DNA from: a virus
Direction: 5' to 3' (one strand)
IMG/VR virus record: IMGVR_UViG_3300032053_000193
Coordinates: 1-39,648 of that record
Length of the DNA: 39,648 nucleotides
Shown here in pieces: positions 1-39,648 of this stretch (position 1 is its first letter; every line of letters starts with the position of its first letter). The position numbers and the translations under genes are program-made. Under the pieces are notes generated by a model. It ran no database searches, had not been told where the DNA came from, and was given only the letters and a program-made list of their open reading frames with translations.

Positions 1-642
1 GACATTAGGAGGTTACCTGACCTTATTGACCACATTGATAACACAGGAACACCCCCCTATCACACAGCTGTTGACATTGCTAATGTTGCAACTGGTGTTG
101 TCACTGCTATTGATATGCAAAATGCAATAGATCAGTTGGCCATAATGGCAGGTGCTAATCTAGTAGCTAAGGAAGATGAGTTAGGACCAACTAATCAAGT
201 GGTTCACACTGAGTTAGCAGATGATGCAGTAGAAGACAATAATGTTCTAGATGATTCATTAACTATTGCTAAATTAGTTAATAAATACGCAATTTCTTCT
301 TATAGTTTTGCTGGAACTGTTGATAGTAACACTCTTAATTTTGGTGTTCAAGTTCCTATTGGTGCCATAGGTGAGGTTATTGAGGTTAGTGCAATGTGGC
401 AACAAGTATCTGGTGCATCTACAAAAGCACAAGTCACAGTGACTAATAATGGAAGTGATGTAGTGACCCTAACAGATTTAATTGCATTAATGGCACAAGA
501 TGTTCCTAGTGACTTGTCACTAGCTGCTTCACCAATACCCTTAACTGTAGGTGACAAATTGAGAGTGACCATCGGTGAGATTGGTGGTAGCCCTGTCAAC
601 ATTAGTGTAACGATTCATGTCAAGTTTCAACTTACTGCATAA
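1..642 (+). CDS. Probable virion fibre/decoration protein, 5' end missing
   Basis: The reading frame is open from the first base of the window, so the start lies upstream and 213 residues of the C-terminal part are visible. The first in-frame ATG, at 115, has no convincing Shine-Dalgarno site and is probably internal. Around residues 70-87 is a stretch (DDAVEDNNVLDDSLTIAKL) like the repeats of phage fibre and head-fibre proteins. The last ~115 residues alternate short hydrophobic strands with Gly, Ser, Thr and Val and look like one beta-sandwich domain. No catalytic motif is visible. Its position just before the neck, sheath and tube genes suggests a head or neck accessory protein, but this is inference. 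A strong terminator follows it. Confidence 0.5.
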   Translation, partial: DIRRLPDLIDHIDNTGTPPYHTAVDIANVATGVVTAIDMQNAIDQLAIMAGANLVAKEDELGPTNQVVHTELADDAVEDNNVLDDSLTIAKLVNKYAISSYSFAGTVDSNTLNFGVQVPIGAIGEVIEVSAMWQQVSGASTKAQVTVTNNGSDVVTLTDLIALMAQDVPSDLSLAASPIPLTVGDKLRVTIGEIGGSPVNISVTIHVKFQLTA

Positions 643-650
643 AATATGTT

Positions 651-659
651 TGGTATAGT
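651..659 (+). promoter_or_regulatory. Candidate extended -10 promoter
   Basis: TGGTATAGT fits the extended -10 consensus TGnTATAAT with one mismatch in the hexamer. A weak -35-like TTACTG lies 16 bases upstream at 632-637, inside the end of the preceding gene. A start near 666 would give an RNA of about 170 nt ending at the terminator at 811-838. The phage may use its own promoter specificity, so this rests on pattern alone. Confidence 0.3.
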
Positions 660-665
660 GTCAAG

Positions 666-838
666 TATAAAGCTCTTACATTCTAGTCCGTCGAGGTTTT
701 AGGCGTGTTGTTTGACGAAGCAACATTGTTAGTAAATCGCGGGCCTTAAGAGGTGCTTGACTCTGTTAGAGATAGTTCTCAGTTTGAGGACTGCTTTCCC
801 TATTTGATGAGCCGGCTCCATAGTGAGCCGGCTTTTTT
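666..838 (+). ncRNA. Candidate structured non-coding RNA or 3' UTR
   Basis: This stretch has no ORF of useful size but carries three hairpins in series. The first pairs 707-713 (GTTGTTT) with 718-724 (AAGCAAC) around a 4-base loop. The second pairs 774-781 (AGTTCTCA) with 785-792 (TGAGGACT) around a 3-base loop, with one G-U pair. The third is the terminator hairpin at 811-832 with its T tract. An extended -10 box lies just upstream. It could be an independent small RNA or the structured 3' end of the upstream mRNA. I do not recognise a known RNA family, and it does not fold as a tRNA. Confidence 0.3.
811..838 (+). terminator. Strong Rho-independent terminator
   Basis: GCCGGCTC (811-818) pairs perfectly with GAGCCGGC (825-832) around the 6-base loop CATAGT. 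Six T follow directly at 833-838. A810 and T833 can extend the stem. It separates the upstream virion gene from the neck, sheath and tube unit. Confidence 0.9.
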
Positions 839-886
839 ATGTAGATAGATTGGCGGACTTGGTCATCGTGTACATGTTAGATTTTT

Positions 887-929
887 TATAAATTTTGAAT
901 AGTTTGTATCGATTATCTTTCTATATAAT
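887..929 (+). promoter_or_regulatory. AT-rich promoter-like region before the tail operon
   Basis: The 200 bases between the terminator and the gene at 1038 have no ORF on the + strand and are very AT-rich. Two -10-like boxes stand out: TATAAATT at 887-894, similar to the T4-type late box TATAAATA, and TATAAT at 924-929. Neither has a -35 hexamer at a normal distance: TTGAAT at 895-900 is 23 bases and TTGTAT at 904-909 is 14 bases from the second box. The position after a terminator and before the tail genes makes a late promoter plausible. Confidence 0.3.
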
Positions 930-1037
930 GAGAAGTTAGAGCAAATTCTATTCAACGTACTAAGCATACATCGAGTACAGGTCGAAAGTAAAGTTTGATA
1001 TAAGAGAAGGTTACAGAGCAAACAGTGGAGACAGGTA

Positions 1038-2501
1038 GTGAGTAGAGAAGATCGTTTAATTTGGGAGCGCGTATGGACTGATCCAATTAAAACGCCCATT
1101 CTCACTGCCGACCATGTAAAATATATTAAGGATGTTTTTATTAATTGTTTGAGAGATGTTTTTGCACGTGACCCCGACTTTACTTACATTAGAGCAGAAG
1201 ATGGTATATTTCCAGCGTTCGATAATGAAAATTTAGGAATAGTAGTTACTGACGTTTATACTTACAACACAGAGTTCTTACCAGCTGTCACAATAAGAAT
1301 TGGTAGTAGCAACTTGGTTCCTGTGTCCTTTAATCAAAATCAAAAGACATATAGTTATCATAGAAGTTCAGATGGTAGTCTACAAACACTTTGGCAAGAG
1401 TTTTCAGGATTATACGATACGTCAGTGACAGTTAATATACACACATGGGATCCATTGGCACGTGAAGAGCTAGTGACAAGAATTGCTTTATTATTTAAAC
1501 ATATTCTTAGAGACCAGTTGTATGTTGACTTTGGCGTGTTTGTAAAAGGTGTCAGTGTCAGTGGTGAAACAGAGACGCCTTGGTCGCAAGACAATAACGA
1601 TATGATCTTTTCACAATCAATCAGTGTTGATGTTTTGTCAGGTTGGAACAATAGATTACCAGTTGGTGATAAACTTGAAAGTATAAACATGCAGATAATA
1701 GGTGATGTAGCACCGCACATTTATCCACCTAATGAACCAAAGGGTGGTCCGTGTGGAGGTGGTGGAGCTTGGAAGGGAACACCAACACAAGAGGATTTAA
1801 TCCGAAGCAATAGGGTTGATTGGATAGACGAAATTCGCACATGTCCTGAATTGGTTCTAGAAGATGCTTTGGTTTGGAATACAGATATTAATCAGTTTGA
1901 ATTGACAAGTGATTGGTGTGAAATATTGATAAATAGTTGTGGTCTAACAATTACAGAAGTAGCAGATCAAATAAACACAGGATCGTGGCTACGAGAAGAG
2001 CTTTTAAGGGCTGCCAACTCTTTTAGAGAAACGGCTGATGTTAGACGTAAAAATAAAGGATCGGCATTTAAGTCAGGAACACCTTCTACTGGTTATACTT
2101 ATAAATTTACAGATGGTATAACGATTAAACCCAATAATACAGTTGTGTTCCCTGGCAATATAACGGTATCCACTATTGGAGTGGTTTATTTCCCAACATC
2201 AAAGATAACAGCAGATAGAGATGATAATGTGTCAGCCCCAGCAAATGTTGATATAGATGCTTGGGCTAATCCATTTACTGCTACTGTACTAGAAAAATTA
2301 GAAGCGTTTCAGTTTTGTTTGATTTTACTAGAAGTGGTTTCGCCAACAAGGCAATCACAACAAGATTTAGGTGAATTGATTAGTGAGTTTGTTGCAACAT
2401 TAGTAGATCCTAATCAAATAGTTTATATGGAAAATGTTCGGACCAATGTTGATAGCTATATGAAGAATAAGTATTTAATCAACAAACAGTCCCATATTTA
2501 G
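1038..2501 (+). CDS. Putative neck / tail-terminator protein
   Basis: This 487-aa protein starts with GTG at 1038, supported by GGAG at 1027-1030, and lies directly upstream of the sheath gene. Residues ~20-210 mix helices and strands, with a segment (about 150-205) in which an amphipathic helix (VTRIALLFKHILRD) is followed by strands ending in an SVDVLSGWNNRLP motif. That layout resembles tail-terminator and completion proteins, but I cannot name a family with certainty. Residues ~235-250 are Gly-rich (PCGGGGAW). The C-terminal half contains a strand-rich segment near residues 355-400 and a helical end. Neck, connector and tail-terminator genes usually precede the sheath gene in contractile phages, so position drives the call. 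A portal-adjacent adaptor or other tail accessory protein is an alternative. Confidence 0.45.
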   Translation: MSREDRLIWERVWTDPIKTPILTADHVKYIKDVFINCLRDVFARDPDFTYIRAEDGIFPAFDNENLGIVVTDVYTYNTEFLPAVTIRIGSSNLVPVSFNQNQKTYSYHRSSDGSLQTLWQEFSGLYDTSVTVNIHTWDPLAREELVTRIALLFKHILRDQLYVDFGVFVKGVSVSGETETPWSQDNNDMIFSQSISVDVLSGWNNRLPVGDKLESINMQIIGDVAPHIYPPNEPKGGPCGGGGAWKGTPTQEDLIRSNRVDWIDEIRTCPELVLEDALVWNTDINQFELTSDWCEILINSCGLTITEVADQINTGSWLREELLRAANSFRETADVRRKNKGSAFKSGTPSTGYTYKFTDGITIKPNNTVVFPGNITVSTIGVVYFPTSKITADRDDNVSAPANVDIDAWANPFTATVLEKLEAFQFCLILLEVVSPTRQSQQDLGELISEFVATLVDPNQIVYMENVRTNVDSYMKNKYLINKQSHI

Positions 2502-2561
2502 AGTATGTACTTGGTTTAGGCCAATTATAATTTTGTAAACAACGTTGTATAGGAGGTTTTT

Positions 2562-5075
2562 ATGGTTAACATTCCCGGAATTTTGGGCTATAATGTTCCG
2601 GGCGCGTTTTCGATAGTGCGCTCAAGACAGGGTGCCGTCACATTGCCCGGTGGTCCAGTAGTCCTTTGTATTATGGGACAGGGGCAACGCGAGTTGGCTT
2701 TAGTTGAGTCAGCCGAAGGCGGTGGTAAAGATGGTTCTCCTGCACAGTTTGATCCCCGGTTAGATCCGGATGGTCGTTATTATTTTCTGCCACGTGCACC
2801 AATCGTACCTGGCTCAGTAAGGTTGTATCTTAATCCAAAGTTTGACGGTACTGATGTACCTATGATTGAGGTTACAGATACTAGCGATGGAACTGCATGG
2901 GCTACAGAGTTTGGTATTCACAGAGTTACTCAAGTAGATCAAATCAATGGTGACACAGTTGTTCCACCAACTGAATTTGATACCTTGAGAGCATTCGGCA
3001 ACACTGCTGGCACGACAGCTCTTGTTCAGGGATTCCGTCCTGGCAAGTCAGGTCGTTTTGCTAGAATTCAAGTTTGGGCTGAGAAAACAGGCACACCACT
3101 AGACGATGTAACTGTTAAGTTATTCCGCGCTACTGGTGCAGATCTTCCAACTGGTGTTGGTACAGAATTAGCAACGACCACTCTGGTTAATGCTGATGTT
3201 CCTGGTTCTGGTAACGCTACTTGGGTTAACGTTGATTTCGATCTTACAGGTGTAGATCCTATTGCTGAACTCACAGAGCAAGATCTTTACTTTGTAAGAT
3301 TTGAACGCAGTAGTGGTACACCTGATCCTGCTAATTATTTTATGCTTGGTGTTAATGAGAGTAGTTCGTACGGTCGTACGACTGGCGAGTGTGTTTATGT
3401 TGGCGATGTTACTTTGTGGCCAATTGTTGCTGCAGTTGCTGGCGACGACATTCTTTTCCGTAGTTTCTTAAGCTATGGCGATTTTGGCACATCATATGAC
3501 CTTTATGGTGTTGATGGCGCTGGTCTTATTGATGAAGACAAGTTTGGTATTGATGGCTATGAAGGTACAAGTGCCGGATCTGGTTTCTTTGATACTCCTG
3601 CTGGCCGTCGGTATCGTGTAGTTTCAGTTCCTGGCGAGACAGAACGTGAACATTATTATATTGACTATGCTACAGGTCAGATTGTTCTTGATCATGCATT
3701 GGAGCGTGGCGATAAGTTGATTGCTATCTTCTTACCAGAGCTTGATCTAAATGAATTCGAGTTGTTCTTTGATCTCGAAGATCTTTATAAGAAGCATGGT
3801 TATCCAAGTGTTGATAATACGATTTCACAAGCCGCTTATATGGCTACACTAAACAATGCTCCAGTAATTGGTGCAATCCACGCTGGCACTAGTAAGGATG
3901 AAAACACAGGTAGATTCCTTACAGATATCTTCTGGGCAGACGCATTTGCTGCATTGGCGAAGGAAGATATTGACTTCGTTGTTCCAATCGCTAAGCGAGA
4001 TGTTGTTGGCGAAGTGATCATGACAAGATTTGGTCCTGACTTCTATGACATGACTGGTGGTCCTACTGATCCAGGTCGCTGGCTACAAGAAGTCCCAGGT
4101 GGTGGTGATGAGCCAGGTATCAATATTTATCCTTTGGCTTGTGATGAGGCTGGTGATCCAGTACGTCTTGAGGTTTACAAGAATGGTGTACTCCTAACGA
4201 GAGGTATTGATTATACAGTTACATTTACATGTCAAGGTGCTACAGAACCTACAATGATTACTTTTACCAATGCGTTGGTAGATGGTGATCATGTGGTTGC
4301 TAATTATCGTCCTGACATTGATCTAGTAGCAGCTGTACAGACAGTGGCTCTACAACATGTTGAATTCATGTCCTCAGTACGTCAGCGCAGAGAGAGAATT
4401 CTGTTTGCTGGCGCATATGCTGGTTATGGATTCAATGAAGTTCTTGATCCACAATACGGTGTTGCTAAGGTTTTCGGCAAGTCGTTCCGTTGTGCTTACT
4501 TCTTCCCTGAGAGGATTCGTACAGTTATTGCTGGCGAGACAGCTTATCTTGATGGTCAGTTCCTCGCTGCTTGCGGCGCTGGTTATCTTGCTGGTACTTC
4601 TTATCTACCAACACCTCTTACTCGTAAGAATCTTGTTGGGTTTGATATTGAGAAGGATCACAAGTATACAATCGATCAGCTCAATCTTTTGGGAGATGGT
4701 GGATTATGCACAATTGAGCCACTAAGTTCAGGTGGAAGAGTCATTCATGGCTTGACCACAGTACAGAACGGTAATCCTGTTGAGGAAGAAATTTCAATTG
4801 TCCGCATCAGAGATTATGTGGCTAAAGTTAGTCGTCAGATTCTTGAAGAACGTTATATTGGTGGTGTTATTGATGACCAGACCGTTGCCAACATTAAGAT
4901 GACAACGCAAGGAATTCTTGAATCACTTACCGCTCAACGTATTATTACACAGTATGCTAATGTTACGGCAAAGGTTGATTCAGTTGAACCACGTCAAGTT
5001 AATGTGGGCTTCGACGTTGCCCCTGTGTTCCCATTGAACTGGATTAAGATCGAGTTCTCAATCGGAGTTCTATAA
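2562..5075 (+). CDS. Tail sheath protein with extra inserted domains
   Basis: This is the contractile tail sheath subunit, which polymerises around the tube and contracts to drive it into the host. The N-terminus (MVNIPGILGYNVPGAFSIV) and the C-terminal ~190 residues are typical of sheath proteins. In the C-terminal part a helix with IRDYVAKVSRQILEE is followed by GVIDDQTV and a last strand with PLNWIKIEFSI. At 837 aa it is much longer than the T4 sheath (about 660 aa). Residues ~142-292 form an extra beta-sandwich resembling carbohydrate-binding or 'choice-of-anchor' domains (ALVQGFRPGKSGRFARIQVW). Residues ~520-587 carry a hairpin module of the 'NGVLL-RG-DYTV' type. AGGAGG at 2551-2556 gives a strong ribosome site. 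The tube gene follows after 16 bases. Confidence 0.93.
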   Translation: MVNIPGILGYNVPGAFSIVRSRQGAVTLPGGPVVLCIMGQGQRELALVESAEGGGKDGSPAQFDPRLDPDGRYYFLPRAPIVPGSVRLYLNPKFDGTDVPMIEVTDTSDGTAWATEFGIHRVTQVDQINGDTVVPPTEFDTLRAFGNTAGTTALVQGFRPGKSGRFARIQVWAEKTGTPLDDVTVKLFRATGADLPTGVGTELATTTLVNADVPGSGNATWVNVDFDLTGVDPIAELTEQDLYFVRFERSSGTPDPANYFMLGVNESSSYGRTTGECVYVGDVTLWPIVAAVAGDDILFRSFLSYGDFGTSYDLYGVDGAGLIDEDKFGIDGYEGTSAGSGFFDTPAGRRYRVVSVPGETEREHYYIDYATGQIVLDHALERGDKLIAIFLPELDLNEFELFFDLEDLYKKHGYPSVDNTISQAAYMATLNNAPVIGAIHAGTSKDENTGRFLTDIFWADAFAALAKEDIDFVVPIAKRDVVGEVIMTRFGPDFYDMTGGPTDPGRWLQEVPGGGDEPGINIYPLACDEAGDPVRLEVYKNGVLLTRGIDYTVTFTCQGATEPTMITFTNALVDGDHVVANYRPDIDLVAAVQTVALQHVEFMSSVRQRRERILFAGAYAGYGFNEVLDPQYGVAKVFGKSFRCAYFFPERIRTVIAGETAYLDGQFLAACGAGYLAGTSYLPTPLTRKNLVGFDIEKDHKYTIDQLNLLGDGGLCTIEPLSSGGRVIHGLTTVQNGNPVEEEISIVRIRDYVAKVSRQILEERYIGGVIDDQTVANIKMTTQGILESLTAQRIITQYANVTAKVDSVEPRQVNVGFDVAPVFPLNWIKIEFSIGVL

Positions 5076-5091
5076 CATCTAGGAGGTTTAT

Positions 5092-5766
5092 ATGGCAGTT
5101 ACTTCTTTCGGACGTAGAGAGGAAACAGGACAACAGGGCGAGACGCCCAGTGGTATTACATCACCACTGCACGACAAGAAGCTCCAGGTTGGCCTTTCCA
5201 CTCAGATTATTATTGAGGCGCAGGACGTCAACGGACAGTGGCGCGCCATTGGTGCCATTCAAAATTTGACACCAACAGAGTCACGTCCTCTCCAGAGAAT
5301 CGGCGAAGTTGGCACAGACGCTGTAATTCAGATTACACCGACCAGCTTCACAACCGTGACTTTGGAAGTGACACGCATTGTATTTGATTATCAGAGACTA
5401 CCTGCTGCATTCCAGCGTGGCTTCCGTCACGTTCATGCACAGAGAATCCCGTTTGACCTTCAGGTCCGGGATTACAATCCTTACTGGGAAATTAGTACAA
5501 ATCCAGGTCAGTCAACCAATTTCGTTCTTACGACTCGTTATGTCAATTGTTGGCTGGCTCGGTATTCGGCACCCTACACTTCTGATAACTACATTATCAC
5601 AGAGACTGCGACGATTGAAGCAGAGCATGTGTATGATGAGCCAATTGGTGGCCAGATTGCTATTGGTGGTGACGATTTTGTGGAGCGTTCACATAATGAT
5701 TCTCGTCGTGCTAATACGATGGCAGAAGCATTCATTACTCCACCGAATCCTGGGTACGTTTCATAA
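5092..5766 (+). CDS. Tail tube protein
   Basis: This 224-aa protein directly follows the sheath, as tube genes do in contractile phages. It should form the hexameric rings of the inner tube. Residues ~30-205 are strand-rich with few helices, as expected for the tube beta-barrel fold: LSTQIIIEAQDVNGQWRAIG, then FTTVTLEVTRIVF, and late strands NYIITETATIEAEHVYDEP. The N-terminal ~25 residues are polar and probably flexible. AGGAGG stands seven bases before the ATG. Two larger frames inside it on either strand are shadows. A terminator follows 24 bases after the stop, so transcripts of the sheath/tube unit probably end here, as suits very abundant proteins. Confidence 0.85.
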   Translation: MAVTSFGRREETGQQGETPSGITSPLHDKKLQVGLSTQIIIEAQDVNGQWRAIGAIQNLTPTESRPLQRIGEVGTDAVIQITPTSFTTVTLEVTRIVFDYQRLPAAFQRGFRHVHAQRIPFDLQVRDYNPYWEISTNPGQSTNFVLTTRYVNCWLARYSAPYTSDNYIITETATIEAEHVYDEPIGGQIAIGGDDFVERSHNDSRRANTMAEAFITPPNPGYVS

Positions 5767-5789
5767 CTAAATTTTAGAGGTGACAGGTA

Positions 5790-5807
5790 GTGCGGGATGC
5801 GAGATAA
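5790..5807 (+). other. Possible 5-codon leader ORF inside a terminator stem
   Basis: A GAGGTG Shine-Dalgarno-like site at 5777-5782 stands seven bases before GTG at 5790, which opens a five-codon frame (VRDAR) ending at TAA 5805-5807. The frame covers the whole left arm and part of the loop of the terminator hairpin at 5790-5819. A ribosome on it would block hairpin formation. This could be chance, because the frame is very short. Confidence 0.2.
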
Positions 5808-5833
5808 AACATCCCGCACACCTTCCCTTTTTT
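5790..5833 (+). terminator. Intrinsic terminator after the tail tube gene
   Basis: GTGCGGGATG (5790-5799) pairs perfectly with CATCCCGCAC (5810-5819), giving a 10-bp GC-rich stem around a 10-base loop. A pyrimidine-rich tail follows, with six T at 5828-5833. The T run starts eight bases after the stem, so termination may be partial. It separates the abundant sheath/tube unit from the chaperone and tape-measure genes. Confidence 0.75.
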
Positions 5834-5856
5834 CTAAACACTGAAAGTTGGGACTT

Positions 5857-5889
5857 GCAAAACGGCTAACAGGTGTGAGATCCGTTTGC
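5857..5889 (+). promoter_or_regulatory. Leader hairpin upstream of the tail chaperone gene
   Basis: GCAAAACGG (5857-5865) pairs with CCGTTTGC (5882-5889), leaving one bulged A and a 16-base loop. It lies between the preceding terminator and the perfect ribosome binding site of the chaperone gene. It may stabilise the 5' end of a processed or newly started mRNA or bind a regulator. No clear promoter boxes are visible in the gap. Confidence 0.35.
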
Positions 5890-5909
5890 TTAGTCTAGTT
5901 AAACCTTTT

Positions 5910-5920
5910 AAGGAGGTGAT
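5910..5920 (+). promoter_or_regulatory. Perfect Shine-Dalgarno site
   Basis: AAGGAGGTGAT is fully complementary to the 3' end of bacterial 16S rRNA and stands six bases before ATG 5927, fixing that start. It is the strongest ribosome site in the window. Confidence 0.85.
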
Positions 5921-5926
5921 TGTTTC

Positions 5927-6664
5927 ATGGCAAGTCAAGACAACACACCAAACAGAAAACCTATTCGTGTTGATGATCCTACGTTACCCACAGATGAAAC
6001 AATGGAGGTGTATCCTCCTCCTGTGGCTCCCATTATCAGACCTACCACAAGAAACTCTGTTCATATTCCTTCTCCAGCAGCGCGCATGGTCCCGCCAGAG
6101 CAAAAGCATGCTTCATCATTGCAGCGTATGAAGGAACTTAATAATCAAACTCGCAAAGAAATGGAAGATGCTATGATGCAAAAAGCTAATCAAGTTCAAT
6201 ATCAGGCTCCCGCTGTAGAAATTCCTCAAGAACCTATTTTGGAAGAACTTGAGATCCAACCTATCGAACAACTACAAGCAGATTTGAGTCAGCTCATTTC
6301 TACTGGTAGTATTTCCGAAGAAAAGGTTGTTGGAGGATTTAAGTTTAGATTGCGCACCCTAAATGCTAGAGAGAACAATGAAGTACTAGCGAGCATCATG
6401 AGTGCTAAAGACGACTTTGAGAAGTTAGGTCGTATTCGTATTGCTGTTCTATCTCGCGCTATTGAAACTGTAAATGGCGTACCACTAGAGCACGTTCCAG
6501 GTGTTGATGGTAAACTTCCCATTATGCAGCGCAAAGAGAGTCTGATTGGTAATTTGCAATTGAGTCTAGTTGTTGAATTGTTTAACGTTTATACCAATAT
6601 GCTAGAAAGATCAGAGCAAGTATTTAAGACAGCTGCAGACAATGAGGAGACACTAAAAAAATAA
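5927..6664 (+). CDS. Tail assembly chaperone, upstream (G-like) frame
   Basis: This 245-aa protein lies between the tube and tape-measure genes, where dsDNA phages encode the chaperones that coat the tape measure during tail assembly. Residues 1-~110 are Pro-rich and charged, probably flexible, with a short helical segment near 62-90. Residues ~135-240 form a helical core starting with GGFKFRLRTLNARENNEVL, which fits a chaperone domain. The gene ends in CTA AAA AAA TAA, so an A AAA AAA slippery heptamer lies in phase immediately before the stop. The next frame (-1) continues without a stop. The expected products are this protein and a rarer 365-residue fusion with the downstream frame, as in lambda G and G-T. 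Confidence 0.8.
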   Translation: MASQDNTPNRKPIRVDDPTLPTDETMEVYPPPVAPIIRPTTRNSVHIPSPAARMVPPEQKHASSLQRMKELNNQTRKEMEDAMMQKANQVQYQAPAVEIPQEPILEELEIQPIEQLQADLSQLISTGSISEEKVVGGFKFRLRTLNARENNEVLASIMSAKDDFEKLGRIRIAVLSRAIETVNGVPLEHVPGVDGKLPIMQRKESLIGNLQLSLVVELFNVYTNMLERSEQVFKTAADNEETLKK

Positions 6665-6690
6665 TCATGGAGCCGTTCGTTCGGCTCCGT
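6644..6690 (+). promoter_or_regulatory. -1 programmed ribosomal frameshift signal
   Basis: Three elements of a bacterial -1 frameshift site line up. GAGGAG (6644-6649) is an internal Shine-Dalgarno-like stimulator, five bases before the slippery heptamer. A AAA AAA (6655-6661) is in the correct X XXY YYZ phase of the upstream frame, whose stop is the very next codon (6662-6664). Seven bases after the heptamer, GGAGCCG (6669-6675) pairs with CGGCTCC (6682-6688) around TTCGTT, and two more pairs, one of them G-U, can extend the stem. After slipping, decoding runs ATA ATC ATG GAG into the downstream frame and ends at 7023. The arrangement closely resembles E. coli dnaX. Confidence 0.85.
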
Positions 6691-7023
6691 TGGAAAATTT
6701 GTAAGGCCCTTGGAAGACCTCTTAACGATCCGATGTTCAAGAATATGTTGCCAGTTCAATGGTTGACATATGCTGCATTGCTTCGTAAGGATGAAGAAGA
6801 ATCGTACGAGAAAAATCGTGACTTGTTAGAGTATCTTGCACGCTTTTGGAATAATGATGCTGTTGACAAGATACAAATAGCTCGTGCGCAAACGAAAGAA
6901 TCATCCGACGATGGATTTAGTAAGATGCTAGAAAAGCAATTTGGAAGAGGTTTGGGAAGTGCAGTCCAGCAAGACTTGACAGTACAACAGCTCGGTGACC
7001 AAATTAAGCGAGCTGCCCAGTAA
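6667..7023 (+). CDS. Tail assembly chaperone, downstream (T-like) frame
   Basis: These 118 codons lie in the -1 frame relative to the preceding gene and overlap its end through two codons (ATA ATC) before ATG 6667. They are probably translated mainly as the C-terminal extension of a frameshift fusion (365 aa in total). Independent initiation at ATG 6667 looks poor: the nearest Shine-Dalgarno-like site is 17 bases away and the ATG lies at the base of the frameshift hairpin. The protein is helical and charged, with an aromatic segment (LPVQWLTYAALL) near residues 28-40 and a DLLEYLARFWN helix near 53. In lambda the equivalent T domain binds the tail tube protein, while the G part coats the tape measure. 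Confidence 0.75.
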   Translation: MEPFVRLRWKICKALGRPLNDPMFKNMLPVQWLTYAALLRKDEEESYEKNRDLLEYLARFWNNDAVDKIQIARAQTKESSDDGFSKMLEKQFGRGLGSAVQQDLTVQQLGDQIKRAAQ

Positions 7024-7037
7024 AGGAGGCCAAATAA

Positions 7038-10000
7038 GTGGCAGGTATAACTAATCTCACAGCACAAATACAAGCTCTGGATGCTCAATTATCTAGTGCC
7101 TGGGGAAACCTCCAGCAAATGCGTTCTGTCTTTACAGAATTTAGTAGGCTCAAACTCCAGGCCACAGATCCCCAAGACATTAGGCAATTAGATCAAAAGC
7201 TCAAGCTTCTCAGAGAAAATCTGAAAGTAATGGGAGATACAAGTAACGCCACCGAGAAGAATCGTAGAGAGATTGAGCAATTAGTTGGGTCAAACAAAGC
7301 TTGGTTAGCTGTTCTTGAAAAAATAGACCCCATGTTGAGAAAGGTAGGGGGTAGTGTAACAGGATTAGCTAAAGGGGTATCTGCACTTAAGAGTGGAGAT
7401 CTTGGCGGAATAATTTCTGCTGTTGGTCAAACGACTGGAGTGTTTAAGGGTTTGACTTCTGTCCTGGGTATGACGATTAATGCATACGTCAAATTCCAAG
7501 ATAGAGTACAAATAACCAATAAGACAATAATTGATGCCAACGCTGCAGTAGGTAAGTTTGCTCAAGGTATGCACATGGCTACTACTGAGGGGCATAGGTT
7601 AAGAGCAAGTATTGCTGGTTATTCTCAGTTTGTTGGATTGTCTACTGCGGAAACTGAAAAAGCTGTAAATAGTTTGGCTGATCTAGGATTCTCCATGAAA
7701 GAAATGGGGTTTGATGATCAGACCAAACAAATTAAAACAGTAACTGACTCCATACGAGAACAGTCGGGTGAATGGGGTGCTTTGGCTGCATCTCTTGCAA
7801 TTGCTAGATTTACTGGTTTAGATCAAAGCAAGGTGATGTCCCAAATGCAATTCCAAGTTAAGAGCTTGGGAGGTAGTGTAAAGGATGTAGCAGCCACTTT
7901 CTCAGAATTGAGTGCTGCAGCATCTCGATCTTCTCTTTCTACTGCTATATTAACACCCATTTTACGAGGAGCTCAGGAGTCATTTAAATATTTAGGTATT
8001 GATTCTAGTGAGGCGGCTAGAGCATTAGGAGAAGCAGGTAAGGCTGCCAGAGGTGCTGGTTTAGGTTCACAAGCTGCATCAGAATTGATGGGTAAGGCTA
8101 TGTCGTCCATGGCTGACATGGATTTTGGTGCCATGACCTTTATGGGTCAACAGATGGGGATGGGTGAAGGACTTACTGCTGGGTTTCAGTTTCGTCAACA
8201 AGCAGCAGCAGCCCCTGGTGCTGTAGCTCAAGATGTAGGACGTGTATCAGCCAAACTGATGGGTGGTACTGGTGATATAGTTTCAGAAGAACAAGCTCGA
8301 TCCAATGATTATTTAGCTAGCATTAGGCTTGGACAAGAAACGTTAGTATCTCAATTCACTGGTATGAGTGCTAAAGAGTCTAGAGCATATTTAAATTTAG
8401 TTGAACAAATGAATACTGCCAAAGCTCAGGGTAAAGATACCAAAGAAATGGCAGACAAATTAAAGACGATGGAAGAAGGTGAAGCTGGTTATAGAACAAA
8501 AACCCTCACAATGCAACAGAAAATATCACAACTTCTAGAAGTCATTACATCTGTTGTTGGACGTATGCTCATTACGTTTGTGCGAGCGTTTGCGGGTGGA
8601 GCCAAGGGTGCAGAAGGTGGTTTGGCTGGTCTCTTAAGTAAGACACTTTCAGGTATTGAGAAAGGTCAAGGAATTGACGAAATATTTAAGGGAGACAAGG
8701 GAGGTACATTCGAACAACAGCTTAACAAGTCTTTTGGAGGAGTCGAGGCGGGTCTTGAGAGTTTTGGTAAAAAGCTTGGAGGAGCATTCTCATTCTTCTT
8801 TGGTAGTTTAGAAATGTCCATTGTTTCTATAATAGGCTTAAAGATGGGGTCAGATGTTATATCCAAAGCTTTTAGTGTAGGGATTAGTAGCATACTTAGT
8901 AAAACATTAGGTAGTCTATGGCGCTTAATGGCAGGAAAGACAGCAGTAGGAACAATAGTAGGTGGTGCAGCAGAAGCTGCAGGTACTGCCACTGGTTGGG
9001 CTTCATGGGGTGCAAAAGGAGCAGGGGCAACAGCACCAGCAGTGGGTGCCTTGACTAGGAATGCAGGTATTCTGACTCGCCTATTTGGTAGTATGGGTGG
9101 AGCTGCAGGTGGTGTACTAAGAATGTTTACCGGACTCACCTCATTGCTTCCAGGATTAGTTGCACTTGGACCAGCACTAGCAGTAGTAGCGGCAGGAGCG
9201 CTTGCCTTTGCTGCTACTTCTTGGTTTGTTGAAATGACAGGACTAGGTAATGTAGCAGGAAAACTGACCACTGCATTTCTTGGTGCTGATGCAGCAGTTA
9301 AGGAGCACAATAAGGAATTGTTGCGATCACTTAGTCTCCAAAAGGCTAAATCTAAAGAGTCAGGATTTGCTTCTGGTAATGAAGCAGAAGAAGCCTTACG
9401 AGCAACTGGTGGTGGTGCAGGAATGGCAGCAGTAGGTGGAATTGAAAAAGCCAAAGCTGCTTTGAATCAATCTATTACTAGATCTGGCGATAGAATGGGA
9501 ATGTATGAAAAAGAGCTCGCTACATCTGAGAAAGCTATAGAAGATCTTAAAAATCTCTCTCGCAATCAAGGTTGGGGTCCTGGCGGATTTGGAGGAGAAG
9601 CTCCTCCTGAGCTCCAAGCAAAAATGAAAGAAGAACAAGAGAAGGCTGATCGAATGAAGAGCGCTATTAAGGGTGAAAGAGCACAACAATCAAGTCTTCG
9701 CGAACAAACCAACCAAGTTGCTACCCTTGAGCAACTATCGCCAGAGAAACAAAAAGACGCACTCAGTAAGATTTTATCAGCAGTTAAAGTAGATACTGTC
9801 AGTAAAGATGATGTTACAAAAAATGAAAGATCAATAAGTGAAGTAATGAAAGGTTTAGGTGGAACAACAGAGGGTGGAGCTAAAAAGACTGGTGAAACAA
9901 TTGCTGCTGCAATGGCTGGTACAGTGGTAAATCTAGTTCACACACCAAAAGAAAAAGAAAGAATAGGCGAGATAATGCGACAAAGGAGCGACCTTGCAGA

Positions 10001-10502
10001 TGATTCTATTGGCGCTTCTCCTGAAGAGAAAAAGATAATAAATGAGCGGAAGCGAGAATTGGGCAAAGAACTTGATACCATCCAGAAAAACGCACTAGCA
10101 AGATCCGGAAAATTAAGAGATAGTGATTTTCGTACTTCATCCGAATCACCAAGTAAGATACCATCCGAATCATTAAGCAAGGTTATATCACTAATCACTG
10201 ACAGTCAAGCGATTAATCCAGCAGACGCAGAAAAGTATCAGAGAGCGACTAATCCAAGAGGAATACTGTTAAATCAATCTATGGCAGGTGAAACATTAAA
10301 AGATAAAGAAACTAAAGATAAAAAGACTCCTTCATCAGAACAGTCTACCAATCTCAATGTAAAAGTTACAGTTGAGGGAGATGGTATGTTAAAGGGAGCT
10401 TTAAATAAAACAGTTCAAACTCAGATAGAGAATGGTAATGTAGCACCTGGACCAGGATCTAAATCTCAATCAGGCGTTGGTACCTCAACAGGGTATCGTT
10501 AA
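7038..10502 (+). CDS. Tape measure protein
   Basis: This 1154-aa protein sets tail length and is ejected ahead of the DNA. It starts with GTG at 7038, with AAGGAGG at 7023-7029 and eight bases of spacing. Residues 1-~110 are coiled-coil-like and Gln/Leu-rich. The body is helical and rich in Ala, Gly and Met. A hydrophobic stretch at about 700-735 (LPGLVALGPALAVVAAGALAF), preceded by Gly/Ala-rich helices from ~610, is the likely membrane-active part. Residues ~770-1090 are charged helices. The C-terminus has a small strand (NLNVKVTVEGDG) and a Gly/Ser tail common in tape measures. I see no lysozyme or peptidase motif. At 0.15 nm per residue, the length predicts a tail near 173 nm. A long minus-strand frame over the Ala-rich part is a shadow. 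Confidence 0.93.
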   Translation: MAGITNLTAQIQALDAQLSSAWGNLQQMRSVFTEFSRLKLQATDPQDIRQLDQKLKLLRENLKVMGDTSNATEKNRREIEQLVGSNKAWLAVLEKIDPMLRKVGGSVTGLAKGVSALKSGDLGGIISAVGQTTGVFKGLTSVLGMTINAYVKFQDRVQITNKTIIDANAAVGKFAQGMHMATTEGHRLRASIAGYSQFVGLSTAETEKAVNSLADLGFSMKEMGFDDQTKQIKTVTDSIREQSGEWGALAASLAIARFTGLDQSKVMSQMQFQVKSLGGSVKDVAATFSELSAAASRSSLSTAILTPILRGAQESFKYLGIDSSEAARALGEAGKAARGAGLGSQAASELMGKAMSSMADMDFGAMTFMGQQMGMGEGLTAGFQFRQQAAAAPGAVAQDVGRVSAKLMGGTGDIVSEEQARSNDYLASIRLGQETLVSQFTGMSAKESRAYLNLVEQMNTAKAQGKDTKEMADKLKTMEEGEAGYRTKTLTMQQKISQLLEVITSVVGRMLITFVRAFAGGAKGAEGGLAGLLSKTLSGIEKGQGIDEIFKGDKGGTFEQQLNKSFGGVEAGLESFGKKLGGAFSFFFGSLEMSIVSIIGLKMGSDVISKAFSVGISSILSKTLGSLWRLMAGKTAVGTIVGGAAEAAGTATGWASWGAKGAGATAPAVGALTRNAGILTRLFGSMGGAAGGVLRMFTGLTSLLPGLVALGPALAVVAAGALAFAATSWFVEMTGLGNVAGKLTTAFLGADAAVKEHNKELLRSLSLQKAKSKESGFASGNEAEEALRATGGGAGMAAVGGIEKAKAALNQSITRSGDRMGMYEKELATSEKAIEDLKNLSRNQGWGPGGFGGEAPPELQAKMKEEQEKADRMKSAIKGERAQQSSLREQTNQVATLEQLSPEKQKDALSKILSAVKVDTVSKDDVTKNERSISEVMKGLGGTTEGGAKKTGETIAAAMAGTVVNLVHTPKEKERIGEIMRQRSDLADDSIGASPEEKKIINERKRELGKELDTIQKNALARSGKLRDSDFRTSSESPSKIPSESLSKVISLITDSQAINPADAEKYQRATNPRGILLNQSMAGETLKDKETKDKKTPSSEQSTNLNVKVTVEGDGMLKGALNKTVQTQIENGNVAPGPGSKSQSGVGTSTGYR

Positions 10503-10516
10503 AATAGAGGGTTGAT

Positions 10517-11425
10517 ATGGGTACTAAAGATTTTGGAAACTTACAACCAAGTTGGGCGAAGGCCGATCCCAATGAATTCGAACAAGCTGTACGCTCATTT
10601 GTTTTTGGAGGCACAGCGGATGCCAAAAGAAAGTCACTTACAAAAAGATCCCTTATACAATGGGAGCTGCCCCATCTAAGTCAAAAGCAATATATTGAAA
10701 TGTATATCAATCCTCAGAATATTAATTTTGCTAGTCGAAAGGAAATAAATCGTATCCGCACCAAAGGTGGTTATGTAGCTCAATATTGGGGGGAAGATTT
10801 AGATACAATCACCATCACAGGTACCACTGGTGATTCAGGCATTGAAGGTATAAATGTTATGCGAGACATTTATAGAAGTGAGCAATTGGCTCTTAATAGA
10901 ATAGTAACACAAAATGGAGTAGGAGTTAGTCTTACAACTGCTGGTGGTATTGAAGATAAGAGACGTCAGTCTTTGATGCAATTGGCTGCAAGTGTGATTA
11001 TGTGGTATCAAGGTCAGGGATATCGCGGTTATTTTACTGATATGAGTTACACTGAAAGTGTTGACAAACTAGGATTATTTGACTATACTTTAACATTTAT
11101 GGTAGTAGAAATATTAGGTCAGAGACGTAAGAATTTCTTACCATGGCATAGGCATCCTTGGTCTACATCAGAAGCACCTAACCAGGGAGATGACCAGTCT
11201 CGAAGAGGAGGTGGCTATCGAGAGGGAACAAAGGTTGGAGTCTTAAATGTTCCACCATTTAAACTTGTTTCTAGAGATATTACAAATACAAAAGGTGTTA
11301 AAGTAGGAGTCGTTCAAGTTGCTATATTGAGACCCGATCTTAAAGATGAAGAAGGCTCTCAATCTGGAATAGGGGTTATTCAATCTGCAATTGATAGAAA
11401 TGTTTCTAAAAATATTACTCAATAA
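10517..11425 (+). CDS. Putative tail/baseplate hub-adjacent protein (XkdP position)
   Basis: This 302-aa protein lies between the tape measure and the giant hub, the place held by XkdP-type proteins in PBSX-like tails and gp53-type proteins elsewhere. Residues ~50-110 carry a strand-rich segment: MYINPQNINFASRKEINRI, then TKGGYVAQYWGEDLDTITITG. That pattern (NP-, 'TKGG', 'WGE-L-T-I-GTTG') is like the N-terminal domain of hub-associated adaptor proteins. A helix at ~140-165 follows, then further strands (~170-205) and a basic, Gly/Arg-rich region (~225-240). No LysM domain is visible, unlike many XkdP proteins. The ribosome site GAGGG is modest. Confidence 0.5.
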   Translation: MGTKDFGNLQPSWAKADPNEFEQAVRSFVFGGTADAKRKSLTKRSLIQWELPHLSQKQYIEMYINPQNINFASRKEINRIRTKGGYVAQYWGEDLDTITITGTTGDSGIEGINVMRDIYRSEQLALNRIVTQNGVGVSLTTAGGIEDKRRQSLMQLAASVIMWYQGQGYRGYFTDMSYTESVDKLGLFDYTLTFMVVEILGQRRKNFLPWHRHPWSTSEAPNQGDDQSRRGGGYREGTKVGVLNVPPFKLVSRDITNTKGVKVGVVQVAILRPDLKDEEGSQSGIGVIQSAIDRNVSKNITQ

Positions 11426-11436
11426 GGAAGTAAATC

Positions 11437-14400
11437 ATGGTTAGAGAAAATGAAAGTCAGAAATATATTGAGTCTAGCTTTGATCAGGGAGACTCTCTCC
11501 TAAATAGAACAAGTGAAACTTATAAGTATACAGGGTTACAACCCGTAATTTCGCAACCTGGGCAAAGGCAAGTTCCAGGACATGATGGTTTTCGCTTAGC
11601 TGATACCCCTCAGGCATGGGTATTTATTCAGAAGAAAGAGTGGATGGATGAGTCTTGGACTTATACAACCACTGACAAAACGGTTACAGTAAATGGTAAA
11701 AAGATAAGCATATCTGATACAGCAGCCGCAATTGAGTCAGCTAGGTCCGAATTGTCACAACTTAGAATGCGTGCGACGCTGTCAGTTGGAGGAATAGAGA
11801 GTCAACGTTCTTTGTTAGAAAGTGAAGAAAGTAAAATACAGGCTAAGATACAAGAATTAGAGTCTGATTTGAGTGCTGCCAGAACTCAACTTGCTAAGAT
11901 TGGTTCTCAACTTCAATATGATGGTAAGGTATCTCAAATTAATATACGTAGTGCTCTTGGTAATATTATTACACGTAAACTTGATTGGATGAATGATCAT
12001 GAAAAATTTACCAAGATAATGCCCCCCACCAATCAACAAGTTGAGATGATACGATTTGAAAAAAATCGTAAAGAGATAGAAAAGATACTATTAGATGATG
12101 AGCTTCTAGCAGTAAATAATAATGTAGCATTTTTAACTGAATCGTTAAGCAAATGGAAGAAAGATCTTGCATACTGGGAAAAAATTCGAATTCAAGCTCG
12201 ACAAAAAATTGATAGAGCACAAGTAATTTTAAAAGCTACTGTAGATTTGGAGGAAAGGCAAAAATTAGATGATCTCATCACATATCTTATGGGTCAGGAA
12301 ATAGATGCAGATATAAAAGAGGTTAATGTCGCAGATATCATTAGAGAGAATGCACAAAAATTGCAAGACGCTAAAGATAGACAGGATAAAGTTGCGTCTA
12401 CCATTAGTGATAATCTTAAGAATTTTAAATTAACCTTTACGGAAGAGTCAGATATAATGTATGCACCCACTGTAGCAAGTGGCAGTGGATATACTCGTTA
12501 TTATAGCTCGCCTATCTTTAAGACACGCACTACAGAGAAGGGTAAAGCAATTGTACAAGAATTGGAAGACACAAAGGTCAAATTAGAAGAAGATATTAAG
12601 AATCTTTTAAAGCAAGTACGAGGATCTCAATCCTCTCAAATAAAACAATTAACTGAGCGTCAGCGAGAATATATAGAAACATTAAATCGTTTGAATGGGA
12701 TAAAAGAAACTCAAGCTGCTCAAATTGCCCAAAGTTCAATTGTAATTGAAAATGGTGACATGGCATTTAATGGGGTGATGGAGCTTGCTAACGTATCTAG
12801 CATAAATACCACAGTTACGTTACAGGGTGAAGGGAGCGCTTCCTTTGTAGTTGAAAATCCACAAAATATATTCTTTATTAGTCGTGATGATGTTGACTTA
12901 GCCTTAACGGAAAATCCTTTTTTGACAAGTCCTAGAACTTTAGAGGGTATGGTTTATTATCGTGGCCGTTTCTTTCCAGAACATATTGTTAGCATGCTAA
13001 CTAGCCGTAAAGGGGCTTCTGTTGATTTAGGACACTTGTCATTTACTAATGAGTCAGGCGTTACCACTCAAGAATATGAAAACATCAAAACTCAACTAGC
13101 AGCAACAGAGTCTGCACTCATTAATGTATCAAATCAATTGAGGTTGTCACCAGTATCTGCTATATCTTCTAACATTGCCCTTGGCGCTGTAGGGACCCTT
13201 TTAAATGCTGTCTCAACTCCAATCATGTTAGACTTAGTTAATAAACGGGCTACATTGCAGAGTGAATTGGATGCATTAACAAAAAGATTGAAGTACACTG
13301 AATCCTTGATGTATAATCAAAATAATAATCAGAATGATAGAGATAAAAACACTAAAGAACAACAAAAGTTGTCGGAGATGAATCTTATTCGTCAAACTTT
13401 ATTAAAATACTATGTTGGTAAAACTATATTTCAAGTATTAGATAGGGTTTATATTTGGACAACTAGTCCCTCTCGTACTCTTCACAGATTAAATAGAACT
13501 GGTGCAATAGACCAATTTGCAATAGAAGACCCTTCTTCAATTGCTCTATCTCAACAATTATCTTCAGCTAGCTCTCAGATAGAGTCTATTGACGAAGAAA
13601 TATACAAACTTACTGTTTTTATTAATTCTCATACAACGTTAAATCCCGAAGGTCAAGAGATCCCACCAGAAAAGCGCACTATTGTTGCTGAATTTGGAAC
13701 TGATAGTTTGGGAAAAATGTCACCTAAAATTTTTACAGTTAATGATAGTCTATTGTCTTACTCAAGAGGACAAAGAAATTTAGATGGACCAGGATCCATA
13801 ATATATTTAGGAGTTCTCATTGGAGAGCGAGGGATTAAAAGCGACACATTATCTTATCTTAAGAAACAAATTAACAGTTCTGACCAATCTACCGCAGCGC
13901 GTACTTTTAATAAGATTCCTTCGGCTCGCAGTAAATCGGAAGCTTATAGAGATCAAGCCAATGTGATAGGGGAATATGAATCTCGTTATTTAGGTCTTGA
14001 AGAGGATAGAGTACAGGTATTTCAAGGAGTTGTTTCAACAGTAAAGCTTCTTTATGGTGAAGGAAAATATACAATTAATATAAATTGCCGAGATAATATG
14101 GTGTTTTTGAGTATGTCTCGCATAATGATAAAACCATCTCTTAGAGCAGACCAGGGTCCACAGGGCATTCTGCAAGACCCTATTTGGAGAAATAATGAGT
14201 TGAGTGGTTGCTGGAAAAATGGTATTTTAGTTGCTGATTATGCGTTTGTAAATGATGAGGTTGCTGCCAGGCAAAGCAAAAAAATTAAAATAGATAGAAG
14301 TATCCTGAACAATACAAGCGACAATGTTCAGGTAGGAGTCACAGAAGGGCGAACTGCAGTAATGCCTTTCGTTACAAGTTTACCGTTTGCACGTATTGAT

Positions 14401-16980
14401 GCAGCCAATTTGCTTAGCTTTATAATTACTGGTATTCCTTATAATTTTGAACAATTTTTAAAGAATGCCGCTTTTGGTGGAAGATGGATTCCGGAGCGAG
14501 TATCTGGAGTTTCAGATCAACGCAGTACTAGTAAGTCGTTTTTTTCATACTTAAAAAGTCAAATCGGTGAAGTTAATGATCGTTTAGGAGATTTTGAGCC
14601 ATACATAAACCTAAAAGGAGAGCAGTTTGACACTGAAAGATTGACTGAAAAATCGACAGCCTACAATGTCGCTGTAGGTGTTGCAGCAGAAGCGCTCGAT
14701 AAGGCTTATAGAATATATATAGTAGGTAGAATGAAAAGGTATATTGAAGGATTAAATCAATCAGCACAACAGAGCTATGCTCGCAGTATATCTAACTCAT
14801 CAATAGTTGAAACAACACCACTTTTATCTATTGACTTGAAAACCTTTAATGCAATAACAAAAGAGATGGGTGATTTTAACGAGTTGATACCTACAAAGAA
14901 TGTCACATTTATTGATTATTTAACAAATACTATCATTGCTTTTGCTAAGGAACATTATATGTCGGAGGTGGATCCCACTCGTGCTGCCAGATCAGGTGTG
15001 GTAGCAGGAAATCAAAAGCAAATAGAAAGTTTGTATGATTATATGCAATTAGATTCAGGTGCATGGAAGCGAATTTATGCATTAATAACATTTCAAGTAA
15101 GGGCGCAAGGTGAGGCAGGTAAGAAAGAAACAGTAATTGAGTTTATAAAAAACATTTTAACAATACAACCGGCCTTTTCGGAAGAATTTTTAGCTCTATC
15201 AATTGCAGCTTCAAATTTGAAAGACTTTGAAAATATTCGTGTTGATCTTGAGTCTTTTTTGAAAAAAATTCAAAGTCAAGCTTCTACAATTAAGGGTGAA
15301 ATGCAAGATGGTGCGCAATCTACAATTGAAAAAATTGTAAGATGTGAAAAGAAAAATTTCTTGGTAATATCTGATGAATATACCCTTGATCTTAATCTTC
15401 AAGCATATCAAACAGAGATATCCAAAGGAAATCCTAACTTATTTCAAAGTGAATGGGAAACACCGTTGTCTATTTGTAAGCGTGCTGCCGATCAGGTAGA
15501 TTTTGAGTTTTATGCTGATGAAGATGGTAACTTACAATTTAAACCACCTACCTATAATAGGATTTTAAAAGAGCACTTCGGACTTATAAGTGAAACAGAT
15601 GAAACTGTTCGTGACTCTCTTTTAATAAAATATGGTGGCAACGATGGTCAATTATTAAGGGCCACATTGAGGGGCGCAGTCGTTTATAATAATCTTAAAG
15701 TTGAATTCATTACACAACTTAATGTAGTGACACAACAACTGAAAAATTTGAAAAAAGAACTTGAAAGTACACAAATAGTTAAGGCTACAGGAAATCAAAG
15801 TCGGCCTATACAAAAACCAAGCGACACCGTTAAAGCGTTTACTGAGAATGCTAAAATTCCTTCAACAAAAAAGGTAGTACCAGCAATAAGAGGAGGTCCT
15901 CCCACAGATAAGAGAGTAATGGTTCTTGAGGGAACTAGGGGAGGTAAGAGTGATGTAGAATATCCTACTGAAGGTATAGATTTTGAGATAAAAGCTAATA
16001 AGAATGCAAAAATTTTACACATAAAAGAGAGTGATACCCTATTGAATATTGAGTATAGTGTTAAGTCCTATGAAAAGCAAGCAAAGGCGTTGGTAGATAG
16101 TCAAGAATATCAAGAACAAAAAATTAACCTTCTAAGGGCCCAATCAGAAGATAAGGAAACACAACGCAAGCCCGAGGAACGTAGTAAGATTGAAAGCGAC
16201 CTATTGATAGCAAAAAGTGAATTGGAAAGGGTTAATAATGAGCAGAGACGTCTCACATTGACAATTGATGAATCTAAGTTTTCTCAAAAGGTATCTTTAT
16301 ATGAGGAATTGATCACTCAAGTAGAGTCTTTATTGGAAGGAACGAGAATAGTTCAACAGAAAGTTCGTGACAAAGCCAACAATGTTGTTGATAATATTTC
16401 CATGTTCACTGATGAAAATAGGATTCATAGAATTGCAGATTTCGATTTAATAAGCTATGATTTAGAAGAGTCACCACCGCGCTTTACATATATAGAGTTA
16501 ACAGGAGCTCCTGAGTTAATTCAATTAAAGCCTGCTGAGATTTATTGGGCAGGTGGTGTTGACTATGATAATTGGCGTAATTATGGCTTTTTGAGTGAAA
16601 ACATACAAAGAGCCTATTTTCATTCAGGTGCATCTGCAAGAACTTATATTCGTGCACTACTCGGTAGGGAGCGTGGTCGTGTGTTCTCAGGGTCAGTTTC
16701 GGTAAGGGGCGATAGTAAATATAGAGTAGGCGATTGTGTGTTCATAGAGAGCATAGGGATGTATTATTATATTATTAGTGTTTCTCATGTGTTTTCTTAT
16801 GGTCAGAGTTATACTACCAATTTGACTTTAGCTTATGGACGTCGAATTGGTGAATTGATTCCACACCCCTTTGATGCTCTTGGAAAAATTATGATTGAAA
16901 CATATCAGTCTGACGTTGAGGACTTACTGTCTCGTGAGAGAATGGTTAATGAGAATAGTAATGCGGAAAAGGTAAAATAG
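11437..16980 (+). CDS. Giant baseplate hub protein (gpD/gp27/XkdQ-like) with coiled coils
   Basis: At 1847 aa this is far larger than usual hub proteins (about 300-400 aa), but hub-type signatures are spread along it. Residues ~439-475 (MELANVSSINTTVTLQGEGSASFVV) resemble the first hub barrel. Residues ~859-895 (VFQGVVSTVKLLYGEGKYTI, then NCRDNMVFLSMSR) match the 'G-V-...-Y-I-C-D' strand pattern of hub proteins. Residues ~1340-1382 have ICKRAADQVDFEFYADEDGN. Residues ~1752-1803 (GSVSVRGDSKYRVGDCVFIE, then YYYIISVSHVF) form the usual C-terminal barrel. Between them lie long coiled-coil or helical insertions at ~90-430, ~530-640 and ~1535-1650. The spike gene follows after nine bases, as expected for the gp27-gp5 pair. 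The function of the helical insertions is unknown. Confidence 0.75.
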   Translation: MVRENESQKYIESSFDQGDSLLNRTSETYKYTGLQPVISQPGQRQVPGHDGFRLADTPQAWVFIQKKEWMDESWTYTTTDKTVTVNGKKISISDTAAAIESARSELSQLRMRATLSVGGIESQRSLLESEESKIQAKIQELESDLSAARTQLAKIGSQLQYDGKVSQINIRSALGNIITRKLDWMNDHEKFTKIMPPTNQQVEMIRFEKNRKEIEKILLDDELLAVNNNVAFLTESLSKWKKDLAYWEKIRIQARQKIDRAQVILKATVDLEERQKLDDLITYLMGQEIDADIKEVNVADIIRENAQKLQDAKDRQDKVASTISDNLKNFKLTFTEESDIMYAPTVASGSGYTRYYSSPIFKTRTTEKGKAIVQELEDTKVKLEEDIKNLLKQVRGSQSSQIKQLTERQREYIETLNRLNGIKETQAAQIAQSSIVIENGDMAFNGVMELANVSSINTTVTLQGEGSASFVVENPQNIFFISRDDVDLALTENPFLTSPRTLEGMVYYRGRFFPEHIVSMLTSRKGASVDLGHLSFTNESGVTTQEYENIKTQLAATESALINVSNQLRLSPVSAISSNIALGAVGTLLNAVSTPIMLDLVNKRATLQSELDALTKRLKYTESLMYNQNNNQNDRDKNTKEQQKLSEMNLIRQTLLKYYVGKTIFQVLDRVYIWTTSPSRTLHRLNRTGAIDQFAIEDPSSIALSQQLSSASSQIESIDEEIYKLTVFINSHTTLNPEGQEIPPEKRTIVAEFGTDSLGKMSPKIFTVNDSLLSYSRGQRNLDGPGSIIYLGVLIGERGIKSDTLSYLKKQINSSDQSTAARTFNKIPSARSKSEAYRDQANVIGEYESRYLGLEEDRVQVFQGVVSTVKLLYGEGKYTININCRDNMVFLSMSRIMIKPSLRADQGPQGILQDPIWRNNELSGCWKNGILVADYAFVNDEVAARQSKKIKIDRSILNNTSDNVQVGVTEGRTAVMPFVTSLPFARIDAANLLSFIITGIPYNFEQFLKNAAFGGRWIPERVSGVSDQRSTSKSFFSYLKSQIGEVNDRLGDFEPYINLKGEQFDTERLTEKSTAYNVAVGVAAEALDKAYRIYIVGRMKRYIEGLNQSAQQSYARSISNSSIVETTPLLSIDLKTFNAITKEMGDFNELIPTKNVTFIDYLTNTIIAFAKEHYMSEVDPTRAARSGVVAGNQKQIESLYDYMQLDSGAWKRIYALITFQVRAQGEAGKKETVIEFIKNILTIQPAFSEEFLALSIAASNLKDFENIRVDLESFLKKIQSQASTIKGEMQDGAQSTIEKIVRCEKKNFLVISDEYTLDLNLQAYQTEISKGNPNLFQSEWETPLSICKRAADQVDFEFYADEDGNLQFKPPTYNRILKEHFGLISETDETVRDSLLIKYGGNDGQLLRATLRGAVVYNNLKVEFITQLNVVTQQLKNLKKELESTQIVKATGNQSRPIQKPSDTVKAFTENAKIPSTKKVVPAIRGGPPTDKRVMVLEGTRGGKSDVEYPTEGIDFEIKANKNAKILHIKESDTLLNIEYSVKSYEKQAKALVDSQEYQEQKINLLRAQSEDKETQRKPEERSKIESDLLIAKSELERVNNEQRRLTLTIDESKFSQKVSLYEELITQVESLLEGTRIVQQKVRDKANNVVDNISMFTDENRIHRIADFDLISYDLEESPPRFTYIELTGAPELIQLKPAEIYWAGGVDYDNWRNYGFLSENIQRAYFHSGASARTYIRALLGRERGRVFSGSVSVRGDSKYRVGDCVFIESIGMYYYIISVSHVFSYGQSYTTNLTLAYGRRIGELIPHPFDALGKIMIETYQSDVEDLLSRERMVNENSNAEKVK

Positions 16981-16989
16981 TGAAGAGAT

Positions 16990-19398
16990 ATGTCATCAAT
17001 TTATCACGATCATAATAAAGTACGCATAGGTCATGTGACAAATATAGATTACGACACTAATCTATGTGAAGTTCAATTTTATGATAAGCTTGGTGGTTCT
17101 AGACAAAAAGTACATCTTTGTCATCCTTATGTTGGTCGTGGTTGGGGTGTTCTTGTTGGTGTTGAGATAGGCTCCATAGTAATAGTAACCGAAGAACATG
17201 ATGGAAATATACGACTATTAGGATACTTACCACATCCTCATTTTTTTAATGATGATGTTAGTAAATTTAATGATGTTAGTGATGACGAGTCTCCATATAA
17301 GAAAGCTCGGTCTGGAGAAATAGTTCTTCAGAGTAAGGCAAACTCTCACATAGCCTTGAATAGTGCTGGAGACATCGTTTTAGAAACACCAGAGGGTAAT
17401 GTTATAGAGTTAGACAGAGAGTCTGATACTATTTTTCAACAGAGCTCTCAAAGATTACTCATTAGTGATGCAGGCAAGCTGGTTTGTGGTGTTGTTCGCC
17501 GTGATGTTAGAAGTCTTGAAGAGCGTCAGCTTGATGTTATTTTTGGTGGTAGTACATCACTAGGATTTGATCTCGATGTCTTCACAGAGACGATAGGTGT
17601 TGACCCTAATTATCCTAACATTGGCACAGAGGGTGGCAAAAATAAACCAATAAATCCAAATCTAATCCCAGGTTTGGTAGACCCTTATTTTCCACCTACA
17701 ATTGAAAAAGGGCGTGGTAGTGGTGTTAATATTTCTGACATGCTTAATCCAGCTCTCACAGAGTGGAGAATGGAATTAGCAGAGTTTGGCGATGGTAATC
17801 CTGGCTTAGATGCACCACTACTTAATGATCAAGCTAAGTTTCAAGGACATTTAGAACCTAACACACTTGCCGACATTACACTAGGAACAGTGGTTAATGA
17901 GGCAGGAAGGCAAATTCGATTTGATTATTATTTTGGAATGCCTTTTAGAGAAATCAATGGTAAGATTCGTGGCAAGGGGCATGGTGCAGCTTGGTCTACA
18001 TGGACTAATCAAAATGGAGTAAGCTGGGATCATCATTTTGATCGTTCTAATGCATTAAAATCAAAACAATCTATTAAGCCTGATGCCATTGCTGCTCCAG
18101 GTCAAAATCAAGGCAGTGAGTGGACAGTGGATACATATGTCCAAAGTGCTACTGCCTTAATGTTTAGAGCTTTACTCCACACAAAGGGTGTTGATAATTT
18201 TGGTAGAAAAGAAACAGAGCTTTCTATTGCATTTAGGTCTGGAGATGAGAAGCGAGTTCAGCAATCCTTACAGAATTCTTTTTCAGGAAGCTTATGGGAG
18301 CTTGCAATTGATAAAGAAGGATTAACAAAAGTAAATATTCCAGCAGCTACTAATATTAATGGTTTAGAGCCTTACAGAGAAGGTCGTAGTCTATTAATGA
18401 ATATGGATGGAGATGCTACAGTCACCATTGGTAAGCAAAAAGCTACTGGCAACTTTGGATTACCTCGTATTACAACAGATTTTTTCCTGAATCGAAATGA
18501 CTATCCAAATTATGGACGTAAGGACAGAAGTCTTACCCTGGATATGGCTGGTAATTTTGAAGCTTTCATTGGTGCTGATGACAATGTAAATCAAAGCATA
18601 ATGTTACAAGCTGATGGTAGTATGGCTCTTTCTCTTGGAAAAGAAGGCACTACTGGTATTACGAATAGAAGTGGTACACCAGCTGGTGTCGACAATTTGT
18701 TTGACAAACCAATAACCAAGGCTGCTAAAACGACCACCAGACAAGATAGAAGTTTAACTGGTAGATTTGCGGGGAACATTGAATTAGAAGTTGGTTCTGA
18801 TCAAGAAGCAAAACAATCAATTATAATTTCTACAACTGGTGGAAATGGTTTTATTTTCGGTAAGGATAAAGACGCTCAAAGTATTAAGATGGCTACCGAT
18901 GGTGGTATTCATATTCAAATACAAGGACCAATGAATGAGAGAAGCTATGCCTTACATATAGACGCTAAAGGTGTAATTCACATAGCAGCCTCAGGCGATG
19001 TTCAGATTGAAACTAAAGGAAAATGTTCAATAGATGCTGAAAAAGATATTACAGTTAATAGTAAGGCTAATATAAACATTGAAGCTGCTAAAGATTTTAC
19101 TGTGAAGGCCGGAAAGCGAATTCTAATGAACGCTCCAATTATAGAATTGGCGAACATAGATAGCCAAGACAAGATTAGAATTGAACAGGCTAAGATAGAG
19201 ATGTCCACACAAAGTATGAATATAATATCTCCGTCAGGTATTAGTATGTTAGGCAGTGTGGGTATTGTAGGCAAATTTGCTGCTCAAGGTGCTCCAGGAG
19301 CCCCTATACAGAAGATAGCTCGTATTGGTGATTTAGTTCAAGTAGGTCCTTCTATTGGTCAAATTATCTCAGGATCAGGGTTTTCTACTTCAGCTTAA
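16990..19398 (+). CDS. Baseplate central spike (gp5/VgrG/gpV-like) with PAAR-like end
   Basis: This 802-aa protein is the membrane-puncturing spike. Residues ~9-80 form the OB-fold (VRIGHVTNIDYDTNLCEVQF, then WGVLVGVEIGSIVIV). Residues ~105-165 begin a beta-helix (GEIVLQSKANSHIALNSAGD). Residues ~280-440 are an inserted domain I do not recognise. At ~467, ~514 and ~588 a repeated 'RSL-AGN' module begins, followed by 'QSI-DG-GK' strands. Residues ~640-760 are regular beta-helix repeats (GDVQIETKGKCSIDAEKDI). The C-terminus (777-797) reads ARIGDLVQV...GQIISGSG, like a PAAR tip motif. No lysozyme domain (as in T4 gp5) is visible. The ribosome site (AAGAG) is weak and close, so coupling to the hub gene is likely. 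Confidence 0.88.
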   Translation: MSSIYHDHNKVRIGHVTNIDYDTNLCEVQFYDKLGGSRQKVHLCHPYVGRGWGVLVGVEIGSIVIVTEEHDGNIRLLGYLPHPHFFNDDVSKFNDVSDDESPYKKARSGEIVLQSKANSHIALNSAGDIVLETPEGNVIELDRESDTIFQQSSQRLLISDAGKLVCGVVRRDVRSLEERQLDVIFGGSTSLGFDLDVFTETIGVDPNYPNIGTEGGKNKPINPNLIPGLVDPYFPPTIEKGRGSGVNISDMLNPALTEWRMELAEFGDGNPGLDAPLLNDQAKFQGHLEPNTLADITLGTVVNEAGRQIRFDYYFGMPFREINGKIRGKGHGAAWSTWTNQNGVSWDHHFDRSNALKSKQSIKPDAIAAPGQNQGSEWTVDTYVQSATALMFRALLHTKGVDNFGRKETELSIAFRSGDEKRVQQSLQNSFSGSLWELAIDKEGLTKVNIPAATNINGLEPYREGRSLLMNMDGDATVTIGKQKATGNFGLPRITTDFFLNRNDYPNYGRKDRSLTLDMAGNFEAFIGADDNVNQSIMLQADGSMALSLGKEGTTGITNRSGTPAGVDNLFDKPITKAAKTTTRQDRSLTGRFAGNIELEVGSDQEAKQSIIISTTGGNGFIFGKDKDAQSIKMATDGGIHIQIQGPMNERSYALHIDAKGVIHIAASGDVQIETKGKCSIDAEKDITVNSKANINIEAAKDFTVKAGKRILMNAPIIELANIDSQDKIRIEQAKIEMSTQSMNIISPSGISMLGSVGIVGKFAAQGAPGAPIQKIARIGDLVQVGPSIGQIISGSGFSTSA

Positions 19399-19405
19399 GA
19401 GGTGA

Positions 19406-19852
19406 ATGATGGTATATGAAGAAATAACTACAGTGATAAACGACTTAAGTGCTGCAATATGTACCAAGTTGGGGGATTTGAATACTACTTTTACATCTTT
19501 AAATACAAAGGTTGACACCTTATTAACAAAGTTAGATACTGTTAATACTACTTTAGGTGACATAGGGACATTGTCCGCTACCTTAATAGAAGTGAAAGAC
19601 TTATTACTAGCTCAGTTGGCTAACTTTGATACCAATACAGGTAATATGAGTGTGCAATCTAATAATCTGACACAGATTGAAGCTATAGAGCAAAGTTTAA
19701 TTGATCTTAATGAAAAGTTAGATGCCTTGAAACCAGCCTTTAGTGAATCAGGACCACAGAGCTTGGCACAGAATGTACAAGACTTAAGAGATATTACAAA
19801 AGAGTCTTTTGAGGATACTAAGAAACTAATGAAAAGAGCAGGACTTAAATAA
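19406..19852 (+). CDS. Small coiled-coil protein of the baseplate region
   Basis: This 148-aa protein is mostly heptad-repeat coiled coil between residues ~8 and ~110 (LGDLNTTFTSLNTKVDTLL and similar), with Leu, Val and Ile at regular spacing and Asn, Asp and Thr between. The C-terminus is short and basic (LMKRAGLK). No family is recognised. Two adjacent ATGs (19406 and 19409) are possible; GAGGTG at 19399-19404 fits the second better, which would shorten it by one residue. It follows the spike closely and its stop overlaps the next ATG, so the two are probably made together. A trimeric connector or tail-tip accessory role is inference. Confidence 0.6.
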   Translation: MMVYEEITTVINDLSAAICTKLGDLNTTFTSLNTKVDTLLTKLDTVNTTLGDIGTLSATLIEVKDLLLAQLANFDTNTGNMSVQSNNLTQIEAIEQSLIDLNEKLDALKPAFSESGPQSLAQNVQDLRDITKESFEDTKKLMKRAGLK

Positions 19853-21276
19853 TGGGTACCTTTAGTTCACTAGAGAGTGGTGAAGCGATTCTTGGTGTAT
19901 CTACTAAGAATCCTAATGCTGGATGTCCTAAAAACACAGATGCAGCAGGAGTTGCTGGCGCTGCACTTGTAACTGCTGGATTGTTAGCCACTGCAGCTGC
20001 AACCACTATAGGATTGTCTATGGCTTCCAATGGTCTTACAGCAGGACAAAGTGCTGCCAATGAGACCTTAAGTAATGCACTTAGTGGTGCATTTTCATCA
20101 TCAGACGCAGCAGCAGCAGATGCACAGGCTGCTGTCAATGCAGGTCCAGGTAGTGAGGCTAATGCTAAGTTGCAAAGTGCTCAAGGTAATGTTAAATCTG
20201 CTCAGACAGATGCAATGAAATTGGCTAATGAAAAAAAAGCTGGAGCTGATTCTAAGACTGCTGATGCACAAGCAAAGATAGCTAGTGCAAAGCAATATCT
20301 TTCTGAGAAAACATCTGAGGCTAACTATCTTACTACTAATGGTCCACAAATGGCAATGGACATGGGAAAAACTATGGGTAGTGCTGCCTTACGAAGTGCA
20401 CCTACACCTAAGTCTCCCATTCCTCCAACTCCTGCACCTAGACCTGTTCCCGCAATACCAATAGGGATTCCAGTTCCTGCTGTGGTTGTTCCAGCTGTAG
20501 TATCTAAACCACCTGAGGCAGTTGCCATATCAGCGCCAACCTCTCCGTTAACTGATCAATCGAAAGATAAATTGTATAAGAAAACAGATTCTACATCTAC
20601 TACAACAACTCCTCTTGCGGTAGAGGAGAATCTTACACAAACTGCATTGTCAAAAGATGCAACAGATAAGTGTTTTAGCGAGCGAAATAAATTGATTCAA
20701 AAATTTCAAGTAAAGTTTTTTAATAAGGTTAGAGAAGTTTTTGAGTCAATGGAAGATAAGAGGACGGCGTTGAAGGGGAATGGCTCACGGAAATTTTGTG
20801 AGCCTGGTGGATGGTTTTCGAGTGATAGGTCTGCCTTTGCTTTCGTAGTGTGGGTTGAATATGGGGTTAATGAGACAATTTTTGCTCCAGAGATAGTTAA
20901 AGACAATATAGAATATCAAGATCTTTATGCAAAATATCTTGGAGCGATAAAAGAGAGTAAATTAAGAGATGTACTTAGGTTGAAGTCCCACGAAAAAACT
21001 CTTAGTGCTTATATTAATTATCAAGCTAAGTGTGAAGATCTTCCAAAATATCAAAAGATAGTAGAAGAAGCTATTCAGGCATATGAGGGAGTAGGGTCAA
21101 ATGAGAAACAACTACTTGCTGACATAAACGACCCTCTCTGGGTTTATGGTTTTTATTTTCAGGGACTAGTTGAAAGCGAAGATGTTATTCCAAATGTTAA
21201 AAACTTTTTTCAGTGGTACTTAGGTGTTGCCAACGCAATACGTAAGTTGAATGAGATAGTTAAATTCAGCGTATAG
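19852..21276 (+). CDS. Unknown baseplate-region protein with hydrophobic N-terminal segment and Pro-rich linker
   Basis: I do not recognise this 474-aa protein. Its ATG shares a base with the preceding stop (TAATG), with AGGA eight bases upstream. Residues ~31-58 (AAGVAGAALVTAGLLATAAA) form a long hydrophobic, small-residue segment able to cross a membrane. Residues ~60-165 are Ala-rich helix. Residues ~183-232 are Pro-rich (PPTPAPRPVPAIPIGIPVPA), followed by Ser/Thr near 245-253. Residues ~270-474 form a globular helical domain rich in Lys, Glu and aromatics. The layout (membrane segment, spacer, rigid linker, globular head) suggests an ejected or membrane-contacting tail component, but no motif proves it. 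It lies in an unassigned cassette between the spike and the gp25-like gene. Confidence 0.55.
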   Translation: MGTFSSLESGEAILGVSTKNPNAGCPKNTDAAGVAGAALVTAGLLATAAATTIGLSMASNGLTAGQSAANETLSNALSGAFSSSDAAAADAQAAVNAGPGSEANAKLQSAQGNVKSAQTDAMKLANEKKAGADSKTADAQAKIASAKQYLSEKTSEANYLTTNGPQMAMDMGKTMGSAALRSAPTPKSPIPPTPAPRPVPAIPIGIPVPAVVVPAVVSKPPEAVAISAPTSPLTDQSKDKLYKKTDSTSTTTTPLAVEENLTQTALSKDATDKCFSERNKLIQKFQVKFFNKVREVFESMEDKRTALKGNGSRKFCEPGGWFSSDRSAFAFVVWVEYGVNETIFAPEIVKDNIEYQDLYAKYLGAIKESKLRDVLRLKSHEKTLSAYINYQAKCEDLPKYQKIVEEAIQAYEGVGSNEKQLLADINDPLWVYGFYFQGLVESEDVIPNVKNFFQWYLGVANAIRKLNEIVKFSV

Positions 21277-21298
21277 ATAAAACAAAGGAACGTAAATT

Positions 21299-22549
21299 AT
21301 GACAGTAACAGGAAGCAACTGGCAAACACTGACACTTGGAAAATTGATTCCAGCCCTTGATCCTGATAAAGAAGGGTCTTTGGCTAGTCGTATGAATTGT
21401 GAAATATCTAAAATACAAAGTTCACTTGATGATAATCTTACAAAGGCTACCAACCTCATTGATTCAGCAGCTAATGTTTTAAAGTCGGTAGGAGCCTTAG
21501 GAAATCAAATTAGTGTTCTTCAGAATGAAATTGAAAATTTGATTACCAACGCTGTAAATACAGGTGTGTATATGCACACACTGGGTTTGAATCCAATATT
21601 TAGCTTGACATCTCCTGGTGCTATATCTGCAGAAATAGCTAGAACCTTTGCAGTATCAAAGATAAGCGATCCCAATGTTCCTGTTTTTAAAGGAGAGGGT
21701 TTAGCCATAGTTGGTGGTGTGATGATACTGGTAAGCGCACCTAATGTTCAGGAGATGGTCTCGTCAATACAAAGGTTGTCAGTAGTGTTTCCTGTGTTTA
21801 AGCAGGCCATTTCTACATTTAGTGAGTCTGTGAGTGAAATTCCTAACATTATAACAGATGAGATTATAGCCCCTATTGGTGAGAGTGCTGCTGAGTTAGG
21901 CAATGCCTTTGCTGATATGGAAGCTAAAGATTTGTATAGTTCTCAGCCTTTTACTGATTTGTTTAATCAATCTAGCAACGATGTTGACACGCTTCAATTT
22001 GATGGGTTTGAGACCAAGGCATTTGATAAATGGTATGCTCTTCGTCTTTCAGATTTAATTCCAGCACTTAATCCAGATTTGGTTGGCTCACCAGCAAACG
22101 CCATTATGAATGCAGAAAGAGCTCTTGTAGGTGGTGGAATATCTCTTTTAAATCAAGTGGGTACGATTGGTGACTCTGTAAGTCAAATTGCAGCGTCGGT
22201 TAACTTTTTAAATAGATCATTAAATAAGTTAGCTGGTGATGTAAAAAATTTGGTTAAAGCAATTGGCCAGACTGGAATGTTTATTCACGTTATTGGTATG
22301 GATTGCACAGTAACTAATAATGAACAATTTATTAATGCGTGTCGATCAGCACTTCACGATTTATCAGACAACAATAGGCCAAAAGCTGCTGGCGACATGT
22401 TGGCCTTTGCAGGTATGGAATTGGTTTTTGGAGCTGCAAACCCAATAGGGTTGTCTGCTCAATTTAAAACTATTGGAACAGTGTTTGGTGGAATTGAAAC
22501 AAGCATAAAGAAGGTGGGACCCAAGGCGGGCAACCCATTTGGTGATTAA
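21299..22549 (+). CDS. Unknown protein made of an internal duplication
   Basis: This 416-aa protein has two related halves. Copy 1 begins at residue 8 (WQTLTLGKLIPALDPDKEGS) and copy 2 at 245 (WYALRLSDLIPALNPDLVGS). Later parts also align: NTGVYMHTLG at ~87 with QTGMFIHVIG at ~324, and GLAIVGGVMILVSAPN at ~134 with DMLAFAGMELVFGAAN at ~366. Each half is a long helical region followed by a small hydrophobic domain. A linker of roughly 75 residues separates them. No known family or catalytic motif is visible. AAAGGAA eight bases before the ATG supports the start. The 'MxL/FAG-x-x-LVFGAANP' strand looks like a buried core, so a structural role is likely. Confidence 0.6.
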   Translation: MTVTGSNWQTLTLGKLIPALDPDKEGSLASRMNCEISKIQSSLDDNLTKATNLIDSAANVLKSVGALGNQISVLQNEIENLITNAVNTGVYMHTLGLNPIFSLTSPGAISAEIARTFAVSKISDPNVPVFKGEGLAIVGGVMILVSAPNVQEMVSSIQRLSVVFPVFKQAISTFSESVSEIPNIITDEIIAPIGESAAELGNAFADMEAKDLYSSQPFTDLFNQSSNDVDTLQFDGFETKAFDKWYALRLSDLIPALNPDLVGSPANAIMNAERALVGGGISLLNQVGTIGDSVSQIAASVNFLNRSLNKLAGDVKNLVKAIGQTGMFIHVIGMDCTVTNNEQFINACRSALHDLSDNNRPKAAGDMLAFAGMELVFGAANPIGLSAQFKTIGTVFGGIETSIKKVGPKAGNPFGD

Positions 22550-22550
22550 T

Positions 22551-23711
22551 ATGGCACGTCTTGATGGTCAGCGTTTTGCGGATCTAGCACTTAACGTTTT
22601 TGCAATATTAAGATCAAATAAGATCGCTAACGAGAGTTATGTAGATGCATTTATTCGCATTATTGGACTTAAGCCCAATATGAGTGCAGATAAAATGAGA
22701 GCACAATCTGGCGATTTATCTTCACGCACCAATGCTCAAATTTCTAAAACTGTCAATGAAGATCAAAACGCTCAAGTAAGTACAGGGCAAAAAGGACAAA
22801 CAGTAGTTGATGCTTTACTCAAAAGTCAAGACGATAATAAAAAGCGGACACGACAATTGGCTGCTGCTTACATAGAAAATTTACTTGTTTTATTAAGAAG
22901 GTGGGGGCGGGTGCAAAGAGGGCAGCAAATTAGACGGATTGAACGTCAAATTGGCACAATACCTACTGACCCATTTGACCCTACCTTGATAGGTGGCACA
23001 CCTGTGCAACAGGTGCAATTACATATAGGTCGTGAAAACGCTGAAGGATGGCGCATTGAAACGGTAGATATTGCTGAAACAGTTAGAAAAGTAAATGAGG
23101 GTCTAAAAGAAATTGAAACATCAAAATTAAACAAATCATCAGGTCAATTGACTCTGCAATTGAGTCTTTATAACTTAATTCTTGAGCAAATTAGTTTGTT
23201 AATATCTAACGTTCCTCAAGACTCAATGGGGGCCCTAGGTGGCGCTTTTATCAGCATTTTAAAGGCACCAGTGGCGGGCCTTGAGCAAACAGGCCGTAAA
23301 ATTGAAGCAAATAGAAGATCTCTCGCAGTAGAATTAACAAAATTACAGGCTCAATCGTCATTAAATATCGATGGTATTGTATTAGATACGGGGGAAACGT
23401 TTTCTCTTCAAAACGTCTTACAGGGCCTATTGTTTTTAGCAGGCAAATTAGAGTATAAATGTAAGAATTGTAAGTTTTTTAGCCAAGGTGAACGTATCAG
23501 TGATTTACTTCCTCCTGATATAGAAAGAGAAAATGCGCAATTTGGTACAATATGCGTTTTCAGTTTTGAAGGCGGAAAGGGATTGCCTGCTGTTTCCAAT
23601 TTTTCATGTAAGGAAGTTTGGAAATTAATAGACAATGATTATTGGCTTGCCAACGATCAAGTGATAGAGGATTTTTTGAAGGCCTTTTACTATAAAGAAG
23701 GTGAAAAATAA
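22551..23711 (+). CDS. Unknown baseplate-region protein with a four-cysteine C-terminal motif
   Basis: This 386-aa protein starts best at ATG 22551, where GGTGAT stands four bases upstream and the previous stop ends two bases before. A longer frame from TTG 22539 is possible but has no better site. Residues ~1-120 are helical and basic. The middle (about 175-275) contains long helices, with a small hydrophobic stretch near 215-240. The C-terminal ~85 residues hold four Cys: C304 and C307 (KCKNCKFF), C335 (TICVF) and C353 (NFSCKEVW). That spacing suggests a zinc or iron-sulfur site, as in small phage tail-tip metal domains. It lies immediately upstream of the gp25-like gene with a TAATG overlap. 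Function is unknown; a hub or wedge accessory is likely. Confidence 0.55.
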   Translation: MARLDGQRFADLALNVFAILRSNKIANESYVDAFIRIIGLKPNMSADKMRAQSGDLSSRTNAQISKTVNEDQNAQVSTGQKGQTVVDALLKSQDDNKKRTRQLAAAYIENLLVLLRRWGRVQRGQQIRRIERQIGTIPTDPFDPTLIGGTPVQQVQLHIGRENAEGWRIETVDIAETVRKVNEGLKEIETSKLNKSSGQLTLQLSLYNLILEQISLLISNVPQDSMGALGGAFISILKAPVAGLEQTGRKIEANRRSLAVELTKLQAQSSLNIDGIVLDTGETFSLQNVLQGLLFLAGKLEYKCKNCKFFSQGERISDLLPPDIERENAQFGTICVFSFEGGKGLPAVSNFSCKEVWKLIDNDYWLANDQVIEDFLKAFYYKEGEK

Positions 23712-24139
23712 TGTCATTCGATGTTAAAGCTATTAGTGGTGATGTGGAAATAGCTTCAAATGGCGATCTTGCTAGGGTTGTAGATTCAAATAAATTAGCT
23801 CAAGATGTCATTAAATTATTAAATACACCTCTTAATACAGACCCATTGAATCCTGGTTATGGTTCCCCTCTCACTGTTGAGCAGATTGGCGAAGCAATGT
23901 CAACAGAGGGGTTAGTAGAATATGCAAAACATACTATTGCGCAAGCTTTAGAGCAATTGATTACCTTGCAGACTTATCAGTCAACCTTCCAACAACTATC
24001 AGATGCTGAAACATTGATTGATTTTGAAACACCCATTGTAGAACAAGATCAAGTCGATCCAAGGCAATTTAATATTGCAATAAATGCTATATCTAGAAAT
24101 TTAACTCCATTAACAATTGCATTAGTAGTACGTTTTTAA
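23711..24139 (+). CDS. Baseplate wedge protein, gp25/gpW/XkdS-like
   Basis: This 142-aa protein has the size and layout of gp25-like baseplate wedge proteins, which connect the wedge to the sheath and start sheath assembly. Residues ~1-60 show 'G DVEIASNGDLARV', a helix with LAQDVIKLLNTPLNTD and the turn NPGYGSPL, typical of XkdS and gp25. The C-terminal strands (FNIAINAISRNLTPLTIALV) match the usual end of the fold. Its start overlaps the previous stop (TAATG), with AAGGTGA six bases upstream. The J-like gene follows at 24151, the standard W-J order of P2 and xkdS-xkdT order of PBSX. Confidence 0.85.
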   Translation: MSFDVKAISGDVEIASNGDLARVVDSNKLAQDVIKLLNTPLNTDPLNPGYGSPLTVEQIGEAMSTEGLVEYAKHTIAQALEQLITLQTYQSTFQQLSDAETLIDFETPIVEQDQVDPRQFNIAINAISRNLTPLTIALVVRF

Positions 24140-24150
24140 GGAGAATATAA

Positions 24151-27100
24151 ATGGTTGTTAGACCTTTGGAAATTATCATTAGCGAAATTGTACGTGAGGT
24201 ACAGGCAGCACTACCTAATGCCAATGTACAGCCTGGAAGCGTTATTCGTGAGGCTTTAATTAGTCCCCCGGCAGCACAGGTTTCATTTTTATATCAAGCT
24301 CTCGAAGGAGTTCGCCAAGCTCAAACTATTACAGAAGCCACAGGTGGAGATCTAGATAGATTAGCTTCCAATTTTGGTTTGATAAGAGATTCAGGTCGTG
24401 CTGCAATTGGCGAAGTCGTTCTCGTTATTTCTAACACCATTACTAGTAACGATATTGTTGTACCCGATAGGTCTACAGTTTCTACTGATGAACGCACTGG
24501 GACAGTCCAATATGTTGTGATTGGTTCGTATATTCTCAAATCAATTGATAAGGATTATTATGCTGCTGAGGCAGTGCGGTTAAAAGAATCGTTAAGATTG
24601 GCTAACATTACAAACGCTCAATATGCTACTACAGTACCAATTCAGTCTTTGTCGTTAGGAAACATTGGTAATGTTGCAGCATTTTCTATTATCAGAGGTA
24701 ACATTCCTGGTACTACAGCCATTGTAAATTTAAATCCTACTGCTGGTGGCACCAATTCAGAATCAGACGAATCACTACGTCGACGTATATCGTTAGTTCT
24801 GACTAATGCAAGTGCTGGTACAACAGAGGGTTTGATTGCTACCGCTCTTAGCAACCCTGTGGTTACTGATGCCGCAGTTATAAGTCCTGGCAACCCCTTA
24901 ATGACTCGAGATGGGTCTATTTATGATGAACAAGGAAATCTTGTTAAGTCAGGTACTGGTAGAGATGTGGATCTTTATATTCGAGGTAAACGTCCAACCT
25001 CACAAGTTGAATCTTACACCTTTACTGATAATTCTCAACAAGGCGAAACTATAACGTTAAACAACAATTATGCTTTAGGCTATGTCAATACTACAACAAC
25101 AAATCAGTTTGCTCAACAGCCCACTGAAGACATAATAGATATAACAGGATCAGTTAGTGGTACTAATTTCAAGAAAGCTATTTATGTAACAGACGATGAA
25201 GACAATGTTATTCTTGATGGAAGCTATGTTTTATTAAAAGACATACAACAAGAACTTGATACGGCACTCAAGATTGTTAAAAATAATGAGACTGGCGAAG
25301 TGAAGGTTGCTGCCTACCTAAATCCGCTAAGCAATAAATATTCGGTGATTGAATCAATTGAGCCTAGTGGATTAGGAAACAGTGCTCTAGGTCGTGATAG
25401 TGTTTTGTGGCTTACAAATGTGGCAACAATTACCGATGAGGTTGTTACACGTGGTCCAGAGTATAATGGGTCAGACACACTTACCTTCACTAACGTAGCA
25501 CAAATTCAAAATGTTGATGAAGATGTTGTGCTTACTAAAGAAAGTGTTTTAATTACCAGTCAGGGTGTGGGACAGGATGCCTTTATTGTTTATACTAAAC
25601 ATGTTCCTATTGTTTCTGTTTCTCAAGTACGTCATGCTAGATTAGGTTTTAGTTATAATTGCGAGATTTTAGATGCTAATTTAGGTCAGATCAGATTAGT
25701 TGGACGCTTTATTCCTCAAGCTGGTGATGTTATTCAAATATCCTACAGCTGGCGTCAACGACATGTGCAGAATGTAGAGTATTTTTTACAGGGTGACACA
25801 GTAAAGTGGTCTCGTGACCCATATGAAAGACCAGTCACAGAAGGAACCACATTATTGACTCCAACAACTTTATTACCCTCTCTTAGTGTACAGGTTCAAC
25901 CATTAATTCCTACTTATCTAGGAATTCAAGCCGATCAGCTTACCGCTCGTGCTCGCTATACAATGAGTTTTAGTGGTGATAAGGCGCGTATAGTTAATAG
26001 TCAGAATATAGATTATACAGCAGCTCCTTCATTTGAAACTGACGACTTTTTATTCAAAGTAGCAATTTCTCAAAGCGCTACAGCTACTAAGTCAAGGCTT
26101 GCTCGAGTTTTGGCTGTAAGAAATCTAACGAAGGGGTTTGCTTACAATATTGATAATTCATCTTTGAATACCAATATTTATGATCCTGCAGTTCATGTAA
26201 ATGAAAATCTCGCAGACAATGAATTTTTATTAGACAGTAGAGCAAATACACTACACTTAGAAGTTGGTGACAAAGTATTATTTAGTCGAAAATCTTCAAT
26301 GCGCCATTGGACTACAACTGAAGATTTTACAAATAACATTAGAGATAATATTGCACCCACCTTTGATCCAATCACAACAAATATCGCTAATGATGAGATC
26401 ACAGTAAAGAGACCAGAAGATGACACAACATCTTCAGCAACTATTTTATCAGGTAGCATCACTCAAAGTGGTACCTTATCAGGTATAGTAGAAATAGCAG
26501 ACAATGTAATTATTGAACCCAGTGTTTTGGTGGTTATACAACCTAATACGGTAATTCGTATTCGTGATTCTCGTTCTCTTGACAACTCAGAAGTGGTTCA
26601 AGAGTTAATGCAGTTAAATAATTTAATCCAAGTTGACGATATTGATAGTGCAATTGATATTGTTGAAAATGATTATGTGTTTGATCGTCCAACGGGAAGC
26701 ACTGCTCCATTCTTTGTAATTTTAAATGACACTGGAACGGAAACGTTGTCTATTTATTATGACAGAGATGTGATTAGAAAAGTTGTTAAGACACGGGACA
26801 TTGGTGGTCTTCCACAAGACTATGTCTATTACATTAACGATAGATTGATTCCTGATCAATTTTTGGGTACCTCACTTGGCAGTGGCTTAATTGCAGCTAT
26901 AGATACTTCAAGTATATTTTTAGGCTATAGGCTAGACACAGACACGTTCGTTTCACATATAACATTTGTAAGTGGTCGTAATCAATATGGAATTTTCTTA
27001 ACAAAGATACCTAAAACAACCAGCATTGTGTCTGATGATTTTAGTTTTTATCAAGCGAGTAATCCTGACGCACTTTTTACGGATGTTGCTTATGATAGTG

Positions 27101-30100
27101 GACGAAACGTTTTCTTAGTAGGTAGTTTAGCAACAGAATCTTTGTATAAAGTTGAATATTTTGTTAGTATTGTTAAAAGACTATCAATTAGAGTAAGGGG
27201 AGCTTTGCAAACAGCTCCTGAAACGTCAGATAGTACACCTATCGTATTCACCAGCACATCTACGGATCCACTCCCTGGTGATTGGGAAGGCATTATTTTT
27301 GATCCTAGCTCACACACAAATGCTTCAGGTAGTATGGGTGTAACCTCTTCACTTACTGATTGTATTATTAAATATGCTAGGATTGGCATTCAAAATCATA
27401 CATCAGACCCCTTTATTGATAGGTGCTTAATAAAGAAATGTAAGGATGGTGGATATACTGCTGTTTCATCATTCTATAAGATAAATGGCTATACTCGCAC
27501 TAATCTTAGGTTGTTGAGCAATGATTTTACAGCGACCGGTCGTAGTTATATAGAAGATAGGTATGAAGATGATGGATATGGATATGGTCCTGTTGTACTT
27601 ACGTCCGATCACACTTTATCATTCTTATTGAACGACTTATTATCTACAGCTCAGGGTACAGTTTCGTTATTTGAAAAGGTAGGCAATTGGGTATCAGCAG
27701 GTACAGACATAATTACAAAAGAGCACTTTACTTCCAAATACAGCACTGGGTTAATAGAAGGTTCTGACTTCAAGGTATATGTGGATGGTGTTTATATAGT
27801 GCCTGGTGTTAATGCGGATTTTGATATTGAATACGACAAGCAACGTGGTGGTTTTTTGCTTTCCTTCTTTAATACAACACGTACCATGGCTTTCCTTGCT
27901 GCAACCGTTGGAAACAACAATACTATTACAGTAGACTATTACGCTGCATATCAAAATGGTACAATCAGCAATTCAGTACTAGTTGATAACGGCAATAACG
28001 CCATTAGTTTGAACCTTTTGTCTGCAGTAAGTGTACGTAACAATACAATTCATCATAATGGTTTTTATGGTTTGGCTATTGAGAATGCATATGTGAGGTT
28101 GGCTAACAATTTGATTACAGGTTACGACATTTCTCCAGTATTTCAGAGTGTCCGTTCTTTGTTTATAGGTACCACTAATGATATGTGGAGTCTTCCGGTC
28201 ACAAACGCTGAACAGAATGAAATTGCAGATGTCGATATCTTAACTAATGATGTGGCTGTGAGTGATACTATCATTATTGTTGAACACCCAGAGTTGTATA
28301 AGAGAAATTCAATAATCAAGATTGACAATGAAACAATGCAGGTTCAAGATGTTTTGAATGATAGGCTTTTGGTTATTCGTGGTTACAACGAAACATTACC
28401 CACCACTCATAAAATGGGGGGTGACATATTGATTCAACGAATTAAGTTTGTTTTTACAGTTACTGGTGTTCCAGGCAATCTATGTTTAATTAGAGAAACT
28501 TCAAGTGATGGAAGCCTAATCTCTGGACGTGAACCAGTAACAATGATTAAAATTGCTGACAATACATTTAGAATAGCCTTCTCAGTAGATAGGAGTGCAA
28601 CATTTTTCTATAGGTTCCAGTATAAACAAGAATTGACTGACCCTTGGTGGTTATTGTCGGAAACCCGTAGGCTTCCAATATATCAATTTGGTAGTGCTAT
28701 TAATAATTTCATTAGCCCTGATCACGAGATATCAATTACCATTGGGACTAGCAATGACTTTACAAATTATTCTGACAATCCTAAGTATGGACAATCACTT
28801 ACTGAAGATTTTTCTATTCCTTCAGATAGTCCAGCTAGTATGGATAATCCAATTTATGCAACACCGCATGACCCTACAGAGCCTCGCTTGAGATTTTTAG
28901 GAAGAAGACAAGTAATCCGAGATGTGAATTTAACAATTGGCACATCTTCAATTACCCTAAATTCCGCACCAATCATAGTTACTAATTTACAAACAGATAT
29001 TCAGATTTCTTCGATTAGTAATCCTGATAGAAGATTGCTTCCTGGCTCCTACGATAGCTCTACTAAGCGATTGACATTGTCTGCTCCAGTGACAAGCTCT
29101 GAAGTAGGAGCTTATAATGTCACATACAATACACCCAGGACACTTGGAACTTCAATGTCAGCGTTTCCACTTTCAACTGCTGTGACTTATAGGTATAATG
29201 AAAATAAAGTTGTTGATTTCACAAAACTTGAATGGCGTTTGATAGGTGGTAGTGGCAAAGTGAGGGCACGATTTCGGACAGCAAATAGTACAGAAGACAT
29301 TGAATTGGTTAATTTTGGTAGTTATTCTGATACAACCCCATTCGATTTATCGTGGGGTACAGGAAATTACCCAAGAGGATCAGTAATTGACATTGATCTG
29401 TTGATTGAGACAAATGACGCAGGATTTACGAGCGCAGGAGTTCCTATATTCCCGAAATTACAGGATTTCTCGTTATTTTTAACGCCAGCACGAGACAATG
29501 TGCTTTACAAAGTGTTAAACACATTATATGATGTTAAGAGTGATAGGACAGTGGTTTCGATTGAAGATGACGAGAACGTTGGTCTTGGTATTCGCACAAG
29601 TACGTTTGTTACTGTTGGGACTGACGATTCGTTAAGTCTTATTGTAAGAAAGGCAATAGATAATTTTGAGGAGAATCAAGAGTTTGTTATTGGTGAAATG
29701 GAAGCTATTGCTGCTGAATCAAACACCATTAAAGCAATTGGAAATGTAATTTTAGAAAGAATTGCACCAGACTCCAACGATCAAGTCGTTGCTGACTTGA
29801 TTTATGCAGACGTTGAAGATAGTGAAGAAATAGTATTTATTGAGAATGGAACCCAGATTACACGTGACAAATTCTATTCAATAAACAATATACAAACACA
29901 GGTAATTCTTGACAAAGTTAAGTCAATACCCACAACTGAAGTAATAAGCGTTGTGTCACTAGAGCAACCAGCAGCTGGTGCCCAGTATTTGGTAGACTAT
30001 ACTTTTGCAGCGCCAGTCGACAATGAGACTGTTACAGTGACCTATACTTATAATGATACAGTAAGGGTTGTTGCACAAATGGTTGAGGCTAAACGTGTAT

Positions 30101-30468
30101 TGACCTCCGATATACTTACACGTGCAGGTGTTGAGGTTCCAATTCGAATAGAAGCAAAAATATTCATGAATTCAGGGTATAATGCTAGTGCTTTGGTTAT
30201 TGATATCACTAATGCATTGTCTAATTATTTTAATGGATTAGTTATGTTTGGTGGTATTATTGCACCTGACTTTATTGAGAGTCTAATGACTAATGTGACA
30301 GGTGTTGCTAGTGTCAAGTTAAACGTCTTAAGCCGTACTCTGAAAGCGGTTGTAGAGACCATTACCCTAACAGATCGCGAATATGCAGCATTAGCTTCCA
30401 GTAATCCTTTGCTTACTGTAGTGGAAGCAGCTAATCCCGACAAGATACTAACTACTAATAGTGTATAG
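24151..30468 (+). CDS. Baseplate J (gp6/XkdT-like) protein with a very large beta-helix insertion
   Basis: This is the main wedge protein. The N-terminus is a standard Baseplate_J domain: the helical start, then TEATGGDLDRLASNFGLIR near residues 60-80, and NPTAGGTNSESDESLRRRI near 195. The C-terminal ~110 residues (VPIRIEAKIFMNSGYNASAL, then GLVMFGGIIAPDFIESLM) match the J C-terminus. Usual J proteins are 300-500 aa; this one is 2105 aa. The extra ~1600 residues include hairpin modules (~450-600), a parallel beta-helix start at ~771-800 (GTLSGIVEIADNVIIEPSVL), helix rungs at ~1044-1105 (DWEGIIFD, then SLTDCIIKYARIGIQNHT) and ~1269-1330 (NNAISLNLLSAVSVRNNTIH), then Ig-like strands to ~1900. 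AAGGAGA supports the start. Confidence 0.85.
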   Translation: MVVRPLEIIISEIVREVQAALPNANVQPGSVIREALISPPAAQVSFLYQALEGVRQAQTITEATGGDLDRLASNFGLIRDSGRAAIGEVVLVISNTITSNDIVVPDRSTVSTDERTGTVQYVVIGSYILKSIDKDYYAAEAVRLKESLRLANITNAQYATTVPIQSLSLGNIGNVAAFSIIRGNIPGTTAIVNLNPTAGGTNSESDESLRRRISLVLTNASAGTTEGLIATALSNPVVTDAAVISPGNPLMTRDGSIYDEQGNLVKSGTGRDVDLYIRGKRPTSQVESYTFTDNSQQGETITLNNNYALGYVNTTTTNQFAQQPTEDIIDITGSVSGTNFKKAIYVTDDEDNVILDGSYVLLKDIQQELDTALKIVKNNETGEVKVAAYLNPLSNKYSVIESIEPSGLGNSALGRDSVLWLTNVATITDEVVTRGPEYNGSDTLTFTNVAQIQNVDEDVVLTKESVLITSQGVGQDAFIVYTKHVPIVSVSQVRHARLGFSYNCEILDANLGQIRLVGRFIPQAGDVIQISYSWRQRHVQNVEYFLQGDTVKWSRDPYERPVTEGTTLLTPTTLLPSLSVQVQPLIPTYLGIQADQLTARARYTMSFSGDKARIVNSQNIDYTAAPSFETDDFLFKVAISQSATATKSRLARVLAVRNLTKGFAYNIDNSSLNTNIYDPAVHVNENLADNEFLLDSRANTLHLEVGDKVLFSRKSSMRHWTTTEDFTNNIRDNIAPTFDPITTNIANDEITVKRPEDDTTSSATILSGSITQSGTLSGIVEIADNVIIEPSVLVVIQPNTVIRIRDSRSLDNSEVVQELMQLNNLIQVDDIDSAIDIVENDYVFDRPTGSTAPFFVILNDTGTETLSIYYDRDVIRKVVKTRDIGGLPQDYVYYINDRLIPDQFLGTSLGSGLIAAIDTSSIFLGYRLDTDTFVSHITFVSGRNQYGIFLTKIPKTTSIVSDDFSFYQASNPDALFTDVAYDSGRNVFLVGSLATESLYKVEYFVSIVKRLSIRVRGALQTAPETSDSTPIVFTSTSTDPLPGDWEGIIFDPSSHTNASGSMGVTSSLTDCIIKYARIGIQNHTSDPFIDRCLIKKCKDGGYTAVSSFYKINGYTRTNLRLLSNDFTATGRSYIEDRYEDDGYGYGPVVLTSDHTLSFLLNDLLSTAQGTVSLFEKVGNWVSAGTDIITKEHFTSKYSTGLIEGSDFKVYVDGVYIVPGVNADFDIEYDKQRGGFLLSFFNTTRTMAFLAATVGNNNTITVDYYAAYQNGTISNSVLVDNGNNAISLNLLSAVSVRNNTIHHNGFYGLAIENAYVRLANNLITGYDISPVFQSVRSLFIGTTNDMWSLPVTNAEQNEIADVDILTNDVAVSDTIIIVEHPELYKRNSIIKIDNETMQVQDVLNDRLLVIRGYNETLPTTHKMGGDILIQRIKFVFTVTGVPGNLCLIRETSSDGSLISGREPVTMIKIADNTFRIAFSVDRSATFFYRFQYKQELTDPWWLLSETRRLPIYQFGSAINNFISPDHEISITIGTSNDFTNYSDNPKYGQSLTEDFSIPSDSPASMDNPIYATPHDPTEPRLRFLGRRQVIRDVNLTIGTSSITLNSAPIIVTNLQTDIQISSISNPDRRLLPGSYDSSTKRLTLSAPVTSSEVGAYNVTYNTPRTLGTSMSAFPLSTAVTYRYNENKVVDFTKLEWRLIGGSGKVRARFRTANSTEDIELVNFGSYSDTTPFDLSWGTGNYPRGSVIDIDLLIETNDAGFTSAGVPIFPKLQDFSLFLTPARDNVLYKVLNTLYDVKSDRTVVSIEDDENVGLGIRTSTFVTVGTDDSLSLIVRKAIDNFEENQEFVIGEMEAIAAESNTIKAIGNVILERIAPDSNDQVVADLIYADVEDSEEIVFIENGTQITRDKFYSINNIQTQVILDKVKSIPTTEVISVVSLEQPAAGAQYLVDYTFAAPVDNETVTVTYTYNDTVRVVAQMVEAKRVLTSDILTRAGVEVPIRIEAKIFMNSGYNASALVIDITNALSNYFNGLVMFGGIIAPDFIESLMTNVTGVASVKLNVLSRTLKAVVETITLTDREYAALASSNPLLTVVEAANPDKILTTNSV

Positions 30469-30476
30469 GGGTAAAT

Positions 30477-31085
30477 ATGACTATTATTAATGCAGCTGGC
30501 TCAAACGATAGAGAAGTGTTTGTGCAGGCACTAATCAGTGCCCTATCAGACTTTTACACCAAAGAGCCAGGTACTAATTTAGAAAAGCTATATAGTGCTC
30601 TAGCGGCTGCCCTAGCTGCTGCCGATCGCGATATTTCTGCAGTACGGAATGATAACTTTGTTTCGGCTACAGAGACTGATGAAATAATAGTACGTGGCAC
30701 CAATGAAGACCACATAGCAAATGAAGGGGTTTTTCAGATAGATAGAGTTGGTCTTACTCCTTCTTATTATGTGAGACAAGAACAACATTACATTGATAAA
30801 GTAGATACAATTGTGACCCTTGAACATATTCCTGCAGATTTTGATAGTATCATAATCTATAATGCCAAGGATGCCAATAGGGTTCAGGCATCAATAGTAA
30901 GAACAATCGATGCAGAAAATAACGCCATAACAGTCTCAGGCGTTAGTAATCCAGGATTATATTTATTTCAATTTTTGGATAAGGGTAATGTGAAAAGTGA
31001 AACAGAAACATTAATCTTACCTGCTGAATTATTTAAGATAGGATTTGATGAAGGTGGTTTTGGTAACTTTGGTTTTGGAGAATAG
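30477..31085 (+). CDS. Putative baseplate wedge protein (gpI/XkdU position)
   Basis: This 202-aa protein follows the J gene, where P2 has gpI and PBSX has xkdU. The first ~55 residues are helical (FVQALISALSDFYTKEPGTN, LEKLYSALAAALAAADRDIS), like the helical start of tail protein I and gp7-type proteins. Residues ~65-180 are strand-rich. The C-terminus ends in an unusual Gly/Phe tail (FDEGGFGNFGFGE). It starts at ATG 30477 with AGGGGT a few bases upstream. The assignment rests on position and general fold; sequence similarity to gpI is not obvious. Confidence 0.5.
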   Translation: MTIINAAGSNDREVFVQALISALSDFYTKEPGTNLEKLYSALAAALAAADRDISAVRNDNFVSATETDEIIVRGTNEDHIANEGVFQIDRVGLTPSYYVRQEQHYIDKVDTIVTLEHIPADFDSIIIYNAKDANRVQASIVRTIDAENNAITVSGVSNPGLYLFQFLDKGNVKSETETLILPAELFKIGFDEGGFGNFGFGE

Positions 31086-31087
31086 AG

Positions 31088-31600
31088 ATGGCACAAGAAC
31101 TTCTTAACGAAAATGTGCAAGATATCATTATTACTCCATTTCTGAAACTTGAGTTGTTGCCTACTGGTCATCCTAATTGGGGATTGGTAACTAACAACAA
31201 TTTTATCAGAGTGGAGAATGCACTTCAATTTTACGCTGAACAAGTTGCCGTTGTTCGTGGCTCTGTAGATAGCTTGAGCCCGAGCTTTAATCGTCAATTG
31301 AGAGATGTTCAGAGCATGATAGAAAATGAAACTATGGCTAGGATTGGTGCCGATACTACTTTGCAAAACCAGATTTTACGTGCTCGTTTTTCAAGTAGGA
31401 CTATGTCGGCTAGTGTTTCTTCTACCTTTATTCATAATTTAGGTAGATTTCCTTCAGTTAGTATAATTAAAGAAATAGGCGTAGGTAGTGGTGTTGATGT
31501 AACAAATGCATTTGACACATTTATTATACATACCGACATCAATCAGATAGACTTAACTGTAGGTGTTAATGGAAATTATACAGTCATTTGTGTGGCGTAA
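31088..31600 (+). CDS. Small tail fibre / fibre adaptor protein
   Basis: This 170-aa protein lies between the wedge and the large adhesion proteins. Residues ~20-55 (LLPTGHPNWGLVTNNNFIRV) resemble the attachment end of short fibres. Residues ~55-95 form a coiled coil that could trimerise it. The last ~65 residues (STFIHNLGRFPSVSIIKEIG, ending in NQIDLTVGVNGNYTVICVA) match the small knob domain with 'HNLGR-PSV' seen at the end of many phage fibre proteins. It begins three bases after the previous stop with GGAG upstream. A wedge-attached short fibre or an adaptor for the next protein is the likely role. Confidence 0.6.
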   Translation: MAQELLNENVQDIIITPFLKLELLPTGHPNWGLVTNNNFIRVENALQFYAEQVAVVRGSVDSLSPSFNRQLRDVQSMIENETMARIGADTTLQNQILRARFSSRTMSASVSSTFIHNLGRFPSVSIIKEIGVGSGVDVTNAFDTFIIHTDINQIDLTVGVNGNYTVICVA

Positions 31601-34600
31601 TGAGAACATATCCCATTAAATTACAACACGATAACTTGGTTCCTGATTCTGAAGTAATCACAATACCAGGTGGGCAATACAACGCTTTAGTTCGCGGTGA
31701 AGATTATATTATGGACTATATAAATGGTATAGTCAATATAGTTTTGACTGGTAGAATTGCTCACTTGCCAGGCATTGGAACAAGCGATTTTGATTTAGAC
31801 ATTACTTATCGTCGGCAAGTCGATTTTACTGAAGAGCTTATTCTCAATTCACATATTGAGGTTTTCAATGAGGTTGCCGAAGTTACGAATGTGTTTGAAT
31901 TGCAAGTAGAAAACGGACCCATTGGAGACGTGTTTAGAGTTTTTAATAAAACTACTGGTGAAAATTATACAATTGATTCATTCTTTAATAAGACAATTTT
32001 GATTGCAGGAATACAGGCCCCTAGAACTGTAGATTTGATAAATCAAGAAGCCATATTGTGTGATCGTCAGATTTCAAACGGATTATTTTTAAATACTGTT
32101 AATTTGGTTCTACCTGAATATTTGGTTCCAGCTAAAGAACATATGATTAGTTCTTATGGTAGTGTTATAAGTACGACAGGATATAAAAATTTAATTAGAG
32201 GTGGGGTTGATATCCTGCAAAATACTTATGAAATCAATGTAACTCCCGAAATTATCACTGCTGAGTTTTATACAGGTAGCACAATATTGCGACGATCCAA
32301 CAATAAGCTAATAGAAGGTGTGGATTACTATGCTACGGTAAACAGTGATGGAAGCAAATTAATACTCACACTCACAGATGCTGGCAAAACTAGCATTGGT
32401 CATAATAGTGTATTTTATTTATTTAAGAAAACATATCGTATACAAGAACACTCATTGTATGATGGAGCTGCCATATTAGATACTGAGCATAGATTTACTT
32501 TTACACAAAGTTATTTATCTGAAGTGTCTACCTTTAATATCAACGATTGTGCGCAGCTGTATAAGTTTGAACCTTATATTGAAAAACAACAAGAGGTTGA
32601 CGTTCCTGTTAATCCAGGACTCATTGTAACAAATCAAGCAGGCACAATTACTTATGAAGAAAATAAAGATTATACAATTGATGGGGTTTTCAAGCGTTTG
32701 GTTCGTGTTCCTACAAGTACAAAGCTTCTATCGCGCTACGCTGTAAAGGTAGTATATATTGAAAGAGAATCTTTTACTATTGACTCTGTTGTCGCGGCGC
32801 AAGATGCTGTTGTAATAGATTACGATTATGGAACCAACTCGTTAGATTGGACTCCATCTTTTAAGGATCAAAAAATACAAGAAATTCGTAGTTTTAGTGA
32901 GGATTTAAGGTTCTTTACATTGAATAAGTTTCCAGCTAGCACTGATGTGCGTGTTTATAGAGCCCCGAATGGTCAGGGTGTTGAGTTGATTAATATTGTA
33001 AGTGTAGACGCTGGTACACGACAGGTTCAGGTTGATCCTTTGCCTCAAACGACTACATATATTGTTGAATATGTTGCTCGGGATCAGACTTTTGATCCAG
33101 GCACTTCATATTACGTGTCTTACAGGTATGGTGCTCGCAAAAAGGCCCTTATAGATAACTTTGCAGCCTTACTGGGTATCACAACTGGAAGTGTTATACG
33201 AACAGAAACCTTTGATATGGTTAATGGTCAAAGTAGTGTAAAATTATCATTTACACCAGCTGACCCTTCAAGGACAATAATTTACACTGTAGGTGACCCA
33301 GATAAGACCAATGTTACAACTATTCGAGCTTGGGATACTTCAACCTACACATTGGATTTTGTACCAATTGTAAGCTCAGGAACATATATAGTTGAATACC
33401 CAGTAGTGGGTTTTGAAACTGAAGATCTGCGTAAGGCGATTATAGCACTATCTCAATCTTTTAATATGGGACCAACAAAGGCATCGGTGGAATTGCTTGG
33501 CGAAGCATTAACAGGAATAATTCCTAATGTACAAGAATCTATAAATAATGGCTTTAAATTGACAAACGACTCCACAAGTGATTATCTTGTTCCCATAGAC
33601 CCTGTTGTTTCTTCAGCATTATCTGATGGCACTTCTTCTATAACGTTTGTGCCAAGCAGATTCAATAATGGTGTTGAGTTGAGGGCCAGCAGTAATGCGT
33701 GGATTGGATACAGTGCTTTAAATGATATACGAGTTAAAGAGGGAACATTTAGTTTCTTACTGGGAACTCTGTGGGATGGAAATGATGAACAATCTCACCA
33801 ATTACTTGACTTAATGGGTACTAACGAGTTTACCAATAGAATAACGCTATATAAGAATAAAAAAGATCTTTTGTCATTTGAAGTGTTTGATAAAAATTCT
33901 AATTTGTATAGAATAACAACTAACGTTTCTCGAATACCGCGTAATGTTATTTTGTATTTGAAAGAAGGTCAGGGTGTTGTTGGACTGCCTTACTCTCCAG
34001 CCTACACTGTTATGGATTTTAATTCAAATGGTCAGTCAGACATATTTGAAGCCAATGAGACAGAATTTGTAATTACACCGGTATTTGGTGGTTTGGCAGG
34101 ATTGGGTTTAGGTATTACTACTTTAGTGCAAATTCCCAACGATATAACATATCAAGATGAGGGACCACAAGGTTATGTGGCTAATAAGCTAAGAACGTTA
34201 GCTAACATTTATGAAAATCACGGTGCGAGGCTAACAATACAAACAGAACTATCGTTTATCATTGGTTGTCAGCTATTTGATAATATATTGAAAGAGCTTT
34301 ATTTAAGAGGACATGATGTCCATTTGTATTTAGATATTCCTTCAAATGTAATATCAGATGAAGAGCGAGAGGTTTATATTTTAGAAAGAAGAAACGCACT
34401 AGCAGCACTTGGTATTGGTGGATCTGATTCAGATGGCGTAGCGGGCGGATATATAATTGAAGATTTTGCTACCAGATATCCATCCTTAGGCTTTGATTAT
34501 GCTAGTGCATATGCCGATCCAATTTCTCATAAGATTTTGAAAGATAGGACTGACATATTCAGAGCATCAACAGGTCCCGATTTTTCTATTCCTAGTCCAG

Positions 34601-35199
34601 ATGGGCAATTGGTTTATATGCCTGGCGATGTTGGAATTGACTTTCAAAAGAACCCTATGATTGTGCAGAGCTTTATTCCGATTACAAATTCTTTAATAAC
34701 TGCACTTAACATTGCTAAACCTGACGTAGTTAATACTTGGTATTTTATATTGAACATTAATGACTTTATTCCATCAGAAGTTGTTTTATTTGATCAGTGG
34801 TTGGGACAAACTGTCGATCCGATGGTCAGGTCTGGTAGGGCAGTCTGGAGAACACTATCTCAGTCATTGCGTGCTTTTAGGGAGTTTGAAAGATTCCTAG
34901 AGGTTAACCGTAACCGTGTTAGGTTTGTAACAGACACGTATGGTGGATATGGCTATGGTGGTAGTCAAGAAATTAAAGCATTACAATGGGATCAAGTTGC
35001 TAAGACATTGACCTTTACTCCTGTGGATAAATCGGGGTACTATTTATTTAGCTATATAAGTGGGTGGTCAAAATATGAAGAGGCAGAGCATTTAATAACA
35101 TGTACATGGAAATTGCATACTGATGATGGTCAACCACCTATGATTAAAATGTATTTGGATGGCGATTTAATGAATCATAAGGTTTTTGGAGATCTTTAG
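31600..35199 (+). CDS. Large modular baseplate/adhesion protein with LamG-like and deacetylase-like parts
   Basis: The best start is ATG 31600, which shares a base with the previous stop (TAATG). No Shine-Dalgarno site is visible, so translation is probably coupled; an upstream TTG frame start is unlikely. The 1199-aa protein begins with several hairpin modules of the 'G-DY-x-D-x-G-V' type to ~residue 600. Residues ~680-790 look like the first half of a LamG/concanavalin domain (GTFSFLLGTLWDGNDE, NRITLYKNKKDLLSFEVFD). Residues ~1162-1199 (HLITCTWKLHTDDG, IKMYLDGDL) look like its second half. Between them (~800-1090) a helix-strand alternation resembles the polysaccharide-deacetylase barrel: DEGP at 853-856, KLRTLANIYENHGARLTI, then RGHDVHLYLD at 903-912. 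The usual metal-binding histidines are not at the expected positions. A host-surface binding role is likely. Confidence 0.65.
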   Translation: MRTYPIKLQHDNLVPDSEVITIPGGQYNALVRGEDYIMDYINGIVNIVLTGRIAHLPGIGTSDFDLDITYRRQVDFTEELILNSHIEVFNEVAEVTNVFELQVENGPIGDVFRVFNKTTGENYTIDSFFNKTILIAGIQAPRTVDLINQEAILCDRQISNGLFLNTVNLVLPEYLVPAKEHMISSYGSVISTTGYKNLIRGGVDILQNTYEINVTPEIITAEFYTGSTILRRSNNKLIEGVDYYATVNSDGSKLILTLTDAGKTSIGHNSVFYLFKKTYRIQEHSLYDGAAILDTEHRFTFTQSYLSEVSTFNINDCAQLYKFEPYIEKQQEVDVPVNPGLIVTNQAGTITYEENKDYTIDGVFKRLVRVPTSTKLLSRYAVKVVYIERESFTIDSVVAAQDAVVIDYDYGTNSLDWTPSFKDQKIQEIRSFSEDLRFFTLNKFPASTDVRVYRAPNGQGVELINIVSVDAGTRQVQVDPLPQTTTYIVEYVARDQTFDPGTSYYVSYRYGARKKALIDNFAALLGITTGSVIRTETFDMVNGQSSVKLSFTPADPSRTIIYTVGDPDKTNVTTIRAWDTSTYTLDFVPIVSSGTYIVEYPVVGFETEDLRKAIIALSQSFNMGPTKASVELLGEALTGIIPNVQESINNGFKLTNDSTSDYLVPIDPVVSSALSDGTSSITFVPSRFNNGVELRASSNAWIGYSALNDIRVKEGTFSFLLGTLWDGNDEQSHQLLDLMGTNEFTNRITLYKNKKDLLSFEVFDKNSNLYRITTNVSRIPRNVILYLKEGQGVVGLPYSPAYTVMDFNSNGQSDIFEANETEFVITPVFGGLAGLGLGITTLVQIPNDITYQDEGPQGYVANKLRTLANIYENHGARLTIQTELSFIIGCQLFDNILKELYLRGHDVHLYLDIPSNVISDEEREVYILERRNALAALGIGGSDSDGVAGGYIIEDFATRYPSLGFDYASAYADPISHKILKDRTDIFRASTGPDFSIPSPDGQLVYMPGDVGIDFQKNPMIVQSFIPITNSLITALNIAKPDVVNTWYFILNINDFIPSEVVLFDQWLGQTVDPMVRSGRAVWRTLSQSLRAFREFERFLEVNRNRVRFVTDTYGGYGYGGSQEIKALQWDQVAKTLTFTPVDKSGYYLFSYISGWSKYEEAEHLITCTWKLHTDDGQPPMIKMYLDGDLMNHKVFGDL

Positions 35200-35200
35200 A

Positions 35201-35923
35201 ATGGTGACTTCTTTAATTGTACCAGCACCTGGGAACTTAAGGGCAATTTTAATTAACAACAATGTTCCTATAACAAAAGAGCCTGAGGTGAATCTTATAT
35301 TAAGTGCTCTCTATGCTACAGATATGATGGTATCTAACGACAGCAATCTGATTGGAGCATCGTGGGAACCCTATGTGTCTGCTAAAGAGTGGTTTTTAGC
35401 TGATGAGCAGGTGGGTCCAGGATTTGGGGATGGTGAAAAAATAGTCTATGTAAAATTTAAGAATACAACAGAGGAGTCTTTAATTTACTCAGCTACTATC
35501 TTTTTAAAGACATCTCCACCAGCAGTTGGTGCTATGCCTATTTTAATTAACGATGGCAGATTCAAGACAGATAGAAGACAAGTAATGCTTTCTTTGAACG
35601 CCTCTGGTGCAGGACATGTTGAGATCTATAATGAAACTGACTTAAGTACTTATACTGGAGGAGTAGTTTTACCATATAATTCTAGAATGGAATGGGTTCT
35701 TTCAGAGGGAAATGGTAGCAAGACAGTGTATGTCGTATTTGTTGATGAGATAGGAAATAAAACAGCATTCTTCAGCGATTCTATTATGCTAATGGGACAA
35801 AGTTCTGGCATGCCGGTAATTCAACATCCTGTTGATGGCTCCACAACTGCAGATCGTTTCATTGACGTTACTGGAACAGGTGATCCAGATAGCGTTGTAC
35901 GTATTCAAGTTAACGGAGGTTAA
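35201..35923 (+). CDS. Ig-like repeat adhesion protein
   Basis: This 240-aa protein starts at ATG 35201 with GGAGAT seven bases upstream; an upstream TTG at 35186 is less likely. It contains two similar Ig/FN3-like units. Unit 1 is ~16-103 (ILINNNVPITKEPEVNLILS, WEPYVSAKEWFL, KIVYVKFKN). Unit 2 is ~113-198 (PILINDGRFKTDRRQVMLSL, MEWVLSEGNGSKTVYVVFVD). The pattern 'IN-G-T-V-L-L-A ... W-L ... G-K-VYV-F-D--GN' is common in bacterial and phage surface proteins. Residues ~205-240 begin a third, bacterial Ig-type domain (VTGTGDPDSVVRIQVNGG) that stops early. The last codons also form the GGAGG ribosome site of the next gene. It probably acts as a spacer or connector in the host-binding appendage. 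Confidence 0.65.
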   Translation: MVTSLIVPAPGNLRAILINNNVPITKEPEVNLILSALYATDMMVSNDSNLIGASWEPYVSAKEWFLADEQVGPGFGDGEKIVYVKFKNTTEESLIYSATIFLKTSPPAVGAMPILINDGRFKTDRRQVMLSLNASGAGHVEIYNETDLSTYTGGVVLPYNSRMEWVLSEGNGSKTVYVVFVDEIGNKTAFFSDSIMLMGQSSGMPVIQHPVDGSTTADRFIDVTGTGDPDSVVRIQVNGG

Positions 35924-35928
35924 TTTCA

Positions 35929-38900
35929 ATGCCAGTACCATCACTTGTAAATTGGACTAAGATTACTAATGGATTTGATTTTTCTAATGATAAGTCTATA
36001 TCTAAGTTGTGCGTTTATAACAATAAGATTTATGCTGGCAACGAATCAAGTCTGGGCTTATATAGGTGTCGTATTTATGAGAGTACAGACGGGCTCTCTT
36101 TCTCTGTAAGTAAAGAGTTTATAGATCATCTAGGTGCCATTGGTGGTGATGGCGGCATTATTGGTGGTATGTGTGTTCACGACGATGGTCTTCATGGTCC
36201 CTGTTTATATGCAATAAGAGGATGGTATTCTGGTAGCAATATTGAGTGCCCTACCGTTCATAGGTTCGATGGAAGCATATGGAATGACATATCTGGAAAC
36301 TTCCTTGGTAGTGCTACTGGCAATCCTTATGCAATTACTAAATTGATATCTTACAATAATAAATTATACGTTTCAGCAACCACAGCAGACGGTAATGCGT
36401 GCATCTGGTCCAGCTCCATAGGAAGTGGTGTTTGGACCAGAGAGTTTACATTAGCTGATACTGGTGCAGGTGTTGATGTATGTGAATTTAATGGTGATAT
36501 ATTTGTATTGACTCATGGGGTTGTTTCTGGTTTTAGTGCTAAGATTTTCAAGATGAGTGGTGGTATCTGGGACACAGGAACAATACTGCCTAGTGGATTT
36601 CAATTTGGATCTTCACTACAAACGTTTAATGACGAGTTGTACGCTCTGACATATATAAACTCTACAAAAGCTAGACTAAATAAATTTGATGGCATTAGTT
36701 GGTCTTATGTTAATGAACTTTTTAGGCCATATGCTCAAGTACCTGATATGTTCGTTACTGCAAATAATTTACTACATATAGGCGCAAATGACGGTGTTCT
36801 AGATATGTGTCATTGGGTGTCTAGTGATGGTTCAGACTTTTTAAATACTCAAACATATACACCTAAAACTGCTCCTAGAGCACAACCTCGGAGTGATGTT
36901 GGTTTCTTCAAGAAAAGAACATACTTTGGCTCTCAAGGTAGTGCCATTTATCGTTCAGATGAACTCGTAAGAGCAGATTTTAGTGGAACACCTACTGTAG
37001 GAATGGCTCCACTCATTGTAAGTTTTACTGATTCAAGTATAGGTAACCCTTCTTCTTGGTTTTGGAATTTTGGTGATGGCAATACGTCAACTCTTCAAAA
37101 TCCAATACACACTTATAGTGAACCTGGATCTTACACAGTGTCATTAATTATAAAAGGAGGTGAGGACGACTATGTTCAAAGCAATTATGTAGTCGTTGGA
37201 TCTGCACCCCCTCCATTGGGCGCTGCAGAATTTACTGCAATTCCTACTTCTGGAACAATGCCCTTGACAGTTAGCTTTACTGATTTGAGCTTTAGTGTTC
37301 CTGTGTCTTGGTTTTGGGATTTTGGTGATGGTAATGTTTCAACTCTTCAAAATCCAATACACACTTATAATAGTTCAGGGTTATATTCTGTTACGCTTAT
37401 TATTAATATTGATTTACCTAATGAAGATATGAAAACTAAGAGTAAGTATGTAAATATAATATCTACATCGGTTAATGCATCCACTACAATAGCAACACCA
37501 AGTGGTAGTACCTATCTCGAAAACGCAATAGTAACACTGAGTTCTTTTAAAGATAGCACAATGGGGGTTCCTGATTTGACTGCTCGCATATATTGGCAAC
37601 GTTATGCTCAATCTGAGTCAAGCGTATTTGATATAGTGCAGCGATCAAATATAGCGGGATCAACAGGATGCTTAAGTGTTAGATATTTTGATCCAGACGG
37701 TATTCCTACTCCTCTCTATAGAGGACCTACAGAGTGTATGTCTATTGCTGTTCCTATAGAAAAAACTGTTACAGATATTGAGTTACAAGAAATTTATAAC
37801 AACGGAGACTTTTCTATTCAGATTGAAGGAAAAGATGCTGTTTATGACATGGGATTCAAATTGAAATCTTTATTTGACTCAACAGGGGGTGCAATTCCCT
37901 TTACTGACTTCCAGCCTGGCAACATATATATACATCCTGAATTAGGAATGTTTATGTTTTTTCATTTTCCTGATAGTTGGGATGCATGTTCATACTGGGA
38001 GTTTGCTTGGTGGGACAATGGAGCATTGTCAGAAAGTCAATTAAGTGAATATCCTTATGTATCACTGTGGGATGATGAATCGAGCGGATTTGGTTCTGGT
38101 GGATCTAATCCCGATGATTGGGACAATGAGGATTGGGACAATATTGATAATCCTATCCCATTAAATACCTACTGGGATACTGTCAGTGAAGCACCAGTGA
38201 CAGGCGCTATAATAGCCGTTTCCTATTGGACAAAGGATAATACGGATCCATTAGAGCCGAGACCGGAGGTTATTGCTCGCGACAGTGTACTACCCGATGC
38301 CGATATCGCGTGGCACTATAGGTCAGAATTGTTTACATCACCCATTACGATGAGTACCGACACTCAATTGAGATTTAGAAGTGTAAACGATTTAGGGGCC
38401 ATAGAGGATACAAAAGTAGAATCATATATAGTTGGGTTGCGTTTCGATCTACAACGTGGTGTTAATTTGATATCTCAACCCAATGAGGTACCAAATCCAG
38501 CAGAAGCTAGTTTGGACAATGCATTTAGTGGACTCGATGTCTTACAAATATTTAGACTGGATTCTGGATATTGGCAGGTATATGTGCCCAGTGTTGACTC
38601 AGATAATGTTTATGACTCGATTAATAACCCTACAGCATTTAATGCTATTGACAATAAACATGGATTATTTGTTGTGATGACTGGTCCGGGTACTTTCTGT
38701 TTTCCTTATGGGCAAGCACCTGAAATTACAGAATTAACACTCGTAAATAAAGAAAATAATCAAGGAATCAATGCTATTGGTGTGCCACGCCACAGTTTAC
38801 AGGACAATTCAATCGATAATGTTCTACTTAATAGGGGAATCGAGTTTGATGAAATTTCTAGGGTGACAAATGGTATGTTTGAAACATATATAACTGGTAG

Positions 38901-39003
38901 GGCTTCTGTATTGAATTTTAGCCCTGCTGAACTAAGACCAGGCCGTGGCTATGGTGTTGTCACCTCAAGGGCACAAACGTTTGAATTACCATTCATAGAC
39001 TAG
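35929..39003 (+). CDS. Modular adhesin: beta-propeller, two PKD domains and C-terminal wall/surface modules
   Basis: This 1024-aa protein starts at ATG 35929, with GGAGG at 35915-35919. Residues ~15-345 contain repeated 'YNNKIYAG', 'YNNKLYVS', 'FNDELYAL' blades typical of kelch-like propellers. Two PKD domains follow at ~350-425 and ~432-514, each with the SWFW-FGDG and N-PIHTY signatures. Residues ~515-710 are strand-rich with no name. An acidic, Trp/Asp linker (DDWDNEDWDN) lies at ~729-738. From ~842 two related modules (GVNLISQPNE, then GINAIGVPRH near 946) resemble the 'GWNLIS-P' repeats of bacterial surface proteins. No enzyme motif is visible. It is probably a tail fibre or receptor-binding protein for polysaccharide or surface protein. 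Confidence 0.75.
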   Translation: MPVPSLVNWTKITNGFDFSNDKSISKLCVYNNKIYAGNESSLGLYRCRIYESTDGLSFSVSKEFIDHLGAIGGDGGIIGGMCVHDDGLHGPCLYAIRGWYSGSNIECPTVHRFDGSIWNDISGNFLGSATGNPYAITKLISYNNKLYVSATTADGNACIWSSSIGSGVWTREFTLADTGAGVDVCEFNGDIFVLTHGVVSGFSAKIFKMSGGIWDTGTILPSGFQFGSSLQTFNDELYALTYINSTKARLNKFDGISWSYVNELFRPYAQVPDMFVTANNLLHIGANDGVLDMCHWVSSDGSDFLNTQTYTPKTAPRAQPRSDVGFFKKRTYFGSQGSAIYRSDELVRADFSGTPTVGMAPLIVSFTDSSIGNPSSWFWNFGDGNTSTLQNPIHTYSEPGSYTVSLIIKGGEDDYVQSNYVVVGSAPPPLGAAEFTAIPTSGTMPLTVSFTDLSFSVPVSWFWDFGDGNVSTLQNPIHTYNSSGLYSVTLIINIDLPNEDMKTKSKYVNIISTSVNASTTIATPSGSTYLENAIVTLSSFKDSTMGVPDLTARIYWQRYAQSESSVFDIVQRSNIAGSTGCLSVRYFDPDGIPTPLYRGPTECMSIAVPIEKTVTDIELQEIYNNGDFSIQIEGKDAVYDMGFKLKSLFDSTGGAIPFTDFQPGNIYIHPELGMFMFFHFPDSWDACSYWEFAWWDNGALSESQLSEYPYVSLWDDESSGFGSGGSNPDDWDNEDWDNIDNPIPLNTYWDTVSEAPVTGAIIAVSYWTKDNTDPLEPRPEVIARDSVLPDADIAWHYRSELFTSPITMSTDTQLRFRSVNDLGAIEDTKVESYIVGLRFDLQRGVNLISQPNEVPNPAEASLDNAFSGLDVLQIFRLDSGYWQVYVPSVDSDNVYDSINNPTAFNAIDNKHGLFVVMTGPGTFCFPYGQAPEITELTLVNKENNQGINAIGVPRHSLQDNSIDNVLLNRGIEFDEISRVTNGMFETYITGRASVLNFSPAELRPGRGYGVVTSRAQTFELPFID
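37054..37117 (+). repeat. PKD DNA repeat, copy 1
   Basis: This 64-base stretch inside the adhesin gene matches 37306-37369 with five mismatches. The last 31 bases (37087-37117) are identical. The spacing of 252 bases equals 84 codons, one PKD domain, so the second PKD arose by in-frame duplication. Confidence 0.9.
37306..37369 (+). repeat. PKD DNA repeat, copy 2
   Basis: This is the second copy, with 37339-37369 identical to 37087-37117. The remainder of the two PKD domains has diverged much more. The conserved part therefore reflects either recent duplication with fast change elsewhere or local gene conversion. Confidence 0.9.
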
Positions 39004-39016
39004 GAGGATTAATAAA

Positions 39017-39648
39017 ATGACCATTAAGAATGTAATAAGGGCAGGTGACCGGATGTTAGAGCTGACCGGCGGTTCGCAGGTAACCTTAACTAGTGATCCA
39101 GGCCCTGATAGTCCTATATTTAATTTTACTTATCACAACGCTTGCAATAAGGGGGCAGCGTGGTTTGAGGGGCGATTGTGGACCTTTAGGTTTTTAAATT
39201 ATCAAATGGACTTTAGGCGTTGGAATGATGACGATACTTGGACATATCAACCTGGAGTTGTTACTCCATCTGCAGGCGTAACGTGTTTAGGATATCAAAC
39301 CTATGCCTCTCATAAGTGGGGGGTTCCTGGTTTGATATCTTATAAAGACAATATATATATGTTTTGGGATAGAAATACTGAATACATAGGCCTTGTAAGT
39401 CATAAACATTCCTGGGCTTACATGAGGTGGAATCCCAACCCAGCTCCCAATGGAGCAACAACGATAGAAGCTTATGAAACAACTAAGCCTGGTTATTACA
39501 CCCAAACCTATACTAAAACAGCTGCTACTGTAGATAACGGTCACATCTTAGACATAATCGAATACAATGGTACCCTTTTTGTTGCCACTCCTATGAATGT
39601 TTTTGCAGTTGTTCCACCAACAGGCGACATGTCTTTAGTTGATGAGCC
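39017..39648 (+). CDS. Propeller-like adhesion protein, 3' end missing
   Basis: ATG 39017 follows a strong AGGAGG at 39002-39007 and the frame stays open to the window end (210 complete codons). No stop is seen. The visible part contains segments such as AAWFEGRLWTFRFLNYQ, GLISYKDNIYMFWDR and IIEYNGTLFVATPMNVFAV, which resemble blades of a kelch or beta-propeller protein like the N-terminus of the preceding gene. It is rich in Trp, Tyr and Thr. No signal peptide or enzyme motif is seen. It continues the host-recognition locus, and the same operon probably extends beyond the window. Confidence 0.65.
   Translation, partial: MTIKNVIRAGDRMLELTGGSQVTLTSDPGPDSPIFNFTYHNACNKGAAWFEGRLWTFRFLNYQMDFRRWNDDDTWTYQPGVVTPSAGVTCLGYQTYASHKWGVPGLISYKDNIYMFWDRNTEYIGLVSHKHSWAYMRWNPNPAPNGATTIEAYETTKPGYYTQTYTKTAATVDNGHILDIIEYNGTLFVATPMNVFAVVPPTGDMSLVDE

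Follow-up and report, generated by a model that had tools for sequence, protein, structure and literature searches.

Gene organization of the tail region

The window, as the term is used here, is the whole 39,648-nucleotide stretch of viral DNA that was analysed (IMG/VR virus record IMGVR_UViG_3300032053_000193, positions 1 to 39,648). It carries a tail gene cluster that encodes, in order, the sheath, the probable tail tube, a tail assembly chaperone in two reading frames and the tape measure protein (Table 1). The order tube, chaperone, T domain, tape measure recurs among the relatives described below; an ORF of about 200–225 amino acids occupies the tube position in nearly all of those with enough upstream sequence, and a long ORF occupies the tape measure position in those with enough downstream sequence.

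Table 1. Features of the tail chaperone locus in the window
Feature	Position	Strand	Basis
Tail sheath gene	2562..5075	+	phrog_2839/phrog_279 tail sheath, E 4e-20 / 5e-17; Pfam Phage_sheath_1C
Probable tail tube gene	5092..5766	+	Follows the sheath gene; phage G gp179 by tblastn, E 5e-8
Tail assembly chaperone ORF, zero frame, 245 aa (G-like product)	5927..6664	+	Family profiles and model matches
SD-like GAGGAG, role doubtful	6644..6649	+	5 nt between motif and heptamer; position not conserved
Slippery heptamer A AAA AAA	6655..6661	+	Sequence; in-phase heptamer in 55/55 protein-found relatives
-1 frame continuation (T-like domain), 120 residues past the slip, stop included	6661..7023	+	Sequence; homology to the C-terminal region of phage G gp182
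Zero-frame stop TAA, in the spacer	6662..6664	+	Immediate in 48/55 relatives, one codon later in 7/55
ATG opening the downstream ORF, paired at the hairpin base	6667..6669	+	ORF list; at that codon in no relative (60 junctions)
Hairpin: stem GGAGCCG 6669-6675 / CGGCTCC 6682-6688, loop TTCGTT	6669..6688	+	Folding; conservation of the six core pairs across 57 aligned rows
Tape measure protein gene, 1154 aa	7038..10502	+	ORF list; position that of phage G gp183 'tapemeasure'

Taken alone, the window's chaperone has no match in Pfam, PHROGs or an annotated phage collection. Pfam also gave weak matches to Exonuclease VII and DUF3046; both identities were dropped, as the scores fall short of the cut-off and the matches are not repeated among the other family members. 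Profiles of the relatives and protein models point to a tail assembly chaperone: 10 of 45 first-ORF members match phrog_2992 and 8 of 45 match phrog_2792, both 'tail assembly chaperone'. Modelled with AlphaFold (mean pLDDT 79.8), the window's first ORF matches phage G gp181 (E 3.6e-8), and its first-ranked match in the PDB is the HK97 tail assembly chaperone 2ob9, a weak one (E 0.036, prob 0.98). For the second domain the model (pLDDT 83.2) has phage G gp182 as its first-ranked Foldseek match (E 1.4e-3), and the second ORF also matches the C-terminal part of gp182 by tblastn (E 6e-4).

The gap between the tube and chaperone genes (5785–5840) contains a strong, terminator-like hairpin, GTGCGGGATG/CATCCCGCAC, with a T-rich tail (-22.4 kcal/mol, z -5.3). 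Many relatives have an inverted repeat in the same gap, often T-tailed, and an intrinsic terminator has been reported after the tube gene of Listeria phage CKA15 (PMC12282133).

Slip site and hairpin in the window

The chaperone ORF ends in CTA AAA AAA TAA, and this places the heptamer A AAA AAA in X XXY YYZ phase with the zero-frame stop directly 3' of it. The -1 frame, which past the slip begins I-I-M-E-P-F, is open for 120 codons (6661–7020) and stops at 7021–7023, giving a fusion of 245 + 120 = 365 residues. The heptamer by itself carries little weight, since 55 in-phase X XXY YYZ heptamers (Y = A or T) lie within the window's ORFs; it is the only one of them that abuts the stop of its own ORF.

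The stem downstream of the heptamer has 7 bp with a 7-nt spacer, and can be extended to 9 bp by the pairs A6667-U6690 and U6668.G6689, in which case the spacer is 5 nt; a GC-rich hairpin of 7–9 bp seven bases past the slip, as originally predicted, is thus borne out. The energy of this stem, -15.4 kcal/mol, is matched by none of 10,867 24-nt coding stretches of the window, and a stem of at least 7 bp at comparable spacing occurs at 1.3% of in-phase positions there. Folded over 41 nt from the stop codon the element has z = -3.8 (0/200 shuffles), a value that weakens in longer stretches (-1.2 over 59 nt and 0.0 over 101 nt). An Rfam search with the hairpin element gave no match, and an Rfam-known element was rejected as its identity. 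There is no T-run 3' of the stem on the plus strand, and the only terminator-like match is on the minus strand. The original observation is confirmed base for base: the phase of the heptamer, the adjoining stop, the hairpin, the -1 frame to 7023 and the 365-residue fusion all agree with the sequence.

A family of related junctions

Scans of viral sequences with single proteins gave one relative, L002, which was reached through its sheath (69% sheath identity), and a search of genome contigs gave none. Relatives were gathered by DNA pattern and then by two protein-profile scans; they come from environmental contigs, some of 200–330 kb. The total is 60 distinct junctions, of which 55 came from the protein searches, where neither the heptamer nor the choice of codons was constrained, and the key statistics were redone on these 55 only because the DNA pattern itself fixes heptamer and stem.

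An in-phase heptamer is present in all 55 protein-found junctions, 41 of the type A AAA AAN and 14 of the type U UUA AAA, the latter one codon upstream. Loss of the heptamer phase in close relatives had been named beforehand as a test of the original prediction, and the phase is kept throughout. The zero-frame stop follows immediately in 48 of the 55 and one codon later in 7, and the core stem pairs at the same spacing number six in 48 junctions, five in four and four in three. L002 reads A AAA AAC TGA and Bacillus phage G reads A AAA AAC TAG; in the window and in both of these the distance from the slip to the same Trp is exactly 11 codons, with no indels. Across the 60 junctions A AAA AAG is found in only three relatives, seven A's are present in 29 and only six in 17 others.

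The U UUA AAA class comprises L118, L119, L124, L132, L137, L139, L145, L149, L151, L155, L160, L166, L172 and L178. Its stop and stem are unmoved, and about two changes of heptamer type are seen on our tree, a quick one with many weak forks on which event counts are approximate. The three junctions with four of the six core pairs (L145, L172 and L178) all belong to this class; they have lost the two lower stem pairs and have TGAGCC or CGAGCC with GGCTGC.

Selection on the stem

In a 57-row alignment 96.5% of the stem's cells are paired in register, versus 28–54% when the stem is slid by 1–3 columns, and neither the pairing percentage nor the covariation score was reached by any of 500 shuffles. 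The stem is encoded in the codons of E-P and R/W-L-R, and the choice of codon there departs strongly from that elsewhere in these genes: the stem Glu is GAG in 53 of 54 (33% background), the Arg is AGG or CGG in 47 of 51 (21%) and the Leu is CTC in 47 of 58 (6%). Codon 3 past the slip, where the stem begins, may encode E, K, A, Q or S, yet it ends in G in 55 of 60. On the same tree, and with the same approximation, third-position changes number 1–7 inside the stem versus 14–23 just outside it. So little varies in the stem that few double changes are available as evidence of covariation; the fifth stem pair is C-G in most members, U-G in three and U-A in L133, L164 and L175, so that the C-G to U-A double change is seen in three separate clades.

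The hairpin, as judged from these alignments, is selected at the RNA level, apart from the protein that it encodes. Since heptamer, stop and stem are conserved, the wobble bases resist the codon bias and double changes preserve pairing, the frameshift site and its hairpin are real and selected, and the shift of the ribosome itself is predicted.

The SD-like motif and the downstream ATG

Stimulatory SD motifs for -1 shifting lie 9–14 nt (PMC5009743) or, by another account, 8–11 nt (PMC6321510) upstream, and an SD adjoining the E site has been reported to reduce dnaX-stimulated -1 shifting (PMC6321510). At 5 nt GAGGAG fits only the short edge of a broad 6–17 nt rule (PMC4066793). SD-like motifs are found in 26 of 60 relatives against a background of 14%, at scattered positions. 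Of the three dnaX-type stimulators originally proposed, then, an A-run heptamer and the stem stand but the SD, too close by either range and not conserved, does not.

An ATG just 3' of the stop is found in the window, L002, L074, L091 and L133. In the sister L002 it is one codon earlier than in the window and overlaps the stop (TGATG), and phage G has no ATG past its stop. Because its position is peculiar to the window, ATG 6667 would appear to be lineage noise, at most a local extra. It does pair at the base of the hairpin, as was claimed for it, but this is no feature of the system: only 7 of the 55 protein-found relatives have any start codon between the slip and the second domain (to the Trp), and 48 have none. 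In most relatives the next in-frame start codons are inside or after the conserved RLRW motif, which would be lost. Most members having no start codon at the junction, frameshifting is the one way to the second domain that their sequences show, and the earlier suggestion that it may be the sole route is upheld in the sense of a main route.

Proposed mechanism and alternatives

A programmed -1 ribosomal frameshift of the λ G/GT type very probably joins the two tail-chaperone frames. We infer ribosomal slippage, its rate and the roles of both products as follows. Most ribosomes would terminate at TAA 6662–6664 and release the 245-aa tail assembly chaperone. The hairpin stem, 5–7 nt past the heptamer, would slow a minority of ribosomes, which could slip back one base on A AAA AAA as the tandem tRNA-Lys re-pairs AAA to AAA in both sites. 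They would then read to 7023 and make, as the minor form, the 365-aa fusion with its second helical domain. In the 14 U UUA AAA members the slip would occur one codon sooner, into the same frame. By analogy with λ, the role of the short form may be to coat the tape measure protein, and that of the fused domain to recruit tail tube subunits; neither form need be present in the virion.

The second ORF might instead be translated alone from ATG 6667, by termination and reinitiation past the TAA, into a free 118-aa protein, the A-run and hairpin being incidental or the hairpin controlling reinitiation. The ATG 2 nt past the stop and the TGATG overlap of L002 are compatible with this, but the position of the ATG differs even between these two sisters, GAGGAG at 17 nt before the ATG is far for initiation, and the heptamer is universal among relatives that mostly lack a start codon and would lose the RLRW motif by starting further on. 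Reinitiation in place of the frameshift is very unlikely on these grounds, and separate initiation as the sole source of the second domain was rejected because most relatives have no start codon for it. A mixed arrangement, with frameshift fusion throughout the family and in addition a free second domain made by reinitiation in the window and L002, is unlikely; the five junctions with an ATG just past the stop speak for it, but an ATG in TAATG context arises easily by chance, and this one has no SD at normal distance and is partly paired in the hairpin.

Slippage during transcription of the A-run, giving mRNAs of altered A number that are translated normally into the second frame, would suit the 29 junctions with seven A's. 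Such slippage is most improbable, since many sites have runs of six or fewer: the 14 U UUA AAA relatives have no run longer than six and 17 others have only six A's, against the runs of 9 A or T described in a review (PMC5009743). Nor would it need the X XXY YYZ phase and an RNA stem to be kept. An indel from sequencing or assembly, or decay of the gene, might be suspected as the cause of the split frame in view of the homopolymer A-run and the metagenomic source, but this has a practically negligible chance of being correct; the comparison refutes it, since 55 independent junctions and cultured phage G are all split at one and the same codon, with heptamers that are not all A-runs. The programmed ribosomal frameshift accordingly remains our preferred reading.

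The TmpB-type second domain of Herelleviridae

The second domain is homologous to Herelleviridae TmpB, which occupies the equivalent position (E 8e-7, 91.6% and columns 1–48 for the profile match), and a TmpB-type second domain occurs in 580 phage records. In seven Herelleviridae checked (SPO1-, Twort-, K- and A511-like) the ORF before TmpB and TmpB itself stand in a +1 relation, not in the -1 relation of the window, and a TTT CGN close to where the first ORF ends is common to all seven (L190, which is Twort, at 1700–1800, and L191 to L196). An unusual +1 shift has been reported in the tail chaperone of the SPO1-like phage Moonbeam (PMC4299906). Only the second domain is homologous; hhalign did not find homology between the first ORF and the Herelleviridae chaperone (8.8%).

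The seven records annotate the first ORF and TmpB as separate genes. The TmpB-type extension is labelled 'RNA polymerase beta subunit' in phrog_1316, NC_007021 ORF081, OQ434248, OP263967 and NC_029026, most likely a propagated misannotation.

Comparison with known systems

What began as a guess from a single sequence now rests on comparison: across dozens of diverged phages the slip site, the stop and the stem are under selection. This implies that a two-gene annotation, with the second gene begun at a chance ATG, is wrong for these genomes. A broader reading has, in our estimate, about an even chance of holding: that environmental phages with contractile tails, a little-studied family distantly related to phage G and found in several cases on contigs longer than 200 kb, carry one of the most tightly conserved of phage frameshift elements, with the stem in the E-P-x3-R/W-L-R codons at a fixed distance, an exchangeable heptamer, and stop, stem and fusion point fixed. 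On this reading the homologous second domain of Herelleviridae would be reached by a +1 shift instead, and the fusion would have been conserved while the direction of recoding changed. The two heptamer types, the stems weakened by G.U pairs and the -1 and +1 forms of a homologous fusion make a natural series in which one can study what sets the chaperone ratio and how the type of a recoding site can switch while its product is kept.

Among named phages the closest relative is Bacillus phage G, with gp181/gp182 (JN638751). It resembles the window in gene order (sheath, tube, chaperone, tape measure), in its homologous second domain, in its heptamer directly before the stop (A AAA AAC, TAG) and in the 11 codons from slip to Trp. 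It differs in its hairpin, which is weak and has just 5 bp (-5.9 kcal/mol, z -0.7), and in its second domain, which carries an additional tail and is longer, with 252 residues past the slip. Because of their frameshift signature gp181/gp182 have been annotated as joined by a λ G/GT-type -1 frameshift, and they were not detected by mass spectrometry (PMC8570332).

In λ, G and GT are a short chaperone and a minor long form made by -1 frameshift (PMC5009743). As in λ gpG/gpGT and other long-tailed phages, the window has, immediately upstream of its tape measure gene, a chaperone ORF that is extended in the -1 frame, the first ORF being identified as a tail assembly chaperone by its relatives' profiles and by structure (the HK97 match is weak), and the second lying in the -1 frame and reached through an in-phase heptamer at the end of the first. 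The λ heptamer is G GGA AAG and no conserved stem is known there (see also PMC5009743); the window's proteins have no detectable sequence similarity to λ G or T.

E. coli dnaX resembles the window in its A-run heptamer followed 5–7 nt on by a GC-rich stem, and the window's stable stem, conserved in the family, lies within the 5–8 nt downstream of the heptamer expected of such a cassette. The dnaX site consists of A AAA AAG, an SD about 10 nt upstream and an 11-bp stem after a 5-nt spacer (see also PMC8861025, PMC5009743); the window has A AAA AAA, and its SD-like motif is at 5 nt and unconserved. The dnaX shift leads to a shorter product (PMC8861025, PMC5009743), whereas in the window the zero frame stops at once and the -1 frame, open for 120 codons, leads to a longer one. 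The label 'dnaX-like' is therefore an analogy only and misleading as a name, the switch being of the G/GT type. The original prediction is partly supported, right in substance and overstated on the SD and the dnaX label; its central claim, a conserved -1 site joining two tail chaperone frames, is sustained by the 55 of 55 heptamers, the chaperone profiles, the stem and the stop in the spacer. It is well supported that this is a switch of a known kind, the phage tail-chaperone frameshift, of which the window carries a new member and which about 55 environmental relatives retain intact.
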